From Olivibacter sp. XZL3 (GTDB taxonomy: Bacteria > Bacteroidota > Bacteroidia > Sphingobacteriales > Sphingobacteriaceae): a stretch of DNA of 64,000 nucleotides. The position numbers and the translations under genes were made by a program. The stretch covers positions 124,001 through 188,000 of the forward strand of contig NZ_SBJH01000042.1 in the NCBI RefSeq assembly GCF_004368405.1, in the 5' to 3' direction. Below the pieces are notes generated by a model. It searched no databases. It was not told where the DNA came from and saw nothing but the letters and a program-made list of their open reading frames with translations. Below, piece by piece: positions 1 through 64,000 of the stretch. Position 1 is the stretch's first letter. Each line of letters starts with the position of its first letter.

Positions 1-115
1 TAAGCGCAGAAATTCAACGGCAACTCTAGGAAAGGCACCTTCTGTTTCAAAGCATTCTGAGCAGAAAATGATATCCGAACTCGAGTTAATACACGAGGAT
101 TACTATCTTAGCCGA

Positions 116-418
116 ATGATTTTATTTAATATTACGCACATTATTTCTGACCAAAAAGCCGCAGCGTATACCGAATGGCTTAAGGCCGAATATATTCCTT
201 TGGTGAAGGAGCAGTCGCCATTTCGTGAAATAAGACTACTGAAGATTGTCGACTCTCCGAATGAAGGGCAGTCCTTAAGCCTGCAATTGTTCACAAATAA
301 CCAGGATGATATACTAAAATTCAAAGAATCCCTGTTTAATATTTTACAGAAGAAGATGCAGGAAGACTTTTACGGACACCTTTTTCTGTTCGATACTGTT
401 ATGGAATATATCGATTAA
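116..418 (+). CDS. DUF4286 family protein
   Basis: Small cytoplasmic protein of about 100 residues resembling the Bacteroidota DUF4286 family, whose function is not established. I chose the ATG at 116 rather than the upstream in-frame ATG at 68 because family-like sequence begins at MILFNITHII and the 16 residues before it look like translated leader. A near-consensus -7 box (TATCTTAG, 104-111) sits 4 nt before the ATG, which supports this start. No signal peptide or membrane segment is visible. The gene precedes rfbC on the same strand but has no obvious functional link with it. Confidence 0.7.
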   Translation: MILFNITHIISDQKAAAYTEWLKAEYIPLVKEQSPFREIRLLKIVDSPNEGQSLSLQLFTNNQDDILKFKESLFNILQKKMQEDFYGHLFLFDTVMEYID

Positions 419-455
419 GGTAAACAAACACGATTAGGTTACACACTATATTTAT

Positions 456-1004
456 ATGAATTTTATAAAGACACCGATAGAAGGGCTGATGATTATTGAA
501 CCAAAGATTTGGAAAGACAACAGGGGAGCCTTTTTTGAAACTTATAATGAGCAATTATTTAAGGATAATGGCATCGATGAGCAATTCGTTCAAGACAATC
601 AGTCAATATCCTGTAAAGGAGCCCTCCGCGGGCTGCATGCCCAAGCCGGCCCCCATGCGCAGGGAAAGCTTGTCCGTGTTATCAAGGGAAGCGTTATTGA
701 CATTGCGGTAGACATCCGAAAAAAGTCGCCAACATTCGGCCAAAGCTTCCACATAGAGCTCAGTGAAGCCAATGCAAAAATGGTTTGGATTCCGGTTGGC
801 TTTTTACATGGCTTTGTTTCACTGGAAGAGGATACAATCTTCTGTTACAAAGTGACGGGGAAATACGATAAGGAAAATGAAATCGGCGTTCGTTATAACG
901 ACCCGGCCTTCAATATCCAATGGCCATTACCTCAAGATGAATTGGTATTGTCTGAAAAAGACTTGCAGTTACCTCTGCTTGCCGATATTGACAACCCTTT
1001 TTAA
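456..1004 (+). CDS. rfbC: dTDP-4-dehydrorhamnose 3,5-epimerase
   Basis: Full-length 182-residue RmlC-type cupin that epimerises C3 and C5 of dTDP-4-keto-6-deoxyglucose during dTDP-L-rhamnose synthesis for cell-surface glycans. Visible family features are the N-terminal GLMIIEPKIW-DNRGAFFETYN block, the RGLHAQ motif carrying the catalytic His, the substrate-binding stretch GKLVRVIKGSVIDIAVDIR, and the C-terminal YNDPAFNIQWP motif. The other rml genes are not in this window. A TATATTTA sequence one base from the ATG resembles a -7 box with one mismatch. The gene ends convergently with the OmpA-type lipoprotein. Confidence 0.95.
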   Translation: MNFIKTPIEGLMIIEPKIWKDNRGAFFETYNEQLFKDNGIDEQFVQDNQSISCKGALRGLHAQAGPHAQGKLVRVIKGSVIDIAVDIRKKSPTFGQSFHIELSEANAKMVWIPVGFLHGFVSLEEDTIFCYKVTGKYDKENEIGVRYNDPAFNIQWPLPQDELVLSEKDLQLPLLADIDNPF

Positions 1005-1023
1005 GTAGTAATTATAACCGGCG

Positions 1024-1074
1024 AGAAGCGGTCGGCTGTGCATTTTGTCAAGACAAATATTGTCAACCGCTTCT
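1024..1074. terminator. bidirectional hairpin between convergent genes
   Basis: Nine-base inverted arms AGAAGCGGT (1024-1032) and ACCGCTTCT (1066-1074) enclose a second small hairpin, TTTGTC/GACAAA (1044-1049/1052-1057). It fills the gap between convergent rfbC and the OmpA-type lipoprotein, as expected of a shared terminator, although the flanking T tract is imperfect. Confidence 0.55.
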
Positions 1075-1884
1075 TTACTTTATTAAGTCGTAAAGTTCAT
1101 CTAATTTGGGTGACAGGACGATCTCTATTCTTCTATTCGCGCTCCTAGCTTCTGTGGTGCTGCTTGTGTCTACCGGCGTAAACTCGCCCTTTCCCGTTGC
1201 AATCAATCTTCTGGGATCAATACCTTCCTCTTCTGTCAAATACCTTACGACAGAGGTTGACCGCAAAACACTCAGATCCCAGTTGTCTTTTATCTGACCT
1301 AAACGTCTTACTTTTTGATCATCGGTATGACCTTCAACGGCTATGTTAATTTCAGGCTGCGTATCTAAAACTTTGGCCAACTCGGCAAGCGCTTGTTTTC
1401 CGTGTTGATCAATCACAATGCTACCTGAAGGAAACAGCAACTTATCTGCAAGTAACACATACACTTTCCCTTCCCGCATTTCTACTGTTAATCCGCTTTC
1501 GCGAAAGCCGAGTAATGCGCGTTGTAATTTATCTTTCAATAGGTTACCCGCTTCTTCACGTTTACGTAGCACGTCTTCGACTTCTTTTAAACGTTCTTCG
1601 CGTTCTGCTAAGTTGGCCGCCAATTTTTTAACCTCGCCCGAACTCGAACTCAAGCTTTTTTCCAAGGAAGCCAATTTCCTTCCTAAAGAGGCCGTATCAG
1701 CTTGTAGTTTAGCAAGCTCATCTTCCAAATTATCAATCTTTATCTGAGCTGCTCTCCAGCCCTGATTCAAGGAATCCTGTACATTCAGCATAGATTGATA
1801 AGCCTTAGGAGACATCACTTTACACCCGCTAAACAGCATACCCGCGAAGATAAATAAGCTAAAACCTTTATTAAGAAATGACAT
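1075..1884 (-). CDS. OmpA-family peptidoglycan-binding lipoprotein
   Basis: Predicted outer-membrane lipoprotein of 269 residues. From the chosen ATG at 1884 it begins MSFLNKGF with a lipobox ending FSGC, then a long Glu/Lys-rich coiled coil (about residues 35-110) and a C-terminal OmpA-like domain with the VEGHTDD motif and the typical RSANRRIEIVL ending. This architecture tethers the outer membrane to peptidoglycan. An upstream in-frame ATG at 1923 would overlap the preceding gene and bury the signal peptide, so I prefer 1884. It is the last gene of the respiratory operon. Its role there is unclear and it may simply be co-transcribed. Confidence 0.85.
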   Translation of the reverse strand: MSFLNKGFSLFIFAGMLFSGCKVMSPKAYQSMLNVQDSLNQGWRAAQIKIDNLEDELAKLQADTASLGRKLASLEKSLSSSSGEVKKLAANLAEREERLKEVEDVLRKREEAGNLLKDKLQRALLGFRESGLTVEMREGKVYVLLADKLLFPSGSIVIDQHGKQALAELAKVLDTQPEINIAVEGHTDDQKVRRLGQIKDNWDLSVLRSTSVVRYLTEEEGIDPRRLIATGKGEFTPVDTSSTTEARSANRRIEIVLSPKLDELYDLIK

Positions 1885-1906
1885 ACTATGTAAATAAGTG
1901 ATAAAT

Positions 1907-2302
1907 CTAGCGCTCATCGTCAAACTGATATTTCGGATTGTACTTAATCTTGGGTGTGAGAAAATACAACAGAATTAACCGTGAATACCGGTAATTAAAA
2001 GGTGCCAAAAGTAATATAGCGAACAGCAACACAACCGAATAGAACCAAGGAGACTCACTTTTGCTGAGCATATAGCTGGTCAATCCAATCGTGATGATTT
2101 CCAGAACAGCCATGGCATAACTCACATACATCGCTGCATAGAAATAGCCAGGTTCTATTTCAAACTCTAAACCACAATACGGGCAGATATCGTTTGTTCG
2201 TTGCTTCCTAAAACCATATGTCCCACCAACGAACATCTTTCCGGTTCTGCATTGCGGACATCGGGCTTCCACCAAGGCACGAATCTTACTTCTACCGGCC
2301 AT
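1907..2302 (-). CDS. DUF983 zinc-ribbon membrane protein
   Basis: Membrane protein of 131 residues with an N-terminal zinc ribbon (CPQC near residue 15 and CPYC near residue 40), followed by two hydrophobic segments. This matches DUF983, a family often encoded beside cytochrome oxidase genes and proposed to help oxidase assembly; the precise activity is unknown. It lies between the small CxxC protein and the OmpA-type lipoprotein, on the same strand as the whole cox operon. No part appears truncated. Confidence 0.85.
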   Translation of the reverse strand: MAGRSKIRALVEARCPQCRTGKMFVGGTYGFRKQRTNDICPYCGLEFEIEPGYFYAAMYVSYAMAVLEIITIGLTSYMLSKSESPWFYSVVLLFAILLLAPFNYRYSRLILLYFLTPKIKYNPKYQFDDER

Positions 2303-2314
2303 GCCTTTAAAACC

Positions 2315-2593
2315 TTAGTTGAGATTGGCAGGATCATGCTTAAAGCCTACTTCGCCCTGCTTTCTCCGATACTTTTTATACCAAAGATAGCCTACTGCTC
2401 CAATCGCCAAATAGGGCATCGCTAATAAAAATAAAATGCCTTTATTTAATCCTTTACCTTGGCTATTTCCGTCTTTGACAGACTGTTCGGCATTCAATGT
2501 GCACATCGCGCACTGACTATACGCCGGATTCGTATTGACCGTCGAGACAGTCAACACGAACATCAGTCCGATTATCATGAGCATCTTCTTCAT
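2315..2593 (-). CDS. small secreted or membrane CxxC protein in cox operon
   Basis: Unrecognised 92-residue protein. It has a cleavable-looking signal peptide (MKKMLMIIGLMFVL...AYSQ), immediately followed by CAMC, then a transmembrane helix (FLLAMPYLAIGAVGYLWY) and a basic tail KKYRRK. The predicted topology puts the CAMC pair on the periplasmic side, so it could bind a metal or exchange disulfides. Its place in the oxidase operon next to a SCO-like protein suggests a role in oxidase biogenesis; that is inference from context only. Confidence 0.7.
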   Translation of the reverse strand: MKKMLMIIGLMFVLTVSTVNTNPAYSQCAMCTLNAEQSVKDGNSQGKGLNKGILFLLAMPYLAIGAVGYLWYKKYRRKQGEVGFKHDPANLN

Positions 2594-2679
2594 CTCTAAA
2601 TAATATTAATCCACCCTTTGACCCCCATCTGTTAGGTAGCCACTAGGTTACTATACAGGCTACTTGCCATTGTAAAGAA

Positions 2680-2713
2680 CAAATTTAGCTATTAAAAATT
2701 GCTTTACCTACAA
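2680..2713 (-). promoter_or_regulatory. possible internal promoter for the 92-aa gene
   Basis: On the minus strand TAAATTTG (2680-2687) matches the Bacteroidota -7 box, with a TTG (2711-2713) 23 nt upstream. It lies in the 143-bp gap after DUF420, the widest gap within the operon, and could start a separate transcript for the last three genes. Confidence 0.35.
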
Positions 2714-2736
2714 AAACAGCCTGGATCTATCTTCAA

Positions 2737-3261
2737 CTAGTTGTAGTACGGCGCCATCATCAAATATACGATTACGCCTGTAGTAGTTACGTATAGCCAG
2801 ATGGGATAGCTCCACCGCACTAGCCTGCGATGTTTTTCAACCTGCATTTTCATACCCCGGTAAAAACTGAACAGCACCAAAGGAAGTACGATTGCAGATA
2901 ATACAATATGGGTTATCAGTATGAAGAAATAGATTGGGCGAATGATCCCTTGTCCGCCAAACTTAGTTTCATTTCCAGTAGAATGATAAATAATATATAA
3001 CACTAAAAACAGGGAAGAAAGTATAAAGGTTATTATATTTAATCGCTTATGCATCCCTATATTACCCTTTCTTATGTAAAGAAAAGAGACGATTAACAAA
3101 ATGGTACAAGTAGCATTTATAACGGCATTCATCATAGGCAAGTAGAAAACCCATTCGGGTACGACTCGCCATGCAATCAGTCCACTTTGCAACAGCGCCA
3201 CCACTACAAAAACGAAAACAGAAACACCCCAAACCAATCGAAAAATAGCCTTATCGCTCAT
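2737..3261 (-). CDS. DUF420 family membrane protein (oxidase assembly, CtaM-like)
   Basis: Integral membrane protein of 174 residues with about five hydrophobic helices, and with histidines near the membrane faces (IGMHKRLN, IYHSTGNE, ILITHIVLSA). These features match DUF420, whose Gram-positive relative CtaM is needed for aa3 oxidase maturation. Its start overlaps the stop of the SCO-like gene by one base, suggesting translational coupling. I infer a role in heme-copper oxidase assembly from family and context. Confidence 0.85.
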   Translation of the reverse strand: MSDKAIFRLVWGVSVFVFVVVALLQSGLIAWRVVPEWVFYLPMMNAVINATCTILLIVSFLYIRKGNIGMHKRLNIITFILSSLFLVLYIIYHSTGNETKFGGQGIIRPIYFFILITHIVLSAIVLPLVLFSFYRGMKMQVEKHRRLVRWSYPIWLYVTTTGVIVYLMMAPYYN

Positions 3262-3971
3262 TATTGTCTTATACTTATATTTCTAAACTCTTCTGTTAAT
3301 AACAACTTTATCTCATCAATAAGCTTATCCATATCCGCTTTGATCAAGGCATCGTAATACCCGCGTATTCTACGTTTAGAATCCAATAGTACAATAGCGG
3401 AACTATGTGTAACGGGGAGCCCCGTCTTCGGATCATAGACCACATCCAGCATAAACTTCTGTTGTGCTAAGGAGCTAATTTCCGCCTGGTTATTGCCTCT
3501 TAATAGGTACCACTGCTTATATACGCCCCATTTTCGCCTGTAATCCTTTAGTTGATTCGCTGTATCTCTTACCGGATCAATATCGATGGAATACAGCTTC
3601 ACCATTGCATTCTTCTGAAAGCGCTCCGCTATTCTTTGCATAGCGCCATTAATCGGTTCGGCCAGCGATTCGTTTTCCAAAAAAAAGAAACTGACAACCG
3701 CTATACTGCTATCAGGCCCGAAAACGAGCTGCTTCCCTTCACTGTCCGACATGGTGAATTCACCCGCCGTGTGGTAGAGCGTATCGGGAATCTGCTTTCC
3801 GCGTTTGCTGTGAAACGTCCCTGTTAACTTCTTTTCACCGTAAAAGGGAAGCGATTTATACCGATTCTCGCCCTTCTCCTGAAGCAGATAATAACAAAAT
3901 CCTGGCAAGGCCAATATGGTTACCAGGATTGCAATTTTCTTTATTGAAAAAGAACTTGTTTGCTCTTTCAT
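3261..3971 (-). CDS. SCO1/SenC-family protein lacking the CxxxC copper site
   Basis: Membrane-anchored thioredoxin-fold protein of 236 residues in the position normally held by the CuA metallochaperone. SCO landmarks are present: IPDTLYHTAGEFTM, the FFF strand at 95-97, SIDIDPVRDT near 128-137, HSSAIVLLD with His189, and RIRGYYDA. The segment that should read FFFTxCPxxCP instead reads FFFLENESLAEP, with Asn100 and Ala104 replacing both copper-binding cysteines. The frame is intact and the rest of the domain is well preserved, so this is not simple decay. It probably cannot donate copper in the usual way. Confidence 0.85.
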   Translation of the reverse strand: MKEQTSSFSIKKIAILVTILALPGFCYYLLQEKGENRYKSLPFYGEKKLTGTFHSKRGKQIPDTLYHTAGEFTMSDSEGKQLVFGPDSSIAVVSFFFLENESLAEPINGAMQRIAERFQKNAMVKLYSIDIDPVRDTANQLKDYRRKWGVYKQWYLLRGNNQAEISSLAQQKFMLDVVYDPKTGLPVTHSSAIVLLDSKRRIRGYYDALIKADMDKLIDEIKLLLTEEFRNISIRQ

Positions 3972-4021
3972 TCTACATATATACCACTCAATCTATCCTA
4001 TCGAAAGACGCCAAAAAAGCG

Positions 4022-4384
4022 TTAACCAAAGACATGGTTCAGATGTATGCCTAGATAGCTTCCTTCAGTTAATAGCAGAATGATGAAATAAATAATAAAG
4101 ACGAACACAATCAGTGTCGAAACAATAAAGCCCATCTTTTCAAACTTCAAGTGCATAAAATACGCCACAATGTAGTAGGCTTTTACGAGTGTAAGCACTA
4201 TATATATGAAATTAACTAACGGTCCTTTTTCAAGAGGCCCGTGATAAACCAAAGCCAATGCAATAAAGAACTCTAAACAAGTGATCGCTAATAAGTAGAA
4301 GAAGACCTTCCAGATTAGCTTTTTAGACATATCGGCATGATGCTCCTCATGCGCGTGTTCAATATGTGAATTATGTTCGCTCAT
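4022..4384 (-). CDS. cytochrome c oxidase subunit IV-like protein
   Basis: Protein of 120 residues with three transmembrane helices, matching the prokaryotic oxidase subunit IV (CyoD/CtaF-like) family. I set the start at the ATG at 4384, giving a His-rich N-terminus (MSEHNSHIEHAHEEHH). The longer reading frame from 4444 overlaps the subunit III gene and adds a hydrophobic stretch with no family equivalent. It lies directly after two subunit III-like genes, the normal order, and is probably a structural or assembly subunit of the oxidase encoded upstream. Confidence 0.85.
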   Translation of the reverse strand: MSEHNSHIEHAHEEHHADMSKKLIWKVFFYLLAITCLEFFIALALVYHGPLEKGPLVNFIYIVLTLVKAYYIVAYFMHLKFEKMGFIVSTLIVFVFIIYFIILLLTEGSYLGIHLNHVFG

Positions 4385-4407
4385 TTGTATATCGTCAAAG
4401 ATAAAAA

Positions 4408-5097
4408 TTAAACCAAATAGAAAAAGGTGAATACGAATACCCAAACCAAGTCAACGAAGTGCCAATATAGCCCAACTTTCTCAATCATTAAGTACGTGCC
4501 TCTTTTCTCGAACACGTTTGCCATGGTCATGAAAAGAATGATAATGTTAATGATTACTCCTGTGGTAACGTGGAATCCGTGAAAGCCGGTAATCGTAAAA
4601 AACAGATTGGCAAATTGTTGTGCTCCAAGTTTATCGATCCCTTCGTAATGTGTTGGTATGGTTCCCCACCAATATCCTTCATGATGTAAGTGAGACCACT
4701 CTAAAGCCTGACAGCCCAAAAACATCAAACCGCCAATAATGGTAGCAACCATCCATCCCACCACCTCTTTTTTCGAATTGCGGTGCCCTGCTTCAACTGC
4801 CAATACCATTGTAACGGAACTCATGATAAGTATAAAGGTCATGATGCCTACAAACACCAAAGGGTAACCGTGATCAGCAATTCCGGGAATGGACTGAAAA
4901 ACATCATCTGGATTAGGCCATGTTACTTGGGCAAAACGCTGTGCACCATAATAAATCAAAAAGGCGGAGAATGTAAAGGCATCTGACACTAGAAAAAACC
5001 ACATCATAATTTTGCCATACTCCATGGCAAAAGGAGATCTACCACCATTCCATGGTCCAGATTTCACTTGATCTAATTGCGATACAGTAGTACTCAT
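4408..5097 (-). CDS. cytochrome c oxidase subunit III (heme-copper oxidase subunit III)
   Basis: Integral membrane protein of 229 residues with the subunit III fold. Visible motifs are the helix FFLVSDAFTFSAFLIYYG, the EWSHLHHEGYWWG stretch, FFTITGFHGFHVTTG, and the terminal EKVGLYWHFVDLVWVFVFTFFYL. Subunit III stabilises the oxidase and helps deliver oxygen. It is the second of two adjacent subunit III-type genes, a common arrangement in Bacteroidota, where the partner is more divergent. Complete at both ends. Confidence 0.9.
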   Translation of the reverse strand: MSTTVSQLDQVKSGPWNGGRSPFAMEYGKIMMWFFLVSDAFTFSAFLIYYGAQRFAQVTWPNPDDVFQSIPGIADHGYPLVFVGIMTFILIMSSVTMVLAVEAGHRNSKKEVVGWMVATIIGGLMFLGCQALEWSHLHHEGYWWGTIPTHYEGIDKLGAQQFANLFFTITGFHGFHVTTGVIINIIILFMTMANVFEKRGTYLMIEKVGLYWHFVDLVWVFVFTFFYLV

Positions 5098-5107
5098 TTA
5101 ATTAGTT

Positions 5108-5695
5108 TTATTGATTCAAAAGTAAGAAAACATATATATAAATCCATAGAATATCCAGAAAATGCCAGAAAATAGTAGCAAGTTCCATTCTAAACCGATT
5201 CTTAATCAAAGGGTTTCCATTGCTTGCTTTAAAAAAAGCATTCAACAGTACAATGATACCCGCAAAAATATGGGCCTGATGTGCCCAAACAAACACGTAA
5301 ATAAAGGACTGTGAGGCATTGTTATTAATAAACATCACCCCGTTTCTGGCTAGTTCCATCCAAGCACTGTATTGCAGGAAAAAGAACAAGCCACCCAGCA
5401 AAATAGTGATCCCTAGCCAGAGCCGCTGTTTCGCTATATTGCCCACTTTCGATGCTGCATAAGCCAAATGCATACAGACGCTACTTAGCAAAATGCTAAC
5501 GGTACTGTATATAAACGTAGTAGGCAGCAATGTTTTCAAGCCTTTATCTTCTCCCCCTGCGGAATAAACAATAAATCCGCTAGACCAGGCCGCAAAGAGC
5601 ATGAATGACACTACTAAAAAAACATATAAAGAAAATTTCTTCGCCTTCAAAGACGTTAGATAATTATTATTATCTGCTCGTTGAACCATTATCAT
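5108..5695 (-). CDS. divergent subunit III-like protein of cytochrome c oxidase
   Basis: Membrane protein of 195 residues, related to the heme-copper oxidase subunit III family but shorter and less conserved than its neighbour. The C-terminal block RMELATIFWHFLDILWIYIYVFLLL corresponds to the subunit III signature, and FVWAHQAHIFAGIIVLLNAF supplies the penultimate helix with its conserved His. The start overlaps the ctaB stop by four bases (ATGA arrangement), so the two are probably translationally coupled. It may form one half of a split or duplicated subunit III. Confidence 0.85.
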   Translation of the reverse strand: MIMVQRADNNNYLTSLKAKKFSLYVFLVVSFMLFAAWSSGFIVYSAGGEDKGLKTLLPTTFIYSTVSILLSSVCMHLAYAASKVGNIAKQRLWLGITILLGGLFFFLQYSAWMELARNGVMFINNNASQSFIYVFVWAHQAHIFAGIIVLLNAFFKASNGNPLIKNRFRMELATIFWHFLDILWIYIYVFLLLNQ

Positions 5696-6570
5696 ATCTT
5701 AATAAAATCAAACAACAACACTAATTGCATCAACGGCAATATGAAAAAAGAAGTAAACATCACTTTCTTTGCTGAAGCCAAATCTTTCTTCAAAAACAGC
5801 TGCAATGCAAAATAAGTAAATAACAATCCGCTCAAGAGCGACACTCCTGCCAATGTGTATCCTGCGAACCCGTACCAGGTAGGCAAGAGCGACACAGGAA
5901 TCACTAAAGCTGCGGATAAAAAGACCATAAAGGCGCTGATGCTATCCTTCTTCGTTGTTGGCAACAGCCGGAAACCCGCACGTTTATAATCCTCATCAAG
6001 CACCCAAGCGATACTCCAAAAGTGAGGAAACTGCCATACAAACTGAATACCGAATAATATCAACGGTATTTCGTCAATGAAGGGCTGCTTATACGCCGCA
6101 AAATAACCAATAAGCGGCGGTAATGCACCAGGGAAAGCGCCTACAAACACGGCAATTGGCGACTTTTGCTTCAGCGGTGTATAAAAGAAGGCATACAGTA
6201 AAATAGAGAATACCGATAACACCCCGGTCAGAAAGTTTAACCTGACCAATAACAAGGTGCCGACCAAGCCCATGAGTAAACTCAACACCAAGGCTTGTCC
6301 GGAAGTCATCCTACCTGCAGGCAATGGCCTATCCGCCGTCCTCTTCATCAGCTTGTCCAAGTCGCGCTCAATAATTTCGTTAAACCCGTTAGCCGAACCC
6401 GTCACCAACAATCCCCCAATAGTCAGAATTGCCCAATTAAGCCAATTTATATCTCCCTGAGCCCTACTTCCAACAAGAAAAGCAACTGATGCAGAAAAGA
6501 CGACTGTAAAAGAGAGTCGAACTTTTATTAATTGCTTTAAATCACTTATAAAATCCTTCACTTTAATCAA
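5692..6570 (-). CDS. ctaB: protoheme IX farnesyltransferase (heme O synthase)
   Basis: UbiA-superfamily membrane enzyme of 292 residues that farnesylates heme B to heme O for heme A synthesis. The first Asp-rich motif is NGFNEIIERDLDKLMKRTADRPLP, split here as NEIIERDLDKLM and RTADRPLP; the second is around VLDEDYKRAG. Roughly eight to nine hydrophobic helices are visible. The first codon appears to be TTG (6568-6570), placed one base after the ctaA stop, with GTG at 6561 as the alternative; no ATG exists nearby. It pairs with ctaA upstream. Confidence 0.93.
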   Translation of the reverse strand: MIKVKDFISDLKQLIKVRLSFTVVFSASVAFLVGSRAQGDINWLNWAILTIGGLLVTGSANGFNEIIERDLDKLMKRTADRPLPAGRMTSGQALVLSLLMGLVGTLLLVRLNFLTGVLSVFSILLYAFFYTPLKQKSPIAVFVGAFPGALPPLIGYFAAYKQPFIDEIPLILFGIQFVWQFPHFWSIAWVLDEDYKRAGFRLLPTTKKDSISAFMVFLSAALVIPVSLLPTWYGFAGYTLAGVSLLSGLLFTYFALQLFLKKDLASAKKVMFTSFFILPLMQLVLLFDFIKI

Positions 6571-6571
6571 T

Positions 6572-7633
6572 TTACTGACCTATATACTCGCTCGTCTTTC
6601 CCAGTAAGAGCATAAGATAGTATTGCGCACCGAATAACAGACTGGCTAGCATTAAATGCACCGTTTGCGCATAAGCCGGAACTCCGAGATAAGAGAGTAC
6701 GAAGCCTGTAGCAAGTTGTAAAATCACCAGTATAACGACTAGATTAACAATCTTGCTTTGTATACTTCTATGCGCGTACCGTGTACGCACCAAAAAGAAC
6801 ATCACCAAGCACAGGGCCAAAACACCAATGGCGATATCCCTGTGATAATTAAAATAATTACTCAGTTGGCCGATCCATTGAGCCCGATCCGAGGTCGAAG
6901 AAGCGATCACATCTATTTCCTCCCGAACGGTTGTACCCAACGTCACCTGAACTACGATCAGTAGCAGCACAACGAGTGCAAGCAATTTTGCAGACCTATT
7001 TCCCCTATTAATCAACAAGCTGCTATCTCTTAAAACCTTCGCCTGAAAATACGTATAAATACTTATTCCCAATATCACCAATGCCAATAGCATATGGACC
7101 GTAATTACCCAAGCTAGCAGGTTGGTAGATACAACAATAGAACCAAGCCATGCTTGCAGTAATACTACAAAAAGATTGAGTACACTAAAATAAAATATCC
7201 GCTTCTTACTCTTCAAGAATGCGAGCGAAAAGACCGCACATAGTAGAAGGAAAAGTCCGGTTATAGCACCAACCAACCTGTTGATATACTCCGTCCAGGT
7301 CTTCGCAGCGTTAAACTCCTCATGCTGAAGCACACTCTTATCGTTTCTCAATTCATCTGCCAGCTTACCGAAACCAAACAGGTCCAAGGTTTTTGCGAAA
7401 CGTTCGTTTTTCTTTGCCCGATTGTCAATGTACTTTTGCTCATACCCTTGAGGTAATTGAGACTCATCTGTGGGTGGCACATATTGGTCAAAGCATTTTG
7501 GCCAATCGGGACATCCCATTCCTGATCCGGTACTTCTCACGATCCCTCCGGCCAGGATAAGCAAAAAGAGTGAAAGAATAGTAATCTTATTGATTACTAC
7601 AAATCTCCTCTCGCCAGGTAAATAAACACTCAT
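6572..7633 (-). CDS. ctaA: heme A synthase (COX15/CtaA family)
   Basis: Membrane enzyme of 353 residues that oxidises the C8 methyl of heme O to give heme A. It shows the family start GGIVRSTGSGMGCPDWPKC, the EYINRLVGAITG motif with the Glu/Arg pair, a mid-protein HMLLALVILG helix, the second-half YFNYHRDIAIGVLAL and the terminal HLMLASLLFGAQYYLML. About eight transmembrane helices are predicted. It is followed at once by ctaB, completing the two-step heme A pathway inside the oxidase operon. A 72-bp gap separates it from the subunit I gene. Confidence 0.93.
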   Translation of the reverse strand: MSVYLPGERRFVVINKITILSLFLLILAGGIVRSTGSGMGCPDWPKCFDQYVPPTDESQLPQGYEQKYIDNRAKKNERFAKTLDLFGFGKLADELRNDKSVLQHEEFNAAKTWTEYINRLVGAITGLFLLLCAVFSLAFLKSKKRIFYFSVLNLFVVLLQAWLGSIVVSTNLLAWVITVHMLLALVILGISIYTYFQAKVLRDSSLLINRGNRSAKLLALVVLLLIVVQVTLGTTVREEIDVIASSTSDRAQWIGQLSNYFNYHRDIAIGVLALCLVMFFLVRTRYAHRSIQSKIVNLVVILVILQLATGFVLSYLGVPAYAQTVHLMLASLLFGAQYYLMLLLGKTSEYIGQ

Positions 7634-7705
7634 TTAGCATAAAAATGGGGCACCTGATTAGCTTTCAAAGCCTAGGCAGATACCCCAAGTACTTTATCGA
7701 ATCAA

Positions 7706-9589
7706 TTAATGATGTAATTCTCTTTCTACGCCGTGTTCTTTATCCCACTCGCGTTGAATTTGTTCCGCTACCGCATCCCCTTCGAAATCGTGAGGCAAAT
7801 TAGAGCTCATCGTTTCAGAGAAAGGGACCGTCTGAGGAATGAAATCGTCCTCATGCCCAGGCTTGCTGTAATCGTAAGGCCAGCGGTAAACTGTTGGAAT
7901 TTCGCCTGGCCAATTTCCATGTAGATGCTCCACCGGCGTTGTCCACTCCAAGGTATTGGATTTCCATGGGTTCTGCGTTGCTTTCTTCCCGAACCAGATT
8001 GAATAGAAGAAGTTAAACAAGAAAGCCACTTGTCCTAAGCCAGCGATGATAGCCGCCCAAGTTACGAATACATTTACCGTTAACCATTCCTGCATAAAGG
8101 GGAAGTTAGTAAATGAATAGTACCGACGAGGCACGCCATCAATTCCCATAAAGTGCATTGGGAAGAACACCAAATAGGCACCGATAAATGTCATCCAGAA
8201 GTGGAGATATCCCAACTTATCGTTCATCATTCTTCCAAACATCTTCGGATACCAGTGGTAAACGCCGCAAAGCATTCCACAGATGGAAGCCGACCCCATC
8301 ACCAAGTGGAAGTGAGCTACTACAAAATAGGTGTCGTGTAAGTTAATATCTAATGCTGAGTTACCCAAAAAGATACCTGTTAATCCACCTGAGATAAAGA
8401 AAGACACCAATCCGATAGCAAATAACATCGCCGGGGTAAATTTAATATTACCTCTCCACAGCGTTGCTAAATAGTTGAAGGTCTTAACGGCAGACGGCAC
8501 GGCGATGATCAAGGTAGTGATCATAAATACGCCCCCTAAGAAAGGGTTCATACCCGTAACAAACATATGGTGTCCCCATACGATAAACGACAATACCGTG
8601 ATTCCGATCAATGAGTACACCATCGCATGGTATCCAAATATTGGTTTCCGTGAATTGGTAGCAATTACCTCTGATGTCAATCCTAAGGCCGGCATCAACA
8701 CGATGTACACTTCGGGGTGGCCTAAGAACCAGAAAAGGTGTTGGAATAAAATCGGACTACCTCCTTCATTCGGTAAAATCTGCCCACCAATGATAATATC
8801 AGACAGATAAAAGCTGGTTCCCATGCTTCTATCAAAAATCAGTAGCACCACGGCAGAAACCAAAACCGGAAATGATAATAAACCTACAATGGCTGTTAAG
8901 AATACCGCCCATATAGTTAAAGGCATTCTCCAAAGGCTCATTCCTTTCGTACGCATATTTAATACGGTACTGATGTAATTAATACCGCCCATCACCTGAG
9001 AGGCGATAAATAAGACCATACTGGCCAACCACAGTGTCATCCCTGTTCCAGAGCCGGGGATTGCCTGAGGTAATGCCGATAACGGAGGATAAATCGTCCA
9101 TCCGGCACTTGCTGGTCCGCTTTCCACAAAGAAAGAAGAAATCATTACCACACAAGCTGAAAAAAACAACCAGTACGATAACATATTCATAAAAGGAGAA
9201 GCCATGTCGCGTGCGCCAAGCTGTAATGGAATAAGTAAATTACTAAAGGTACCACTTAATCCAGCCGTTAACACAAAGAACACCATGATCGTCCCATGGA
9301 TGGTAACCAATGAAAGGAAAAAATCGGGTCTTATTCTACCCCCTTCAGCCCACTTTCCCAGGAAAACTTCCAATATCGGAAAATCCTTTTCTGGCCAGGC
9401 TAACTGAATCCTAAATAAGATGGATAGAAACATAGCAAAGAACGCCATGATAATACCCGTAATTAAAAACTGCTTGGCAATCATTTTATGATCCTGACTA
9501 AAGATATATTTAGTCAGAAACGTTTCATGATGATGCTCGTGAGCATCATGGCCATGATCGCCTGCGTGTGGAATTGCTATACTTGACAT
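7706..9589 (-). CDS. coxA: cytochrome c oxidase subunit I
   Basis: Catalytic heme-copper oxidase subunit of 627 residues, holding low-spin heme a and the heme a3-CuB oxygen site. Diagnostic stretches are FLVTAGLSGTFSN, WFLGHPEVYIVLMPALG (His-Tyr cross-link motif), VWGHHMFVTGM (CuB ligands) and HDTYFVVAHFHLVMG (heme ligands). The N-terminus is unusually His-rich (HAGDHGHDAHEHHHE) and might loosely bind metal. The K- and D-channel residues were not checked individually. It follows coxB, and the C-terminal tail of about 80 residues is hydrophilic. Confidence 0.97.
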   Translation of the reverse strand: MSSIAIPHAGDHGHDAHEHHHETFLTKYIFSQDHKMIAKQFLITGIIMAFFAMFLSILFRIQLAWPEKDFPILEVFLGKWAEGGRIRPDFFLSLVTIHGTIMVFFVLTAGLSGTFSNLLIPLQLGARDMASPFMNMLSYWLFFSACVVMISSFFVESGPASAGWTIYPPLSALPQAIPGSGTGMTLWLASMVLFIASQVMGGINYISTVLNMRTKGMSLWRMPLTIWAVFLTAIVGLLSFPVLVSAVVLLIFDRSMGTSFYLSDIIIGGQILPNEGGSPILFQHLFWFLGHPEVYIVLMPALGLTSEVIATNSRKPIFGYHAMVYSLIGITVLSFIVWGHHMFVTGMNPFLGGVFMITTLIIAVPSAVKTFNYLATLWRGNIKFTPAMLFAIGLVSFFISGGLTGIFLGNSALDINLHDTYFVVAHFHLVMGSASICGMLCGVYHWYPKMFGRMMNDKLGYLHFWMTFIGAYLVFFPMHFMGIDGVPRRYYSFTNFPFMQEWLTVNVFVTWAAIIAGLGQVAFLFNFFYSIWFGKKATQNPWKSNTLEWTTPVEHLHGNWPGEIPTVYRWPYDYSKPGHEDDFIPQTVPFSETMSSNLPHDFEGDAVAEQIQREWDKEHGVERELHH

Positions 9590-9610
9590 AAGCTCTTAAC
9601 CTCTATATAT

Positions 9611-10960
9611 TTAATAATTTAACGCCAATTGTTTATTATCTTCCTCCTGCTCACCTTTATTAGCCGATTGCGAAGCCTTAAATTCTTTCTTCACATCATC
9701 GCTAAAGAAATAGCTCTGCGTTGCAAGCCATTCTTTGTATTCTGCTTCCGATACAATGCGCACCGTTTTCTGCATATTATAATGCCCTTGTCCACATATC
9801 TTGGCGCAAAGCATTACGTAATCAAACTCCGGGTTGTTCAATTTTTCCCGCATTTCAGCTGTAGTATAGCGAGGAGTCATTTGAAAATGGGTTGCCATCC
9901 CCGGTACGGCGTTCATTTGAACTCTAAAATCGGGCATATAAAAACTGTGTAAGATATCTTTAGAGTTAATGGTAAATCTGACTGGTTTGCCAACCGGCAA
10001 CACTATATCAGATCCCATTATATCATCCCAAGCACTCTTATCATTATAGTCGATTCCCAAGCCGTTCAAAGGCGTTGTCAACTTAATGCTTCTTTTCCCA
10101 ATCTTATTATCCTTTCCACCATAGCGCACAGTCCAAGCAAACTGCTCACCGGTAATTTCAACCTGTAACGCATCCTTTGCAACGTCATCCGGCACGTTGG
10201 TTATACTTCTCCATGTAAAAAATCCAAACAATACCAAGACCGTTAAGACGATAGCAGGAACGATCGTCCAAATCTTTTCAATCAAGTTGTTATGTGGATA
10301 AAAATAAGCTTTACGTTTTCCAGTGCTCTTATATACAAAAGAGAACCCGAATAGTAAAATATGTGTTAACACGAACACGATAGTGGTAATTACTGTAGTA
10401 GTAATAAACATGCTATCAATCCGCTCTCCGTGTTCCGAAGCAGACTCATGCCAAGCTAAGCTACCGTGATGTGCATATGACCAATAAGCGCCGTACAAAC
10501 CGACAAACAGACTGATCAGGAAAAGCGTTCCATGGAATTTATTCCAATTCACCCGCTTAGCCCGGCCTTGCATCTCGCGGGTTAATTCATAAACTTGAAT
10601 AATTTTGCCTACAATTCCTACGATAATACACACTAAGAAGAATAACAGTACATAATAAAAGAAATTCTTGTATACCTGAGGATCTATTGACTTCTCTTCT
10701 TCTTGTGCTGCTTGAACCGCATTACTAGTTGCGCTCGTACCTTCAGGCGTTGCAGCGGCTACAGCATTACCCGTTGTATCAGCAGCAGTTGTACCAGCTG
10801 ACTCCGCTTCGGCTTGCAGCTCAGAACTTGATACAGTGGTATCGTTCTCGGTAGCAGTACTATCTCCCGCCTGAGCGAAAGCTGAACCGTGTAGTAATAA
10901 CATGGTCGCTATTACTAAGCTGAAGATTGTTCTAAAATTGATGTACTTTCTATATCTCAT
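9611..10960 (-). CDS. coxB: cytochrome c oxidase subunit II
   Basis: Oxidase subunit of 449 residues that accepts electrons from cytochrome c through the dinuclear CuA centre. It has a signal-like start, an Ala/Thr-rich low-complexity segment (about 30-90), transmembrane helices, and a C-terminal cupredoxin domain with HSFYMPDFRVQMNAVPGM and the CuA loop CAKICGQGHYNM. The loop has Lys where proteobacterial enzymes have Glu, as I recall for Bacteroidota. There is no CxxCH, so this is not a fused caa3-type subunit. The extended N-terminus makes it longer than usual. Confidence 0.95.
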   Translation of the reverse strand: MRYRKYINFRTIFSLVIATMLLLHGSAFAQAGDSTATENDTTVSSSELQAEAESAGTTAADTTGNAVAAATPEGTSATSNAVQAAQEEEKSIDPQVYKNFFYYVLLFFLVCIIVGIVGKIIQVYELTREMQGRAKRVNWNKFHGTLFLISLFVGLYGAYWSYAHHGSLAWHESASEHGERIDSMFITTTVITTIVFVLTHILLFGFSFVYKSTGKRKAYFYPHNNLIEKIWTIVPAIVLTVLVLFGFFTWRSITNVPDDVAKDALQVEITGEQFAWTVRYGGKDNKIGKRSIKLTTPLNGLGIDYNDKSAWDDIMGSDIVLPVGKPVRFTINSKDILHSFYMPDFRVQMNAVPGMATHFQMTPRYTTAEMREKLNNPEFDYVMLCAKICGQGHYNMQKTVRIVSEAEYKEWLATQSYFFSDDVKKEFKASQSANKGEQEEDNKQLALNY

Positions 10961-11011
10961 TTCAATATTAACGGTTATTCGTATTTCAATTTACAGTTCT
11001 TATCAAAGGAA

Positions 11012-12235
11012 CTAAATCTGGTGATGAAGACTTTCTTCCAAAAAAGGATGATTCTTTGGAGCGAGAGATTGTTTACTTAATTTGCTCAGCATAAGGAAAG
11101 TGAACAATCCAGCGAAACCTAAAATAGATCCTATCTCACTCAAGCCGAACCCCCTATGATCTTCAACAGTTCCTGGCATGATCATAATATAATAATCTAG
11201 CCAATGCCCCGCTAAAAGCAGAATACATACAAAAATCATAATATTTTCTTTTCTTTTAGCATCACGATCCATCAAAATAAGCACCGGAGCAACAAAGTTA
11301 ATGATAATTGACAACCAAAACCAAGGTTTATATTCAGGTTCCCATCTTTTATAGAAATATACAGTCTCTTCAGGAATGTTCGCATACCATATCAACATGA
11401 ACTGCGCGAACCATACATAAGTCCAAAAAATAGAAAAACCAAATATAAATTTGCCTAAGTCGTGCAAGTGATTCTCGTTCACCCAAGATAGGTAACCCGC
11501 GCGTTTCAGCAGGATAACCGTTAGTGTAATGGCACAGAGACCGCTAACCCACATCGCGGCAAAGTTATACCAACCAAACATGGTGGAAAACCAGTGAGCC
11601 TCTAAGGACATAACCGTGTCAAAAGACCAGATTGGCGTTGTAAATCCGAAAATCACTAAGAATATCGCAGAAAACTTAAAGCTCTTTTTATAGGAGTTTA
11701 AGCTTCCCTCTAAATCTTCTTTGTATGAAAATTTAGCGAGCGCCGCTCCGAAAATGCTGTAACAGCCTAAAAAGATAATCTGCCGCGCAAAAAAGCCGGG
11801 TACATTTAGGAAGGCCGATTTTCCTGCGACTAAAGCATCGTAGTGCGGGCTATTCGGATCCGTTATGCCATCGGCGTGCCAGTGATGATATAGATTATGC
11901 GTGAATAACCCTGCAGCTGTAATAATAATCAATATGATAGATGCGATCGGCAAAACGCCTGCAAAGGCTTGCGGAATACGTAAAAAACCCGCCGACCAAC
12001 CTGCTTGCGCTACAAATTGAATAGCTAAGAAGCAAGCACCTGCTGCACACACACAGGTGAAATAATATCCCATTAATAATAGGTTGGCGAACATGCGATG
12101 ACTACCATCCACAAAAAAACCTGCAACAATCGCAATAACACCAATTATTATTGCCGCCAAGCTCCAAGTCTTCGCCTTTCCCGCGAATTCAAAGCGCTCG
12201 TCAAAATTATATGTAGTGTGACTATGAGTTCCCAT
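11012..12235 (-). CDS. actF: alternative complex III subunit ActF (quinol:cytochrome c oxidoreductase membrane subunit)
   Basis: Polytopic membrane protein of 407 residues, with about ten helices, related to NrfD/PsrC and corresponding to ActF of alternative complex III. ActF and ActC form the membrane core that interacts with the quinol pool. Visible conserved-looking stretches include GYYFTCVCAAGACFLAIQF, SFDTVMSLEAHWFSTMFGWYNF and IFWTYVWFAQFMLIWYANIPEE. It sits after actE and immediately before coxB, the usual order when ACIII and an oxidase are co-transcribed. Assignment as ActF rather than a second ActC rests on size and order. Confidence 0.9.
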   Translation of the reverse strand: MGTHSHTTYNFDERFEFAGKAKTWSLAAIIIGVIAIVAGFFVDGSHRMFANLLLMGYYFTCVCAAGACFLAIQFVAQAGWSAGFLRIPQAFAGVLPIASIILIIITAAGLFTHNLYHHWHADGITDPNSPHYDALVAGKSAFLNVPGFFARQIIFLGCYSIFGAALAKFSYKEDLEGSLNSYKKSFKFSAIFLVIFGFTTPIWSFDTVMSLEAHWFSTMFGWYNFAAMWVSGLCAITLTVILLKRAGYLSWVNENHLHDLGKFIFGFSIFWTYVWFAQFMLIWYANIPEETVYFYKRWEPEYKPWFWLSIIINFVAPVLILMDRDAKRKENIMIFVCILLLAGHWLDYYIMIMPGTVEDHRGFGLSEIGSILGFAGLFTFLMLSKLSKQSLAPKNHPFLEESLHHQI

Positions 12236-12259
12236 TTGATATCTAAATATTATATACTA

Positions 12260-12844
12260 CTACTTTTTTTGCAATTCATGAACATACATCACCACTTTCC
12301 ACCGTTCCTCAGGTGATAACTGAGAGGCGTGAGATCCCATTAAGTTAAGACCGTAAGTAATGGTATGATAAATTTTACCATCTGTTAAGTCTTTCATCAA
12401 TCCTCCACGGGAAGAGTTGCCGGTAGCATAAGATGGTGGCGGCGGAAATTTCTCCATATTTACGATGGTACCATCGCCGTGTCCTTCCGGACCGTGGCAA
12501 GGCGAACAAAAAGCCTGATACAAATGAGCCCCTTCTACAAGGTTCTTTTCAGTTCGTTCCAACGGATTGTGTACATTGGTACTTGCAGCCTCGTAACCTT
12601 CTAATGTATTAGGGTAATCAAAACGTTCAAAACCGATAGGCGTTGTCCCTTCTGGCGGCACTTGCGCTGTTTGCCCATTGACGAAATTTTTATTCGGTTG
12701 GTCTGGATTATATCCTATTGGATCGTACATGTTTCGTGAGAATTCCCATCCTGTGCTACGCGTTGTTTTATCTCCACAAGAAGACACTACCGCCGCGAAC
12801 GCTATTGCAAAACATGCGGTTCCAAACAGTCTAGTCTTATTCAT
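12260..12844 (-). CDS. actE: alternative complex III subunit ActE, lipoprotein cytochrome c
   Basis: Monoheme cytochrome c of 194 residues. It begins MNKTRLFGTACFAIAFAAVV and a lipobox Cys follows (VSSCGDK), so it is probably lipid-anchored at the periplasmic side. The heme motif is CSPCH in YQAFCSPCHGPEGHGDG, and a likely distal Met lies in GLNLMGSHASQL. I chose 12844 over the ATG at 12865 because it gives a normal signal peptide; either start overlaps the actD 3' end slightly. As in other ACIII systems it would carry electrons towards the oxidase. Confidence 0.9.
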   Translation of the reverse strand: MNKTRLFGTACFAIAFAAVVSSCGDKTTRSTGWEFSRNMYDPIGYNPDQPNKNFVNGQTAQVPPEGTTPIGFERFDYPNTLEGYEAASTNVHNPLERTEKNLVEGAHLYQAFCSPCHGPEGHGDGTIVNMEKFPPPPSYATGNSSRGGLMKDLTDGKIYHTITYGLNLMGSHASQLSPEERWKVVMYVHELQKK

Positions 12845-13373
12845 AGCTAACATATTTCCTTTCATTGTACAGTACTTCTACCGCACCTGCGTCTTTTAAT
12901 AAACTGTCAATTTTTTCGTGATCAGTGTTTGATTTAGCGTCAATCGCAATGACAAAACGGTCGTCTGTTGCGCGCAAATCCATCACCCGTGGTGCCCTTC
13001 CTGGAAAAAGGTGACTTCTAAAGTAGAAAGCGGCCACCATACCCAAAGCACAAAACAGGATAGTCAGCTCAAAGGTCACAGGAACAAAGTCGGGCATCGG
13101 CAAGGTAGGTTTACCACCAATGATCATAGGCCAATCCTTGTGCAGCGTGTAATATAATAAGCTAATGCCTGATATAGTTCCAGTAATACCACATAAGAAG
13201 GCTACAATAGGCAAACGAGATGGCGGAACACCTAATTTAGCCTCAATACCGTGAATCGGCATTGGCGTATACACATCATAAATAGAAATGTTACTCTTTT
13301 GCAACCGATCTATTCCATCCATAAGATCATCTGGATGTTCAAAATGTCCTAAAATATATTTTGTGTCGCTCAT
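12837..13373 (-). CDS. actD: alternative complex III subunit ActD (DUF3341)
   Basis: Protein of 178 residues with two central transmembrane helices, matching DUF3341/ActD. The N-terminal domain (FEHPDDLMDGIDRLQKSN, then YDVYTPMPIHGIE) and C-terminal domain (DRFVIAIDAKS) flank the helices, typical of the family. ActD is a membrane subunit of alternative complex III without cofactors, possibly for stability. It lies between actC and actE. The four-base gap after actC and the overlap with actE indicate one translationally linked unit. Confidence 0.92.
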   Translation of the reverse strand: MSDTKYILGHFEHPDDLMDGIDRLQKSNISIYDVYTPMPIHGIEAKLGVPPSRLPIVAFLCGITGTISGISLLYYTLHKDWPMIIGGKPTLPMPDFVPVTFELTILFCALGMVAAFYFRSHLFPGRAPRVMDLRATDDRFVIAIDAKSNTDHEKIDSLLKDAGAVEVLYNERKYVSYE

Positions 13374-13377
13374 CTTT

Positions 13378-14856
13378 TTATTTTGCTAATTCTTTAATTT
13401 CTTCTTCGCTAACACTATCGTATTTATCCAGCGATTCCTTATAGAATTCGACTTGTTCCGGCTTCAAGTGACCTTCCTTAACAAGCTTAAGCTTTTGTTG
13501 GTGACTAGCGGAGTGTAATAACAACTTAACCTCTGCGATCGCTATACCCGGAAGTACACGAAGGAACAGCAAGAACAATGTAAAGAATAGACCGATCGAT
13601 CCAACAAAGATTCCAACATCCGTCCATGTTGGGTAAAACATCGCCCAACTTGAAGGAATATAGTCGCGATGTAAAGATGTTACGATAATCACGAAACGCT
13701 CGAACCACATCCCGATATTTACAACGATGGATAATACCCATGAAATTGGAATGCTCGTCCGTATTTTCTTGAACCAGAATAACTGGGGAGAAATCACGTT
13801 GCACGTCATCATCGACCAATATGCCCACCAATAAGGTCCTGCCACCCGATTAGCAAAAGCGTACATTTCGTATTCCGAGCCAGAGTACCAAGCGATAAAC
13901 AATTCCGTAAGGTAAGCAACCCCCACGATGGATCCCGTAACCATGATAATCTTATTCATCGACTCGATGTGGAACATGGTTATGTAATTCTCAAAGTTTA
14001 ACACTTTACGGGTAATCAACAACAATGTTTGCACCATGGCGAATCCGGAGAAAATCGCACCTGCCACGAAATAAGGTGGGAAAATGGTTGTATGCCATCC
14101 AGGGATTACCGAGGTGGCAAAGTCCATTGATACGATTGTGTGCACCGAAAGTACCAGTGGTGTTGAAATACCTGCCAAAATCAGTGATACGATTTCGAAT
14201 CGCTGCCAAGTCTTTACGTTGCCCGTCCATCCAAAAGAGAGGATAGAATAAACCCTTCTTCTCAATCCAGTTGCACGGTCGCGCACCGTTGCTATGTCCG
14301 GAAGTAGTCCGGTATACCAGAAAACTAAGGATACAGTGAAATAAGTAGAAATCGCAAAGGCGTCCCATACCAGTGGGGAGTTGAAATTCACCCACAGGGA
14401 TCCGAATTGATTCGGCAACGGGAAAATCCAGTAGGCCAACCAAGGACGGCCCATGTGTGCAACGACGTAAGTGGCAGCACAAATTACGGCGAAAATCGTC
14501 ATCGCCTCTGCCGAGCGGTTAATGGAATTACGCCAGTTTTGACGGAAAAGCAATAATACGGCGGAAATCAACGTTCCGGCGTGACCGATACCTACCCACC
14601 ATACGAAGTCGGTAATATCCCAAGCCCATCCGACAGTCTTGTTAAGGCCCCACGCTCCGATACCCGTCCAAAATGTATAACTTACACTAAAAACCCACAG
14701 CAGTGCGCCCAACGCGGCCACCGTGAAGCCTATCCACCAAGCCGCATTTGGTTTATTCTCTACAGGCACGAGAATGTCATTTGTTACCTTTGCGTAAGTA
14801 ATATTCTTACCGGTAACTAATGGTTCTCTAAGTATTGATTCATTATGCGATGACAT
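13378..14856 (-). CDS. actC: alternative complex III subunit ActC (NrfD/PsrC family)
   Basis: Polytopic NrfD-like membrane subunit of 492 residues, with about ten helices. Recognisable sections are [61 protein letters not shown] and [21 protein letters not shown], all characteristic of ActC. It would bind quinol and contact the iron-sulfur subunit ActB, encoded just upstream. The C-terminal 50 residues are charged and cytoplasmic-looking. Gene order actB-actC-actD supports the naming. Confidence 0.93.
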
Positions 14857-14886
14857 ATTCTTATTTTTTCAGATCAATTAAACCGA

Positions 14887-17800
14887 TTAAGCTTCAAAAG
14901 TATTTCTAACCTTAGTCATGTAACCAATGTTAGGTTGTACGTTAATTTCTTCCAATACATAGTAAACACGTTCGTTTCTCAATGCTTTTGATACCTCAGA
15001 ATTAGGATCATTAATATCACCGAAGATAATTGCATTGGCAGAACATGCCGCTGCACACGCCGTATTTACATCTCCATCTCTCAATTTGCGTTTCTCTAAT
15101 TTTGCTTTCAATTTACCACCTTGAATACGTTGCACGCACATTGAACATTTCTCCATTACCCCACGTGAACGCGATGTAACATCAGGATTCAATACTAATT
15201 GGGTAAACTCATTGTTCAGGTAGTTATCAAAGCGCGAATCGTTCCAGTAGTTAAACCAGTTAAAACGACGTACTTTATATGGACAGTTGTTTGCACAATA
15301 ACGTGTACCGAAGCACCTGTTATAAGCCATGTGGTTCAAACCTTCTGAAGAATGGACAGTTGCTAATACCGGACACACCGTTTCACAAGGAGCGTGGTCA
15401 CAATGCTGACATAACATCGGCTGGAACACCACTGAAACGTTATCCATATTAGCATCTTCCCTGCTTAACCTGTCTATTTCCTTTTCTTCCGTTACTTGCT
15501 CCCCGTCATGTTCAAAGCTGTAATAGCGATCGATTCTCAACCAATGCATTTCACGACGACGGCGGACCTCGTCACGCCCTACTACCGGAACATTGTTTTC
15601 TACATTACAAGCTACGACACAGGCACCGCATCCAGTACAAGCATTCAAATCGATAGCCATTACCCACTTATGCCCTGGAGCTTCAAATTTATCCCACAAG
15701 TCGTAGGTCCTATGCTTTTGCCCATGATTACCACTACCATGTGCCGGGTCTTTCACGTAATCTTTAAAAGTTGTCTCCCGAATCACATTACGGCCTTCGA
15801 TGGTATGATGTGTTTGCGTTTGCGCTAACTCATAAGTCTTAGAAACTTTTTCAACTTTCGCGGTTGTATTGAATTGAAGTGTACCGTTTACTAACTTCGC
15901 AAAAGGATAAGCATTCTGTCCGACCTCGTTTCCGGCTTTACCAGCCTTTGTTCTTCCGTATCCAACGGCGATCGATATGGTACCTTGTGCCTGACCTGGC
16001 TGCAATAACACAGGTAACTCCACCTCATATCCATTCTCAGCAGTAACTTTTACCACGCTATTTTCGCCAAGTCCAAGACTTTCAGCAAATTTAGGAGCAA
16101 TGGCTACATAGTTGTCCCAAGTAACCTTTGAAACCGGATCGGGTAATTCATGTAAATAGGCGTTATTCCCTTGTTTACCATCTCTTAAGGCCACGCTCTG
16201 GTAAAGCTGCACTTCTACATCTTTCGCCAATGCTTTTGCGCCATTTACAGCGGCCGCAGCAGCAGCGTTGATATCGCCAGCGAAAGCGTATGCTTGTGCA
16301 GGCTTATCACCTTTATATTCAAATCCAGTTTGCAATACATCTGTCCAAGTTCTATTGGTGCCTGCGAGGATCGTTTTTTCCCAGTTCTCTTTCACAAAAT
16401 CGTGGTAGGCGACCTCACTATCCGACCAGACAAGTAAACTTTGTTCCGCCTGACGCGTGTTGAAAACCGGATTTATTGTAGGCTGAACAACGGTGTAGTA
16501 TCCTTCTCTAATACTGCTGTCGCCCCAAGACTCTAAAAAGTTATGATTCGGTGCCAGTACATCAGCCAATTCAGCCGTCTCATCCTCGCGGTCGGCGAAA
16601 GAAACTTTAAGCTTAATCTTAGTTAGGGCTCCCTTAACCTTTTCGCGATCAAAATAATCGTAAGCCGGATTTACATTCAAGAAGAAAGCCACATCCACTT
16701 GGCCCGCTGCGGCCTCATTTAAGAAAGTGGTGAAATCCGAATCATTTCCTTTATACTGATACGACACATTGTCTAAATCAATTGTGCTTCCGTAGTTGTT
16801 CAGCGCTGCATTAATAGCGTTAGTAAGCGTTTGCAGCGCAACATCATTACTTCCGGCAACCACAACGGATCTGCCTTTCGCATTTAGTAGTTCCTTTGAC
16901 ACTAAGCCGACTACTTTCTGTGCCTTTTCATTACCTGTAAGACCACCAGAAAGGGAAGCGCCCGTCACGGCGTTATACAGGGAAATCAATACAGCCGCTT
17001 CTTCAGACGGCTTCACGGCTACGCGCGCATCGGCATTGGCTCCCGTCATACTCAATCCGCTTTCGAACTGTATATGGCGAGACATTCTTTTATTCTCTAA
17101 GGATTTGTATCCTCTATTGTCAGCATATTGCTGTGTATGTTCTTCCCCTGCTAACCAAGTTCCCAAGAAATCGGCACCTACACTCACGATCACGTCTGCT
17201 TTATCGAAGCGATAATGAGGAATAGCTGCTTTACCAAAACTTGCTTCATTTGCCTTTATGATACCGGCATAGGAGACCGCATCAACCTCTACCAATTTGG
17301 CAGTAGGATATTTCGCAACAAAGCCGGCTATTACCGACAGCGTAGAAGGACTGTTAACGCTTGACGAGACGATTCGTATCTGCTTACCGGCGCTATTAGC
17401 TGCACTTAATGCAGCTTTCACCTGCGCATCGACGGTTTCCCAATCTGCTTCTTTACCTTTAATTTTGGGTCCTTTTAACTTGGACATATCATAAAGGTCT
17501 AATACAGATGCCTGGGTTGCTGCGTCAGTACCCCGGTTTACACCAATCGACTTTGGATTAGGCTCAATTAATATAGGTCTACCTTCTCTTGTTTTAACCA
17601 AAATACTTTGTCCGTTGTAACTAGAAGCATAGTAATTCGGAACACCTGGAGTTATTTCTTCAGGCTTTATTAAGTAAGGTATAGATTTATGCACCGGTGT
17701 ACTTTGGCAGGCAGCCAGTGAAACGGCACCTACTCCAAAACCTAACGCTTTCAAAAAGTCGCGACGAGGAGTCTTTGTACTTAACCCGGCTTCGGTTAAT

Positions 17801-17910
17801 ACGTTCTCTATAGGAAGGGGTTCTGCGAACTCACCTTTGCTGTCTTTTACAAAAGCAGGCGTTTGTTCCAGTTCTTCTAGGCCTTTCCAATATTTCTTGT
17901 TGCTATCCAT
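14887..17910 (-). CDS. actB: alternative complex III subunit ActB (TAT-exported iron-sulfur molybdopterin-like protein)
   Basis: Large periplasmic subunit of 1007 residues. Near residue 50 it has a twin-arginine-type motif (TPRRDFLKALGFG) followed by a lipobox-like LAAC. Residues of about 90-700 form the degenerate molybdopterin-oxidoreductase domain. The C-terminal part is ferredoxin-like, with cysteine clusters CTGCGACVVAC, CQHCDHAPCETVCP, CFGTRYCANNCP and CSMC, consistent with several Fe-S clusters. In ACIII this subunit carries electrons from the quinol site to the hemes; it is not thought to bind molybdenum. The motif spacing looks intact. Confidence 0.95.
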   Translation of the reverse strand: MDSNKKYWKGLEELEQTPAFVKDSKGEFAEPLPIENVLTEAGLSTKTPRRDFLKALGFGVGAVSLAACQSTPVHKSIPYLIKPEEITPGVPNYYASSYNGQSILVKTREGRPILIEPNPKSIGVNRGTDAATQASVLDLYDMSKLKGPKIKGKEADWETVDAQVKAALSAANSAGKQIRIVSSSVNSPSTLSVIAGFVAKYPTAKLVEVDAVSYAGIIKANEASFGKAAIPHYRFDKADVIVSVGADFLGTWLAGEEHTQQYADNRGYKSLENKRMSRHIQFESGLSMTGANADARVAVKPSEEAAVLISLYNAVTGASLSGGLTGNEKAQKVVGLVSKELLNAKGRSVVVAGSNDVALQTLTNAINAALNNYGSTIDLDNVSYQYKGNDSDFTTFLNEAAAGQVDVAFFLNVNPAYDYFDREKVKGALTKIKLKVSFADREDETAELADVLAPNHNFLESWGDSSIREGYYTVVQPTINPVFNTRQAEQSLLVWSDSEVAYHDFVKENWEKTILAGTNRTWTDVLQTGFEYKGDKPAQAYAFAGDINAAAAAAVNGAKALAKDVEVQLYQSVALRDGKQGNNAYLHELPDPVSKVTWDNYVAIAPKFAESLGLGENSVVKVTAENGYEVELPVLLQPGQAQGTISIAVGYGRTKAGKAGNEVGQNAYPFAKLVNGTLQFNTTAKVEKVSKTYELAQTQTHHTIEGRNVIRETTFKDYVKDPAHGSGNHGQKHRTYDLWDKFEAPGHKWVMAIDLNACTGCGACVVACNVENNVPVVGRDEVRRRREMHWLRIDRYYSFEHDGEQVTEEKEIDRLSREDANMDNVSVVFQPMLCQHCDHAPCETVCPVLATVHSSEGLNHMAYNRCFGTRYCANNCPYKVRRFNWFNYWNDSRFDNYLNNEFTQLVLNPDVTSRSRGVMEKCSMCVQRIQGGKLKAKLEKRKLRDGDVNTACAAACSANAIIFGDINDPNSEVSKALRNERVYYVLEEINVQPNIGYMTKVRNTFEA

Positions 17911-17948
17911 TTAAGCTATATATATTAAAGATGCGTATTCTCAATTTA

Positions 17949-19220
17949 TTAATAATGACATTTACCACATTCTAAGCCACCAAGCGAAGCAGCCGTAATT
18001 TTATCGCCCTCTTTCAATTTTTCGTGAGCAGCGATTAATTGGTCATAGTAAGCATTGTCTTTGTGGTTAACTTCTGTTTCACGGTGACAATTGACACACC
18101 ACTTCATGGTTAATGGCGAATATTGGTAAACTTCCTCCATTGTTTCAATAGGACCGTGGCAACGCTGACACTCAATTCCGGCAACAGAAACGTGTTGCGA
18201 GTGGTTGAAGTAAGCGAAGTCAGGCAAGTTGTGAATTCTCACCCACTGGATAGGACGCTGATTAGGTCCATATTGCTGTCCGTCCCAATCCAAAGCATTA
18301 TATATTTTCTGGATTTCCGGTGAAGTTTCTCCATTATACTTTTCGCTTGCCGTAACGTATTTATGACAGTTCATACAGACGTTGGCTGAAGGAATAGAAG
18401 CATTTTTAGACTTAAACGCACCGGAATGGCAATATTGACACTCGATCTGGTTGACGCCAGCGTGCAGCTGGTGAGAGAACTTAATCGGCTGTACCGGTTT
18501 ATACCCTTGGTGCACACCAACATTCCACAATGTTTTCCAACCCGCAGATCCCAAGAAAACTACCAAGCCTAACACAAAGAAGAAAACCAATTTCTTATTC
18601 TTTGCTAATCTTTTAATAGTTCCTAAGTAATCTTTGCCTTTTTCCTCTTCCTCTTCTTCCTCCTCAATCAGCACCTTCTTGTTCAGAATGATTCGCTCCA
18701 AAGTTCTGATAACGCGATTTAGAACGACAATAACAATGAACGCGATCACGATTACTGCGATCAGCCCGAACAACATAAAGTTGCTTACATCATCACTTTG
18801 GGCCGCAGCATTACCGCCTTCAGCTTGATTACTACCAGCAGCCGGAGCACTTGAAGCATCGTCGATATAGGCCAATATGTTCTTGATATTGTCATCAGAC
18901 AAATCAGGAAACGGAGTCATAACCACTCTGTTGTGTCCCTCGAAGAGCGCAACTGCTTGTTCATCTCCCGCAGCAACTAAAGCTTGCGAATTTCTGATCC
19001 ACTTAATCAACCATTCCTCCTCATGTCTTTTGCTTATGTCCTTCAAAGCAGGACCCACGAGATCCTTGTCAATAGCGTGACACGAGGTACATTTCTGCTT
19101 AAACAGAGACGCCCCTTCTTTAACGTCCTGCGCACGGGCAGACACAGCTGCCATACTTAGTACTGAAACTAAGATCAAGGACTTTACAACACTTCTAAAA
19201 AGTAACGAGATGTTTCTCAT
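17949..19220 (-). CDS. actA: alternative complex III subunit ActA, multiheme cytochrome c
   Basis: Hexaheme-type cytochrome of 423 residues. After a signal peptide comes a monoheme domain (KCTSCHAIDKD), then a hydrophobic anchor near 150-175, a Glu-rich stretch, a second hydrophobic segment, and a multiheme domain with CQYCH, CMNCH, CQRCH, CVNCH and CGKCH. That gives six CxxCH motifs, one more than the pentaheme ActA because of the extra N-terminal domain. It is the first gene of the operon and its promoter governs the whole ACIII-oxidase unit. Heme attachment requires cytochrome c maturation genes encoded elsewhere. Confidence 0.93.
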   Translation of the reverse strand: MRNISLLFRSVVKSLILVSVLSMAAVSARAQDVKEGASLFKQKCTSCHAIDKDLVGPALKDISKRHEEEWLIKWIRNSQALVAAGDEQAVALFEGHNRVVMTPFPDLSDDNIKNILAYIDDASSAPAAGSNQAEGGNAAAQSDDVSNFMLFGLIAVIVIAFIVIVVLNRVIRTLERIILNKKVLIEEEEEEEEKGKDYLGTIKRLAKNKKLVFFFVLGLVVFLGSAGWKTLWNVGVHQGYKPVQPIKFSHQLHAGVNQIECQYCHSGAFKSKNASIPSANVCMNCHKYVTASEKYNGETSPEIQKIYNALDWDGQQYGPNQRPIQWVRIHNLPDFAYFNHSQHVSVAGIECQRCHGPIETMEEVYQYSPLTMKWCVNCHRETEVNHKDNAYYDQLIAAHEKLKEGDKITAASLGGLECGKCHY

Positions 19221-19303
19221 ATTGAGAGCTTTATACTATTTTATATGAATGTAACCTAACAGATCCAAAGATGCACTGGGCATACCTCTTTAAAACCTGT
19301 GCA

Positions 19304-19336
19304 CAAAAGTATAACTAATTAAGATATCACTGACAA
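19304..19336 (-). promoter_or_regulatory. candidate promoter of the ACIII-oxidase operon
   Basis: Minus-strand TACTTTTG (19304-19311) matches TAnnTTTG, with TTG (19334-19336) 22 nt upstream. The predicted transcript start leaves about 80 nt of leader before actA. Confidence 0.5.
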
Positions 19337-19698
19337 TTTCGTGACTTTAATTATCAATTTATAACGATTCTAAATTGTTTCAAATCTGCCTTATTTACTT
19401 TCCTAAGCGCCTTTTTGTATCCCTGTGAAAAATTTGCAAAAAAAACCATGGGGCGGAAATTTGAAATATTAGAAAAATATTGCTACTCTATTTATAAGCT
19501 TCGCGCCACGCTTTGCACCTGCAAAAGCTGACGGTTAAGTCTTCTTAATAAAGCCCCAAAAAGTGAAAAGGCTATTCAAAAATCTCATCTTCGTAGCATC
19601 ATACCAAACCGGTGTAATGAGGTCTGGACATGGGTCTCTTCCCGACTCTCCGAGAACGAGATGGCGACGAACTGATACTTTTTAAACAGCCTCGATTA
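19337..19698. other. intergenic region without a recognisable gene
   Basis: This 360-bp stretch between the respiratory operon promoter and the 3' end of the deoxyhypusine-synthase-like gene has stop codons in all frames and no clear coding signal. It is AT-rich up to about 19,500 and then more mixed. It probably contains the 3' untranslated end of the dhs-like gene, but I find no convincing terminator hairpin with a U tract. Confidence 0.5.
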
Positions 19699-20679
19699 TT
19701 ATTGCTTTAATATCCACGCGAAAATCAATGGAGCAACAATCGTTGCGTCCGACTCCACAATAAATTTAGGGGTGTCTATATCGAGTTTTCCCCAAGTAAT
19801 TTTTTCATTGGGCACCGCACCGGAATAGGATCCGTAGGAGGTGGTGGAATCCGATATCTGACAGAAATAGCTCCAAAACGGAATGTTCTCCATCTCCATA
19901 TCTTGATAAAGCATGGGAACGACGCAAATAGGGAAATCCCCTGCTATTCCTCCTCCAATCTGGAAAAAACCAATACCTTTTCCTTCCGAATTCTTCACAT
20001 ACCAATCGGCTAAGTAAGCCATATATTCGATTCCGCTCTTCATCGTACTGGCCTTCAGCTCACCTTTGATAACATAGGAGGCAAAGATATTACCCATTGT
20101 ACTGTCCTCCCAGCCTGGCACCACGATCGGCAGGTTCTTTTCTGCCGCTGCCAACATCCATGAATTTTTTGGATCAATCTCGTAGTATTGTTCCAAGACA
20201 CCACTCTTGAGCATTTTATACATATACTCATGTGGAAAATAGCGTTCGCCCGCAAGTTCTGCATCTTTCCATATTTTATATATATGTTGCTGTAGTCGCC
20301 TAAAAGCTTCCTCTTCCGGTATACAGGTATCGGTTACCCGGTTATAATGATTCTCCAACAGATCCCACTCATCTTGCGGACTTAAATCGCGGTAATGTGG
20401 CACTCTTTTGTAATGAGAATGCGCCACCAGATTCATGATGTCCTCTTCGAGGTTTGCACCCGTACAACTGATGATCGAAACTTTGTCTTGTCTGATCATT
20501 TCGGCGAGCGAAATCCCAAGCTCGGCAGTGCTCATTGCACCCGCCAAGGTGATCATCATTTTTCCTCCGGCATCTAAATGCGCCTCGTAACCTTTAGCCG
20601 CATCCATCAGCGATGCAGCATTAAAATGCAGGTAATTTTTTTCTATAAATTGCGATATTGGGCCTCGTTCAACACTCAT
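19699..20679 (-). CDS. deoxyhypusine synthase-like protein
   Basis: Protein of 326 residues clearly in the deoxyhypusine/homospermidine synthase family (NAD- and spermidine-dependent aminobutyl transfer). Key stretches are TLAGAMSTAELG, SCTGANLEEDI, PIVVPGWEDST, IGGGIAGDFP and GSYSGAVPNEKITWGKL; the last places Lys298 where the catalytic Lys of eukaryotic DHS (in SWGKI) lies. Bacteria lack eIF5A, so the substrate is uncertain: spermidine or putrescine (a homospermidine-type reaction), or a protein. EF-P, the eIF5A homologue, is encoded 1.6 kb away but has no Lys at its loop tip. A TATCTTTG box lies 25 nt upstream. Confidence 0.88.
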   Translation of the reverse strand: MSVERGPISQFIEKNYLHFNAASLMDAAKGYEAHLDAGGKMMITLAGAMSTAELGISLAEMIRQDKVSIISCTGANLEEDIMNLVAHSHYKRVPHYRDLSPQDEWDLLENHYNRVTDTCIPEEEAFRRLQQHIYKIWKDAELAGERYFPHEYMYKMLKSGVLEQYYEIDPKNSWMLAAAEKNLPIVVPGWEDSTMGNIFASYVIKGELKASTMKSGIEYMAYLADWYVKNSEGKGIGFFQIGGGIAGDFPICVVPMLYQDMEMENIPFWSYFCQISDSTTSYGSYSGAVPNEKITWGKLDIDTPKFIVESDATIVAPLIFAWILKQ

Positions 20680-20704
20680 TATGCTAATATTTTGGTTAAA
20701 GACG

Positions 20705-20712
20705 CAAAGATA
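20705..20712 (-). promoter_or_regulatory. -7 promoter element of the dhs-like gene
   Basis: TATCTTTG on the minus strand fits TAnnTTTG, about 25 nt before the start codon. I could not find a clear TTG at the expected distance. Confidence 0.45.
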
Positions 20713-20776
20713 GCTATAAAGCGCTAAGCTTTAAAGCGAAAAGATATAAAGGCCTTCCATGCGACTTGAAATTAAC

Positions 20777-20784
20777 TAACTTTG
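20777..20784 (+). promoter_or_regulatory. -7 promoter element, near-leaderless S1/P1 nuclease transcript
   Basis: TAACTTTG ends 4 nt before the ATG at 20789, so transcription would begin at or next to the start codon. No good -33 TTG at 19-22 nt is visible. Confidence 0.5.
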
Positions 20785-20788
20785 CATC

Positions 20789-21583
20789 ATGAAAAAGATT
20801 ACCGCTTTCAACCTGCTAACCGCTTTATTTATTTTTTTAAGCAACTCCGCTTTCGCATGGGGACTTACCGGTCACCGCGTGGTAGCGGAGATAGCCGACC
20901 AACGCCTAACGAAACGGGCAAAAAGAAATATCCAGCAAATTCTGGGAAATGAATCTTTGGCGATGGCCGCTAATTGGCCTGACTTTATAAAATCCGACCC
21001 TTCGTATGCTTATCTCAACAGTTGGCATTACGTGAACTTTAACAGCGGCTTAACGTTTGAACAACTGAAATCACAACTACATCAAGACACTACAGCGAAC
21101 GCTTATAGTAAGTTAATGATGTTGTTCGACCAGCTTAAAAATCGCCAATCATTAGATAAAGCAACTCAAATTATGTATTTGCGACTTGTTATACACCTTG
21201 TTGGCGACATTCACCAACCCATGCACACGGGCCGCTTTGAAGACTTAGGTGGAAACAAGATTAAACTATACTGGTTCAATACGCCTACCAATCTGCATAG
21301 AATATGGGATGAACAACTTATAGACTTCCAACAACTGAGTTTCACCGAATATACCAAAGCGATTAATTTCACGACCCCAAAGCAGCAAGCTGAATGGCAA
21401 GGCACTCCGCTAGAGAAGTGGATGTATGAATCTTATCAAATAAGTGAATCGTTATACGGCGGCGTTCAGCCAGAGGAAAAGCTAAGCTACCGTTACAACT
21501 TCGACCACATCAACACCCTGAATCAGCAGCTTTTAAAAGGAGGGATCCGATTGGCTAAGATACTGAACAACCTGTTCGGCTAG
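20789..21583 (+). CDS. secreted S1/P1-type zinc nuclease
   Basis: Exported single-strand nuclease of 264 residues. The signal peptide ends SAFA, and the predicted mature protein begins with WGLTGH, so the N-terminal Trp can serve as a zinc ligand as in P1 nuclease. Other ligand motifs are NWPDFI, SWHYVNF, HLVGDIHQPMHTGR (three of the ligands), DLGGNKI and NLHRIWDEQLI. The family is periplasmic or extracellular and releases 5'-mononucleotides, plausibly for phosphate or nucleoside scavenging. It is divergent from the dhs-like gene and convergent with 5-formyl-THF cyclo-ligase, the two stop codons sharing CTAG. Confidence 0.95.
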   Translation: MKKITAFNLLTALFIFLSNSAFAWGLTGHRVVAEIADQRLTKRAKRNIQQILGNESLAMAANWPDFIKSDPSYAYLNSWHYVNFNSGLTFEQLKSQLHQDTTANAYSKLMMLFDQLKNRQSLDKATQIMYLRLVIHLVGDIHQPMHTGRFEDLGGNKIKLYWFNTPTNLHRIWDEQLIDFQQLSFTEYTKAINFTTPKQQAEWQGTPLEKWMYESYQISESLYGGVQPEEKLSYRYNFDHINTLNQQLLKGGIRLAKILNNLFG

Positions 21584-22167
21584 CAATTAGCTTCAGAAAA
21601 CACCCAGATTTTTTCGGGCGTTACACAGGTATCCAAAGGAATATCGTGCGGTTCGCTATCAACAATTTTATCGACGGGGTCAAACAGCGAAAGTCCAATC
21701 TTCCGAACGCCGGGTCGACATGCGCTCAAAAAGCGATCGTAGTAGCCTTTACCGTAGCCTACTCTATTGCCTTCCATATCAAAACTTAGCAGAGGCAATA
21801 GTACCGCATCGATTAGCTCTACAGGCACTTCCTGTTCCGGGCCGGCAGGTTCCATGATGTCCCATTTATTTCGGACTAAGGCTTGCTCACCTAAGACGTG
21901 GTGCGTCATTAGATTCGTCGTCAAATCGCTTTTCGGCACAACAATTTTTACATCAGGCCAATGGGTCTTTATGTGTTCAATTAAGAGAAAGGTGTTGGGC
22001 TCCTTCTTGGAAAAGATGGGTAAAAAAGTATGCAGGTAAGCAAGGTTGCTGAATGATAAGGTAGCAAAACGCATTAGCAAACTGGCATTAAGTGCATCAT
22101 ATGCGGTATCCGATAATTGATCACGCAAAAATTTAAATCGTAATCTACTTGCCTGCTTCGTATACAT
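21580..22167 (-). CDS. 5-formyltetrahydrofolate cyclo-ligase
   Basis: ATP-dependent enzyme of 195 residues that converts 5-formyl-THF to 5,10-methenyl-THF. The start at 22167 (MYTKQASRLRFKFLRDQL) gives the usual family beginning; the longer frame from 22209 would run through the efp terminator. Conserved parts are LLPLLSFDMEGNRVGYGKGYYDRFLS and KIGLSLFDPVD near the C-terminus. The stop codon overlaps that of the convergent S1/P1 nuclease in the palindrome CTAG. A -7 box lies 5 nt upstream of the ATG, within the terminator T tract of efp. Confidence 0.93.
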   Translation of the reverse strand: MYTKQASRLRFKFLRDQLSDTAYDALNASLLMRFATLSFSNLAYLHTFLPIFSKKEPNTFLLIEHIKTHWPDVKIVVPKSDLTTNLMTHHVLGEQALVRNKWDIMEPAGPEQEVPVELIDAVLLPLLSFDMEGNRVGYGKGYYDRFLSACRPGVRKIGLSLFDPVDKIVDSEPHDIPLDTCVTPEKIWVFSEANC

Positions 22168-22172
22168 TAACC

Positions 22173-22180
22173 CAAATATA
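22173..22180 (-). promoter_or_regulatory. -7 element for 5-formyl-THF cyclo-ligase inside the efp terminator tail
   Basis: TATATTTG on the minus strand ends 5 nt before the ATG and overlaps the U tract of the efp terminator hairpin. No TTG at 17-23 nt upstream; the nearest is at 26 nt. Confidence 0.4.
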
Positions 22181-22214
22181 AAAAACGGCCTTAGAGAAGA
22201 ATTCTCCAAGACCG
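22179..22214 (-). terminator. intrinsic terminator of efp
   Basis: Minus-strand hairpin with 13-bp arms (22214-22202 and 22198-22186), which pair fully if two G-U wobbles are allowed, with a 3-nt loop followed by six T. It lies about 30 nt after the efp stop. Confidence 0.85.
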
Positions 22215-22246
22215 CCTAATCAACCTAAACCTAAAAACTTAATCAA

Positions 22247-22807
22247 TTACTTTACCCGTTCTATATAATTCCCTGTTCTGGTATCAACTTTTACTTTATC
22301 TCCCTGATTGATGAACAAAGGAACCCGAATTTCTACCCCGGTCTCTACGGTAGCATTTTTCAGTGCATTGGTAGATGTATCGCCTTTCACTGCCGGTTCG
22401 GTATACGTAATCTCTAACTCCACTGTAGTGGGCGTTTGCGCCATGATCGGCTCATCACTTTCAAAAGCCACTAACACATTCATTCCTTCTTTCAAGAACC
22501 GTGCCGAGTCGCCGAAAAGCGATTTAGGGATATTATACTGTTCGAAGGACACATTATCCATTACAACGAAAAAATCGCCTTCATCATACAGATATTGATA
22601 ATCGTTTGTCTCGACACGCGCGATCTCTACCTCTTCGTCGGTACGGAAACGATATTCCACTAATTTACCTGTTTTAACATTACGCATCTTCGCCTGATAA
22701 AAAGCGCGTAAGTTCCCCGGAGTTCTATGGATGTATTCATCAACAGATACAAGTTCGCCGTTAAACCGTAATATATTGCCCGTTTTGACCTCAGAAGCTT
22801 TAGCCAT
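22247..22807 (-). CDS. efp: elongation factor P
   Basis: Translation factor of 186 residues that rescues ribosomes stalled at polyproline. The three-domain EF-P layout is present, from MAKASEVKTGNILRF to the family-typical C-terminus EIRVPLFINQGDKVKVDTRTG. The loop that reaches the peptidyl-transferase centre normally reads PGKGxAF, with a modified Lys or Arg at the tip. Here residues 30-36 read PGNLRAF, with Asn32 at the tip and no Lys in the loop, so neither EpmA lysylation, rhamnosylation nor hypusination is possible there. The gene has its own strong promoter and terminator. Confidence 0.95.
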   Translation of the reverse strand: MAKASEVKTGNILRFNGELVSVDEYIHRTPGNLRAFYQAKMRNVKTGKLVEYRFRTDEEVEIARVETNDYQYLYDEGDFFVVMDNVSFEQYNIPKSLFGDSARFLKEGMNVLVAFESDEPIMAQTPTTVELEITYTEPAVKGDTSTNALKNATVETGVEIRVPLFINQGDKVKVDTRTGNYIERVK

Positions 22808-22842
22808 ATCTATAAGTTATTATGTGAAAACATTTGGTGGTG

Positions 22843-22872
22843 CAAAGGTAACCTTAAAATTTGTATTCCCAA
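22843..22872 (-). promoter_or_regulatory. efp promoter
   Basis: Minus-strand TTG (22870-22872), exactly 19 nt, then TACCTTTG (22843-22850): a full match to the Bacteroidota consensus. The predicted leader before efp is about 32-36 nt. Confidence 0.8.
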
Positions 22873-22954
22873 AAATTAAGTCGCCTAGTAGATTTCGTCT
22901 AAAAACCTTCTTTTATATAAGCCTAATACGGAGCAAAACCACCCCTTGGTTACC

Positions 22955-23575
22955 CTAGCTCTTATAGTGCTCAATCTGAATCCGATGCTGACAAAAGCTA
23001 TATTCATGTTCCTGATTAGAACCAATAATCAACAGCTTGTTCTTGGCAAAACGTTCAATCAAATTGAGATACCAAGTAACTCCATTGACATCCAGGTTCG
23101 TCGTCGGTTCATCTAAAAACAGCGTAGGAGTTTGCGCGCAGCAGGCCAAAGCCAACTTAGTGCGTTGCCGCATTCCAGATGAAAAATAACGCAACTCTTT
23201 GTCGGCAGCACGTTCGAGTTCTAATAATTCAATTAGCAATCGGGTATTCATCCCGTCTTCCATCCGCTTAAAAGAAAAATGGAAATCAATCAGCTCACGC
23301 AATGTGAAATCCTCTATCAACTCTTGATAAGGCGCTGCTAAAGAAGTCGACAAGAAAAAGTCGTTAACATCTACTTCTCCCTTTTCCGACCAATAGCTTA
23401 ACTTTCCTTCAGATGAACTGAGACTGCCGAGCAGCACTTGTAGTAAGGTGGATTTGCCGGATCCGTTTGGCCCTAAAACAGCATAGCTATTCCCTTGTAA
23501 AAAGCGGTAATTAATAGCTTTAAAAATCCACTCCCTATTAAACCGTCTGCCAATATTTTCGAGTAAGATATCCAA
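22955..23575 (-). CDS. ABC transporter ATP-binding protein
   Basis: Single ATPase domain of 206 residues: Walker A GPNGSGKST, signature FSSGMRQR, Walker B TLFLDEPT with the NLD D-loop. No permease gene is adjacent, so the partner is unknown. The only start that keeps the domain intact is TTG at 23573-23575, since an in-frame TAA precedes it and no ATG follows before Walker A. It comes after lpxA on the same strand with a 56-bp gap. The ABC-2 style sequence suggests export of some substrate, but the substrate cannot be deduced. Confidence 0.88.
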   Translation of the reverse strand: MDILLENIGRRFNREWIFKAINYRFLQGNSYAVLGPNGSGKSTLLQVLLGSLSSSEGKLSYWSEKGEVDVNDFFLSTSLAAPYQELIEDFTLRELIDFHFSFKRMEDGMNTRLLIELLELERAADKELRYFSSGMRQRTKLALACCAQTPTLFLDEPTTNLDVNGVTWYLNLIERFAKNKLLIIGSNQEHEYSFCQHRIQIEHYKS

Positions 23576-23631
23576 TTAGTAATCCCTTACAAATAGCTTA
23601 TACAAATTGCTCTCAATATAATGATAGCGCG

Positions 23632-24426
23632 CTAAAGCGCTACTTTCCCTTGGCCAAACCCCTTCATAATCCCTCTGTTGGAACTACGGACAAAATCCAA
23701 TATTTCGTCTCGTATTTCCGTAGGCTGACACTCTGTTTCGATAATATCGAGCGCTTTCGTTAGGTTATTGTTCTTTACGAACATCGTTCGATAGATATCC
23801 TGAATTTCGTTGATCTGTTCGGACGAAAAACCGCGCCTTCTTAATCCGACAGAGTTAATCCCCACATAGGAAAGCGGTTCGCGCGCGGCCTTTACGAACG
23901 GAGGGACGTCTTTGCGGACCAAAGACCCTCCCGCCACAAACGCGTGCGAACCGATATGACAAAATTGATGTACAGCAACCATTCCGGCTAACACCACATA
24001 ATCACCAACGGTAATATGCCCGGCCAGAGTACTGCTATTCGAAAAAATGCAGTTATTACCTACAAAACAGTCGTGGGCGATATGGCTGTATGCTTGTATT
24101 AAGCAATTGTTTCCAACCACCGTACGCCATCGGTCCTTTGTTCCTCTATTGATGGTTACGCACTCCCGGATGGTTGTGTTATCACCGATTTCTGCGGTAG
24201 TTTCTTCTCCGGCAAACTTCAGATCCTGTGGAATACCACTGATTACGGCACCGGGAAAAATCCGGCAATTTTTCCCAATACGGGCGCCATCCATGATAAC
24301 CACGTTTGAACCTATCCATGTACCTTCACCTATTTCCACATTTTTATGAATAGTAACAAAGGGCTCAATCACCACATTTTCCGCGATTTTGGCCTGCGGA
24401 TGTATATATGCCAACGGTTGGATCAT
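23632..24426 (-). CDS. lpxA: UDP-N-acetylglucosamine acyltransferase
   Basis: First enzyme of lipid A synthesis, transferring an (R)-3-hydroxyacyl chain from ACP to UDP-GlcNAc. The 264 residues begin with a left-handed parallel beta-helix made of hexapeptide repeats (IAENVVIEPFV, GEGTWIGSNVVI). The catalytic region includes YSHIAHDCFVGNNC and the HQFCHIGSHAFVAGGS stretch. It follows lpxC-fabZ by one base, so the two are translationally coupled. All residues of a normal LpxA appear present. Confidence 0.96.
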   Translation of the reverse strand: MIQPLAYIHPQAKIAENVVIEPFVTIHKNVEIGEGTWIGSNVVIMDGARIGKNCRIFPGAVISGIPQDLKFAGEETTAEIGDNTTIRECVTINRGTKDRWRTVVGNNCLIQAYSHIAHDCFVGNNCIFSNSSTLAGHITVGDYVVLAGMVAVHQFCHIGSHAFVAGGSLVRKDVPPFVKAAREPLSYVGINSVGLRRRGFSSEQINEIQDIYRTMFVKNNNLTKALDIIETECQPTEIRDEILDFVRSSNRGIMKGFGQGKVAL

Positions 24427-24427
24427 C

Positions 24428-25840
24428 TTATTGCTCTTTAATTTCTTCTTTTACCTTAACTATCTGCGCCATCAACTCAGCTTCTACCACTATTTTTTCT
24501 CCTACCATACCAACTCCCTTCATTTGAGCGATCCCGCGGCGAATCGGTTGCAATAAACTACAGTGGAAAATAATCGTATCTCCCGGTTTTACCTGTGCTT
24601 TAAACCGGGCGTTCTCAATTTTCAAAAATAACGTTATATAATTTTCGGGATCGGGCACCGTATTTAACACCAGTATCCCGCCGGTTTGAGCCATCGCTTC
24701 GATCTGCAGTACACCGGGAAACAGCGGCTCGTTTGGAAAGTGCCCCATGAATATATCTTCGTTCATGGTTACGTTCTTCAAACCGACCACATGCGTTTTT
24801 GTGAGTTCAAGAATCTTATCAACCATCAGCATGGGCTGCCTATGTGGTAAGATCTTCATTATCTGCGCGGTGTCGTATACCGGCGTCATATTTGGATCGT
24901 AGACCTTGACATATTTTTTGTTCTTTTCTCGGTTTATCTGGGCTTTGATCTTTTTCGCAAAAGCGACGTTCGCCGCGTGCCCGGGCCTGGCCGCCATAAT
25001 ATGGCCTTTCAATGGCCGACCTACTAAAGCGAGATCACCAATCATGTCCAGTAGCTTATGACGAGCAGGCTCATTCTGATGGCGGAGCTTAATATTGTTT
25101 AATATGCCCTCCCTTGCCACGTCAATATCCTCGCGATTAAAAAGCTTTGCTAAATGTTTCAGCTCTTCTTTGTTTACATCCTTATCAACTACAACGATCG
25201 CATTGTTTAAATCGCCCCCCTTTATCAAATTATGCTCCAGTAACATTTCCAATTCATGTAAAAAGCAAAAGGTGCGCGACGAGGCGATTTCCTTTTTAAA
25301 TTCGCTGATGCTTGTAATTGCGGAATGCTGACTGCCTAATACCGGAGAGTTATAATCGATCATACAAGTGAAGCGGTATCCGTCCAATGGCATTGCTACC
25401 ATCTCGACCCTTCTATCTGCCTCCGTGTAGTGTATGTTGTGAGGTATTTCGTAATATTCTCTATCCGCTTCTTGATCTTTGTATCCGGCTTTTTCGATGG
25501 CTTCTACATAAACCAGCGCGCTTCCGTCCATAATCGGCACTTCAGGGCCATCAATTTCTACCAATACATTATCAATCTCCATCCCTACCAAGGAAGCCAA
25601 CAAGTGTTCTACCGTGCTAACACTCGCGCCATTTTGCGTAATAGTTGTTCCCCTTGAGGTGTCTGAAACGTTATCTACATCCGCATCTACGATAGGCTGA
25701 CCTTCTAAATCGACGCGTTTAAATTTATATCCATGATTTACCGGTGCCGGCTTAAAAACTAAAGTAGCGTGCTTACCGGTGTGAAGCCCAACTCCCGAAA
25801 TGGTGATTTCTGAATTAAGTGTTCTCTGTTTGACGTTCAT
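24428..25840 (-). CDS. lpxC-fabZ: bifunctional LpxC deacetylase / FabZ dehydratase
   Basis: Fusion of 470 residues typical of Bacteroidota. Residues of about 1-305 are LpxC, the zinc-dependent deacetylase of lipid A synthesis, with TISGVGLHTGK, TVEHLLASL and the HKLLDMIGDL block carrying a zinc ligand. Residues of about 320-465 are FabZ, the 3-hydroxyacyl-ACP dehydratase, with the active-site segment GHFPNEPLFPGVLQIEAMAQ. The fusion links fatty-acid elongation with the committed lipid A step. It sits between lpxD and lpxA, giving three consecutive pathway steps. Confidence 0.97.
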   Translation of the reverse strand: MNVKQRTLNSEITISGVGLHTGKHATLVFKPAPVNHGYKFKRVDLEGQPIVDADVDNVSDTSRGTTITQNGASVSTVEHLLASLVGMEIDNVLVEIDGPEVPIMDGSALVYVEAIEKAGYKDQEADREYYEIPHNIHYTEADRRVEMVAMPLDGYRFTCMIDYNSPVLGSQHSAITSISEFKKEIASSRTFCFLHELEMLLEHNLIKGGDLNNAIVVVDKDVNKEELKHLAKLFNREDIDVAREGILNNIKLRHQNEPARHKLLDMIGDLALVGRPLKGHIMAARPGHAANVAFAKKIKAQINREKNKKYVKVYDPNMTPVYDTAQIMKILPHRQPMLMVDKILELTKTHVVGLKNVTMNEDIFMGHFPNEPLFPGVLQIEAMAQTGGILVLNTVPDPENYITLFLKIENARFKAQVKPGDTIIFHCSLLQPIRRGIAQMKGVGMVGEKIVVEAELMAQIVKVKEEIKEQ

Positions 25841-25892
25841 TTCTTCCTATAATTTTGCGACCAGCATGCCCCTTTGCTGCCGGCGGCTTTAA

Positions 25893-26930
25893 CTATTTTT
25901 CGTCCGTTTTTTTGATTAGTTTTTCAATTTGATCCAATCGCCGTTCCAAATCGGGTAATCGCTGCAATACTACCTGTGTGCGCATCTGATTTTGGAATTG
26001 GCTTGCCGGTGTTCCCGCCCATTTTAAACCGGGCGACTCTATCGAGCGATTAATACCCGACTGTGCCTGCACTTGACTTCCGTCTGCTATCGTGATATGC
26101 CCTACCGCTCCTACCTGCCCTCCTAAGACTACATTTTTACCGATTTTGGTGCTTCCGGAGATTCCGGTTTGCGCAGCAATAACCGAATTTTCGCCGACCT
26201 CAACGTTATGTGCTAACTGGATCAAGTTATCCAGTTTAACACCTTTTTTAATCGTTGTATGCCCCATCGTAGCGCGATCAATCGTGGAATTGGAACCGAT
26301 TTCCACATCGTCTTCGATGACGACATTACCTATCTGACTGATCTTGCGATAAGTTCCATCCTCCTGAGGAGCGAAGCCAAAGCCGTCGCTCCCTATAACC
26401 GTTCCGGAATGCACCACTACATTTTTTCCCAAAACGCAATCGTGGTATACTTTTACGCCGGGGAACAAAATACTTCCTGCCCCTATCGTTACATTATCAC
26501 CAATGTAGACCTGGGGATAAATACTCACATTATCGCCCAATACGACCTCATTGCCGATATAGGCAAAAGCACCTACGTAAACGTCTTCCCCGAGCTTAGC
26601 GGAGGGGTGAATATACGACGGCGCTTCAATGCCGGTTTTATGGAGCCTGAACTTATTATATTGCTCTAACAATAAAGTAATAGCCGTATAAGCATTCCGT
26701 ACGCGAATAAGCGTGGCGCTCATTGGCTCTTCAACCACCAAGTCGTTATTTACTATGATAATGGATGCTCCGGTAGTATAAAGATAGCTTTCATACTTAG
26801 GGTTGGCTAAAAAAGTAAGTCCCCCTTGACTCGCTTCTTCGATTTTTTCGACCCGTGATACCACCACATCTCCGTCTCCCTCAATCGAACCATCAACGAT
26901 TTCGCTAATTTGTTTTGCAGTAAATTGCAT
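25893..26930 (-). CDS. lpxD: UDP-3-O-(3-hydroxymyristoyl)glucosamine N-acyltransferase
   Basis: Acyltransferase of 345 residues adding the N-linked chain in the third lipid A step. It has the N-terminal uridine-binding domain (FTAKQISEIVDG), followed by a long hexapeptide-repeat beta-helix and a C-terminal helical tail with coiled-coil character. The catalytic His lies in LDNLIQLAHNVEVGENSVIA. It begins a unit with lpxC-fabZ and lpxA. A textbook promoter ends 4 nt before the start codon, so the mRNA is probably leaderless. Confidence 0.96.
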   Translation of the reverse strand: MQFTAKQISEIVDGSIEGDGDVVVSRVEKIEEASQGGLTFLANPKYESYLYTTGASIIIVNNDLVVEEPMSATLIRVRNAYTAITLLLEQYNKFRLHKTGIEAPSYIHPSAKLGEDVYVGAFAYIGNEVVLGDNVSIYPQVYIGDNVTIGAGSILFPGVKVYHDCVLGKNVVVHSGTVIGSDGFGFAPQEDGTYRKISQIGNVVIEDDVEIGSNSTIDRATMGHTTIKKGVKLDNLIQLAHNVEVGENSVIAAQTGISGSTKIGKNVVLGGQVGAVGHITIADGSQVQAQSGINRSIESPGLKWAGTPASQFQNQMRTQVVLQRLPDLERRLDQIEKLIKKTDEK

Positions 26931-26934
26931 CGCG

Positions 26935-26964
26935 CAAATTTATATGTTAAATATTTATGAACAA
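26935..26964 (-). promoter_or_regulatory. lpxD promoter, leaderless geometry
   Basis: Minus-strand TTG (26962-26964), exactly 19 nt, then TAAATTTG (26935-26942), which ends 4 nt before the lpxD ATG. Transcription would start at about the first codon. Confidence 0.8.
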
Positions 26965-27006
26965 ATTTTAAATTCCTTTGTATATCAACGCCTTGTAGAC
27001 CTTCCT

Positions 27007-28233
27007 TCAACGTAATTCTTTTGGATAGGCAATCATGAATTTTTTAACCTTTTTTGCCAGCACTTCCAAGTTCGATAAGTCGGACGCCGTTGTGATGTCT
27101 TGGATCGTACCGTCCTTCATCAAAATATTGATATTGCCTTCCTCTATGTCATAAGCACTGTTTTCCACCGATTGCGTGAATACGAAGTAATGCACGTCTT
27201 CTTCCTGTACTTTGAATAGTTTCAAAGCCGCCGTCCGTAACGCATCTATCCTTTCTTTTGCAGGCATGTAATTACTCAATTCGACATGATAAAGCTTCCT
27301 TGTCATAAATTGATCGCATAGCTTAGACAAGACCGTGTCTTCATGCTTTACGCCCATTTTTACCGTTGCCAAAACATCCGTATCATCCAACATGGTAAAA
27401 AAATCGAGATGAACTTTGTTTTGTAAAAAATCCTCCTTTGTAACTTTATTATGAATAAAATGTTTCAAGGCTTCAGTGGCAAACACCTCTCTTCCTTTAT
27501 CTGTGAGCTCTTTGGCACGCTGTAAAATCTTTATCAACATCTGCTCCGCACTCAGAACCGTTTTATGCAAATACACTTGCCAATACATCAGCCTGCGCGC
27601 TATTAGAAACTTCTCTACCGAATAAATTCCCTTCTGCTCGATCACTAAGCCGTTGTTTGCGACATTGAGCATCTTAATAATCCGATCAAAGGAAATTACA
27701 CCTTCTGAGACGCCGGTAAAAAAGCTATCTCTATTGAGATAATCCATTCGATCGGTATCGAGCTGACTTGACACCAACTGATGTAAAAACCGTTTCGGAT
27801 GTTTGTTCTTAAAAATGTCAATCGCCATCGACAACTTACCGCCGAATGCCCTATTCATCTCATCCATTATTAACGATGAAATATGCTCATGCGATACACC
27901 TTGTACCAAGGTGTGCTCTAATGAATGCGAAAACGGGCCATGCCCTATATCATGCAATAATATGGCGATGATGGCAGCCTCTTCTTCTTCTGCCGTCACC
28001 TCAATGTCTTTGCTTTTTAACGTTTCCAAAGCCAGGCCCATCAAATGCATCGCTCCCAATGCGTGCTGAAATCGCGTATGCAAGGCTCCGGGATACACTA
28101 AATGCGTTAGGCTTACTTGCTTAATGTATCGAAGACGTTGAAAATAACGATGCTGGATCAGATCGAATATTAAATCTGATGGTATGGAGACAAATCCATA
28201 AACAGGATCATTAATAATTTTTTTCTTATTCAA
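27007..28233 (-). CDS. HD-domain phosphohydrolase (dNTPase/SAMHD1-like)
   Basis: Metal-dependent phosphohydrolase of 408 residues. The HD residues are in RYFQRLRYIKQ, HTRFQHALGAMHLM and AILLHDIGHGPFSHSLEH, followed by a DTDRMDYLNRDS motif, an arrangement shared with dNTP triphosphohydrolases and related HD proteins. The substrate is not shown by sequence alone. The reading frame starts at TTG (28231-28233), and no ATG occurs before the conserved N-terminal segment. It is divergent from porX across a 290-bp gap and precedes lpxD on the same strand. Confidence 0.9.
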   Translation of the reverse strand: MNKKKIINDPVYGFVSIPSDLIFDLIQHRYFQRLRYIKQVSLTHLVYPGALHTRFQHALGAMHLMGLALETLKSKDIEVTAEEEEAAIIAILLHDIGHGPFSHSLEHTLVQGVSHEHISSLIMDEMNRAFGGKLSMAIDIFKNKHPKRFLHQLVSSQLDTDRMDYLNRDSFFTGVSEGVISFDRIIKMLNVANNGLVIEQKGIYSVEKFLIARRLMYWQVYLHKTVLSAEQMLIKILQRAKELTDKGREVFATEALKHFIHNKVTKEDFLQNKVHLDFFTMLDDTDVLATVKMGVKHEDTVLSKLCDQFMTRKLYHVELSNYMPAKERIDALRTAALKLFKVQEEDVHYFVFTQSVENSAYDIEEGNINILMKDGTIQDITTASDLSNLEVLAKKVKKFMIAYPKELR

Positions 28234-28475
28234 GAGCCAAAAATTGTAAGCACAAAGGTGCTATTTTTTAATGAAATGTCCATGACACAGCTTCTCTTTC
28301 TACATCAAAATCAAATCTAAATTGAATTTAATGACGCCGCTGTTAATTTTTGTTAAAAATGAAGGAAGCCTCCAAACAATTACGTATGTTCGTAATTGTA
28401 TGTTGGGGAAAGGTGATAGGAGTGGAAGGGGTGATAAGGTTAAGGAATAAGGCTTACGCTCGGTAATAACATACT

Positions 28476-28499
28476 TACCTGCCGGTCGGCCGGCAGGTA
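28476..28499. repeat. palindromic CCTGCCGG-type element
   Basis: Perfect 10-bp inverted arms (28476-28485 and 28490-28499; core ACCTGCCGG/CCGGCAGGT) around TCGG. It lies between the HD gene and porX with no T tract, so it looks like a dispersed palindromic repeat rather than a terminator. Partial copies of the core occur near 46,969. Confidence 0.55.
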
Positions 28500-28524
28500 T
28501 CCCAACCAAAAACAAAACAACACT

Positions 28525-30075
28525 ATGCAAGAAACAAATATATTATGGGCAGATGACGAGATTGATTTACTAAAGCCTCACATTATGCTCCTCAACGAAA
28601 AGGGATACGCTGTAAAAACGGTTACCAATGGTCATGACGCCGTTGAAGCCTTCAAGAACTCCTTTTATGATTTGGTATTCTTAGACGAAAATATGCCCGG
28701 ACTTACGGGACTCGAAACCTTAGGCATTTTAAAAGGCATCAATCCCACTATTCCCATGGTGATGATCACCAAAAACGAGGAAGAGTTTTTAATGGAAGAC
28801 GCCATTGGTTCGCAGATTGACGATTACCTTATTAAACCGGTAAATCCGAAGCAAGTGCTACTGACAATTAAGAAGTTTACCGAGAACAAGCGCCTCGTCA
28901 GCGAAAAGACTTCTATGGCCTATCAGCAAGAATTTAGAACACTTGGCATGACACTGAACGACAACCTCGATTTTAATGAATGGGTTGATGTATATAAAAA
29001 ATTAGTATACTGGGAACTGTCTCTCGAAAAATTGGAAGATGAAGGCATGCATGAAATATTAACCATGCAAAAAGCGGAAGCGAATGCCCAGTTCTGTAAG
29101 TTTGTTGAAAGGAACTATTTAAATTGGGTAAAAGATCCTGAAAGCGGTCCCGTTTCCTCTCCGCAGCTATTTAGAAAAAGAGTGTTCCCTGTTTTGGACG
29201 ATAAACCGACTTTTTTCTTTTTGATCGACAACCTGCGTTATGACCAATGGAAGATCATTCACGATATCATTGGAAATTACTATCGTATGGATGCCGAAGA
29301 AACCTATTACAGTATTTTACCTACGGCCACTCAGTATGCGCGAAACGCTATTTTCAGCGGCATGATGCCTTTGGAGATGGAGAGAAACTTTCCTCATCTC
29401 TGGCAGAACGATGAAGATGAAGGCGGTAAAAATTTACACGAAGAGGAATTTTTAGCGGCACAGATAAAGAACACTTTCCGAAAAGAATGCAAATTTAGTT
29501 ACCATAAGATTCTTACCTTGGAACAGGGACGTGATATTACGGATAACTTACCGAATTTAATGGGAAACGATCTCAATGTGCTTGTTTACAATTTCGTCGA
29601 TATGCTTTCGCATGCCCGAACTGACATGGCGATGATCAGGGAGCTTGCTAGTGATGAAGCAGCCTATCGTTCACTTACACTCTCTTGGTTTAAGCATTCA
29701 CCGCTACTTGACACCTTGAAATGGCTTGCTCAGAAAAACGTTCGCGTTATTCTTACAACGGACCACGGTACTATTCGGGTAAAACATGCAAGCAAAGTGA
29801 TCGGCGATCGCAATACAAACAGCAACCTCCGGTATAAGCAGGGTAAAAATCTAAATTTCATCGACAAGGATGTCTTACATATTAAGAACCCGCAAGAGGC
29901 GAAGCTGCCAAAACTCCATGTAAGCTCCAGTTTCATCTTTGCGAAGGAGGACAGCTATTTCGTTTATCCGAACAACTACAATCAATTTGTCAATTATTTT
30001 AATGAAACTTTTCAGCACGGCGGTATTTCACTGGAGGAAATGATTATTCCTTATATCACTTACAGTCCGAAATAA
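28525..30075 (+). CDS. porX: PorX, response regulator with PglZ domain
   Basis: Regulator of 516 residues. Residues 1-120 are a receiver domain (ILWADDEIDLL, phospho-acceptor Asp54 in VFLDENMPG, Lys in DYLIKP). The C-terminal part is a PglZ/alkaline-phosphatase-fold domain, with FFFLIDNLRYDQWK, the catalytic Thr region ILPTATQYARN, FVDMLSHARTD and LTTDHGTIRVKH. In Porphyromonas and Flavobacterium PorX, with PorY and SigP, controls type IX secretion genes and hydrolyses oligonucleotides. No secretion genes are in this window. No clear -7 box is visible upstream. Confidence 0.93.
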   Translation: MQETNILWADDEIDLLKPHIMLLNEKGYAVKTVTNGHDAVEAFKNSFYDLVFLDENMPGLTGLETLGILKGINPTIPMVMITKNEEEFLMEDAIGSQIDDYLIKPVNPKQVLLTIKKFTENKRLVSEKTSMAYQQEFRTLGMTLNDNLDFNEWVDVYKKLVYWELSLEKLEDEGMHEILTMQKAEANAQFCKFVERNYLNWVKDPESGPVSSPQLFRKRVFPVLDDKPTFFFLIDNLRYDQWKIIHDIIGNYYRMDAEETYYSILPTATQYARNAIFSGMMPLEMERNFPHLWQNDEDEGGKNLHEEEFLAAQIKNTFRKECKFSYHKILTLEQGRDITDNLPNLMGNDLNVLVYNFVDMLSHARTDMAMIRELASDEAAYRSLTLSWFKHSPLLDTLKWLAQKNVRVILTTDHGTIRVKHASKVIGDRNTNSNLRYKQGKNLNFIDKDVLHIKNPQEAKLPKLHVSSSFIFAKEDSYFVYPNNYNQFVNYFNETFQHGGISLEEMIIPYITYSPK

Positions 30076-30134
30076 CCGTTAAAAAAACACACTTTGGTTA
30101 GCAGAGTCCTTTTTAACCCAACTGCTCGCGCACA

Positions 30135-30165
30135 TTGCATATAAAGGCTACTTTACCTAAGTTTG
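30135..30165 (+). promoter_or_regulatory. tsaE promoter, near-leaderless
   Basis: TTG (30135-30137), 20 nt, then TAAGTTTG (30158-30165), 4 nt from the ATG at 30170. It is a complete promoter match with almost no leader. Confidence 0.75.
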
Positions 30166-30169
30166 CTTC

Positions 30170-30613
30170 ATGATTATTACAGTTGACGATATGCACGAAC
30201 TACCCGAAGCGGCAAGAAAGATACTCCAGTTTATTGCCGACTACCGGGTAGTTTTATTTTTCGCGCCCATGGGTGCGGGAAAGACGACCTTGATCAAAGA
30301 ACTCTGTAGGCAGCTGCAGGTTGTAGACCAAGTTGCCAGTCCCACTTTTTCAATTGTTAACGAATACAGCAGCCCCGATGGAAATGTTTTTCACTTTGAT
30401 TTTTACCGCTTAAAAGAGGAACAGGAGGCACTGGACCTCGGTTATGAAGAATACTTCTATTCGGGCAACTATTGCTTCATTGAGTGGCCTGAAAAAATAC
30501 CGAACCTCTTGCCCGAAGAGGTGATAAGCCTCACGATGACGCTTGGAGAAAATGCGGAACGCAATATAACCGTGCAAAAAGGGCTTCCTGAATCGTATTT
30601 TCCGGCATATTAA
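30170..30613 (+). CDS. tsaE: tRNA threonylcarbamoyladenosine biosynthesis ATPase TsaE
   Basis: Small P-loop ATPase of 147 residues that supports the TsaB/TsaD/TsaE complex making t6A37 in tRNAs. It shows the Walker A MGAGKTTLIKEL, the SPTFSIVNEYSS motif, FHFDFYRLK and FIEWPEKI, all TsaE signatures. The start is fixed by a promoter element 4 nt upstream. The alanine dehydrogenase gene follows on the same strand after 180 bp, an order I recall from other Bacteroidota but with no obvious functional link. Confidence 0.95.
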   Translation: MIITVDDMHELPEAARKILQFIADYRVVLFFAPMGAGKTTLIKELCRQLQVVDQVASPTFSIVNEYSSPDGNVFHFDFYRLKEEQEALDLGYEEYFYSGNYCFIEWPEKIPNLLPEEVISLTMTLGENAERNITVQKGLPESYFPAY

Positions 30614-30795
30614 AGCGACACGCAATTGGTAAAAACCGCCAACTTGCTTCTTCTCTATACCGCTTAAAAAAGCCGTACTCAATCTCAAAAGACTTCGTTA
30701 CACACTGCGAAGTGGCGAACACAATTGTAAAACTTAGACAAACTGTAGATACTTTTTCGTAAATTAACCCGATTTTTTGTGTAATTGAGCTCTGT

Positions 30796-32007
30796 ATGAC
30801 AGAATTATCCAACTTGGCGCGTCAGGCGATGATGCAGCCGCAGGAGGCCATGCTAGAAACCGGCAAAAAGAAAAACAGTTTATTAATCGGTATCCCTAAG
30901 GAAGTGAGCTTCCAGGAAAACCGTATTGCTTTGACGCCTTTATCGGTTGCATTACTGATAGAAAATGGCCATCAGATTATGTTAGAAACGGGTGCGGGAA
31001 ACGGTGCTAATTTCTTAGATCATCATTACAGTGAGCAAGGGGCTATGATTGTCCACGAGAAAGAACGTATCTACACCTGCGATATTATCGTCAAAATAGG
31101 GGCACCAACCCTGGAAGAAATCGCTTTGATGAAACCGGGACAGGTTCTGTTTTCAAGTCAACAACCTTCATTATTGGGCTTTGAGCATTTAAAGGCTATG
31201 ATGAAGAAAAAGATCACTGCACTTTCCTATGAGTATTTACGCGATGAAGACAATAGGTTGACGGTGGTACGTGCCATGAGTGAAATAGTCGGTGCTACCT
31301 CTATTTTGATAGCCGGCGAATACCTAAGCAACGTATTTGAGGGTAAGGGCTTGATGTTGGGAGGCATTACCGGTGTTCCTCCAACAGAAATCGTTATTAT
31401 CGGTGCTGGCACCGTGGGCGAGTATGCAACTCGGGCAGCGCTTGCTTTAGGCGCGCAAGTAAAGGTTTTCGACAGTTCTCTGTATCGCCTCCGGCGTCTT
31501 CAGAACAACCTCGGCAACAAGGTTTTTACATCCGTCATCCAACCCATTGTACTCCAGAAAGCAGTGCTCTCATGCGATGTCGTGATAGGAGCCATGCGTG
31601 CCACCAACGGCCGTAGCCCCTGTATCATAACGGAAGAAACCGTTTCTAAAATGAAACCCAACTCGGTGCTGATTGACGTCAGTATTGATCAAGGTGGCTG
31701 TTTCGAAACTTCCCAAATCACTAATCATGACGTGCCGGTTTTCAGAAAATATGATGTCATCCATTACTGTGTTCCAAATATCGCGTCGCGTGTAGCCAGA
31801 ACCGCCACCTACGCGCTGACAAACATTTTTGCTCCTATTTTGTTAGATATCGGAGAGCAGGGTGGGCTTTTGAAAGTTATTTGGAATAAGCCCGGTATAA
31901 GAAACGCTATTTATCTTTATCAAGGGCAGTTAACGAATAAAGACATGGCCCATAAATTTAATTTAACCCCAAAGGATCTTGAGTTACTCATCGTATCTCA
32001 TCGATGA
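30796..32007 (+). CDS. ald: alanine dehydrogenase
   Basis: NAD-dependent L-alanine dehydrogenase of 403 residues, interconverting alanine with pyruvate plus ammonia. It has the family start IGIPKEVSFQENRIALTP, the HxMSEIVG-type region (VRAMSEIVGATSILIAGEYL), the Rossmann motif IIGAGTVGEYATRAALALG, and the VLIDVSIDQGGCFETS stretch with the nucleotide/substrate residues. It is about 30 residues longer than the classical Bacillus enzyme, mostly through an N-terminal extension that resembles other Bacteroidota homologues. A transhydrogenase alpha subunit is a less likely alternative. Confidence 0.92.
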   Translation: MTELSNLARQAMMQPQEAMLETGKKKNSLLIGIPKEVSFQENRIALTPLSVALLIENGHQIMLETGAGNGANFLDHHYSEQGAMIVHEKERIYTCDIIVKIGAPTLEEIALMKPGQVLFSSQQPSLLGFEHLKAMMKKKITALSYEYLRDEDNRLTVVRAMSEIVGATSILIAGEYLSNVFEGKGLMLGGITGVPPTEIVIIGAGTVGEYATRAALALGAQVKVFDSSLYRLRRLQNNLGNKVFTSVIQPIVLQKAVLSCDVVIGAMRATNGRSPCIITEETVSKMKPNSVLIDVSIDQGGCFETSQITNHDVPVFRKYDVIHYCVPNIASRVARTATYALTNIFAPILLDIGEQGGLLKVIWNKPGIRNAIYLYQGQLTNKDMAHKFNLTPKDLELLIVSHR

Positions 32008-32034
32008 TCACGCTAGGCGTTAAATAAAGGATAT

Positions 32035-32997
32035 ATGAAGGTTTTAAAAAAACAATTTTACAAAGACGCTTTCACCTTACTTAAAGCGACTGCCATCGGC
32101 TTCGGCGACGATAAGATTTCGAAAATGAGTGCAGCCCTTTCTTATTACACCATATTTGCGCTTGCTCCTCTTCTTATCATTGTGCTCGCAGTTGTTAGCT
32201 TTCTTTTAGGCGATGACGCTCAACAAGGCAAAATATTTCAGCAAATAAATGAATACGTCGGTGCAGATGCAGCCGCTCTGATACAGTCACTCATCCAACA
32301 GTTATCGGTCGGCAAGGGATCCGTTATCGCCACCGTCATTGGTGCAGGAACCTTGATCTACGCCTCTACAAAAGTCTTCGTTGAAATGCAAGACTCGCTT
32401 AATATGATCTTCAACGTAAAGCCTAAGCCGAAAAGAGGCTGGGTTAAATTATTGATTGACCGCGCGCTTTCTTTTTCCATCGTTTTAATCCTTGGTTTTC
32501 TGCTCGTAGTATCTTTGCTGTTAAATGTCGTTATTTCGGTTGTTAGCACCACGCTGGTTGAGTACCTGCCCGACCTTCAGGTTTTTGGCTTAGACCTTCT
32601 CGACGAGACCACGAACATTGCGTTGTATCTTATCAATACCCTCATAACCTTTATTGTCTTATCCGTTCTCTTCGGCTGTATATTTAAATTTTTGCCTGAT
32701 GTAAACATCAAGTGGAAAGATGTGCGGTCGGGCGCTTTCTTTACCGCTCTTTTGTTTATGATAGGAAAATGGGCGATAGGCCTCTATATGCAATACGCCG
32801 CTCCTGCGTCGGGTTACGGCGCAGCCGGATCCATTGTGATTATCCTCTTATGGATTAACTATACTTCGTCCATCCTCTTTTTTGGCGCAGAATTTACAGA
32901 GAAAAACGCAGAAATGTTTGGTGATGGTGTCAAACCCTCATCTATCGCTGTCCGTGTAAATCAACAGGAAGTTACGAGCAGCAGCTTCAAGCAGTGA
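32035..32997 (+). CDS. YihY/BrkB-family inner-membrane protein
   Basis: Membrane protein of 320 residues with about six helices, beginning KMSAALSYYTIFALAPLLIIV, a signature of the YihY/BrkB family once misnamed RNase BN. Other family segments are GTLIYASTKVFVEMQDSLNMIF and GYGAAGSIVIILLWINYTSSILFFGAEFT. The family has no settled biochemical activity. It follows ald by 27 bp and may be in one transcript with it, and ends back-to-back with oxyR. A complete, unbroken frame. Confidence 0.88.
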   Translation: MKVLKKQFYKDAFTLLKATAIGFGDDKISKMSAALSYYTIFALAPLLIIVLAVVSFLLGDDAQQGKIFQQINEYVGADAAALIQSLIQQLSVGKGSVIATVIGAGTLIYASTKVFVEMQDSLNMIFNVKPKPKRGWVKLLIDRALSFSIVLILGFLLVVSLLLNVVISVVSTTLVEYLPDLQVFGLDLLDETTNIALYLINTLITFIVLSVLFGCIFKFLPDVNIKWKDVRSGAFFTALLFMIGKWAIGLYMQYAAPASGYGAAGSIVIILLWINYTSSILFFGAEFTEKNAEMFGDGVKPSSIAVRVNQQEVTSSSFKQ

Positions 32998-33000
32998 TTA

Positions 33001-33939
33001 TCAATCGATTTCCATCACTTCTTTTTTCTTCCGACTTCTGAAGCGCTTCGGTAGCATCTGTAAAATCTCATCTTTTAATGCTTCAATAGCCCGCTTCTTC
33101 AGATAATTTTGTTGAGTGATCAAGCTTATTTCGCGAACGGGTTCTGGCGACTTAAAATAACGCACTTGATCCAATTCTTTTACGGAAAACTCAGCAATAC
33201 TCAGTTCGGGCATAATGGTTACGCCAGCGTTAGTATCCACCATCCGCTTTAGCGTTTCAACACTGCCGGTATTATATTCGAACGAACCATCCGGATTCAT
33301 CGTCTTCCTCCTATTGCATATATTCAACACCTGGTTTCGCATACAGTGCCCTTCATTCAGTAGCCAGAGCTTCTCGTTCAATATATCACTGGCGGTGACC
33401 GACTTCTTTTTGGTCAAAACACTCCCTTTAGAAATATAAGCCACAAAAGTTTCGTAAAACAAGGGATGTTCTTGGAGGTTAGGCTCGTGAATAGGTGTCG
33501 AAAGAATGCCACAGTCCAAGACGCCGGTTTTCAACTCCCGAACTATTTTTTCGGTAGTATATTCCCAGACGTGCAAATGCAGTTTCGGATACTTCTCCAT
33601 AAAAGTACCCAACACTTTGGGCAATAAGTAAGGCGCTATGGTAGGAATTACGCCAATCTTCAACTCTCCCTCTACTTCCCCTTTTTTATATGCTACTATC
33701 TCTCTTATTTTCTGACTTTCCAAAACCGCCACCCTTGCCTGCCGGATGATCTCTTCTCCTATTTCTGTCGGCACAACAGGTTGCCGCGTCCTATCGAAGA
33801 TCCTTACCCCCAATGAATCTTCTAACTTTTGGATTTGCATACTTAGGGTCGGCTGTGTAACAAAACATTTTTCTGCAGCGGCAACAAAGCTTCTATAAGT
33901 GTCTACAGCTATAACATATTCTAATTGAACGAGCGTCAT
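33001..33939 (-). CDS. oxyR: hydrogen-peroxide sensor OxyR (LysR family)
   Basis: LysR-type regulator of 312 residues. The N-terminal helix-turn-helix (VAAAEKCFVTQPTLSMQIQKLE) is followed by the effector domain. In GHCMRNQVLNIC the two cysteines fall at residues 199 and 208, the same numbering as the redox pair of E. coli OxyR, so disulfide sensing of peroxide is very likely. I use the ATG at 33939; the upstream frame to 34014 has no matching family sequence. It is divergent from katA, its probable target. Confidence 0.95.
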   Translation of the reverse strand: MTLVQLEYVIAVDTYRSFVAAAEKCFVTQPTLSMQIQKLEDSLGVRIFDRTRQPVVPTEIGEEIIRQARVAVLESQKIREIVAYKKGEVEGELKIGVIPTIAPYLLPKVLGTFMEKYPKLHLHVWEYTTEKIVRELKTGVLDCGILSTPIHEPNLQEHPLFYETFVAYISKGSVLTKKKSVTASDILNEKLWLLNEGHCMRNQVLNICNRRKTMNPDGSFEYNTGSVETLKRMVDTNAGVTIMPELSIAEFSVKELDQVRYFKSPEPVREISLITQQNYLKKRAIEALKDEILQMLPKRFRSRKKKEVMEID

Positions 33940-33958
33940 AATATAAATTTTGCTTATA

Positions 33959-33966
33959 CAAACATA
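33959..33966 (-). promoter_or_regulatory. oxyR -7 element
   Basis: TATGTTTG on the minus strand, 19 nt before the oxyR ATG; -33 TTG not clear. Confidence 0.45.
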
Positions 33967-34001
33967 GCAAAATTCGATGGAACATCTTAGTGTAGAAGCG
34001 G

Positions 34002-34009
34002 TATATTTG
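34002..34009 (+). promoter_or_regulatory. katA -7 element
   Basis: TATATTTG ends 42 nt before the katA ATG, in the 112-bp shared gap with oxyR. OxyR sites would be expected here, but I cannot delimit one by eye. Confidence 0.45.
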
Positions 34010-34051
34010 GTCAACGCGGAAATAAATAATTAGTTCACTAAACTTTACATC

Positions 34052-35548
34052 ATGGAAGAAAAAAGGAAATTAACCACCGCCTCGGGTATCCCGGTGACGA
34101 ACAATGAGGACTCGATGACCGTCGGTCCCCGGGGCCCTATTTTATTGCAGGATTTCCACTTGCACGAGAAAATGGCACACTTTAACCGAGAGAGAATCCC
34201 GGAGCGCGTAGTACACGCGAAGGGCTCGGGAGCATACGGCACTTTTACCGTAACGCAAGACATCACACATTATACACGCGCCAAGATCTTCAGTGAAATA
34301 GGTAAAAAGACCCGGTTATTTTTACGCTTTTCAACTGTAGGTGGTGAAAAAGGATCAGCAGATACAGAAAGAGATCCAAGAGGTTTCGCGGTAAAATTTT
34401 ACACCGAAGATGGCAACTGGGACCTTGTTGGCAATAACACCCCGGTATTTTTTGTAAAAGACCCGAAAAAGTTCGGGGACTTCATTCACACGCAAAAACG
34501 CGATCCGCAAACGAATATGAAAAGCGCAACAATGATGTGGGACTTCTGGTCGTTAAACCCTGAAAGTCTACATCAAGTGCTTATATTAATGTCCGACCGG
34601 GGCACCCCCGTGGGGTATCGGCACATGCACGGGTTTAGTAGCCATACTTTTTCCTTTATTAACAAAAACAATGAGCGCGTCTGGACAAAGTTCCATATAA
34701 AAACAGAACAGGGAATTAAAAATTTCACCAACGAGGAAGCGATCCGCATGAAAGGCGAAGATCCTGACTTTGCACAGCGTGACTTATTTGAAGCAATTGA
34801 ACGCAGCGACTTTCCACGCTGGAAGATGTTTGTGCAAATTATGACGGAGGAGCAGGCGAAAACTTTCCGTTGGAATCCTTTTGATCTTACTAAAACCTGG
34901 CCACAAGGGGAATACCCGTTACAGGAGGTAGGTATATTAGAGCTGAATGAAAATCCATCTAATTATTTTGCGGAGGTAGAGCAGGCAGCTTTCGCTCCCG
35001 CACATGTCGTAGACGGTATCAGCTACTCGCCCGATAAAATGCTACAGGGACGGATTTTATCGTATCCGGATGCCCATCGTTACCGCTTAGGCGTTAATTA
35101 CGAGCAAATTCCGGTAAACCGTTGCCCTTTTATGGTAGCCAATTATCAACGCGATGGTTTTATGCGCGTGGACGGCAATGGAGGAGCTGCCCCCAATTAT
35201 TCCCCTAATAGTTTCGACGAGATTTATGAGGATGAAAGCTATAAACAGCCGGCATGGAATCTAGAAAGCGACATTGCTGATTGGTATAACCGCAACGCTC
35301 CCGGCGAGGACGATCATTATACGCAGCCGGGCGATCTTTTCCGATTAATGACGCCCGAAGCTCAAAAGAATACCGTCCACAATATCGTTAGTGCCATGAG
35401 CGGCATCAGTGGCCCTAAAAGGGACCTGATCATTAACCGACAGCTATGCCACTGGTTCCGAGCGGATATGCAACTGGGCATGTCTATTGCACAAGGACTA
35501 GGCCTTAGCATGGAGTCCTTAAGTCAACATATACCACAAGCTCAATAA
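34052..35548 (+). CDS. katA: clade-3-like heme catalase
   Basis: Small-subunit monofunctional catalase of 498 residues that decomposes H2O2. Essential features are [26 protein letters not shown], catalytic His in [11 protein letters not shown], Asn in [18 protein letters not shown], and the proximal heme Tyr in [14 protein letters not shown]. The C-terminus includes NMxxG-like [11 protein letters not shown]. It is divergent from oxyR, so peroxide induction is likely. The start ATG lies 3 nt after a TTTAC that is not a full promoter box. Confidence 0.96.
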
Positions 35549-35560
35549 ACAAACCAACCG

Positions 35561-35590
35561 ATCAGGGGAGAGCAGGTGCTCTCGCCTGAT
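35561..35590. terminator. hairpin after katA
   Basis: Long stem (ATCAGG/CCTGAT and GAGAGCA/TGCTCTC with one mismatch between, GG loop) 12 nt after the katA stop. There is no T tract, so it may act as an mRNA stabiliser or need Rho. Confidence 0.5.
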
Positions 35591-35700
35591 AACGTAAACC
35601 TATATTCCAGGTACCATAAGGTTTTTTAAACACGTTTATAGGGTTCATCTAAATGCAATGGTGACAGGCAGCTGGTAACTGACAACTCGCAACTTATTTT

Positions 35701-35708
35701 TATCTTTG
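35701..35708 (+). promoter_or_regulatory. -7 element of the SirB1-like gene, leaderless geometry
   Basis: TATCTTTG ends 3 nt before the ATG at 35712. A TTG at 35706 within it could be misread as a start. Confidence 0.5.
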
Positions 35709-35711
35709 TAT

Positions 35712-36566
35712 ATGCTTAATGATAAAGAGATAAATTCCTTAATACATTTACTTGACGACCCAGACGAAGAAGTCTTTCGGCACGTTGAAGAAAAGCTGCT
35801 GACATTGGGGACAGACGTTATTGCGCCTTTGGAAGCTGCTTGGGAAAAATCTTTTGATTCTTTCCTGCAATCGAGGATAGAGAATTTGATTCATAAAATC
35901 CAGTTTGAGCAGGTTTTTAACGAATTGGAGCTATGGTATCTGGGAGGAGGATTTGATTTGTTACAGGGTTTAATTATCGTTAATAAATATCAATACCCGG
36001 ATCTGGAAGAACAAAACATTATCAATCAGGTAGAAGAGATAAAACGAGATGCCTGGTTAGAGATGATGTATAATATGAGTGCTGTTGAAAAGGTGCGCTT
36101 GCTTAACAATGTGTTTTACAACCTGCACGGCTTTAAGGGCAACACCAAAAACTATCACGATCCGCAGAATTCTTACATCGGAAAAGTCCTAGAAACGCGA
36201 AAAGGAAATCCTATTTTATTGGCTACCTTATACAGTATTGTGGCGCAGCGGTTGGACATTCCTGTTTATGGTGTCAATTTACCGCGTCACTTTATTTTGG
36301 CCTACGTAGATGAGCAAACGAAGTCGGAAAAAGGGGACGTTCTCTTTTACATCAATGCTTTTAATAGAGGCCAAATATTTGGTAAGCACGATGTGCTGTC
36401 ATTTTTAAAGCAACTCAACCTTCCTGCCGATGAGCAGTTTTTTCTGCCCTGTGACAACTTAGCGATCGTGAGTCGTGTCTTACGCAATCTTTCGGCTTCT
36501 TATAACCAAGCGGGTAGCTTGGAGAAAGCGGCGGAAATACAACGTTTGCTAAGTGTTTTCGGTTGA
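35712..36566 (+). CDS. SirB1-like transglutaminase-fold protein
   Basis: Cytoplasmic protein of 284 residues in the SirB1/transglutaminase-like family, found in most Gram-negative genomes and of unclear function. It has an N-terminal HEAT-like half (DDPDEEVFRHVEEKLLTLG) and a C-terminal half with FYNLHGFKGNTKNYHDPQNSYI, GNPILLATLYSIVAQRL and VYGVNLPRHFILAY. The expected catalytic Cys of true transglutaminases is not obvious, so enzymatic activity is doubtful. The first ATG lies 3 nt from a -7 box; the TTG at 35706 is not used. Confidence 0.85.
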   Translation: MLNDKEINSLIHLLDDPDEEVFRHVEEKLLTLGTDVIAPLEAAWEKSFDSFLQSRIENLIHKIQFEQVFNELELWYLGGGFDLLQGLIIVNKYQYPDLEEQNIINQVEEIKRDAWLEMMYNMSAVEKVRLLNNVFYNLHGFKGNTKNYHDPQNSYIGKVLETRKGNPILLATLYSIVAQRLDIPVYGVNLPRHFILAYVDEQTKSEKGDVLFYINAFNRGQIFGKHDVLSFLKQLNLPADEQFFLPCDNLAIVSRVLRNLSASYNQAGSLEKAAEIQRLLSVFG

Positions 36567-37167
36567 AACTGCTCTTTCCTCAAACACTCAATCAGACAAT
36601 TGTGAAATCCATTTCAAGTTGCCCTTTCTTTACATTATATCTACGTGTTTGTTGCCCCTATCCGTTACCAATGTCTTGTTCCGGTTTCTTTATAGTGCAT
36701 CTAATACGGATCATAGCATACAGATATTACTGGAATGGAGAAGCGACAAATTGGAGAGAAGCCTGTCTACATGTTCATTCTAAACAACGCAAAAGAGGAC
36801 TCTAGTAGGGTTTCGCTTGACGTGGCTCGACATGCATTTAATCCTCATAATCTCTTGAAACTTTAATTAATAAAGATAAGCAGCACGGACGAGTATAAGG
36901 CGTAAAATGATTGCCAAAAACGACATTAATAGACTGTTCTACGAGGATTACATGTATTAGCAATCAATTAGGATATCTCTAGATAGCGGCTTGTAGATAA
37001 CTTAGGCTATGGCATTTTATTGTTCCTCTATTGAAAAAAGGGGCGAGCTCTAGGCTAAACAGAATAGATAAACAGCCACCAGAGATTTCATTTTATTTGT
37101 TATCTGTTTTTTTAAAGAGGGAAAAAATTGGTGCTTTAAAAGCTAATTAATTATGGGCTTAAGAAAT
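36567..37167. other. gene-free stretch of the accessory region
   Basis: About 600 bp with no open frame I trust; the two frames of 76 and 80 codons at its left side overlap each other and match no family I know. A 17-codon frame at 36907-36960 starts ATG and ends TAG and may be a relic of a gene start. Base composition is AT-rich. This and the next two gaps set 36.6-40.9 kb apart from the dense gene packing on both sides. Confidence 0.45.
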
Positions 37168-37196
37168 GAAAGGGATCGTAGAATTACGCCCCTTTC
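37168..37196 (-). terminator. terminator-like hairpin after the lectin-like gene
   Basis: Minus-strand arms GAAAGGG/CCCTTTC (37196-37190 and 37174-37168) with inner GTA/TAC pairs, 6 bp after the stop. The following sequence is T-rich but broken (ATTTCTT). Confidence 0.55.
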
Positions 37197-37202
37197 TTTA
37201 GA

Positions 37203-38246
37203 TTAATTTAAAAATCCCATGTTAGGACTCAAATCGTCAAGGCCGCTGTTAGTGGAAAACCTAAGGCGATGTACCTGATTATCCGCGTCTGGTCTTGGGT
37301 AGCATAGTCTTAATTCAGACGTATTATGTAATACAAAAACGCCGTTTTTTGCGTTCTTGCCTTTCGGTGTTGCAGGGTCGACATATGATTTTGAAGACCA
37401 GATTTTCTTTCTTTCCGTAGAGGTTATCTCGTATATTGCTAAATCACCATCTAGTTGAAAATAGCATTCGTATTTAGAGCCTAAAGCCCCTTTGGTTAAA
37501 GATGACCACGAACCCACAATATTACTTTCATCTTGAGTAGGATCAAATTGCCAATTAGACGGTACTCCAGTAACAATAAGACAGCCATTGTTTGTTAACC
37601 TAAGTCCCAGTTTCCCATCTTTAGATTTTATCCACTGGCCGTCATTTCTCAAGATAGGTTGGCTTGAGGTATGAATAAAGACTGCGTCATTAAAGAATGA
37701 CATTGGTCTCGTGTTTAGGATTTTTGGTATCCATGCGGCTGGTGTACCAAAAGGATCCTCAGGAGATGGTTCGGTTAGGAACGTTGTCGTTGCTAATATA
37801 TCACCGCTCCAGTTTGATGAGGATGGAATCCAGTATTTATAGCTTAAGTAAATGGTGCCGTCGTAGCTTTTTGCAGGTATGTTAAAGTTGATATTTTTTT
37901 GAGTTGTAAAACTGCCTCCAAATTCAGCATCTTCAAGAAAGATTTCCTGTGAGATTATCTTGTCCTCTTGGCCAAACCGTTTCAGAATTACCTTAAAGGC
38001 TATACGTGTATAAGAAAAACCGCTACTTACTGGCGATCTATTGACATTTACACTCATCGTGCTCTGAGTTTCACTATTGTCAGATATTGGAACATATCCG
38101 TCTTGATAAATCGGTGTGAAGCTAATTCCTGTGATAACCGGAGGTGCCCAATTTTGGGAGTACGAATGGGAAGGAAGCAAGAGAAATGCTGAAAAGAATA
38201 TGTAGGTGAAAAGGTTAATTGTTTTCATTGTAAATGTTTTCTTCAT
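37203..38246 (-). CDS. secreted protein with B-lectin-like domain
   Basis: Unrecognised overall; 347 residues from the ATG at 38246, which has AAGG upstream (an ATG at 38228 is the alternative). A signal peptide ends SHSYS. Residues of about 30-165 look like beta-sandwich repeats. Residues of about 197-316 resemble the bulb-type mannose-binding lectin domain: ILRNDGQWIKSKDGKLGLRL, FQLDGDLAIY (close to QxDxNxVxY) and KIWSSKS. The gene overlaps the preceding lipoprotein gene by 32 nt, so the two are probably made together. Carbohydrate binding at the cell surface is inference from the motif only. Confidence 0.6.
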   Translation of the reverse strand: MKKTFTMKTINLFTYIFFSAFLLLPSHSYSQNWAPPVITGISFTPIYQDGYVPISDNSETQSTMSVNVNRSPVSSGFSYTRIAFKVILKRFGQEDKIISQEIFLEDAEFGGSFTTQKNINFNIPAKSYDGTIYLSYKYWIPSSSNWSGDILATTTFLTEPSPEDPFGTPAAWIPKILNTRPMSFFNDAVFIHTSSQPILRNDGQWIKSKDGKLGLRLTNNGCLIVTGVPSNWQFDPTQDESNIVGSWSSLTKGALGSKYECYFQLDGDLAIYEITSTERKKIWSSKSYVDPATPKGKNAKNGVFVLHNTSELRLCYPRPDADNQVHRLRFSTNSGLDDLSPNMGFLN

Positions 38247-38505
38247 AGTTAGCCTTATATTCATTTGCGTTATTGTACTGATCTTGTATCTCTTTGATGG
38301 AGACTTTGTACCACCCTTTTAATACTAATGAGTCTTTTGTCGCATTGTATGTGATTTCATTTTTTGGGGTATTTGTTGTGATGTGTAAGTAGTTAATTAG
38401 TTTTTCTCCTGATTCAAGCTGTTTTGATTCTGCTTGGGGTGATTGTTGTTTACTACACCCCATGACAATGAGGAGCGAAGCCCCAATTAAAACTGATTTC
38501 TTCAT
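38215..38505 (-). CDS. small lipoprotein upstream of the lectin-like gene
   Basis: Unrecognised protein of 96 residues with an N-terminal lipobox (LIVMGC, Cys17) and a hydrophilic remainder rich in Asn, Glu and Tyr. It contains YNATKDSLVLKGWYKVSIKE, which looks like one or two beta-strands. A -7 box (TAGATTTG, 38534-38541) lies 28 nt upstream, so it starts the two-gene unit. The C-terminal codons overlap the next gene. It may be a membrane partner of the lectin-like protein, but no family supports a function. Confidence 0.6.
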   Translation of the reverse strand: MKKSVLIGASLLIVMGCSKQQSPQAESKQLESGEKLINYLHITTNTPKNEITYNATKDSLVLKGWYKVSIKEIQDQYNNANEYKANYEENIYNENN

Positions 38506-38533
38506 GTGATTAATTTTTAATAATATAATTGTT

Positions 38534-38541
38534 CAAATCTA
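38534..38541 (-). promoter_or_regulatory. -7 element for the lipoprotein/lectin pair
   Basis: TAGATTTG on the minus strand, 28 nt before the lipoprotein start; -33 TTG not found. Confidence 0.4.
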
Positions 38542-39377
38542 TTCTTTTTACTAAAAGAATTAGTGTATTTTACACGAACAGTGCTTTTCACTACACATAA
38601 AGGTTGTTTCTTCACTGACATACGGAAAAGATAGAGGTTGTTATTGGTAAAAATATGCTGAGCGGATTATGTGTGTGAGATTATATTGATTCATACCGTA
38701 TATTTGGTTCGTACGTAAGTAAGAATCCAAATTTTCGATTTTCCGCCCAGTAATACCTTGCCGTTAAGCTAATAGCTTCATTCCAATCGCTGACTCCTTT
38801 TCCATTGCGGGCTGCACACGTAACCGGCAAACAAGTCCCGAGTCAACGGGGCGATGGTATTATTGCAAAAGAAGTAGGAGATCGGCTACGTCCGTCGGAT
38901 AAAAGTAGTTCGCTAGTGGGGGGATTGGTGTTTCGAAGTTGAATTATTCGTTACTGCTATAATTACTGTTCTGCCCAAAGCAGCCATGGAGCCGTCTGCT
39001 ATTTCTCGACGTATTTTTACGATGTGCCGTGTAAACTCGAATCGACGAAAAAGGCATTTATCTCGTGTTAATATATGCAAAAAATACATCAACAGTCTTG
39101 AGTCCTGTTTACTCAATTTCTGAAATAATTTTAATCAACTGATAATAGGAGGTTAGGTAAAAGATAATACAATCGTTGCTACTTGAAGACAATAAAAATT
39201 GCTTGTAAAATCCTAGAGTGAGCTGCAGGGACATTCACTAAATATCGTGAATTACGTAAGAGAGTTTTCGTTACAATGGTTCATAATTCTATAAAATAAA
39301 AGAGCCCTTAACTTCTATGGCACATTGCTGGTATAACAAACTAGACGTCTCGTGTATATCGAAGGTTGAAATTTGAG
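38542..39377. other. long gene-free stretch
   Basis: More than 800 bp between the lipoprotein promoter and the next gene's stop. No open frame has a convincing start, composition and family. At 38681-38926 on the minus strand one frame stays open apart from a single TGA (see the pseudogene entry). The remainder, 38927-39377, shows nothing I can identify. Confidence 0.5.
38681..38926 (-). pseudogene. possible decayed coding fragment
   Basis: One minus-strand frame reads through 27 codons to a TGA (38843-38845), then through 53 more codons to TAA (38681-38683). The second part includes plausible protein-like runs CAARNGKGVSDWNEAI and TARYYWAENRKFGF. No start codon or family is evident, and 53 open codons can occur by chance, so this is tentative. 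It could be the tail of a lost gene or a dispersed repeat that happens to read well. Confidence 0.25.
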
Positions 39378-40469
39378 TTACTCATTTGGCCCTCGAGAAT
39401 CGAGATACATGAATTCGGGTGTTAAAGAAAATGTTCCGCTTGCTTCCGGCTCGGCGTTTCCGTTGGCATCCAGAGGAAATCTTGAAAGTCGTTTCGCTCG
39501 ATCTATAACATAGATATAGTGGTTCCGATTTGGCAAATCAGTAATCGCTACGTCTATTGGGTCCACCAAAGCGGTTCTTGATCCCGTGATGGTTCTTGTA
39601 GGCGTGATAGTTCCGCCAGTCATTATTGCCTGCTTTGCATTTTCGATAACATAGATTTTTCCATCGGTACTACTATTACTAGGATTATCTGTGAGTTTTG
39701 CTAGCCCTAGGTCGGAAAGGACAAGGATATCAAGGCGTGAAGAGTACGAAATACCTCTCAAATCATTCGCCGTCTCGATGCTGATAGTATAATTTGGTTT
39801 AGCGCTATTAACGAAGGTGTCTTGCACGGAAGCGAAATCTTTTAATGCAAATCCCCATATTTGTTTTGTGTTCCCTTGCATCGAAAGTAATAATAAAGAA
39901 TCGCTGGTGTTAAGCGTCATTCCCGTTGCGATACCCCATGGTGCATTTGCAAGGCCAAGTCTTTTCCTTGGGTTTTGTTGTCCTACCAGCCTAGCAGGAT
40001 TATAATAAATGTTTAGCGATGAGCTGTCAGGGCGGTCATTTGTAATAAATAGTTGGTCGGACTTGTTGTCATAGCGAATAGATCGAGGACTATATAGATA
40101 AAATACATCTTTAAAGCTACGCGTGGAGGTGCTTATGTTACCCACGTCACTCACGGAAAAATAGCGGATAGTGGTGTCATTTCTACTCACTTGGAAGCCT
40201 AGTTGCAAATCCGGACTATAAAATATGCCCATTCCTTGTTGGGGGTTTGTGTTTGCCCCTGTCGGTGTCGGAATATAACCAGCGCTGTCAGCTGGGTCAA
40301 CTACGACGGCATTTTGATAGACCTGGGTGTCAGAATTCGCGATATCCGAAAAGGATATATATAACCTCGAGATAGGTGTTGCGGGATATACCGGCTCGTC
40401 GTCCGCCCGTTTACAAGAAGTCCACAGGCAGAGAATAATCAGGTTCAGCGCGAATAATATACGGTTCAT
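39378..40469 (-). CDS. outer-membrane lipoprotein with beta-propeller-like repeats
   Basis: Unrecognised lipoprotein of 363 residues. From the ATG at 40469 it reads MNRILFALNLIILCLWTSC, a good lipobox; an ATG at 40484 would add five residues. The body has repeated segments of the kind xxDxxNxLxV (YDNKSDQLFITND, SRLDILVLSDLG, ITDLPNRNHYIYVID), suggesting an NHL/YncE-like beta-propeller. The function cannot be deduced. It lies alone in the accessory stretch with two -7-like boxes about 90 nt upstream (40568-40575 and 40582-40589). Confidence 0.65.
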   Translation of the reverse strand: MNRILFALNLIILCLWTSCKRADDEPVYPATPISRLYISFSDIANSDTQVYQNAVVVDPADSAGYIPTPTGANTNPQQGMGIFYSPDLQLGFQVSRNDTTIRYFSVSDVGNISTSTRSFKDVFYLYSPRSIRYDNKSDQLFITNDRPDSSSLNIYYNPARLVGQQNPRKRLGLANAPWGIATGMTLNTSDSLLLLSMQGNTKQIWGFALKDFASVQDTFVNSAKPNYTISIETANDLRGISYSSRLDILVLSDLGLAKLTDNPSNSSTDGKIYVIENAKQAIMTGGTITPTRTITGSRTALVDPIDVAITDLPNRNHYIYVIDRAKRLSRFPLDANGNAEPEASGTFSLTPEFMYLDSRGPNE

Positions 40470-40484
40470 TTGCATCGAGTACAT

Positions 40485-40848
40485 TTTTATTTCGGGAAAC
40501 AGAACACATCGTAAATCCCTATATTTACTATATAACGGCAACAAGGCAGAAAATTGCACAGGTGCAACAAAAATAGTATAGCAAACTTAGATAAACTTTC
40601 TTTCATAAAAAAGTTTATCAATCTATTCTCAAAACAACTGCATTTTATAGTGCTTCTATTAAAAAGAAGGTTTTTATTATTCAGCTTTTTTTTTGATAAA
40701 AAGCTGACCAAAACCGAAGAGCGTATAATTAAAAAAAGTTCCTTTTTTAGTACAATTCTGGTTCCCGATTTATTATGACAACAATCATCGGTATACAGCA
40801 ATGCCCATGGCCGGATGAGCATATATTTCTCACTCTGATGAAAAGCTT
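40485..40848. other. gene-free gap with two AT-rich hairpins
   Basis: Between the divergent lipoprotein and methyltransferase genes lie two perfect inverted repeats: GATAAACTTT/AAAGTTTATC (40590-40599/40610-40619) and TCAGCTTTTT/AAAAAGCTGA (40681-40690/40698-40707). Two minus-strand TAnnTTTG boxes (40568, 40582) also fall here. Open frames in this gap overlap each other and look spurious. Confidence 0.5.
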
Positions 40849-40856
40849 TATCTTTG
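40849..40856 (+). promoter_or_regulatory. -7 element of the methyltransferase gene
   Basis: TATCTTTG ends 7 nt before the ATG at 40864, giving a very short leader. No -33 TTG at the right distance. Confidence 0.45.
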
Positions 40857-40863
40857 CTGCAAT

Positions 40864-41649
40864 ATGGCAAACTACCGCTTTTTCCTTGACTATTTAGCAC
40901 ATAGGCTTTCCGCTAAAACGCGTCATGGTGTGCATTCGCCTTTTGTGTATCAGCTCGTTGATGAGGTAATTTACGATTTTTCACCTAAACCGTACGAAGA
41001 AGAAATCGAAAGGAAGCGGCAAGCGCTACAGAAGGATATGCGGATTATCAAAGTAACCGACTATGGTGCCGGTTCGATGATGAATAATGGAAAACAAAAG
41101 GCCGTAGGCACGATTGCAAAGAACGCCTTGAAGCCAAAACGGGTTGCACAGCTTATTGCTCGATTAGCCAATCGCTTTACTCCAGCAACCATCATAGAAT
41201 TAGGCACCTGTTTAGGAATCACAACGGCCTATCTTGCCAAAGCGGCACCTAAGGCCTCAGTGATCACCGTCGAAGGGTGCCCTGAAACCTCAGCTGTTGC
41301 CAGGCAAACACTCGATGAGCTAGGTGCACCGCATATCACACTAAAAACAGGGAATTTTGACAACATTTTGCCCGAGCTCATCCAGCAGCAAGAAAAAATC
41401 GACTTTCTCTTTTTAGACGGGAATCACCGAAAAGAGGCCACGCTCAATTATTTTTATCTCTGCTTGCCGAAAGTACATGCACAGAGCCTGCTTATTTTCG
41501 ATGATATTTATTGGAGTAAGGGCATGAAAGAGGCTTGGCAGGAAATCAAAAACCACCCCCAGGTGACCTTAACGATTGACTTATTTTTCATAGGCCTCGT
41601 CTTCTTTAAAAAAGGTCAGGAAAAAGAGCATTTTAAAATAAGGTATTAG
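40864..41649 (+). CDS. class I SAM-dependent methyltransferase
   Basis: Protein of 261 residues with a Rossmann methyltransferase core: motif I IIELGTCLGITTAYLAK (about 115-131), motif II VITVEGCPETSAVARQ, and the motif IV-like DFLFLDGNHRKEAT. These match the O-methyltransferase-like proteins of Bacteroidota. An N-terminal region of about 100 residues (FLDYLAHRLSAKTRHGVHSPFVYQ) precedes the core. The substrate is unknown. It stands alone, with 230 bp of unassigned sequence after it. Confidence 0.8.
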   Translation: MANYRFFLDYLAHRLSAKTRHGVHSPFVYQLVDEVIYDFSPKPYEEEIERKRQALQKDMRIIKVTDYGAGSMMNNGKQKAVGTIAKNALKPKRVAQLIARLANRFTPATIIELGTCLGITTAYLAKAAPKASVITVEGCPETSAVARQTLDELGAPHITLKTGNFDNILPELIQQQEKIDFLFLDGNHRKEATLNYFYLCLPKVHAQSLLIFDDIYWSKGMKEAWQEIKNHPQVTLTIDLFFIGLVFFKKGQEKEHFKIRY

Positions 41650-41880
41650 TTATTGGCTATTTGTTATTGATTATTCGTTACCTATATGATTTAGGATAGG
41701 CGGTAGCCACAATCGTATACCTTTCTCGCCATCATCGCGGAGTGATGAGGGTGTTGCGCAGGAGAGTCGAGACCTCGCTACGTATATGGCAGCGCAGGAG
41801 CGCAACCTTGTGCCCAAAGTCACAGCTTATTGCAGATAGCGTATGGCTTATAGCCAAAGCTGGTCGTGCAATAGACAGCC

Positions 41881-43068
41881 CTAAAATGCTTCACCCAGCG
41901 ATAAATAAAAGGCCGACTGCCTCGGTTCGCCGGGCCGTTTTTCTCCCATACCGTAATCAATTCGAATACTCGAGTTATGTTCCAAATCAAAGAAATAACG
42001 CAAGCCGCCGCCGAACGAGGGTTTGAAGGACGAAAAATCGATCTTCTTATTATAAACCGTGCCCGCCCCCATAAAAGCGGCGAATCCGATACGGGGATGA
42101 ATCCGGTAGCGAAGCTCTGTTTGGGATGTCAGCAAAGTTTTATCACGATACCTTCCCGGATAATAGCCACGCATCACCTCATCGCTGCCCAATTGCGGAA
42201 ACAGATAGAAGGGTACGTTTCCGAAATATTCGTCGTAAGTTGCATGCAAGCCTAAAGTCAGTTTTGGAGTTAACGAAAAAAAGGCCCGCAGGTCGAAATC
42301 CAACCGCCCTCCGTCAAAGTTATTTCCTCCCCAAAAGTCGGGTACGTAATGATAAACAGCCCGCGCGTAATAGCCCTTCGTCGTATAAATGTTTGTATTC
42401 CGGCTATCGTATAATTGAGAAATTCCCAAGGCCACATACTTTCCCCCTTCTTTCCCGTAAAGAGGCGTCCAATCGTAAATTCCCCCTGGGGCCTCATCCT
42501 TATATTCATAATTCTCATAAATCAAACCCAGTCCGACATAATAGTTTTTGAGCAGTTTTTTTTCTCCTTCCAACCGGAACCTGAACAAGCGCTGCACCAA
42601 AGAATCCTTGTCCGCTTTCCAGGTTTGATCGCCGATGCCATAAAAATTAAACGGAAAATCCCTATACCGCAATTCAGAGATGATGTGGTAGTCGTTACCT
42701 TTCGTCCATAGGTCGGATGTCAACTTTAAATTGGCCTGCTTCTTTGTGGTTAAAGAGCCCTGCAGCACAATGCTGGATGTACGTATGAGTGTATCGCTCT
42801 TGTCTATATAAAAATTATAAATGCCTGAAAGGCCGTATTCCAGCCCCGTTTCCGGCGCATATCCCAATAAGGGTAATACTACAAAACCGGCAGAGCGCGT
42901 AGAATCCTTTTCAGAGGAAATAAATTTCTGTACAAGTTTGCTCTGCATTAATTTGCCGTTCATTATTCTTTTATAGATCCCCTGGTTGCCTTCTTGTGCC
43001 ACGGCCGACAAGGTGGTCAAACAAAGAATAGCTGTCCCTAGAAGGACCCTTTGCAAAAATATTCGCAT
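41881..43068 (-). CDS. Omp85/BamA-family outer-membrane barrel
   Basis: Protein of 395 residues with a signal peptide ending SAVA and a 16-strand-type barrel. The Omp85 hallmark RGYYPGRYRDK (about residue 310) is present, along with alternating aromatic strands ending ...AFYLSLGEAF, with a terminal Phe. It has no POTRA domains, being too short, so it is a small surface-antigen/Omp85-type protein rather than BamA. The barrel motif LGLIYENYEYKD recurs in family members. The partner or cargo is unknown. Confidence 0.85.
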   Translation of the reverse strand: MRIFLQRVLLGTAILCLTTLSAVAQEGNQGIYKRIMNGKLMQSKLVQKFISSEKDSTRSAGFVVLPLLGYAPETGLEYGLSGIYNFYIDKSDTLIRTSSIVLQGSLTTKKQANLKLTSDLWTKGNDYHIISELRYRDFPFNFYGIGDQTWKADKDSLVQRLFRFRLEGEKKLLKNYYVGLGLIYENYEYKDEAPGGIYDWTPLYGKEGGKYVALGISQLYDSRNTNIYTTKGYYARAVYHYVPDFWGGNNFDGGRLDFDLRAFFSLTPKLTLGLHATYDEYFGNVPFYLFPQLGSDEVMRGYYPGRYRDKTLLTSQTELRYRIHPRIGFAAFMGAGTVYNKKIDFSSFKPSFGGGLRYFFDLEHNSSIRIDYGMGEKRPGEPRQSAFYLSLGEAF

Positions 43069-43101
43069 AAAAATAGTCAGTGAATAGTCTAAATATTAAT
43101 G

Positions 43102-43626
43102 TTACAGCGGTTTGGGTACGCAGGTAATATCCTCAATTTTTCGCAGGTTAACCGGCATTTGATAATATTGACTTTCGAGGTAAACTGAATCGTCCGTATG
43201 CTTAGCCAGTTTAAAGCGCGGCAGGAACTGTCCGATTCGATGGCAGCCCGACAATTTCTGTCGCCAATTGCTATGGGTGAATGTTGACTCAATTAGTAAG
43301 CTATCGTTCCGAACTAAATAAACCCCTCGGGCATATTCTTCCCATTGCCCATCACCATAACAGGAATCCACCACGGTTTTCGCTTTACTGAATGTTTTCA
43401 AGGTAATATAAACCGAGTCACATGTAAACTTAAATCGATACAAACTATAGGTCAGCAACTGATCCTGATGCGGTACCGTATCTTGCGTCCATACACCTTG
43501 CAAATAAGGCGTTCCCTCGCCCTGTATATTCGGATTAAATTTACAGGCCGAACAAAACAACAAGCACATACCAATCAAAAAATGGTATGTGCTTGAAAAG
43601 CATAAATAATGATTCCTAACCCTCAT
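43102..43626 (-). CDS. hypothetical lipoprotein downstream of fumC
   Basis: Unrecognised protein of 174 residues with a hydrophobic start and lipobox (LLFCSAC, near residue 28). A shorter start at the Met preceding CLLFCSAC is possible. The body is beta-rich, with short conserved-looking runs (GVWTQDTVPHQDQLLTYSLYRFKFTCDSVYI), here split as GVWTQDTVPHQ and YRFKFTCDSVYI. It begins 16 bp after the fumC stop on the same strand, and is probably co-transcribed. It is likely a small outer-membrane lipoprotein; the relation to fumarase is positional only. Confidence 0.65.
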   Translation of the reverse strand: MRVRNHYLCFSSTYHFLIGMCLLFCSACKFNPNIQGEGTPYLQGVWTQDTVPHQDQLLTYSLYRFKFTCDSVYITLKTFSKAKTVVDSCYGDGQWEEYARGVYLVRNDSLLIESTFTHSNWRQKLSGCHRIGQFLPRFKLAKHTDDSVYLESQYYQMPVNLRKIEDITCVPKPL

Positions 43627-43642
43627 TATCGTATTAGAAACA

Positions 43643-45040
43643 CTATTTCAACCCGCCAATCATATCTTCTGGGCGCACCCATTGATCAAACTGCTCATTG
43701 GTCAACAACTCAAGCTCCAAAGCAGCTTCTCTTAGGGACTTGTTCTCCTTATGCGCCTTCTTTGCAATTTTAGCTGCATTTTCATAGCCGATATGCGGAT
43801 TTAGCGCGGTCACAAGCATCAGCGAATTTTCGACATGTTTTTTTATACCCTCGTAATTAGGCTCGATGCCGATAGCGCAATGATCATTAAAGGAAACACA
43901 AGCCTCGCCGATCAACCGCGCAGATTGCAAAAAGTTCGCCGCCATCAAGGGCTTAAACACATTCAATTCGTAATGTCCGTTGGCGCCACCAACCGTTATA
44001 GCCACATCATTGCCCATTACCTGAGCCGCCACCATTGTCAAAGCCTCGCACTGCGTTGGATTCACTTTTCCAGGCATGATAGAAGAGCCAGGTTCATTTT
44101 CCGGAATAAAAATCTCGCCGATACCCGAGCGCGGCCCGGAAGCCAGCATCCGTACATCATTGGCAATTTTCATCAATGAAACAGCTAACTGCTTTAATGC
44201 ACCATGACTTTCTACGATCGCATCATGCGCCGCCAAGGCTTCAAATTTATTCTCAGCCGTACGGAACGGCAACTTGGTAAATTCTGCAATATATTTAGCG
44301 ACATTTACGTCATATCCCTTCGGCGTGTTGATCCCTGTACCTACAGCGGTACCGCCCAAAGCTAGTTCAGACAGATGGGAAAGCGTATTCTTCAAGGCCT
44401 TCAATCCATAGTTTAGCTGCGCGACATAACCCGAGAATTCTTGTCCCAGCGTTAAAGGCGTAGCATCCATTAAATGGGTACGGCCGATTTTCACCACATC
44501 TTTAAACTTGTCCGACTTTTCTTTCAGCGTATCACGTAATTTTTCAACGCCCGGAATAGTGGTTTCCACCAACATTTGGTAAGCGGCGATATGCATCGCC
44601 GTTGGATAGGTATCATTGGAAGATTGCGACTTGTTAACATCATCATTCGGATGTACAAAGGTTTTTCCTTCTCCTAATTTATTACCTTGAATAACGTGCG
44701 CACGGTTAGCAATAACTTCATTCACGTTCATATTAGATTGCGTCCCGGAACCTGTTTGCCAAATGACCAACGGGAACTCGCCATCATGTTTTCCCTCTAG
44801 TATCTCATCACACACTTGGGCAATTAGATCCCTCTTTTCGGCCGGCAATACGCCCGCATCGGTGTTTGTAAAGGCAGCAGCCTTTTTCAAATAAGCAAAA
44901 GCACGAATAATCTCTTTAGGCATTGAACCTTCTGGACCAATTTTAAAATTCTCATGGGATCTTTCAGTTTGGGCTCCCCAATACTTATCGGCAGGCACTT
45001 GCACCTCGCCCATTGTATCGCGTTCTATTCTATATGACAT
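43643..45040 (-). CDS. fumC: fumarate hydratase class II
   Basis: Fe-independent fumarase of 465 residues catalysing fumarate to L-malate in the TCA cycle. It contains the superfamily signature [15 protein letters not shown] and the active-site His region [15 protein letters not shown], plus [15 protein letters not shown]. It is full length and looks unmodified. A TAACTTTG box (45114-45121) on the minus strand, 73 nt upstream, may be its promoter. The following gene is a small lipoprotein likely carried on the same message. Confidence 0.97.
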
Positions 45041-45113
45041 GTTCTACTTTTTATGTATTAATATTTTTCAATCTCGTCAACGGCAGGCTCGGCCCCGCGC
45101 TGGTTTATTCCTA

Positions 45114-45121
45114 CAAAGTTA
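45114..45121 (-). promoter_or_regulatory. candidate fumC -7 element
   Basis: TAACTTTG on the minus strand, 73 nt before the fumC ATG. The TTG at the usual distance is imperfect. Confidence 0.4.
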
Positions 45122-45260
45122 AAAAACTTATACACTTGACCACATTTGCGTATTAATTGTTTTCATTTTTCCCAGCCCTTATTACACTGAGCATACACAG
45201 CGTGTAAAAATTCCATTAAATTAGCATTTAACACAATATTTTACCAATTTCGCCATTCCT

Positions 45261-46481
45261 ATGTTAGTACATTTGACAAGAAAAACTGATTCCGTGTTGA
45301 GACGATTCTTACAACTCTCCTTCTTTTCGTTAATCGTGTTTATTGCTTGCAATTCTGCCGAAGAAAAAAGAGAGCAAAAAGCCAAAGAACAAGCAATAAC
45401 CGATAGCATCCGACTTCTGTATAACCCGAAAGACGCCCATAAGGAGATCGACGCTTTTATGCAGAAACTTCACAAAAAATCGGGCTTCAATGGTAACGTA
45501 TTGGTGGCAAAGAAAGGCAAAATTATCTACGAGAACACCCTCGGTTGGGCGGATTATTTACGAAAAGACAGCCTGAAAATCGAATCTCAATTTGAGTTAG
45601 CTTCTGTTTCCAAACCCTTAACGGCTACGGGCGTTTTACTGCTGGTACAGGAAGGAAAAATAAAGCTTGATCAGGAGGTCAAAGAATTTTTTCCCGACTT
45701 CCCTTACGACGGAATAACTATTCGCATGTTACTAACACACCGTTCAGGCCTGGTAAACTATGTCTATTTCACTGATAATTTATGGCCCGACAAGAAGAAG
45801 GGTATGACGAATACCGATGTCATGAAGATTCTTGCTGAACATAAACCCTCTCCCTATGCCAAACCGGATGCGAGGTTTCATTATAACAACTCGAACTTTA
45901 TGATATTGGCAGCGATTATAGAGAAAGTGAGCGGGCAATCGTTTACGGTATTTATGCGAGAAAAGGTCTTCAAACCAGCCGGAATGAAGAACACGCATGT
46001 CTATTCGAAAGCCGATTATGAAAAGATACCGACAGACGTTGTTGGACATGACAAAGTCTGGAGAAGATCTGTAGTACAGAATTTTCACGATGGCCCGGTA
46101 GGCGACAAGGGAATTTACAGCACCGTGGAAGACCTATTCCTCTTTGACCGCGCCATGCGTGAGGAGCGGCTGATCAACCAAGCTTGGCAGGATTCTGCTT
46201 ATACACCGCACAACGACAAATCGATAAAAGGCGTGTTCAATTATGGCTTCGGCTGGCGGACCTTTGAACAAGGAAAGGAACATGTTGTATACCACACCGG
46301 TTGGTGGCATGGATTTAAAAATTTGTATATTAGAGATCTAAAAAACGATGTTACCATTGTTTTGTTAAGTAATATGGCGAATGGAAGTCTGACGCATTTA
46401 GACGACCTGTACAAAATACTGGATATGCCGGTTATTCGACAAGGCGCCTATAATGGAAGTGGCGATTATGTTGGAGAATAG
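45261..46481 (+). CDS. serine hydrolase of the beta-lactamase/PBP family, lipoprotein
   Basis: Protein of 406 residues with the three penicillin-binding-type motifs: SxxK in ELASVSKPLTATG, YxN in HYNNSNFM, and HTG in VYHTGWWHGFKN. The N-terminus looks like a lipoprotein signal (FSLIVFIAC). Family members include carboxypeptidases, esterases and beta-lactamases class C; a specific substrate cannot be chosen. The Glu/Lys-rich linker before the catalytic domain probably spaces it from the membrane. It stands between divergent fumC and ybaB. Confidence 0.9.
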   Translation: MLVHLTRKTDSVLRRFLQLSFFSLIVFIACNSAEEKREQKAKEQAITDSIRLLYNPKDAHKEIDAFMQKLHKKSGFNGNVLVAKKGKIIYENTLGWADYLRKDSLKIESQFELASVSKPLTATGVLLLVQEGKIKLDQEVKEFFPDFPYDGITIRMLLTHRSGLVNYVYFTDNLWPDKKKGMTNTDVMKILAEHKPSPYAKPDARFHYNNSNFMILAAIIEKVSGQSFTVFMREKVFKPAGMKNTHVYSKADYEKIPTDVVGHDKVWRRSVVQNFHDGPVGDKGIYSTVEDLFLFDRAMREERLINQAWQDSAYTPHNDKSIKGVFNYGFGWRTFEQGKEHVVYHTGWWHGFKNLYIRDLKNDVTIVLLSNMANGSLTHLDDLYKILDMPVIRQGAYNGSGDYVGE

Positions 46482-46622
46482 CTAATTAACGCGTGGCGCT
46501 CTATAGGAGCGTGATGAATGATAAGCAGAAGGCGAAAGCTGGAAGCAGACAGGGCTGGCTAACTTAATAGGAGTTATAAGTACAGCCAATAGTGAAGAAC
46601 AAACAAAAATAACCAAATAGAT

Positions 46623-46928
46623 ATGTTTGATAAATTGTTCCAGGCCCAACAAAAGGCCGAAGAAATCAAAAAGCGTCTCGATACAATCAGCGTATCGGGC
46701 GAAGTAGAAGGTGGAGCTATTAAAGTAACCGCCACCGCTAATAAAGAGATTAAATCGATTAATATCGACCCAGCCTTCCACGCAGAAGCAAACATAGAGG
46801 AACTGGAAGAGCTGTTAGCCGTAGCCATAAATAAAGCCCTTCAACAGGCTGAGAACGTGAGTCAAACGGAAATGCAGGCGGCCACAAAAGATATGTTAGG
46901 AGGCTTCGGCGGTATGTTCGGTCAATAG
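46623..46928 (+). CDS. ybaB: YbaB/EbfC nucleoid-associated protein
   Basis: DNA-binding protein of 101 residues forming a tweezer-like dimer that coats DNA. It has the family pattern: an N-terminal helix with FDKLFQAQQKAEEIKKRLD, a central strand GEVEGGAIKVTATANKEI, and a C-terminal helix ending MLGGFGGMFGQ. It is usually linked to recR and dnaX in other bacteria, but not here. The gene is separated by 140 bp from the serine hydrolase. No promoter box is evident. Confidence 0.92.
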   Translation: MFDKLFQAQQKAEEIKKRLDTISVSGEVEGGAIKVTATANKEIKSINIDPAFHAEANIEELEELLAVAINKALQQAENVSQTEMQAATKDMLGGFGGMFGQ

Positions 46929-47153
46929 TTTTGGGTTATAAGCGGTAAGGTAAAAGAGGACACACCTTGCCTGCCGGTAAACTGGTGTCCTGATACCTAA
47001 AAGAAAAAGGCATAAGGTATAAGGCTTAAACTATGAGGTGATCAATAGAAGGCAATTCATCCTGATACCTGATACTTATGTCCTCATACCTAAAAACGCA
47101 ACTATTATAAGAAACAGCTTTTTACTTTTGAATTTTCACTTTTTACTTGGCAT

Positions 47154-47837
47154 ATGAAAGCAACATTTTACGGACATGCTACCATAGCATTGGAACTCGA
47201 GGGCGCAAATGTATTGTTCGATCCCTTTATTACGCCTAACGAACAAGCAAAGCACATTGACATCAATAGTCTGAAGCCCGATTACATTATACTCAGTCAT
47301 GCCCACGAAGATCACGTAGCCGATGTGGCAACCATTCAAAAAAATTCGGACGCTGCGGTCATCGCCATCGTTGAAACGGCTGCTTGGGTCGGAAGGCAAG
47401 GGGTTAGTCAAGACAAGATTCTTGCGATAAATTTTGGCGGAACCATTAAAACGTCCTTCGGATCAGCAAAAATGGTCTATGCACTGCATACAAATGCTAC
47501 ACCCGATCAGCAATATGGCGGCGTAGCCGCGGGCTATGTAATAAAAAGTGGCGACAAGAAGATCTATTTTGCGGGCGACACCGCCCTAACGCTGGAAATG
47601 AAACTTTTGGCCGACGAACAATTAGATTGGGCTTTCCTACCGATAGGCGACCATTTTACGATGGGAGTAGACGATGCCATTAAGGCTGCCGGTTTCATAA
47701 ATTGCAAAAACATTATCGGTATACACTATAATACCTTCCCTCCCATTAAAATAGACGAGGAAGAAGCCAAACAGAAATTTAGTGCGGCGGGCCTGAATCT
47801 CCACTTACTGTCGATAGGAGATTCTATTGAGCTGTAA
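47154..47837 (+). CDS. UPF0173-type metal-dependent hydrolase
   Basis: Metallo-beta-lactamase-fold hydrolase of 227 residues. The metal motif HAHEDHVAD and a second-ligand segment IYFAGDTALTLEMKLL are clear, and a C-terminal GIHYNTFPPI provides another His ligand. The family matches UPF0173, whose substrate is unknown. It begins with MKATFYGHATIALELEG, as other members do. The upstream 225 bp contains direct short repeats but no clear promoter box. Confidence 0.88.
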   Translation: MKATFYGHATIALELEGANVLFDPFITPNEQAKHIDINSLKPDYIILSHAHEDHVADVATIQKNSDAAVIAIVETAAWVGRQGVSQDKILAINFGGTIKTSFGSAKMVYALHTNATPDQQYGGVAAGYVIKSGDKKIYFAGDTALTLEMKLLADEQLDWAFLPIGDHFTMGVDDAIKAAGFINCKNIIGIHYNTFPPIKIDEEEAKQKFSAAGLNLHLLSIGDSIEL

Positions 47838-47861
47838 GAACGTTAGCTAGCTTCACTGTAG

Positions 47862-47912
47862 ACATTCTTTGTGAACAAGGGAACGGCTTCGCCCCCTTAT
47901 CGCAAAGAATGT
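47862..47912. terminator. cruciform between convergent genes
   Basis: Outer arms ACATTCTTTGTG/CGCAAAGAATGT (47862-47873 and 47901-47912, one wobble) enclose an inner stem AAGGG/CCCTT. It lies between the convergent hydrolase and MORN/TonB-like genes and could serve either strand, but no U tract follows. Confidence 0.4.
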
Positions 47913-47951
47913 GCCCACTTACCTATTCAGGAAAACCGTCTGCTCCTACGC

Positions 47952-49106
47952 CTATATTCCGTTTTCCCGCGCTATTTGCAAGTTATAAAAACGGAGTTGT
48001 CCGTTTTCTTCATCCACCGTTACATCCACGGTGATAGTGAGCACATCGTCTATATAATCAGTGCCGGCATAAGAAGGGATCCAATAAGCAATATTTTGTA
48101 GCGCGTTTGCGATAATTTTGTCGCCATCCTTTTCAGATAGACCTTCAACGATTTCTAAGTCCCGCAAGCTTCCCATTTTATTAACGCTTACCGTTATTTT
48201 AAGTTTTGAGGGCTCCGATAGCAAGCCGCGGGAATCATAAATAGCAAACGCAGACTCCAGTTTTTTCATCACGTACATGGAGAAATCCTGATTTTCGTCG
48301 ATGGTACAATTCTTACTCACCATTTCCTCCGCTTGAAGGAAATACAATGATGGCCCGATTTGTATACGGGAGGAATTCTTGTAAGGAATACTGGTAATCT
48401 CATCATATCCTCCCTTGAACAGCCCTTCCTCAAAACGCTCGTAGCCAGCATAGTCGCGTTCGTTTTTTGGATAAACCAGAAAGATATTCCAATTGCCGTC
48501 CGGCTTTCCCGATTTAATATTTCCTTGGTAGTTTTGAAAGGTATAACCATATTCATTGTATCCTTCGGCTCTGACCGAAAATTCATATTTTCCGTTCCCC
48601 TCGATAACCCGTTGCCGCCTTCTGGTATCCCAGTAGTTTTGAACAAAGGCTCCTTCTTCATTATAGAGAATCTCTAGCATGGGCAAACCATCCGGATAGT
48701 TATAACGGGAAATCCCTTCCGCCTTCCCATTTTTAAAGGTGGTTATCCACTTGACTTGTCCGTTAGCGAAATAGGCTGTAAAAATGCCCTCTTTTTTCCC
48801 TTGTGCATAATTCCCTGTCAATATTACTTTACCATCATTGTTGTAATCAGTAAAAGGGCCATCAAAGCTCTTGATCGATAAATCGTATTTACCGACCCGT
48901 TCAATCGATTTGAATTGGCAGAACTTATCCACGAGAAAATAATGCTCGTCAAAATAGAACTGCGTCGTCCCATCCGTCAACTTTTCAAAATAAATCGGCT
49001 TAACTTCTGCGCTATCGGTTTGTGCCCAGAGCTTTGAGCCGACGAACAAGCTGACGACCAAGAGCAATCCGATTCTATAAAAAGCCTGTATGTTTTCGAT
49101 TTTCAT
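47952..49106 (-). CDS. MORN-repeat protein with TonB-like C-terminal domain
   Basis: Secreted protein of 384 residues (signal peptide ending SKLWA). Residues of about 70-240 hold several MORN-type repeats (GNYAQGKKEGIFTAYFANG, TFKNGKAEGISRYNYPDG). The last about 80 residues (VSVNKMGSLRDLEIVEGLSE) look like a TonB C-terminal fold, as in energy-transducer-like proteins. No TonB proline region or clear transmembrane anchor remains after cleavage. Its role could be in envelope stress or signalling, but is unproven. Confidence 0.72.
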   Translation of the reverse strand: MKIENIQAFYRIGLLLVVSLFVGSKLWAQTDSAEVKPIYFEKLTDGTTQFYFDEHYFLVDKFCQFKSIERVGKYDLSIKSFDGPFTDYNNDGKVILTGNYAQGKKEGIFTAYFANGQVKWITTFKNGKAEGISRYNYPDGLPMLEILYNEEGAFVQNYWDTRRRQRVIEGNGKYEFSVRAEGYNEYGYTFQNYQGNIKSGKPDGNWNIFLVYPKNERDYAGYERFEEGLFKGGYDEITSIPYKNSSRIQIGPSLYFLQAEEMVSKNCTIDENQDFSMYVMKKLESAFAIYDSRGLLSEPSKLKITVSVNKMGSLRDLEIVEGLSEKDGDKIIANALQNIAYWIPSYAGTDYIDDVLTITVDVTVDEENGQLRFYNLQIARENGI

Positions 49107-49141
49107 TCGAGTGATTTATTATATACCCCCACCTATTACAA

Positions 49142-51925
49142 CTAATGTGCTTCGAGCCAATTCTGCCCTTCACCAATTTCCACTACAATGGGCACTTCTG
49201 TCTGTATAGCCCCCTTCATGCGCTCTTCTATAATTTCCTTAAACGCATGTACCTCGTCCCTTGGCACATCGAACACCAATTCGTCATGCACTTGCATGGT
49301 CATCTTGCCTTGGAGATTGGCTTTTTTGATATCCTGATGGATATGAATCATCGCAATCTTAATTAAGTCGGCCGCAGAGCCTTGAATAGGTGCATTAATT
49401 GCATTTCGTTCTGCAAACCCTCTTACAGTCGCATTGGCAGAATTGATATCCCTTAGGTAACGTCGGCGCTTCAAGAGTGTTTCTACATAGCCATGTTCTT
49501 TTGCGAACGCAATGGTATTGCTCATGTAATTCCGTATACCGGGATACTGAAGAAAATACTGCTCAATCATCTCGGCTGCCTCCCGACGGGGAATCCCTAA
49601 ACTTTGCGACAAGCCAAAGGCCGATTGACCATATATTATACCAAAATTGACGGCTTTTGCATTGCGCCGTTGACTGGCCGTCACTTCCGCCAAAGAAACA
49701 CCATACACTTTAGCTGCAGTAGCGGTATGAATGTCCAACCCTTTTGCAAAAGCATCCAGCATGTTTGCATCTTTACTGATTTCCGCGATCAACCGAAGTT
49801 CGATCTGCGAATAATCGGCCGATAAGATTACGTGCTCAGCATCACGAGCAATAAATGCCCTTCGAACTTCCCGCCCCCGCTCGGTTCTGATAGGAATGTT
49901 CTGCAAATTGGGATTGTTGGAACTCAACCTTCCCGTGGCGGCCACTGCTTGATTATAGGAAGTATGTACGCGTCCCGTTTTCGAATTGATCAATTGAGGC
50001 AGTGCATCTACATACGTGGATCGCAGTTTCTGCAATTGTCTATATTCCAATATATCCTGCACAATATCACTTTTGCTGGCCAGTGCTATAAGAACGTCTT
50101 CACCTGTTTGATATTGCCCCGTCTTCGTCTTTTTCGCTTTTGGATCCAACTGCAATTTATCAAACAACACCTCGCCAAGTTGCTTTGGCGAAGCAATGTT
50201 AAAAGGTACGCCTGCCTTTTCATAGATTCGGGCTTCCAATACTTGGACTTCATTTTGAATGGCCAACGAGAAGTCGGCAAGCGCCTTGACGTCAATGCGC
50301 ACGCCCACTTTTTCCATCTCTACCAACACGGGCACCAAAGGAAACTCGACTTCGCGCGCCAGTTTATCCGCCTCAACTTTCACCAGCATCGGTTCAAACA
50401 CCTCTTTCAACTGTAACGTAATATCAGCATCTTCCGCCGCATAATCACTTACAATTTTCGGGTCGACATCGCGCATATTTAATTGCCCTTTTCCTTTCGG
50501 TCCGATCAATGTGGTGATGGAAACCGGTGTATAACCCAAGTAGTTCTCCGCTAGCACATCCATCCCATGTCTCGTCTCCGGATCGATTAGATAATGAGCC
50601 AACATTGTATCAAAAAGCTCACCGGCTACTTTTACATCATACCAACTCAAAACCAAGATGTCGAATTTTAGGTTTTGTCCGATTTTACTTATAGCGGGAT
50701 TTTCAAAAATAGGTTTGAAGCGCTGAATCAGTGCGCTCGCTTCCTGCGGATCTGCCGGCGCTGGTACGTACCAAGCTTTTCCCTTTTCTACGGAAAAACT
50801 AAGACCCACCAATTCGCAACAGTTGGCGTCCGTTCCGGTTGTTTCTGTATCAAAACAAATAGCCGACTGTTTTCCTAATACAGTAAGCAGTTCGTTTAAT
50901 TTCGGCTCATCATCTACAAAAGTATAGCTGTGATCGGTACTGCCAATATGATTCCGAGACGGTGGCGGCTCGGTGGCTTCGGCAACAACCGTTTTCTCAC
51001 TCGAACCAAAAAGATCCATCTGGCCGCCGTTGGAGGCCTTGTTATCGGCCACACTAAAATCGTCACCAAAGACCCTTTTACCTAAGGTTCTAAACTCTAG
51101 TTCCGCAAAAAGCGGCTCCAATAAATCTTTATCGGCCTCTCTAACCGTTAGGGTTTCCGCCTCAAATGCGATTGGCACGTCCAGGATGATCGTTGCCAAT
51201 TTCTTTGAAATTAGCCCCTGTTCCGCATAGGTTTCCACATTCTCTTTCAGCTTGCCTTTTAACTGGCTCGTGTTTGCAATAATCTCTTCTATAGAACCGA
51301 ATTCCTGAATTAATTTTTTTGCGGTCTTTTCTCCAACGCCCGGTATCCCGGGTATGTTATCCACTGCATCGCCCCATAAGCCTAAGATATCGATTACCTG
51401 CTCTACTCTTTCAACTTCCCACTTTTCTAATACCTCCTTTACTCCTAACACTTCATGCCCATTCCCCATGCGAGCAGGTTTGTAGATTTTTATGCGATCG
51501 CTTACCAGTTGTGCGAAATCTTTATCCGGCGTCATGCAAAAAACTTCGAAGCCCTCCTGTTCGGCCTTCTTAGCCAAGGTGCCGATGATATCGTCTGCCT
51601 CGAAGCCGTCCATCATGATTACCGGAATATTAAAGCCTTCAATCAAGCGGAAAATATAAGGTACCGCAGCAGCTAAATCTTCAGGCATCGCTTCCCTATG
51701 CGCTTTGTAGGCTTCAAATGAAGTATGGCGTTCTGTCGGCGCTTCTGTATCAAACACCACCGCCATGTGAGATGGTCTTTCTTTCTTAAGTACCTCCAAC
51801 AGGGTGTTGGTAAAGCCCATAATAGCCGACGTATTCAGTCCGGTAGAAGTAAAACGCGGACTTTTACTTAAAGCAAAATGGGCCCGGTAAATCAGCGCCA
51901 TACCATCTAACAAAAAAAGTTTCAT
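49142..51925 (-). CDS. polA: DNA polymerase I
   Basis: Full-length enzyme of 927 residues. The N-terminal 5'-3' exonuclease (MKLFLLDGMALIYRAHFAL, GFEADDIIGTLAK, IPGVGEKTAKKLI) is followed by a 3'-5' exonuclease domain with an apparently intact first motif (ICFDTETTGTDA) and the polymerase domain (LSADYSQIELRLIAEIS, AKAVNFGIIYGQSAFGL, QVHDELVFDVP). It therefore probably retains proofreading, unlike some bacterial PolA. It repairs and processes Okazaki fragments. The gene is alone on the minus strand, with a TAACTTTG box 148 nt upstream (52073-52080). Confidence 0.97.
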   Translation of the reverse strand: MKLFLLDGMALIYRAHFALSKSPRFTSTGLNTSAIMGFTNTLLEVLKKERPSHMAVVFDTEAPTERHTSFEAYKAHREAMPEDLAAAVPYIFRLIEGFNIPVIMMDGFEADDIIGTLAKKAEQEGFEVFCMTPDKDFAQLVSDRIKIYKPARMGNGHEVLGVKEVLEKWEVERVEQVIDILGLWGDAVDNIPGIPGVGEKTAKKLIQEFGSIEEIIANTSQLKGKLKENVETYAEQGLISKKLATIILDVPIAFEAETLTVREADKDLLEPLFAELEFRTLGKRVFGDDFSVADNKASNGGQMDLFGSSEKTVVAEATEPPPSRNHIGSTDHSYTFVDDEPKLNELLTVLGKQSAICFDTETTGTDANCCELVGLSFSVEKGKAWYVPAPADPQEASALIQRFKPIFENPAISKIGQNLKFDILVLSWYDVKVAGELFDTMLAHYLIDPETRHGMDVLAENYLGYTPVSITTLIGPKGKGQLNMRDVDPKIVSDYAAEDADITLQLKEVFEPMLVKVEADKLAREVEFPLVPVLVEMEKVGVRIDVKALADFSLAIQNEVQVLEARIYEKAGVPFNIASPKQLGEVLFDKLQLDPKAKKTKTGQYQTGEDVLIALASKSDIVQDILEYRQLQKLRSTYVDALPQLINSKTGRVHTSYNQAVAATGRLSSNNPNLQNIPIRTERGREVRRAFIARDAEHVILSADYSQIELRLIAEISKDANMLDAFAKGLDIHTATAAKVYGVSLAEVTASQRRNAKAVNFGIIYGQSAFGLSQSLGIPRREAAEMIEQYFLQYPGIRNYMSNTIAFAKEHGYVETLLKRRRYLRDINSANATVRGFAERNAINAPIQGSAADLIKIAMIHIHQDIKKANLQGKMTMQVHDELVFDVPRDEVHAFKEIIEERMKGAIQTEVPIVVEIGEGQNWLEAH

Positions 51926-52191
51926 TTGAATATATTTATTCGTTATCGTTCAATTTTGGAATTAAAACAGCGGTGTTATTAACAATTGTTTTTCTCCACC
52001 TCACCCAAACTAACAGCATGAAGTTGAGGCATCGCCAAGCAATGCTTTCGAAACCGCTGCAACCACCGGATACAAAGTTAAAAGAATAGCCCGATATTGA
52101 GGTATCCTTTGCACTTCCTACATGGAAGACGCAAACTATTTAGAGCATCCCATGTTATACAGTAGTTTAACAGCTATCATATCGAGTTATT

Positions 52192-52542
52192 ATGAGTACA
52201 TCTGCATCTATGACCCCACTATCAGTAGTGATGAATAAATTGGCCGCTAAAGGTTATAGCGAAGAAATCACCATAAAAGAAGAAGGCGCTTATCTGGGTA
52301 ATCAGGACTCGCCCGTTTACCAAGCAAAAGATTTGACAATCGTCCGCAATTATCGTTTTGAAGGCGAGAGTGATCCAGCAGATATGTCCGTATTATACGC
52401 AATAGAAACCAACGATGGTAAAAAGGGCTTTCTTTTAAATGCCTACGGCACTTATTCCGACCAAGATACCGCCTATTACGATGCTTTTATTCTGGACGTG
52501 CCCATTAACGAAAAAGCAGAATTGGAAGAATTAGGGAATTAG
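52192..52542 (+). CDS. conserved hypothetical protein
   Basis: Unrecognised cytoplasmic protein of 116 residues: MSTSASMTPLSVVMNKLAAKG, then an alpha/beta body ending FILDVPINEKAELEELG. I believe small proteins of this sort in Sphingobacteriaceae are sometimes mis-labelled phosphoribosylpyrophosphate synthetase, but it contains no PRPP-binding motif. No membrane segment, signal peptide or metal site is visible. It lies between polA and the nadD cluster and is encoded on the opposite strand to both. Confidence 0.65.
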   Translation: MSTSASMTPLSVVMNKLAAKGYSEEITIKEEGAYLGNQDSPVYQAKDLTIVRNYRFEGESDPADMSVLYAIETNDGKKGFLLNAYGTYSDQDTAYYDAFILDVPINEKAELEELGN

Positions 52543-52694
52543 GGAGTAGCGTTAATAGGGAATAAGGCTTTTTAAGGCATAGAAGGTAGGATTCTTTGTT
52601 GCGGAGGTAAATTAAAGAACAAGGAGTAAGGTAAGCCTTAAGATATAGGTTGTAGTATTCTTTGCTCCAGAGTTAAACATTAACTACCAATAAC

Positions 52695-52743
52695 GGGCAA
52701 CAGGCAACAGGCAACTGACAACTAACAACTGACAACGGGCAAC
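52695..52743. repeat. seven-copy tandem heptamer (NRRCAAC)
   Basis: Seven consecutive 7-bp units, each ending CAAC (GGGCAAC, AGGCAAC twice, TGACAAC, TAACAAC, TGACAAC, GGGCAAC), end one base before the nadD stop codon. Similar looser runs occur at about 35,665-35,692 and 54,880-54,910. It may be a variable simple repeat. Confidence 0.8.
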
Positions 52744-52744
52744 G

Positions 52745-53320
52745 CTATAAGTAAACTCCTTTTTTATCAATAAAATCCAGTACTTTATCTGGCAGAAAGT
52801 ACTGTACGTTTTTGTGTTCCTTAATAGCCTTTCTAATAAAGGTCGAGGATATTTCCATTAAGGGCGTCTCCGTGAACGTTATCCGCGGATGCGCCATCCA
52901 TTCATCGGCCCCGTAATTCGGTCTGGGATACACATAAATAGAAAAATCGCGTAAGATGATCTCATAGTTCTTCCACTTCTTAAGTGTTAAAAGATTGTCC
53001 GAACCCATGATTAAAACGAAGTCTTTTGTTGGGTGCCGCTCTTTCAGGTGTATTAGCGTGTCGATGGTGTAAGAAGGTTGTGGAAGGCGGAATTCAATAT
53101 CATTGGCCTTGATGCGTTCGGCATCTTCCAATGCCAGATTTACCATCTCCAACCGGTCGTACATATTCAACAGGCTGTCTTTCTTTTTAAAGGGATTGTG
53201 CGGCGAGACCACCAACCATACCTCCGACAGATCGGTATAATTGGCCATATAATTGGCAATAATTAGATGACCGATGTGAACAGGATTAAATGAACCAAAA
53301 AAAAGTCCGATTTTTTGCAT
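52745..53320 (-). CDS. nadD: nicotinate-nucleotide adenylyltransferase
   Basis: Enzyme of 191 residues that transfers AMP from ATP to nicotinate mononucleotide in NAD synthesis. It has the nucleotidyltransferase start GLFFGSFNPVHIGHLIIANY (HxGH motif), the adenine-binding region VSPHNPFKKKD, GSDNLLTLKKW, and C-terminal ISSTFIRKAIKE (ISSTxxR). It ends a three-gene unit yicC-gmk-nadD. The stop codon adjoins a heptamer tandem repeat. Confidence 0.95.
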   Translation of the reverse strand: MQKIGLFFGSFNPVHIGHLIIANYMANYTDLSEVWLVVSPHNPFKKKDSLLNMYDRLEMVNLALEDAERIKANDIEFRLPQPSYTIDTLIHLKERHPTKDFVLIMGSDNLLTLKKWKNYEIILRDFSIYVYPRPNYGADEWMAHPRITFTETPLMEISSTFIRKAIKEHKNVQYFLPDKVLDFIDKKGVYL

Positions 53321-53333
53321 TCCTTAAGCGCCC

Positions 53334-53900
53334 TTATTTCAGAAAATCAAGCAATAATTTGGACGCCTCTTGACAGGCTCTGTCGAGATCGTCATTCTTT
53401 AAAATAACATCAAACTTGTCCGCATAGGCCAATTCTTTATCGGCCTTTTCAATGCGTTCCTTCAGCTTCTCCTCTGTATCGGTCCCTCTTCCCCGTAGTC
53501 GTTCTATCAGTACATCCAACGTGGGTGGCTGCACAAAAATGGCAAGGGCGTTATCTCCAAACTTCTTCTTCAAGTGAAGTCCCCCGATTACATCGATATC
53601 GAAAATAACGGCCTTTCCTTCCGACCAGACCCGTTCAATTTCGGCCCGTAACGTGCCATAGAAAGTCCCAGAGTACACTTCCTCGAATTCTACGAATTCC
53701 TTTTTAGCAATTCGATGTAAGAATTCCTCTTTACTTATAAAATAGTAGTCCTTTCCATCAACTTCTCCTTCCCGAGGTGCCCGCGTACTAGCAGAAATAG
53801 AAAACGAAATCTTGTCATTAAATTTTTCCAGTAACCACTTTACAATTGTTGTTTTTCCGGCCCCCGAAGGCGCGGAGAAGATAATAAGCTTTCCTTCCAT
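53334..53900 (-). CDS. gmk: guanylate kinase
   Basis: Enzyme of 188 residues converting GMP to GDP with ATP. The P-loop is FSAPSGAGKTTIVKWL, followed by the GMP-binding motif SASTRAPREGEVDGKDYYF and the IDVIGGLHLKKKFGD lid region. It is located between yicC and nadD, with a 17-bp gap upstream and 13 bp downstream, indicating one operon. No departures from the family are seen. Confidence 0.96.
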   Translation of the reverse strand: MEGKLIIFSAPSGAGKTTIVKWLLEKFNDKISFSISASTRAPREGEVDGKDYYFISKEEFLHRIAKKEFVEFEEVYSGTFYGTLRAEIERVWSEGKAVIFDIDVIGGLHLKKKFGDNALAIFVQPPTLDVLIERLRGRGTDTEEKLKERIEKADKELAYADKFDVILKNDDLDRACQEASKLLLDFLK

Positions 53901-53917
53901 CTGGCAACGACAAGTTT

Positions 53918-54793
53918 CTATAAAATATTCAATAACTGTTCTTTGATTTTTTCCAATTCTTCCTTCATCTGAACAACGGTCTGCTGGATTTGGGCATTGT
54001 TGGCCTTCGAACCGAGGGTATTGATCTCCCGGCCCATCTCTTGTGAGATAAATCCTAATTTTTTCCCATTAGCATCCGGTGCTGTCAAAATCTTTGCGAA
54101 ATACTCGCAGTGACTTCTCAAACGCACCTTCTCTTCCGTGATATCCAACTTATCGATGTAATATATCAATTCTTGTTCAAAGCGGTTTTTATCAATATTT
54201 TCTCCCCCAACTGCTTCCACCATATAATTACTGATCCGTTCTCTGATCAAGGGAATACGTGAGGTCTCCTGTTTTTCTACGGCCGACAAAAGGTCTAAAA
54301 TCGTTTGATTTCTTTTAAAGAGGTCGTCCTTAAGCACCTGGCCTTCGTCTGAACGAAATTGTTGAAACTTTTCCAATGCCAAATAAAACGTATCCAGTAA
54401 ATCCTGCCATTCTTCCTCATCAGCAGCTTCTTCCGAATAGCTGATTACTTCCGGTAGATTAAGTGCTAATTCGAATATATTCTCCGTAGGATCATTTAAT
54501 TCTTTGGCGATGGCCTTTAACTGGGCATAATAATTTTTAAGCAAGCTGCCATCGATCGTTGCCGCCTTCGCCGAGGCGTCCGCGTATTCAACGTTGACCG
54601 TAATATTTACCTTACCTCGTTCAATGAGCTTTGTACACTCATTTCGGAGGAAAAGTTCTTTTTCTGAGAAAGTCTTCGGCATTTTCAGATTAAGCTCCAA
54701 ATATTTAGAGTTTAGCGACTTGATTTCTACTGTATATTTCGCTTTGGCACTTTCTTTGGTCCCTAAACCAAATCCGGTCATTGATTTTATCAT
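53918..54793 (-). CDS. yicC: YicC-family endoribonuclease
   Basis: Protein of 291 residues of the YicC/YloC family; the E. coli member has been described as an endoribonuclease. The start is the ATG at 54793, giving MIKSMTGFG, the invariant beginning of the family; the TTG at 54799 is part of a promoter box. The C-terminus has the LGFISQEMGREINTLGSKANN signature, split here as LGFISQEMGREI and NTLGSKANN. It leads gmk and nadD. The -7 box TAAGTTTG (54797-54804) ends 3 nt before the ATG. Confidence 0.93.
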   Translation of the reverse strand: MIKSMTGFGLGTKESAKAKYTVEIKSLNSKYLELNLKMPKTFSEKELFLRNECTKLIERGKVNITVNVEYADASAKAATIDGSLLKNYYAQLKAIAKELNDPTENIFELALNLPEVISYSEEAADEEEWQDLLDTFYLALEKFQQFRSDEGQVLKDDLFKRNQTILDLLSAVEKQETSRIPLIRERISNYMVEAVGGENIDKNRFEQELIYYIDKLDITEEKVRLRSHCEYFAKILTAPDANGKKLGFISQEMGREINTLGSKANNAQIQQTVVQMKEELEKIKEQLLNIL

Positions 54794-54796
54794 ATG

Positions 54797-54804
54797 CAAA
54801 CTTA
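54797..54804 (-). promoter_or_regulatory. yicC -7 element, leaderless geometry
   Basis: TAAGTTTG on the minus strand ends 3 nt before the ATG, so the operon mRNA would begin at about the start codon. A good -33 TTG is absent. Confidence 0.5.
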
Positions 54805-54978
54805 GATAAAATGCCTGACATTTGCGAACACGCGTTATGATATCATTAAAGCTAATGATATCAGATTGGCCCTATTAACAGCCGAAAGCTGATGGCTGAC
54901 AACTGACAGTAATTAGCTAATTTAACATTTTTTAGCACTATTAGTGCAAATGATTTGTTATGTTTACCGAGGAGAAGT

Positions 54979-55755
54979 ATGGAGCGTAAAAAACACTTTA
55001 AAAGCATATATAGCGTCGTTCTAACACTATTTTTACTCAGTTTCGGCTGCTTAGCACAAGCCCAGGAAGCCCTGGAGGGAATAGTGGTAGAGAAGGGAAC
55101 CCCTAAGAGAGTAGCGGAGGCTACCATCACCAATAGGCGGACTTTGGAGAAGGCGATTTCAAATAGTGAGGGAGGCTTCGTCATTCCTGCAAAAGCAGGG
55201 GATACGCTTATTGTTACCAAATACGCCTATTCGTCTATGTATTACCGTATAACAGATCCACGGAATATTGTGGTAAGCTTAAATCCTACCATCGAACTGG
55301 AAACGGTTACCGTTACCGGCAAGACCAGAAAAGAAGAGCTTCAAGATATATTGGAAGATTACGAAAAACAGACGCCCTATGGCGCCAGTAAACCGAAAGC
55401 ACTGGCCTATGTCTTTAACCCCTTGAGCGCGCTATACGGAACCTTCAGCAGGTCAGCAAAAAATGCGAGAAGGTTTAACAATTATGCACAGAACGAAATA
55501 AGGGAAACGGAAGTCGACAAGAAGTTTAACAAGTACAATGTGGGCGAAATTACCGGCCTTGAAGGGGACGATTTAATGAACTTTATGTCTCTGTATCGTC
55601 CGAGTTACGAGCAATGCAGGTATTGGAATGAATACGATATTCGAGATTATGTTAAAACGGCATTGGCAAAATTTGAGCGTGATGGCCGACCGAAAGCGGA
55701 ATCCTTACCGAAAATCCCTATTCCGGAACAGCAACTTAATAAAAACGAGTATTAA
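54979..55755 (+). CDS. carboxypeptidase-regulatory-like domain protein
   Basis: Secreted protein of 258 residues starting MERKKHFKSIYSV, with a signal peptide ending LAQA. The ATG at 54979 has a strong Shine-Dalgarno-like GAGGAGAAG, rare in this window, and is preferred to the ATG at 54955. Residues of about 30-95 look like a carboxypeptidase D-like regulatory domain (LEGIVVEKGTPKRVAEATITNR..., DTLIVTKYAY), as found at the N-termini of TonB-dependent receptors. The rest (NAIL-like helices) is unassigned. It may be a periplasmic surface accessory. Confidence 0.75.
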   Translation: MERKKHFKSIYSVVLTLFLLSFGCLAQAQEALEGIVVEKGTPKRVAEATITNRRTLEKAISNSEGGFVIPAKAGDTLIVTKYAYSSMYYRITDPRNIVVSLNPTIELETVTVTGKTRKEELQDILEDYEKQTPYGASKPKALAYVFNPLSALYGTFSRSAKNARRFNNYAQNEIRETEVDKKFNKYNVGEITGLEGDDLMNFMSLYRPSYEQCRYWNEYDIRDYVKTALAKFERDGRPKAESLPKIPIPEQQLNKNEY

Positions 55756-55849
55756 TCAAGGTCATTTAATCGAGTTTAAAATTAGTGTTTTATATTTAAT
55801 TTTTTGGCACTTAGTTTGCGCAGGTTTAACATTATCAAATAACATTAAA

Positions 55850-56539
55850 ATGAGCATAAAAAATAAAATAGCAGTTTTTGGTGTTGCTCTTGCTACATCG
55901 AGTATACTATTCACAAGCTGTAACACGATAAAGTCTATGAACAACACCCAGAAAGGGGCCGGTATCGGCGCCGTAGGCGGTGCGGGATTAGGTGCCCTGA
56001 TCGGCAACAAAGCGGGTAATACAGCGGTAGGTGCCATCGTTGGTGGCGCACTCGGAGGTGTTGCCGGTGGCTTGATTGGTAAAAAAATGGATAAACAGGC
56101 CGCGGAGATTGAGCGGACGGTAGATGGCGCGGAAGTCGTAAAGGCCGGAGAAGGTATCATCGTTAAATTCGATTCGGGTATCCTGTTCGGCTTTGATCAG
56201 ACTGCTTTGAAGCCGGAGGCCCAAACCAATATTAAAAATTTAGTCAAATCGTTAAACGACAACCCGGATACCGATATTTTGGTAATCGGCCATACAGATA
56301 ATAAAGGGACAGCAGAATATAACCAAGGCTTGTCAGAACGCAGAGCCGTTGCTGTCAAAAACTATGCTGTGGCGCAAGGTTTGGCCGCTAGCCGCGTAAG
56401 AACGGAAGGAAAAAGTTTCAGCGAGCCAATCGCCGATAACGATACCGAGGCTGGACGGGCTCAAAACCGTCGCGTAGAAATTGTCATTGTTGCAAACGAT
56501 AAGATGAAAGAGGAAGCCAAGCAACAAAGCTCATTATAG
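55850..56539 (+). CDS. OmpA-family lipoprotein with glycine-zipper segment
   Basis: Protein of 229 residues from the ATG at 55850. The N-terminus has a lipobox (ILFTSC), then a glycine-rich zipper (GAGIGAVGGAGLGALIGNKAG, split as GAGIGAVGGAG and LGALIGNKAG) forming a membrane hairpin, and a C-terminal OmpA domain with VIGHTDNKGTAEYNQGLSERRA and RAQNRRVEIVI. It anchors peptidoglycan to the outer membrane. The longer frame from 55628 overlaps the preceding gene. A rho-independent terminator follows. Confidence 0.92.
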   Translation: MSIKNKIAVFGVALATSSILFTSCNTIKSMNNTQKGAGIGAVGGAGLGALIGNKAGNTAVGAIVGGALGGVAGGLIGKKMDKQAAEIERTVDGAEVVKAGEGIIVKFDSGILFGFDQTALKPEAQTNIKNLVKSLNDNPDTDILVIGHTDNKGTAEYNQGLSERRAVAVKNYAVAQGLAASRVRTEGKSFSEPIADNDTEAGRAQNRRVEIVIVANDKMKEEAKQQSSL

Positions 56540-56563
56540 ACTAAACATTCATTATATACTTCG

Positions 56564-56597
56564 AGAGTAAGCGCGTAAAAGCGTTTACTCTTTTTTT
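56564..56597 (+). terminator. intrinsic terminator of the OmpA-family gene
   Basis: Eleven-bp arms AGAGTAAGCGC/GCGTTTACTCT (56564-56574 and 56581-56591, one wobble), a GTAAAA loop and a run of T to 56597. Confidence 0.92.
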
Positions 56598-56741
56598 GTT
56601 TAGGTTATTAGCTTTTTAGTCCTGACCGAGCGCATCCCATTCAGGCTTACGCAACACGCTGCCGCTAAGTGGGGATATAATTGGAAATTATTTACCGTCT
56701 ATGTACCTTGCAGCAAACATAACGACAAATTATTGTATACA

Positions 56742-58055
56742 ATGGTAGCAAGACTTTTCCTCTTCATTTTATGCTCTTTGTTATCTTTTTCAGGACTAGC
56801 ACAGAAAAGTAAAAAACCACCCAAGCCACAAGTCTTTGTATATGGCCATGGACCTGATGCTTTTTCCGCCGCTATGCAGGCCGCCCAGTCGGGCGTCCAA
56901 ACGTATTGGGTCGTCGACTCGACGCACATCGGCGGCCATTTGATACAGGGGGAAACAAAACACATACGATCTAATCAAGGCTTAGATGTAGGAACGTGGG
57001 CCTTCCTGTTAAAGGCAATAGCCAATGTTCAACAATTATCAGACTCCGCCCTTACCGCAGCCAAGAAAAATATAGCACCAAAAATCGCTCAGAATGTATT
57101 CGAAAATAGTGCGGACACCATTAAACGCCTCGCTTATAAAAAAAATTTAACGGTTACAAAAATTGAAAAATCAGGCAAGAAATGGCAGGTAATTCTAAGT
57201 AATGGAGAAAAGATTAAAGTGAACGCTTTGGTGGACGCCACCCCGCATGCATCTCTCCTTCGGCTACTGAAGGCAAAAAATATTGAACCCAAATTACAAC
57301 CGAAAAATCTCGATAAAAAAATCGACTACCATTCTTCTTTATACAGAACCGGTATTGCCGTTGCGGAGTTAGATAAGCAGCTGTTCAACATCCCTTTAAA
57401 CAGTATACTGCCCGATAGCACACTACAAAATTACTTCGCGACCGCTACCACGGATCAGCTGTTCTCTTCGGGAGAGGCTAACCATACGCCTTTACTCATG
57501 CTTCGTGCGCAGGCTTGCGGAGCGGCGGCTGCATATTGCGCTTTCTTCAACACAAGTTCTGATAACATGAATGTCAGGACACTACAAGGCGAACTTTTGG
57601 CGTTTAAAAGTTTCGTGATGCCTTTTCAGGACATCAGTTTATCCGACCCTCATTATCCCCAAGTTCAGCGCGTTGGGGCTACAGGCATCCTGAAAGGCGT
57701 TTATACCGAAAGCGATGCAAAAGGAGCTTTTCTATTTCGTCCTGACAGCCTCGTCTCATCCAAAGAGATCGAGCCCATCGTTAAGCAGTTGTATACGAGA
57801 AGCCAAATATGGTTTAAAGACAAAAATATAGCCGTTTTAAAGCTAAAACATCTGCTAGATTTAATAAAATACGTCGCTAATAGGGGAGAAGAATTAAACG
57901 CGGAGGTCGAAAAAGGGTGGACAAGGCGTTTTAAATTCGAGGGCGAATATAACTTAGACGCCACATTATCCCGCCGGCAATTTGCAGTGCTGGTAGACAC
58001 CTATTTACAACCCTTTCATGTACGGGTTAATCTAAAAGGCGAGTTCCAATATTAA
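56742..58055 (+). CDS. secreted FAD-dependent oxidoreductase-like protein
   Basis: Protein of 437 residues with a signal peptide ending SGLA. The Rossmann start is VFVYGHGPDAFSAAMQAAQSG, split as VFVYGHGPDAFSAA and MQAAQSG, giving GxGxxA rather than GxGxxG. The following VVDSTHIGGHLIQGE and the NALVDATPHASLLRLL region fit the FAD-dependent oxidoreductase family. The usual dinucleotide-binding site is therefore weakened, so FAD binding is uncertain. I use the ATG at 56742; a TTG at 56733 is also in frame. It is convergent with nagB. Confidence 0.68.
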   Translation: MVARLFLFILCSLLSFSGLAQKSKKPPKPQVFVYGHGPDAFSAAMQAAQSGVQTYWVVDSTHIGGHLIQGETKHIRSNQGLDVGTWAFLLKAIANVQQLSDSALTAAKKNIAPKIAQNVFENSADTIKRLAYKKNLTVTKIEKSGKKWQVILSNGEKIKVNALVDATPHASLLRLLKAKNIEPKLQPKNLDKKIDYHSSLYRTGIAVAELDKQLFNIPLNSILPDSTLQNYFATATTDQLFSSGEANHTPLLMLRAQACGAAAAYCAFFNTSSDNMNVRTLQGELLAFKSFVMPFQDISLSDPHYPQVQRVGATGILKGVYTESDAKGAFLFRPDSLVSSKEIEPIVKQLYTRSQIWFKDKNIAVLKLKHLLDLIKYVANRGEELNAEVEKGWTRRFKFEGEYNLDATLSRRQFAVLVDTYLQPFHVRVNLKGEFQY

Positions 58056-58060
58056 AAAAA

Positions 58061-58100
58061 GGCCTGTCTAATACACCTACAAGAGGTTATTAGACAAGCC
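58061..58100. terminator. bidirectional terminator
   Basis: Thirteen-base arms (58061-58073 and 58088-58100) pair at 12 of 13 positions. A run of A precedes and a run of T follows, so each strand ends in U. It lies between convergent genes. Confidence 0.88.
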
Positions 58101-58108
58101 CGATTTTT

Positions 58109-60046
58109 CTAAAATCTCCAGCGCACAAAGGCTTCAATTGCCTCATAATCCGCTAGACCTAATTCATCGTATTTCCTGGCCGTTTCACTGGTTCTATCCT
58201 CTGCACGTACCCAGAACTCGCGTGCGTCATCTCCGGGGAATACAGGAAGATCTTTTTGCGATTGATGCTTAAAAATAGCAAGCCGCTTCCGGACGACTTC
58301 TTGTGGCGACAGTGGAACAGCCATTTCAATTTCATGAATTTCGAATTCATGCCAAGCGCCTCTGTACAACCACAACCAACAATCTTTCGTCCACTCCTCC
58401 GTTTTGCTCAAACGGGTCAATGCCTCCAGCATAATGTCAAAACAAACTTTATGCGTTCCGTGAGGATCGGCAAAATCCCCTGCCGCAAAGACCTGATGCG
58501 GCTTGATCTGTTGCAACAGCTCCATGGTTTGCAAAATGTCATCCTCATAAGAAACAACCTTTGAAAATTTACCTCTATCATAGAAAGGTAAATCCTGAAA
58601 GTGAATATTCTCATCGGGCAAGCCGGCAAACCTAGCGCCTGCTATTGCTTCCCCTTTACGGATCAGTCCTTTGATCGTACGAATTTCATCCGTATCAATT
58701 TGATTCGGCTTCTTAGCCGCTATAAACTTTCTGGTTTCAGCGTATAGCGCATCCAACTTCTCTGTCCCCAACTGCAGCGATTTTGTAAAGTCGGTAGCGA
58801 ACTCGATATAACGCAGTACATCGTCGTCCCAAACCGCCGTATTACCGGAAGTTTGATAGGCAACATGCACGTTGTGCCCTTGATCGGCCAAACGGATGAA
58901 TGTACCGCCCATTGAAATCACATCATCATCCGGATGTGGCGAAAAAATAATCACATTTTTCCGAGCAGGCACTGCCCGTTCCGGACGTTGACTATCGTCT
59001 GCATTTGGTTTACCTCCCGGCCAGCCGGTAATTGTATGTTGAAGCTTATTAAAAATATCAATATTAATATTGTAAACAGGGCCTTTTTCAGTAGCCAGCT
59101 GGGCCATACCGTGATTGTTATAGTCCTCTTCGGTCAATTTGAGAATCGGCTTTTTCACAGTCTGCGCAAGCCAGATAACCGCCTTCTTAATCGTTTTCGA
59201 ATCCCATGTACAATCTTTCACCAGCCAAGGCGTATTGAAGCGCGTAAGTTCGCTGGCAGCGCCCTCGTCTAACACAAACTCAACGTGATCGGAAAGTTGT
59301 AGAAAGGTCGCAGGCACGTCCGAAGACATCTCTCCCTCAACGGCCTTTTTAACGATTTCTGCTTTTACCGGACTCCAAGCCATTAAGATAATCTCGCGTG
59401 CCTTAAATATCGTACCGATACCCATGGTAATTGCCTTAGTTGGCACATTTTCCTTTCCGCCAAAGTCGCGAGATGCATCCCGACGGGTAAGGTCGTCCAA
59501 AGTCACTAAGCGCGTACCAGAATTTGGAGCAGAGCCCGGCTCATTGAAGCCAATATGCCCCGTTCTACCGATACCTAGAAGTTGGAAATCCAAGCCACCT
59601 AATTCGCTGATCTTTCGCTCATACTCCATACAGTAGGCCGGTATTTCCGACTGATCAAGCGTACCGTCGGGAATGTTTATATGCTCCCTTTTTATGTCGA
59701 TATGATCAAAAAGATTTTTGTTCATAAAAGTCACGTAACTCTGGGCAGAGTCGGGTTGCATCGGATAATATTCATCCAAATTAAAAGTAATAACGTTCTG
59801 AAAGCTTAGCCCTTCCTCGCGGTGAAGCCGTACAAGCTCTGCGTAAACTTGAACAGGAGTTGCGCCTGTAGCAAGACCTAATACGGCCTGCTCACCTTTT
59901 TCTTGCTTTTCTTTAATTAATGTTGCGATACGAGCAGCAACAGCTAACGAGGCTGCCTTTGAATTTTTGTAAACGCTTACGGGGAGTTTCTCGAAACGCG
60001 TTTCTTCCAATAGATTTAATCTAGCCATTTTTGAGGATAGTTTCAT
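58109..60046 (-). CDS. NagB-like deaminase fused to a PIG-L deacetylase
   Basis: Protein of 645 residues. Residues of about 1-290 are NagB-like, with LGLATGATPV, NLDEYYPM (Asp91) and GIGRTGHIGFNEPGS: His164 and Glu169 are kept, but the Asp that normally precedes Gly-His is Thr162. Residues 365-640 are a PIG-L/LmbE zinc deacetylase with SPHPDDDVISMGG (371-375). The pair could act on N-acetylglucosamine derivatives by deacetylation and deamination. Fusions of this type occur in Bacteroidota, annotated as glucosamine-6-phosphate deaminase. A -7 box (TATTTTTG, 60060-60067) lies 13 nt upstream. Confidence 0.85.
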   Translation of the reverse strand: MKLSSKMARLNLLEETRFEKLPVSVYKNSKAASLAVAARIATLIKEKQEKGEQAVLGLATGATPVQVYAELVRLHREEGLSFQNVITFNLDEYYPMQPDSAQSYVTFMNKNLFDHIDIKREHINIPDGTLDQSEIPAYCMEYERKISELGGLDFQLLGIGRTGHIGFNEPGSAPNSGTRLVTLDDLTRRDASRDFGGKENVPTKAITMGIGTIFKAREIILMAWSPVKAEIVKKAVEGEMSSDVPATFLQLSDHVEFVLDEGAASELTRFNTPWLVKDCTWDSKTIKKAVIWLAQTVKKPILKLTEEDYNNHGMAQLATEKGPVYNINIDIFNKLQHTITGWPGGKPNADDSQRPERAVPARKNVIIFSPHPDDDVISMGGTFIRLADQGHNVHVAYQTSGNTAVWDDDVLRYIEFATDFTKSLQLGTEKLDALYAETRKFIAAKKPNQIDTDEIRTIKGLIRKGEAIAGARFAGLPDENIHFQDLPFYDRGKFSKVVSYEDDILQTMELLQQIKPHQVFAAGDFADPHGTHKVCFDIMLEALTRLSKTEEWTKDCWLWLYRGAWHEFEIHEIEMAVPLSPQEVVRKRLAIFKHQSQKDLPVFPGDDAREFWVRAEDRTSETARKYDELGLADYEAIEAFVRWRF

Positions 60047-60059
60047 TTAAGGTGAGACG

Positions 60060-60067
60060 CAAAAATA
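60060..60067 (-). promoter_or_regulatory. -7 element of the NagB/PIG-L gene
   Basis: TATTTTTG on the minus strand, 13 nt before the ATG. It separates this gene from the trp operon. Confidence 0.45.
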
Positions 60068-60151
60068 GCGAAATATTATATACGTCCTAATAAAATAACT
60101 AGCTTTTCGGCGGATGTCACCCTTTTTGTGCAAAGCAATCGAGTGCGTAAA

Positions 60152-60934
60152 TTAGAGCTCGCTCACAAACCTTTTAATTGATTCCGCAGGGTCAGCCGTT
60201 TTCATAAAATTTTCGCCGATTAAGAAAGCCTGAAATCCGGCTTCCTTCAACTGCCCAATAATAAGCGGATCGCTTATCCCACTTTCCGACACTTTTATAA
60301 AGGATTCCGGAATGCGATCCACCAAAGCTAAAGAGTGATCAATCGACACGGTAAAGTCTTTAAGATTCCGGTTGTTTACACCGATAGCGTCAATCGTATC
60401 GAATAAACTCGCTTCCAGTTCCTCTTCATTGTGTACTTCCAAAAGCACATTCAAGCCTAAATCCTTAGCATACTGAGCCAGCGACGCCACTTCTTCCTTG
60501 CTTAATGCCGCAGCTATTAGCAGGATAATGTCAGCACCGTATGCTTTTGCCTCAGCTATCTGGTATTCGTCAACGATAAAATCTTTCCTTAACAAAGGGA
60601 TTTTCAGCACTTCTCTAGCTCTTTTTAAATCCTCCAAACTGCCTTTAAAAAAATCTGCATCGGTCAAAACCGAAATAGCTGACGCTCCCGCTGCTGCATA
60701 ACCGCTTACCACCTCTTCAACAGAAACTTTGTCGTTGATGACACCCTTTGACGGAGAGGCCCTTTTATACTCAGCGATAATCCCAGTCTTGTTCGGATCC
60801 AGCACCGCATCCTTCAGGTTGTAACAAGTACGATTAAACAGTGGCTGTTGCATTAGATCAGCAATCGTCACCTTTGTTTTCGCAACAGCAAGTTCTTCCT
60901 TTTTCCTACCGATAATCTTATCCAGTATATTCAT
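60152..60934 (-). CDS. trpC: indole-3-glycerol phosphate synthase
   Basis: TIM-barrel enzyme of 260 residues closing the indole ring in tryptophan synthesis. It has the family start IIGRKKEELAVAK, the catalytic IIAEYKRASPSKGVI, LLRKDFIVDEYQIAEAKAYGAD, GVNNRNLKDFTV and KVSESGI. It follows trpG by 11 bp. The trpD, F, B and A genes are not here, so the pathway is split between loci. Confidence 0.97.
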   Translation of the reverse strand: MNILDKIIGRKKEELAVAKTKVTIADLMQQPLFNRTCYNLKDAVLDPNKTGIIAEYKRASPSKGVINDKVSVEEVVSGYAAAGASAISVLTDADFFKGSLEDLKRAREVLKIPLLRKDFIVDEYQIAEAKAYGADIILLIAAALSKEEVASLAQYAKDLGLNVLLEVHNEEELEASLFDTIDAIGVNNRNLKDFTVSIDHSLALVDRIPESFIKVSESGISDPLIIGQLKEAGFQAFLIGENFMKTADPAESIKRFVSEL

Positions 60935-60945
60935 ATGCCCATCGA

Positions 60946-61539
60946 TTATTTGTTCAACCAGTTTGCAATCATCCGCTTTCCATGTTCACTAAGAACCGAC
61001 TCAGGATGGAACTGCAATCCTCTTACATCATAGGTCTTATGAGACAAAGCCATGATCACCCCTTCATCATCAACAGCGGTCACTTCCAGTTCCTCGGGGA
61101 ATTGCTCATGAGCCACTGCCCACGAGTGATAACGCCCGATGCGGAAACGTTCCGGCAAATCTTTAAACAAAGGTTCTGTCGATTTTAAGACCTGCAGCGG
61201 CGTGGCCGTTCCATGTACCGGCTTTTTTAAATTGAACAATTTTCCTCCGTACACTTCCGCTATTGCCTGTTGCCCAAGACAAATACCGAGAATGCTTTTT
61301 GAGGCGCCATAAGTGCGGATAACATCCATAAGCAGTCCGGCCTCTTCCGGAATCCCCGGTCCCGGAGAAAGCAAGATTTTGTCGTAAGCCGCCACCTCTT
61401 CTATATTAAATTTGTCGTTTCTAATAACCGTGCAATCCATACCGCACTCTTGCAGCAGATGCACTAAATTGAAGGTAAAAGAATCATAATTGTCTACCAC
61501 CAAAATTTTGGGTTCAGTAGCAAGTTTTTTCTGCGCCAT
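60946..61539 (-). CDS. trpG: anthranilate synthase component II (glutamine amidotransferase)
   Basis: Class I amidotransferase of 197 residues that supplies ammonia to TrpE. It has VDNYDSFTFNLVHLLQ, the oxyanion motif SPGPGIPEEAG, the nucleophile in GICLGQQAIAE, and FHPESVLSEHG with the catalytic His. It may also serve PabB. It is separated from trpE by 141 bp, an unusually large gap for a trp operon, with an AT-rich sequence in between. Confidence 0.95.
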   Translation of the reverse strand: MAQKKLATEPKILVVDNYDSFTFNLVHLLQECGMDCTVIRNDKFNIEEVAAYDKILLSPGPGIPEEAGLLMDVIRTYGASKSILGICLGQQAIAEVYGGKLFNLKKPVHGTATPLQVLKSTEPLFKDLPERFRIGRYHSWAVAHEQFPEELEVTAVDDEGVIMALSHKTYDVRGLQFHPESVLSEHGKRMIANWLNK

Positions 61540-61680
61540 TGTTATTTATCAGCTTTTTTTATTGTCGGCATTTCGCCGGCAGCTTATTTATTTACTATTT
61601 ATTGGCTGTAGGCTATAAGCAGTATGCTGTAGGTTATATACCGTATTCCCCTTATACCCTCCACCTTCCAGCCTTGGATC

Positions 61681-63093
61681 CTACAGCTCCTCGGCCAACG
61701 TTAACGCTTTCCTCAAAGCAGCTATTTTATTATTAACTTCATTTAATTCGCCTTCGGCTGAAGAGCCCGCCACAACACCGCCTCCAGCCTGATAATGCAA
61801 TCGATTATTCTTGCTCAGAAAAGTCCGGATCATAATCGCATGGTTGAAGTCGCCATCGAAGCCCATATAACCAATGGCCCCACTGTAAAAACCACGTTGC
61901 TGTTGTTCATACCTATCTATCAATTGCATGGCCATATGCTTCGGCGCGCCGCTCAAGGTACCGGCAGGAAAAGTATCTCCCACCACATCAAAGGGATTAG
62001 CACCCTCCTGCAAAGTACCACTCACCTTAGAAACCAAGTGGATTACATGCGAATAAAACTGGGCCTCTTTAAACGATTTGACCTCCACATCCACACAATG
62101 CCGACTCAAATCGTTTCTTGCCAAATCGACCAACATCACATGCTCAGCACTTTCTTTAGGATCATTTTTTAGCGCCTCTGCCACACGCAAATCCTCTGCC
62201 GTATTTCCTGTTCTTTTGAAAGTACCCGCTATCGGATATATGGATGCTTCTTTTCCCTTGATGGTCAATTGCGCTTCGGGTGACGAACCGAATAATTTAA
62301 AATTACCATAGTCGAAATAAAACAGATAGGGAGACGGGTTCACCGACCGTAAGCTTCGGTAAACGTTAAATTCGTCCCCTAAAAATGGACGGCTAAACGC
62401 TCGGGAAGGAACGATCTGAAAAACATCTCCTCTAAAAATGTGTTCCTTCGTTTTCTCCACCAAGGCTTTATAGCCTTCATCGGTTTTATTCGAGCTTTCG
62501 TCGCCATTCAGTTCAAATTTATACTCAGGGAAATTTTTGTTTTGTATAAGGTACTGAATCTTGCTCAACCCATCCTCCTCAGGCTCACCACAATAGTGCT
62601 CAAACACATAAAGCTCATTACGAAAGTGATCAATGGCAATTACATAGCGATAGACATGATACTGCAGAAAAGGAATATTCCGCGCCTCGTCTACGGGCGT
62701 TTCCAAGGTTATATCTTCAAAATGAGCTACGGTATCAAAAGTGAAATACCCGAATAGTCCGTTCGTGATAAACTTAAACTCCTCCGGTTTATCGGCCTTA
62801 AAAGACTGACGGAATTGGGACACTTCCTCTCTTAAATTTATACTATCGGCGGGTTTACTGGATTTTTGTCCATCAGGAAAATACACTTCCAGTTGATTTT
62901 CGTTGAGACTGATCCCCGCAATAGGCGAACAACAAACATAACTCATACTATTTTCGCGACTATGGTAATCAGAACTCTCCAACAGCAGACTATTCGGAAA
63001 CACATCCCTTAATCTTAAATATATACTAACCGGCGTGGTTGTGTCTGCCAATAATTTTTTAAATCTCGTTCGTAATTGATATGTGTCCGTCAT
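61681..63093 (-). CDS. trpE: anthranilate synthase component I
   Basis: Chorismate-utilising enzyme of 470 residues making anthranilate. The Trp feedback motif LLLESSD (around 35-41) is present, so allosteric inhibition by Trp is likely. The catalytic half carries [48 protein letters not shown] and [13 protein letters not shown]. It is the first structural gene of the operon, and its start lies 33 nt after an attenuator terminator. Confidence 0.97.
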
Positions 63094-63125
63094 TATTTAT
63101 TAACCTTTTTGTAATCGTTAAGCAT

Positions 63126-63155
63126 AAAAAAACCCGACGTTATGCGCGTCGGGTT
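63126..63155 (-). terminator. trp attenuator terminator
   Basis: Minus-strand stem AACCCGACG/CGTCGGGTT (63155-63147 and 63139-63131) with a 7-nt loop, followed by seven U (63132-63126). It lies after the leader peptide stop and before trpE. Confidence 0.93.
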
Positions 63156-63224
63156 ATAAGTTTAAGGCTTTGGTTGATCAATCTATGCCATTATATGTGC
63201 TCCCGGCGCTGTTCTTAACAGGCC
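63147..63224 (-). promoter_or_regulatory. trp leader alternative RNA structures (1:2 and 2:3 pairings)
   Basis: Segment 1, GGCCTGTT (63224-63217), can pair with segment 2, AACAGCGCC (63213-63205), with one bulge. Segment 2 in GCGCCGGG (63209-63202) can instead pair with segment 3, CCCGACGC (63153-63146), with one mismatch. That removes the 5' arm of the terminator. Segment 1 overlaps the last Trp codon, so a stalled ribosome would favour the antiterminator. Confidence 0.75.
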
Positions 63225-63258
63225 ACCACCAGTTGCGTATAGTAGTATTGATCGTCAT
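63178..63258 (-). CDS. trpL: trp operon leader peptide
   Basis: Reading frame of 26 codons (ATG at 63258, TGA at 63178-63180) containing three consecutive Trp codons (63231-63223) in IRNWWWPVKN. It sits right after a consensus promoter, about 7 nt from the -7 box. It also precedes a terminator and trpE at classic spacing. This identifies it as the control peptide of a ribosome-mediated attenuator: with scarce charged tRNA-Trp, ribosomes stall at the WWW codons and transcription continues. Confidence 0.9.
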   Translation of the reverse strand: MTINTTIRNWWWPVKNSAGSTYNGID

Positions 63259-63265
63259 GATGAAG

Positions 63266-63295
63266 CAAACCTAATATAAAATTTTAATATTTCAA
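63266..63295 (-). promoter_or_regulatory. trp operon promoter
   Basis: Minus-strand TTG (63293-63295), exactly 19 nt, then TAGGTTTG (63266-63273), 7 nt before the leader ATG. It is a complete Bacteroidota promoter match. Confidence 0.85.
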
Positions 63296-63333
63296 ATTTT
63301 TATTCCAAAGTTAACACAAAATCAGTCAAGCGC

Positions 63334-63786
63334 TTAGATTCCCCAGAAAGAGATGAACCCCTTTCCTACCGCCATCTGGATAGCTATAAGTATCACAACG
63401 AGTGCAATGGTGTAAAACACGACAATGGCCTTATGTTTCGCAGATGATTCAATCGCTTTCTTAGATTTGGAGTGCCCAACGGTAATCAAAACAATCGCTA
63501 TCACCATCATGCTGATGTGCTCAACTGTCCAATACCTCAAATTAGCCGTTTTCATAACGGTGCTCATATCATTAAAGCTAACCATCGAACTCATTGTATA
63601 CAAAGCCAGGCCCACCAATAATTGAATGTGTGCGGAAATCAAGGTAAATAGATTCAATTTACGGTTGCCTTCGGTGTATGATTTTCTTCCTGTTAATCCG
63701 CTTATTGCTGAAATGATTGCTAATATTAACAATAGAAGAACCACATAACGTAGTCCTGAATGAAAATGTTTAAGTCCTGTATACAT
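63334..63786 (-). CDS. small four-helix membrane protein (cytochrome b-like)
   Basis: Protein of 150 residues with four predicted helices. Histidines occur near the membrane in GLKHFHSGLRYVV, LISAHIQLLVG, WTVEHISMMVIAI and VGHSKSKK, so heme b binding is conceivable. Similar proteins in Bacteroidota are sometimes labelled cytochrome b. It lies upstream of trp on the same strand with its own -7 box (TATTTTTG, 63810-63817). The redox partner is unknown. Confidence 0.65.
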   Translation of the reverse strand: MYTGLKHFHSGLRYVVLLLLILAIISAISGLTGRKSYTEGNRKLNLFTLISAHIQLLVGLALYTMSSMVSFNDMSTVMKTANLRYWTVEHISMMVIAIVLITVGHSKSKKAIESSAKHKAIVVFYTIALVVILIAIQMAVGKGFISFWGI

Positions 63787-63824
63787 GTTGTTTAGTTTTT
63801 ATCCTCGGACAAAAATACATCTTT

Positions 63825-64000
63825 TTATTGCATTTCACCTGCGCCTGGAAAATCCTCTGAATTTTCTTCTTTTCGTTGCTCCTGATCTTGACCGGGATTC
63901 CGTGTGCCAAAGCGATAAGAGAAGGTCAACATCGCTCGAGGCCCTCTCATGAAATTACGCTCAAATTCACTAAAAAACTGTGCGGTTGTGCGGGTACCTC
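63825..64000 (-). CDS. outer-membrane beta-barrel protein, C-terminal fragment
   Basis: Only the last 58 codons are in the window, to the TAA at 63825-63827. The frame includes FFSEFERNFMRGPRAMLTFSYRFG, split here as FFSEFERNF and RGPRAMLTFSYRFG, which is the closing strand of a TonB-dependent-receptor/OMP_b-brl-type barrel. It is followed by a charged tail ending GAGEMQ. The remainder lies beyond the window edge. Confidence 0.7.
   Translation of the reverse strand, partial: GTRTTAQFFSEFERNFMRGPRAMLTFSYRFGTRNPGQDQEQRKEENSEDFPGAGEMQ

Follow-up and report, generated by a model that had tools for sequence, protein, structure and literature searches.

Start-codon-adjacent housekeeping promoter boxes and predicted leaderless mRNAs in Olivibacter sp. 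XZL3 and other Bacteroidia

Introduction

In front of lpxD in Olivibacter sp. XZL3, the -7 box of a putative promoter ends four bases before the ATG, and seven other genes in the 64,000-nt stretch of DNA analyzed here (contig NZ_SBJH01000042.1, positions 124,001-188,000; hereafter the window) carry such a box at a distance of 3 to 7 bases. This raises the question of whether the mRNAs of these genes begin at the AUG or so close to it that they are in effect leaderless, and how widespread this layout is in the genome and in the Bacteroidia. Bacteroidota retain an anti-Shine-Dalgarno sequence without using it.

The transcriptomes of three model species treat leaderless mRNAs as a minor class: 5.5% leaderless mRNAs in Flavobacterium psychrophilum (PMC9723704), about 3.7% with a 5' UTR under 10 nt in Bacteroides thetaiotaomicron (PMC7366714), and 13% with a leader of ≤10 nt in F. 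johnsoniae (PMC6847099). According to a survey of 953 bacterial genomes, which considered Pribnow-like boxes only, leaderless genes occur in 1 out of 37 Bacteroidetes/Chlorobi genomes, and its authors judged it unlikely that large leaderless classes had been missed (PMC3160421). StartLink assigns AT-rich non-canonical RBSs to the FCB group, and one sentence in PMC5397173 states that Bacteroidetes have been reported with many leaderless mRNAs. Our literature search, which covered the subscription literature in part, found no report of a leaderless-dominated Bacteroidota lineage.

Materials and Methods

The distance k is the number of bases from the last G of the -7 box to the ATG. The assembly (GCF_004368405.1) comprises 5,364,661 bases in 122 contigs, and the genome sample consisted of the window and 40 stretches of 20 kb (0.86 Mb in total; 719 usable genes). 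Genes were called with a simple, own-written and promoter-blind caller, dropping those cut at the 5' end or lying <150 nt from the end of a stretch. Upstream regions were dinucleotide-shuffled 300 times for the window and 100 times for the genome sample. The pattern TAHHTTTG-N4-ATG was counted genome-wide in 197 Bacteroidia genomes with the reversed pattern as control; N12 and N22 spacings were counted as further controls in 12 genomes. Assignment of lpxD loci to the Sphingobacteriales (51 of 80) was by record title. Families, genomes and loci are labeled f, G, and L.

Results

The original prediction had named eight -7 boxes next to start codons, and all eight were recovered at those coordinates; each conforms to the Bacteroidota sigma-A -7 box, TAnnTTTG. 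Its three full TTG-N19/20-TAnnTTTG matches are likewise exact, so that a -33 TTG at N19/20 is present for three of the eight boxes. These are the promoters of lpxD (26935..26964, - strand; TTG-N19-TAAATTTG; box 26935-26942, k=4; ATG 26928-26930), tsaE (30135..30165, + strand; TTG-N20-TAAGTTTG; box 30158-30165, k=4; ATG at 30170) and the trp leader peptide trpL (63266..63295, - strand; TTG-N19-TAGGTTTG; box 63266-63273, k=7; ATG at 63258). The predicted leaderless lpxD gene (25893..26930, - strand; 345 aa; Pfam LpxD, 1.4e-21) is followed by an lpxC-fabZ fusion (24428-25840; LpxC, 3e-92, with a FabA-like domain), and tsaE (30170..30613, + strand) encodes 147 aa (Pfam TsaE, 7.8e-37). Four of the remaining boxes precede genes identified by Pfam as an S1/P1 nuclease (box TAACTTTG, 20777..20784, + strand, k=4; gene 20789-21583), a 5-formyl-THF cyclo-ligase (box TATATTTG, 22173..22180, - strand, k=5; gene 21580-22167), a SirB1-like protein (Transglut_core2; box TATCTTTG, 35701..35708, + strand, k=3; gene 35712-36566) and a methyltransferase (again TATCTTTG, 40849..40856, + strand, k=7; gene 40864-41649). 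The last precedes yicC (box TAAGTTTG, 54797..54804, - strand, k=3; gene 53918-54793; Pfam YicC). Within 20680-20788, a further TAnnTTTG box on the - strand (20705-20712) diverges from the nuclease promoter, and the sequence in between looks self-complementary.

Where transcription would begin can be estimated from published spacings. In F. johnsoniae, the -7 box and the start site are separated by 4 or 5 nt in many sequences (PMC6847099), and in F. psychrophilum the -7 box lies at -12 to -5 (PMC9723704). This distance would therefore put the +1 of genes with k=4 on the A of the AUG. Genes with k=7 would have a leader of about 3 nt, and those with k=3 would need a box-to-+1 spacing one base shorter, the exact +1 being uncertain by a few nucleotides in both cases; were the spacing strictly 4 nt, the +1 of the k=3 genes (yicC, SirB1-like) would fall on the U of the AUG. 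We infer the actual 5' ends and the mode of translation in this way, the RNA start at the AUG being taken from the published spacing.

The simplest alternative is that these boxes are chance matches in AT-rich intergenic DNA. Over the whole window, the enrichment of TAnnTTTG is indeed no more than mild (82 occurrences vs. 63.6 expected; 2 of 100 shuffles were as high), and full TTG matches also occur elsewhere in the window, which holds six with N19 (1.44 expected) and two with N20 (1.35 expected). A full TTG match alone is weak evidence, because the three promoters make up three of these eight window matches. However, at k=3-8 the box precedes 6 out of 56 called genes in the window, as opposed to 0.24 in the shuffles (largest of 300: 3), a count that leaves out yicC, whose start the caller placed 12 nt downstream, as well as trpL, an ORF too short for the caller. 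The scan of TAnnTTTG 3-8 nt before starts that had been proposed as a check gave the same outcome for the 0.86-Mb genome sample, with 20 out of 719 genes against a shuffle mean of 3.0 (largest of 100: 9). Together with the conservation described below, this refutes chance for the class, and we regard it as a negligible explanation of the whole, although tsaE and similar individual cases may be chance matches. The signal is the position beside the start codon, not the frequency of the box.

The distances of the nearest box to the 719 starts fall into two groups: 20 genes have it at k=3-8 and 67 at k=16-40, with 7 in between (k=9-15). Counted by any box the numbers are 20, 7, and 70, as compared to shuffle means of 3.0, 3.7, and 11.7, and this dip at 9-15 nt sets the leaderless-type promoters apart from leadered promoters as a class of their own. 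The predicted leaderless class amounts to about 2.8% of the called genes (20/719); among boxes up to 40 nt from the start, approximately one fifth of the excess belongs to it, as do 20 of the 130 nearest boxes within 90 nt, so that the leaderless layout would account for about 15-20% of the recognizable promoters in Olivibacter sp. XZL3. The window is richer than the remaining sample (6 out of 56 vs. 14 out of 663 genes; Fisher p = 0.003), and the sample on which the original prediction was based therefore overstates the genome. Its suggestion that leaderless mRNAs are common in this organism holds as far as the excess, the separate class, and the fixed spacing in lpxD and yicC are concerned, but not as to extent, given the 2.8% of genes and the unusual richness of the window.

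The spacing in front of lpxD was compared at 80 loci; the closest named LpxD is that of Olivibacter domesticus (84% identity). The box occurs at k=4 in 39 of them, at k=3 in 7, and at k=7 in 1, all within k=3-7 and comprising 47 of the 51 Sphingobacteriales loci, whereas it was not found at k=3-7 in any of the 29 other loci (Chitinophagales, Bacteroidales, unclassified). These counts are not independent, because the Sphingobacteriales loci are related and centered on one locus. The distance to the ATG is constant while the intervening bases differ between loci: among start-aligned ortholog groups, the 47 lpxD sequences show 3 distinct spacings, vs. 19 in 46 for a leadered neighbor that resembles EF-P, recognized by its N-terminus and presumably elongation factor P. 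For yicC, the 22 loci of the own family have k=3 in 18, k=4 in 1, k=5 in 1, and no box in 2, i.e., k=3-5 in 20 out of 22 genomes even though the flanks have diverged; one of 8 loci from other families has a box at k=5. For lpxC, which follows lpxD in the operon, visual inspection of the listed loci showed no box at k=3-8. The box-to-start arrangement of lpxD and yicC is thus inherited.

These alignments also bear on whether the start codons are misplaced, with true starts further downstream and hence ordinary leaders. Start prediction is error-prone, and our own caller put yicC 12 nt downstream of the ATG supported by homology. However, the N-termini of LpxD and YicC align from residue 1 across relatives, an alternative in-frame ATG within the next 9 codons exists in only 2 of the 20 leaderless genes of the own sample, and clustering at k=3-8 would not be expected for chance boxes. 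Misplaced starts are, therefore, a very unlikely explanation. Every leaderless gene starts with ATG in the own sample (20) and in the Sphingobacteriales set (95), and GTG occurs in the genomes of families f42 and f39. For the own sample the result lacks significance, because ATG makes up 671 of the 719 starts overall.

More serious is the possibility that the promoters are real but that most protein is made from longer mRNAs, produced by read-through or from upstream promoters, with the leaderless form as a minor isoform. A same-strand ORF ends 76 nt upstream of lpxD and so a leadered lpxD mRNA may arise by read-through, and a second TAnnTTTG lies 47 nt upstream of trpL (63306-63313). Fixed spacing would, however, be needless if the adjacent promoter mattered little, leaderless boxes are also found with upstream gaps of hundreds of nucleotides, and in L159, the nearest relative, the second trpL box is not intact, for which reason we rejected it as a promoter. 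We consider a minor leaderless isoform unlikely, albeit the strongest of the competing explanations.

The layout of trpL resembles a regulatory leader. The peptide (MTINTTIRNWWWPVKNSAGSTYNGID; 63178..63258, - strand) has 26 residues with three tandem Trp codons (WWW) and lies 165 nt upstream of trpE (61681-63093, - strand; Pfam), as expected for the short tandem-Trp ORF of a trp attenuator. Between the two, an MFE fold gives an intrinsic terminator, consisting of a hairpin (CCCGACG) followed by T7 (63126..63153, - strand; z -3.4). The region 63126-63295 (- strand) is therefore predicted to be a complete trp attenuator. A script found a WW-containing short ORF before trpE in 21 out of 30 loci, of which at least one (L173) looks false. 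A box at k=4-8 is present in 13 of the 30 trpE upstream loci, and a few more have boxes that are off by one base. The -7 box of trpL contains TAGG, whereas hardly any sequence of the F. johnsoniae set has a G at -10/-9 (PMC6847099). This G-containing box (TAGGTTTG) is kept in 4 out of 5 loci of the own genus. In Sinorhizobium meliloti, the trpL RNA similarly begins with the ATG of the leader peptide (PMC7298713), which is followed by an attenuator, but phylum, promoter, and peptide differ, and in Olivibacter sp. XZL3 3 nt may precede the AUG. The trpE homolog at L184 (genome G011) has in-frame stops and gives a split match. In the same genome yicC is also split in two, and sequencing errors or decay are therefore possible for G011.

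Conservation of the other window genes is less uniform. A box at k=3-8 occurs in 17 out of 47 start-aligned orthologs of tsaE and in 11 out of 38 of the cyclo-ligase, and O. domesticus, the closest named relative, has no such box at either gene. It keeps the box at the nuclease (k=3; L001), the SirB1-like gene (k=3), and the methyltransferase (k=4). Both lpxD and tsaE are generally regarded as essential. The proposed inclusion of essential genes in the class is consequently borne out for both in so far as they carry the box.

TAnnTTTG before an ATG could also be a translational, Kozak-like signal and no promoter at all. Initiation in Bacteroidota does use upstream base preferences (PMC6847099), but the published preference is for A, not TTTG (PMC10783764), and TAnnTTTG also peaks at 16-40 nt before starts. 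Moreover, in Sphingobacteriales a TTG at N17-23 accompanies 53 out of 95 leaderless boxes vs. 33 out of 108 leadered and 5 out of 56 distant ones. A purely translational role is thus highly improbable. As a discriminator of leaderless genes the -33 element gives a mixed picture: it works in the Sphingobacteriales set, is weak in the own sample (8 out of 20 leaderless vs. 20 out of 77 leadered and 9 out of 41 distant boxes), and fails in the f42 genome (9 out of 44). A pyrimidine at -1 was likewise discarded as independent proof of a +1 on the A of the AUG, since leadered genes show it equally.

Across the Bacteroidia, TAHHTTTG-N4-ATG exceeds the reversed pattern in 190 out of 197 genomes (15,053 vs. 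7,074 in total; median excess 10 per Mb). It reaches 64-93 per Mb in family f39 (3 genomes) and 62-78 in f42 (6 genomes), and averages 9.5 in the own family, f1 (7 genomes), 1.1 in f40 (6), and 0.2 in f4 (4). Counts at N4, N12, and N22 are 190, 21, and 20 in G113 (f42), 317, 111, and 92 in G074 (f39), and 76, 65, and 51 in the weak case of G000. In a 220-kb sample of G113, 44 out of 179 genes have a box at k=3-8 (shuffle mean 0.36), with k being exactly 4 in 23 of these, and boxes at 16-40 precede only 8; in 274 kb of G074 the corresponding numbers are 42 out of 203 genes (shuffle mean 1.4) and 31. None of the 46 starts called in 60 kb of G075 (f40; L149-L151) has a TAnnTTTG at 40 nt or less, and genome-wide G075 has no TAHHTTTG excess at N4; in family f40, housekeeping promoters may carry another box, or leaders may be longer. 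Judged by these patterns, the case for leaderless transcription appears far stronger elsewhere in the Bacteroidia than in Olivibacter sp. XZL3, and it seems reasonably likely that its share varies from almost none to predominance, with +1 on the AUG for most genes that have a recognizable sigma-A promoter in f42 and, less so, in f39.

Discussion

The window boxes are very probably ordinary housekeeping-sigma promoters placed such that the mRNAs of lpxD, yicC, trpL, and other genes are leaderless or nearly so. This reading accounts for what is observed in the DNA: a conserved box, present in excess and at a characteristic spacing, and distances that fall into two classes. The Bacteroidota housekeeping-sigma promoter (-33 TTTG, -7 TAnnTTTG) would set the +1 on, or within ~4 nt of, the AUG, and with such a +1 the mRNAs of lpxD, yicC, and the trp leader peptide would be leaderless or almost so. 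Recognition of a 5'-terminal AUG together with initiator tRNA is a known way of starting translation. The ribosome would most likely recognize the 5'-terminal AUG directly through the initiator tRNA that it carries, needing no landing site upstream, and this may constitute a second route alongside the A-rich leaders of most genes in the phylum. Leaderless initiation of this type is summarized in PMC10783764.

These promoters share the -7 box of the Bacteroidota sigma-A (sigma-ABfr) promoter and, for three genes, the -33 TTG at N19/20, but differ from the usual form in that the box abuts the start codon. Leaderless mRNAs of Actinobacteria, Deinococcus-Thermus, and archaea likewise form a genome-wide class in which promoter box and start codon are fused (PMC3160421), although the promoter box is a different one here. 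Compared with the minor leaderless fractions in Flavobacterium and Bacteroides, phylum and box are the same, but the share is predicted, by sequence and not RNA, to be ~15-20% here and a large majority in one f42 genome. One box with a range from almost no leaderless genes to a clear majority offers a natural series for testing what ribosomes need in leaderless translation, and lpxD and the trp attenuator peptide, with their conserved predicted leaderless transcription, are two concrete test genes. There would also be consequences for gene-start prediction and the design of expression vectors in Bacteroidota.

Abandoning Shine-Dalgarno pairing may have freed the f42 and f39 lineages to drop leaders. 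Loss of the anti-Shine-Dalgarno sequence as the cause in f42 is ruled out for G113, the one genome checked, of which the 16S tail (GGATTACCTCCTTTC) keeps CCTCC intact; the same holds for G000. A search for the 16S end in f39 found none. The GC content is 0.55 in the one f42 genome measured, and among the rows listed in a comparison with plasmid records, the f42 16S had distant matches only, at 70-74%. In genome G044 (f9; L154), the 16S tail (GGAACATCTCCTTTT) has CATCTCC in place of TACCTCC, i.e., a changed anti-Shine-Dalgarno core.

Follow-up and report, generated by a model that had tools for sequence, protein, structure and literature searches.

A tryptophan leader with a predicted near-leaderless start before trpE in Olivibacter and its relatives among the Sphingobacteriaceae

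The trpEGC operon in a 64,000-nt stretch of the Olivibacter sp. XZL3 genome (hereafter the window) is headed by a short leader that is very probably a ribosome-mediated transcription attenuator sensing charged tRNA-Trp. Its elements, their conservation among relatives, the covariation of their pairings and a switch between folds that we reproduced in silico all point to this reading. Tandem end-product codons lie in a short ORF before the operon, and an intrinsic terminator lies between that ORF and trpE. Comparative support is strong, and judged by its sequence the leader appears to be a genuine Trp attenuator, ordinary in kind. Its interest lies in the breadth of the system, the two-operon arrangement, the near-leaderless start and a conserved linker rather than in its mere presence in Bacteroidota.

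Anatomy of the leader in the Olivibacter window

A sequence-only reading of the window had proposed, upstream of trpE, a promoter of the form TTG-N19-TAGGTTTG, a 26-codon leader frame with three adjacent Trp codons, a 1:2 stem overlapping the last of these codons, a competing 2:3 pairing with one mismatch, and a U-tailed terminator followed by trpE. We found each of these elements in place on the minus strand at 63295-63126 of this member of the Sphingobacteriaceae (Bacteroidota), and the description was exact to each base. The features are as follows.

63293-63295, minus strand: -33 element TTG of a predicted Bacteroidota sigma-A promoter (63295-63266 as a whole), N19 from the -7 box; a similar TTTG lies ~19 nt upstream of the -7 box in many relatives
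63266-63273, minus strand: -7 box TAGGTTTG (consensus TAnnTTTG), 7 nt upstream of the ATG; TAnnTTTG is free of mismatches in 75 of 82 relatives
63178-63258, minus strand: leader ORF MTINTTIRNWWWPVKNSAGSTYNGID, 26 codons plus UGA (ATG 63258; UGA 63180-63178)
63223-63231, minus strand: UGG UGG UGG (Trp), leader codons 10-12; WW, WWW or WxW in every Sphingobacteriaceae trpE leader examined
63217-63224, minus strand: strand 1 GGCCUGUU, pairing with AACAGCGCC as the 1:2 hairpin and overlapping the last Trp codon (from sequence and folds)
63202-63213, minus strand: strand 2 AACAGCGCCGGG, with its core GCGCCGGG at 63209-63202; strand 2 starts ~12-20 nt past the last Trp codon in most leaders
63166-63178, minus strand: linker AUCAACCAAAGCC between strands 2 and 3, a conserved motif in Sphingobacteriaceae leaders
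63146-63153, minus strand: strand 3 CCCGACGC, partner of strand 2 (antiterminator) or strand 4 (terminator)
63126-63155, minus strand: intrinsic terminator AACCCGACG-CGCATAA-CGTCGGGTT with a U tail (from folds, relatives and 3:4 covariation)
63133-63139, minus strand: strand 4 CGUCGGG, pairing with CCCGACG and followed by U7 at 63132-63126
61681-63093, minus strand: trpE, anthranilate synthase component I, the first regulated gene (ATG 63093)
60946-61539, minus strand: trpG, anthranilate synthase component II, in the trpEGC operon
60152-60934, minus strand: trpC, indole-3-glycerol phosphate synthase, in an operon without trpD

In the window, strand 2 (GCGCCGGG) pairs with strand 3 (CCCGACGC) with a single mismatch, C.A, and a gap of 32 nt separates the terminator from the trpE ATG. 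Because the UGA lies past strand 2, the leader ORF extends through that strand, ending 22 nt upstream of the terminator. The ORF of E. coli trpL does not run through strand 2; we had expected the window leader to stop in the same place, between strands 1 and 2, and it does not.

The fold of the window leader is more than chance. The whole leader folds at -44.0 kcal/mol, compared to -31.5 +/- 3.4 for shuffled sequences (z = -3.7), and the 2:3 duplex, at -13.9 (shuffled mean -8.2), was equalled by 1 of 100 shuffles. The minimum-energy fold is a large hairpin, GAUCAAU...AUUGAUC, around the whole ORF. We do not regard this hairpin as central, because it is absent from the consensus folds outside Olivibacter and needs no ribosome.

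The leader start is predicted to be near-leaderless and lacks a Shine-Dalgarno sequence, in a phylum without Shine-Dalgarno initiation. In 77 of 82 Sphingobacteriaceae relatives, 5-8 nt separate the end of the -7 box from the start codon. The mapped -7 box of F. psychrophilum lies at -12 to -5 (PMC9723704), and the same placement in the window would put +1 at ~63261, predicting a 3-nt 5′ UTR. By this analogy, the Sphingobacteriaceae trpE leader transcripts are predicted to have 5′ UTRs of 1-4 nt. Transcripts of this kind are rare within Bacteroidota; ~3.7% of 5′ UTRs in B. thetaiotaomicron are shorter than 10 nt (PMC7366714), and leaderless mRNAs make up 5.5% in F. psychrophilum (PMC9723704). 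The best -7-like site in the other families lies 4-21 nt upstream of the ATG, and the near-leaderless spacing, typical of Sphingobacteriaceae trpE, is not universal there.

Farther upstream, the window contains a same-strand ORF of 150 codons (63334-63786), hydrophobic-rich and with no NCBIfam match. Its end lies ~38 nt from the -33 box, and transcripts from upstream may read through into the leader.

Conservation and covariation among relatives

DNA upstream of trpE was compared at 83 Sphingobacteriaceae loci and later in a set of 89 leaders from the family, in which a few genomes occur twice. The closest TrpE relatives come from Olivibacter, followed by Parapedobacter, Daejeonella, Sphingobacterium and Pedobacter, and the window genome groups with four genomes of its own genus. 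In-frame tandem Trp codons with a start codon are present in all 83 leaders of the first set, 82 of them ATG-started; the other (L050), read by eye, begins with GTG (VIANLNTLNRWWLFLKESAGQGI as translated) at an unchanged promoter distance. Past its Trp codons, the peptide shows no conservation in the family. A sister genome (L084) has one extra A after WWW, which shifts the frame (PVKEQRREHI compared to PVKNSAGSTYNGID) and leaves the Trp codons and strand 2 unchanged. It is apparently the Trp codons and the RNA strands that are under selection.

The survey of the class sampled 197 Bacteroidia genomes, 63 of which gave a strong TrpE match, and upstream DNA was taken for 54 loci outside Sphingobacteriaceae. 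A Trp-tandem leader stands directly before trpE at 44 of these loci, 43 of them with a script-found terminator. Four trpB-first operons (L172-L175), in which trpB lies directly upstream of trpE, carry the leader at the head of the operon, before trpB, for a total of 48/54 loci with a leader, spread over 21 families in addition to Sphingobacteriaceae. Of 133 leaders, 132 have a terminator downstream, at a distance of 47-87 nt from the last Trp codon. No Trp-tandem leader was found at the six other loci among the 54 (L096, L097, L139, L121, L100 and L129); L121 is cut off by a contig end, and no leader was seen at L100 and L129. The trpE loci L096, L097 and L139 keep a terminator-like hairpin and, by eye, a short ORF with a single Trp (W-C-C in L139), and may be leaders in decay or with altered tuning.

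The genome contains 62 matches to a loose promoter-ATG-TGGTGG pattern, against 40 for the reversed control; the pattern alone thus proves little, and we used conservation in its place. One other in-frame WWW match in the genome (C94) lies inside a long coding frame and was discarded.

To assess pairing, we aligned 58 non-redundant leaders from Sphingobacteriaceae with MAFFT, without a structure reference. The 2:3 pairing reaches 78.8%, compared to 74.7% for column shuffles and 74.5% for row swaps (0/500 as high), figures that are indicative because the shuffles ignore relatedness, which inflates covariation statistics. Sliding strand 2 by 1-3 nt lowers the pairing to 28-42% (45 non-WxW leaders). 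Two-sided changes occur at three 2:3 pairs (25 cells), and the 3:4 pairing stands at 90.0%, with 23 cells of two-sided change. Typical states of strands 2/3 are GCGUCGGG/CCCGACGU, GCAUCGGG/CCCGAUGC and GCGCCGGG/CCCGGCGC. The C.A mismatch is shared by 14 of the 58 leaders, the window included, and the 2:3 pairing is weak in some WxW Pedobacter leaders.

Across families the strand sequences differ (e.g., UGAACAGC/GCUGUUCA), and strand 2 still mostly begins 12-20 nt past the last Trp codon. Own 2:3 pairs average -13.5 kcal/mol, compared to -10.8 kcal/mol when strands are swapped among 20 families. When leaders were tested singly, a test of low power for one short duplex, no more than 5 of 100 shuffles equalled the pairing in 79/132. 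The antiterminator 2:3, in competition with the terminator, is evolutionarily maintained, with a minority of weak or mismatched cases.

The linker between strands 2 and 3, AAUCAACC[A/U]AAACC, has its core in 61 of the 89 Sphingobacteriaceae leaders and in 0 of 43 from other families. In Sphingobacterium it is partly pairable with the UGG repeats; the motif is also present in WxW leaders, where this pairing is poorer.

Ribosome position and rival explanations

We folded the leaders with positions -15 to +15 relative to the P site covered by a ribosome and with the RNA ended before strand 4. An antiterminator was scored at ≥5 strand-3 nt in the stalled test, and the stop-codon count used a cut-off of 4 nt. 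With the ribosome placed at the last Trp codon, the antiterminator forms in 127/132 leaders (85/89 in the family and 42/43 in other families), compared to 44-55% for shuffles (shuffled spacers, 44% and 55%, respectively). Measured against the stop-codon position, the gain is 5.7 nt in the family and 5.4 nt in the others, against 1.7 and 1.9 in shuffles. With the ribosome at the stop codon, the antiterminator forms in 34 of the 132 leaders; it also forms in 44 of them with no ribosome. The window leader adopts GCGCCGGG:CCCGACGC under a stalled ribosome and the 1:2 hairpin under a ribosome at the stop. By these outcomes, strand 2 starts just clear of the region that a ribosome covers when it stalls at the last UGG. 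In the folding model, the geometry is that of an attenuator, in which a stall would free strand 2 and a ribosome at the stop codon would not.

The sequence-only reading had suggested, among other checks, an alignment of related trpE leaders and constrained folding of the leader, and had held that a lack of covariation in the two pairings would speak against it. The alignment bears it out, with the Trp codons and both pairings conserved and both pairings covarying; in the folds, stalling leads to the antiterminator, which is mostly absent when the ribosome has reached the stop codon. Its attenuator interpretation thus fits the conserved Trp codons, pairings, terminator and spacing, and the ribosome-position folds switch as it expected in silico.

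In the mechanism that we infer, from the transcript start through translation of the ORF and its coupling to transcription to the Trp response, RNA polymerase would start a few nucleotides before the leader AUG, and a ribosome would load on the nearly leaderless start, which lacks a Shine-Dalgarno sequence. When Trp is scarce, the ribosome would stall at UGG UGG UGG, its footprint covering strand 1 and ending before strand 2. Strand 2 would then pair with the emerging strand 3, the terminator would be blocked, and trpEGC would be transcribed. When Trp is plentiful, the ribosome would pass through strand 2 to the UGA, so that strand 2 would be occupied and afterwards captured in the 1:2 hairpin; strand 3, left free, would form the 3:4 terminator, ending transcription before trpE. 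The model assumes transcription-translation coupling in Bacteroidota.

Terminator/antiterminator pairs are common to TRAP-like, T-box, riboswitch and attenuator systems, and a protein or small molecule might govern these hairpins, with the Trp-rich ORF incidental; the conserved linker in the leader would suit such a regulator. We found no match to TrpR (PF01371) or TRAP (PF02081) in the genome, with the same models positive in control genomes, and no T-box or riboswitch in the window at Rfam gathering scores. In addition, the in-frame tandem Trp codons are kept in 22 families while the remaining peptide drifts or shifts frame, and we consider control of this kind very unlikely. Still less credence goes to a constitutive premature terminator, which would hold trpE at a low basal level with no Trp response. 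The strength of the leader fold even without a ribosome agrees with it, but the covarying antiterminator and the restricted spacing between the Trp codons and strand 2 would be purposeless in such a terminator.

The released leader RNA or peptide might also act in trans, like rnTrpL/peTrpL of Sinorhizobium meliloti, which would be compatible with attenuation. A small mRNA with a terminator, predicted to be near-leaderless, resembles rnTrpL (PMC7298713), and the linker is conserved in Sphingobacteriaceae; against a function of the peptide stands its lack of conservation past the Trp codons, and we judge such an added role improbable. Ribosome-mediated attenuation remains our preferred reading of the leader.

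A second trp leader and comparison with known systems

The pathway of Olivibacter is split into trpEGC and trpDFBA, with trpD sitting elsewhere together with trpF, trpB and trpA; in a single-contig genome of the same genus (G004), the trpE and trpD loci are ~2.9 Mb apart. The Rfam model RF01692 matches a leader MKTTFAHINWWWHKG in the window's genome (G000:C41:7443-7568, L182), and in sister genomes it also matches the counterparts of this leader, which stand right before trpD. Because trpD stands at a contig end in the window's genome, the C41 leader is linked to it by synteny only. Among Sphingobacteriaceae, a Trp-tandem leader precedes trpD at 28 of 29 assessable loci (trpD loci L183-L189 and L190-L218). 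Upstream of trpD at L219 (genome G202), a terminator-like hairpin is kept and the Trp-tandem ORF was not found; the control codons seem to have been lost there.

Since Trp leaders stand before both operons, one signal probably reads out both pathway halves via different leaders. A broader proposal, which we offer tentatively and with more doubt than conviction, is that in Sphingobacteriaceae the split Trp pathway is wholly under two ribosome-sensing leaders without a known Trp repressor, that the trpE leader, near-leaderless and outside Rfam, takes on its ribosome once its 5′ end emerges, and that the linker AAUCAACC[A/U]AAACC is an additional control element.

Leader-peptide Trp control would thus operate at the majority of the Bacteroidia trp operons sampled, far beyond the reach of the Rfam model, and in Sphingobacteriaceae before two unlinked trp operons at once. 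Because a ribosome would have to load with almost no 5′ UTR, in a phylum that does without Shine-Dalgarno initiation, the leader would be a natural reporter of how such ribosomes initiate and how closely they trail RNA polymerase. A new covariance model could be built directly from this uncatalogued group of leaders. What is new is that RF01692 misses the Sphingobacteriaceae trpE leader type, that the start codon lies 5-8 nt past the -7 box in nearly all of these leaders, and that two split trp operons each have their own Trp leader, with the conserved linker. Attenuators in Bacteroidetes were reportedly predicted by Vitreschak et al. in 2004; Naville and Gautheret (2010) make no mention of Bacteroidetes.

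An empty Rfam gathering scan of the window had suggested an unknown element, a view given up when an E-value scan of relatives returned RF01692 (Bacteroid-trp), described in 2010 by Weinberg et al. (PMC2864571). Like the window leader, Bacteroid-trp combines a Trp-codon peptide leader and a terminator upstream of Bacteroidota trp genes. The analysis supports the E. coli-style logic that the sequence-only reading saw in a different phylum, but the surprise that the reading implied was overstated, because Trp leaders have been known in Bacteroidota since 2010 through RF01692. The model fits the trpE leaders of one family (f52), the leaders of the trpB-first operons and the Olivibacter trpDFBA leaders; several Bacteroidia families besides Sphingobacteriaceae have leaders that it fits. 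At the window trpE leader, it gave no match at E ≤ 10 and did not reach its membership threshold of 49 bits, and none of its matches coincided with any of the 11 trpE leaders from Sphingobacteriaceae for which both searches gave coordinates. In its predicted working the window leader resembles both an E. coli-type attenuator and Bacteroid-trp, but the threshold set for RF01692 leaves it outside that family.

The E. coli trp attenuator (RF00513, Trp_leader) shares with the window its Trp codons at strand 1 and the logic of 1:2, 2:3 and 3:4 pairings; RF00513 scores 16.7 bits on the window leader, below its gathering score of 41. Compared to E. coli, the window leader has a predicted near-leaderless start without a Shine-Dalgarno sequence, WWW rather than WW and an ORF that runs through strand 2, and belongs to a genome in which no TrpR was found. 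Within the phylum, work on F. psychrophilum in 2021 reported strong clues to attenuation by leader peptides ahead of amino-acid operons, in another family and with tryptophan not named in the main text (PMC9723704). The S. meliloti trpL-trpE(G) system resembles the window leader in its consecutive Trp codons, and its start at or near the AUG and its attenuation without repression match what is predicted for the window leader (PMC7298713). It differs in phylum and promoter, and only trpE(G) of its three trp operons is attenuated (PMC7298713), whereas in Olivibacter both operons have Trp leaders. Pseudomonas putida, with trpE and trpGDC attenuators (Olekhnovich and Gussin 2001, as cited in PMC8297930), offers, as far as that citation goes, a parallel to the split pathway and the attenuation of more than one trp operon that we propose for Olivibacter, although in Olivibacter the split is a different one, into trpEGC and trpDFBA.
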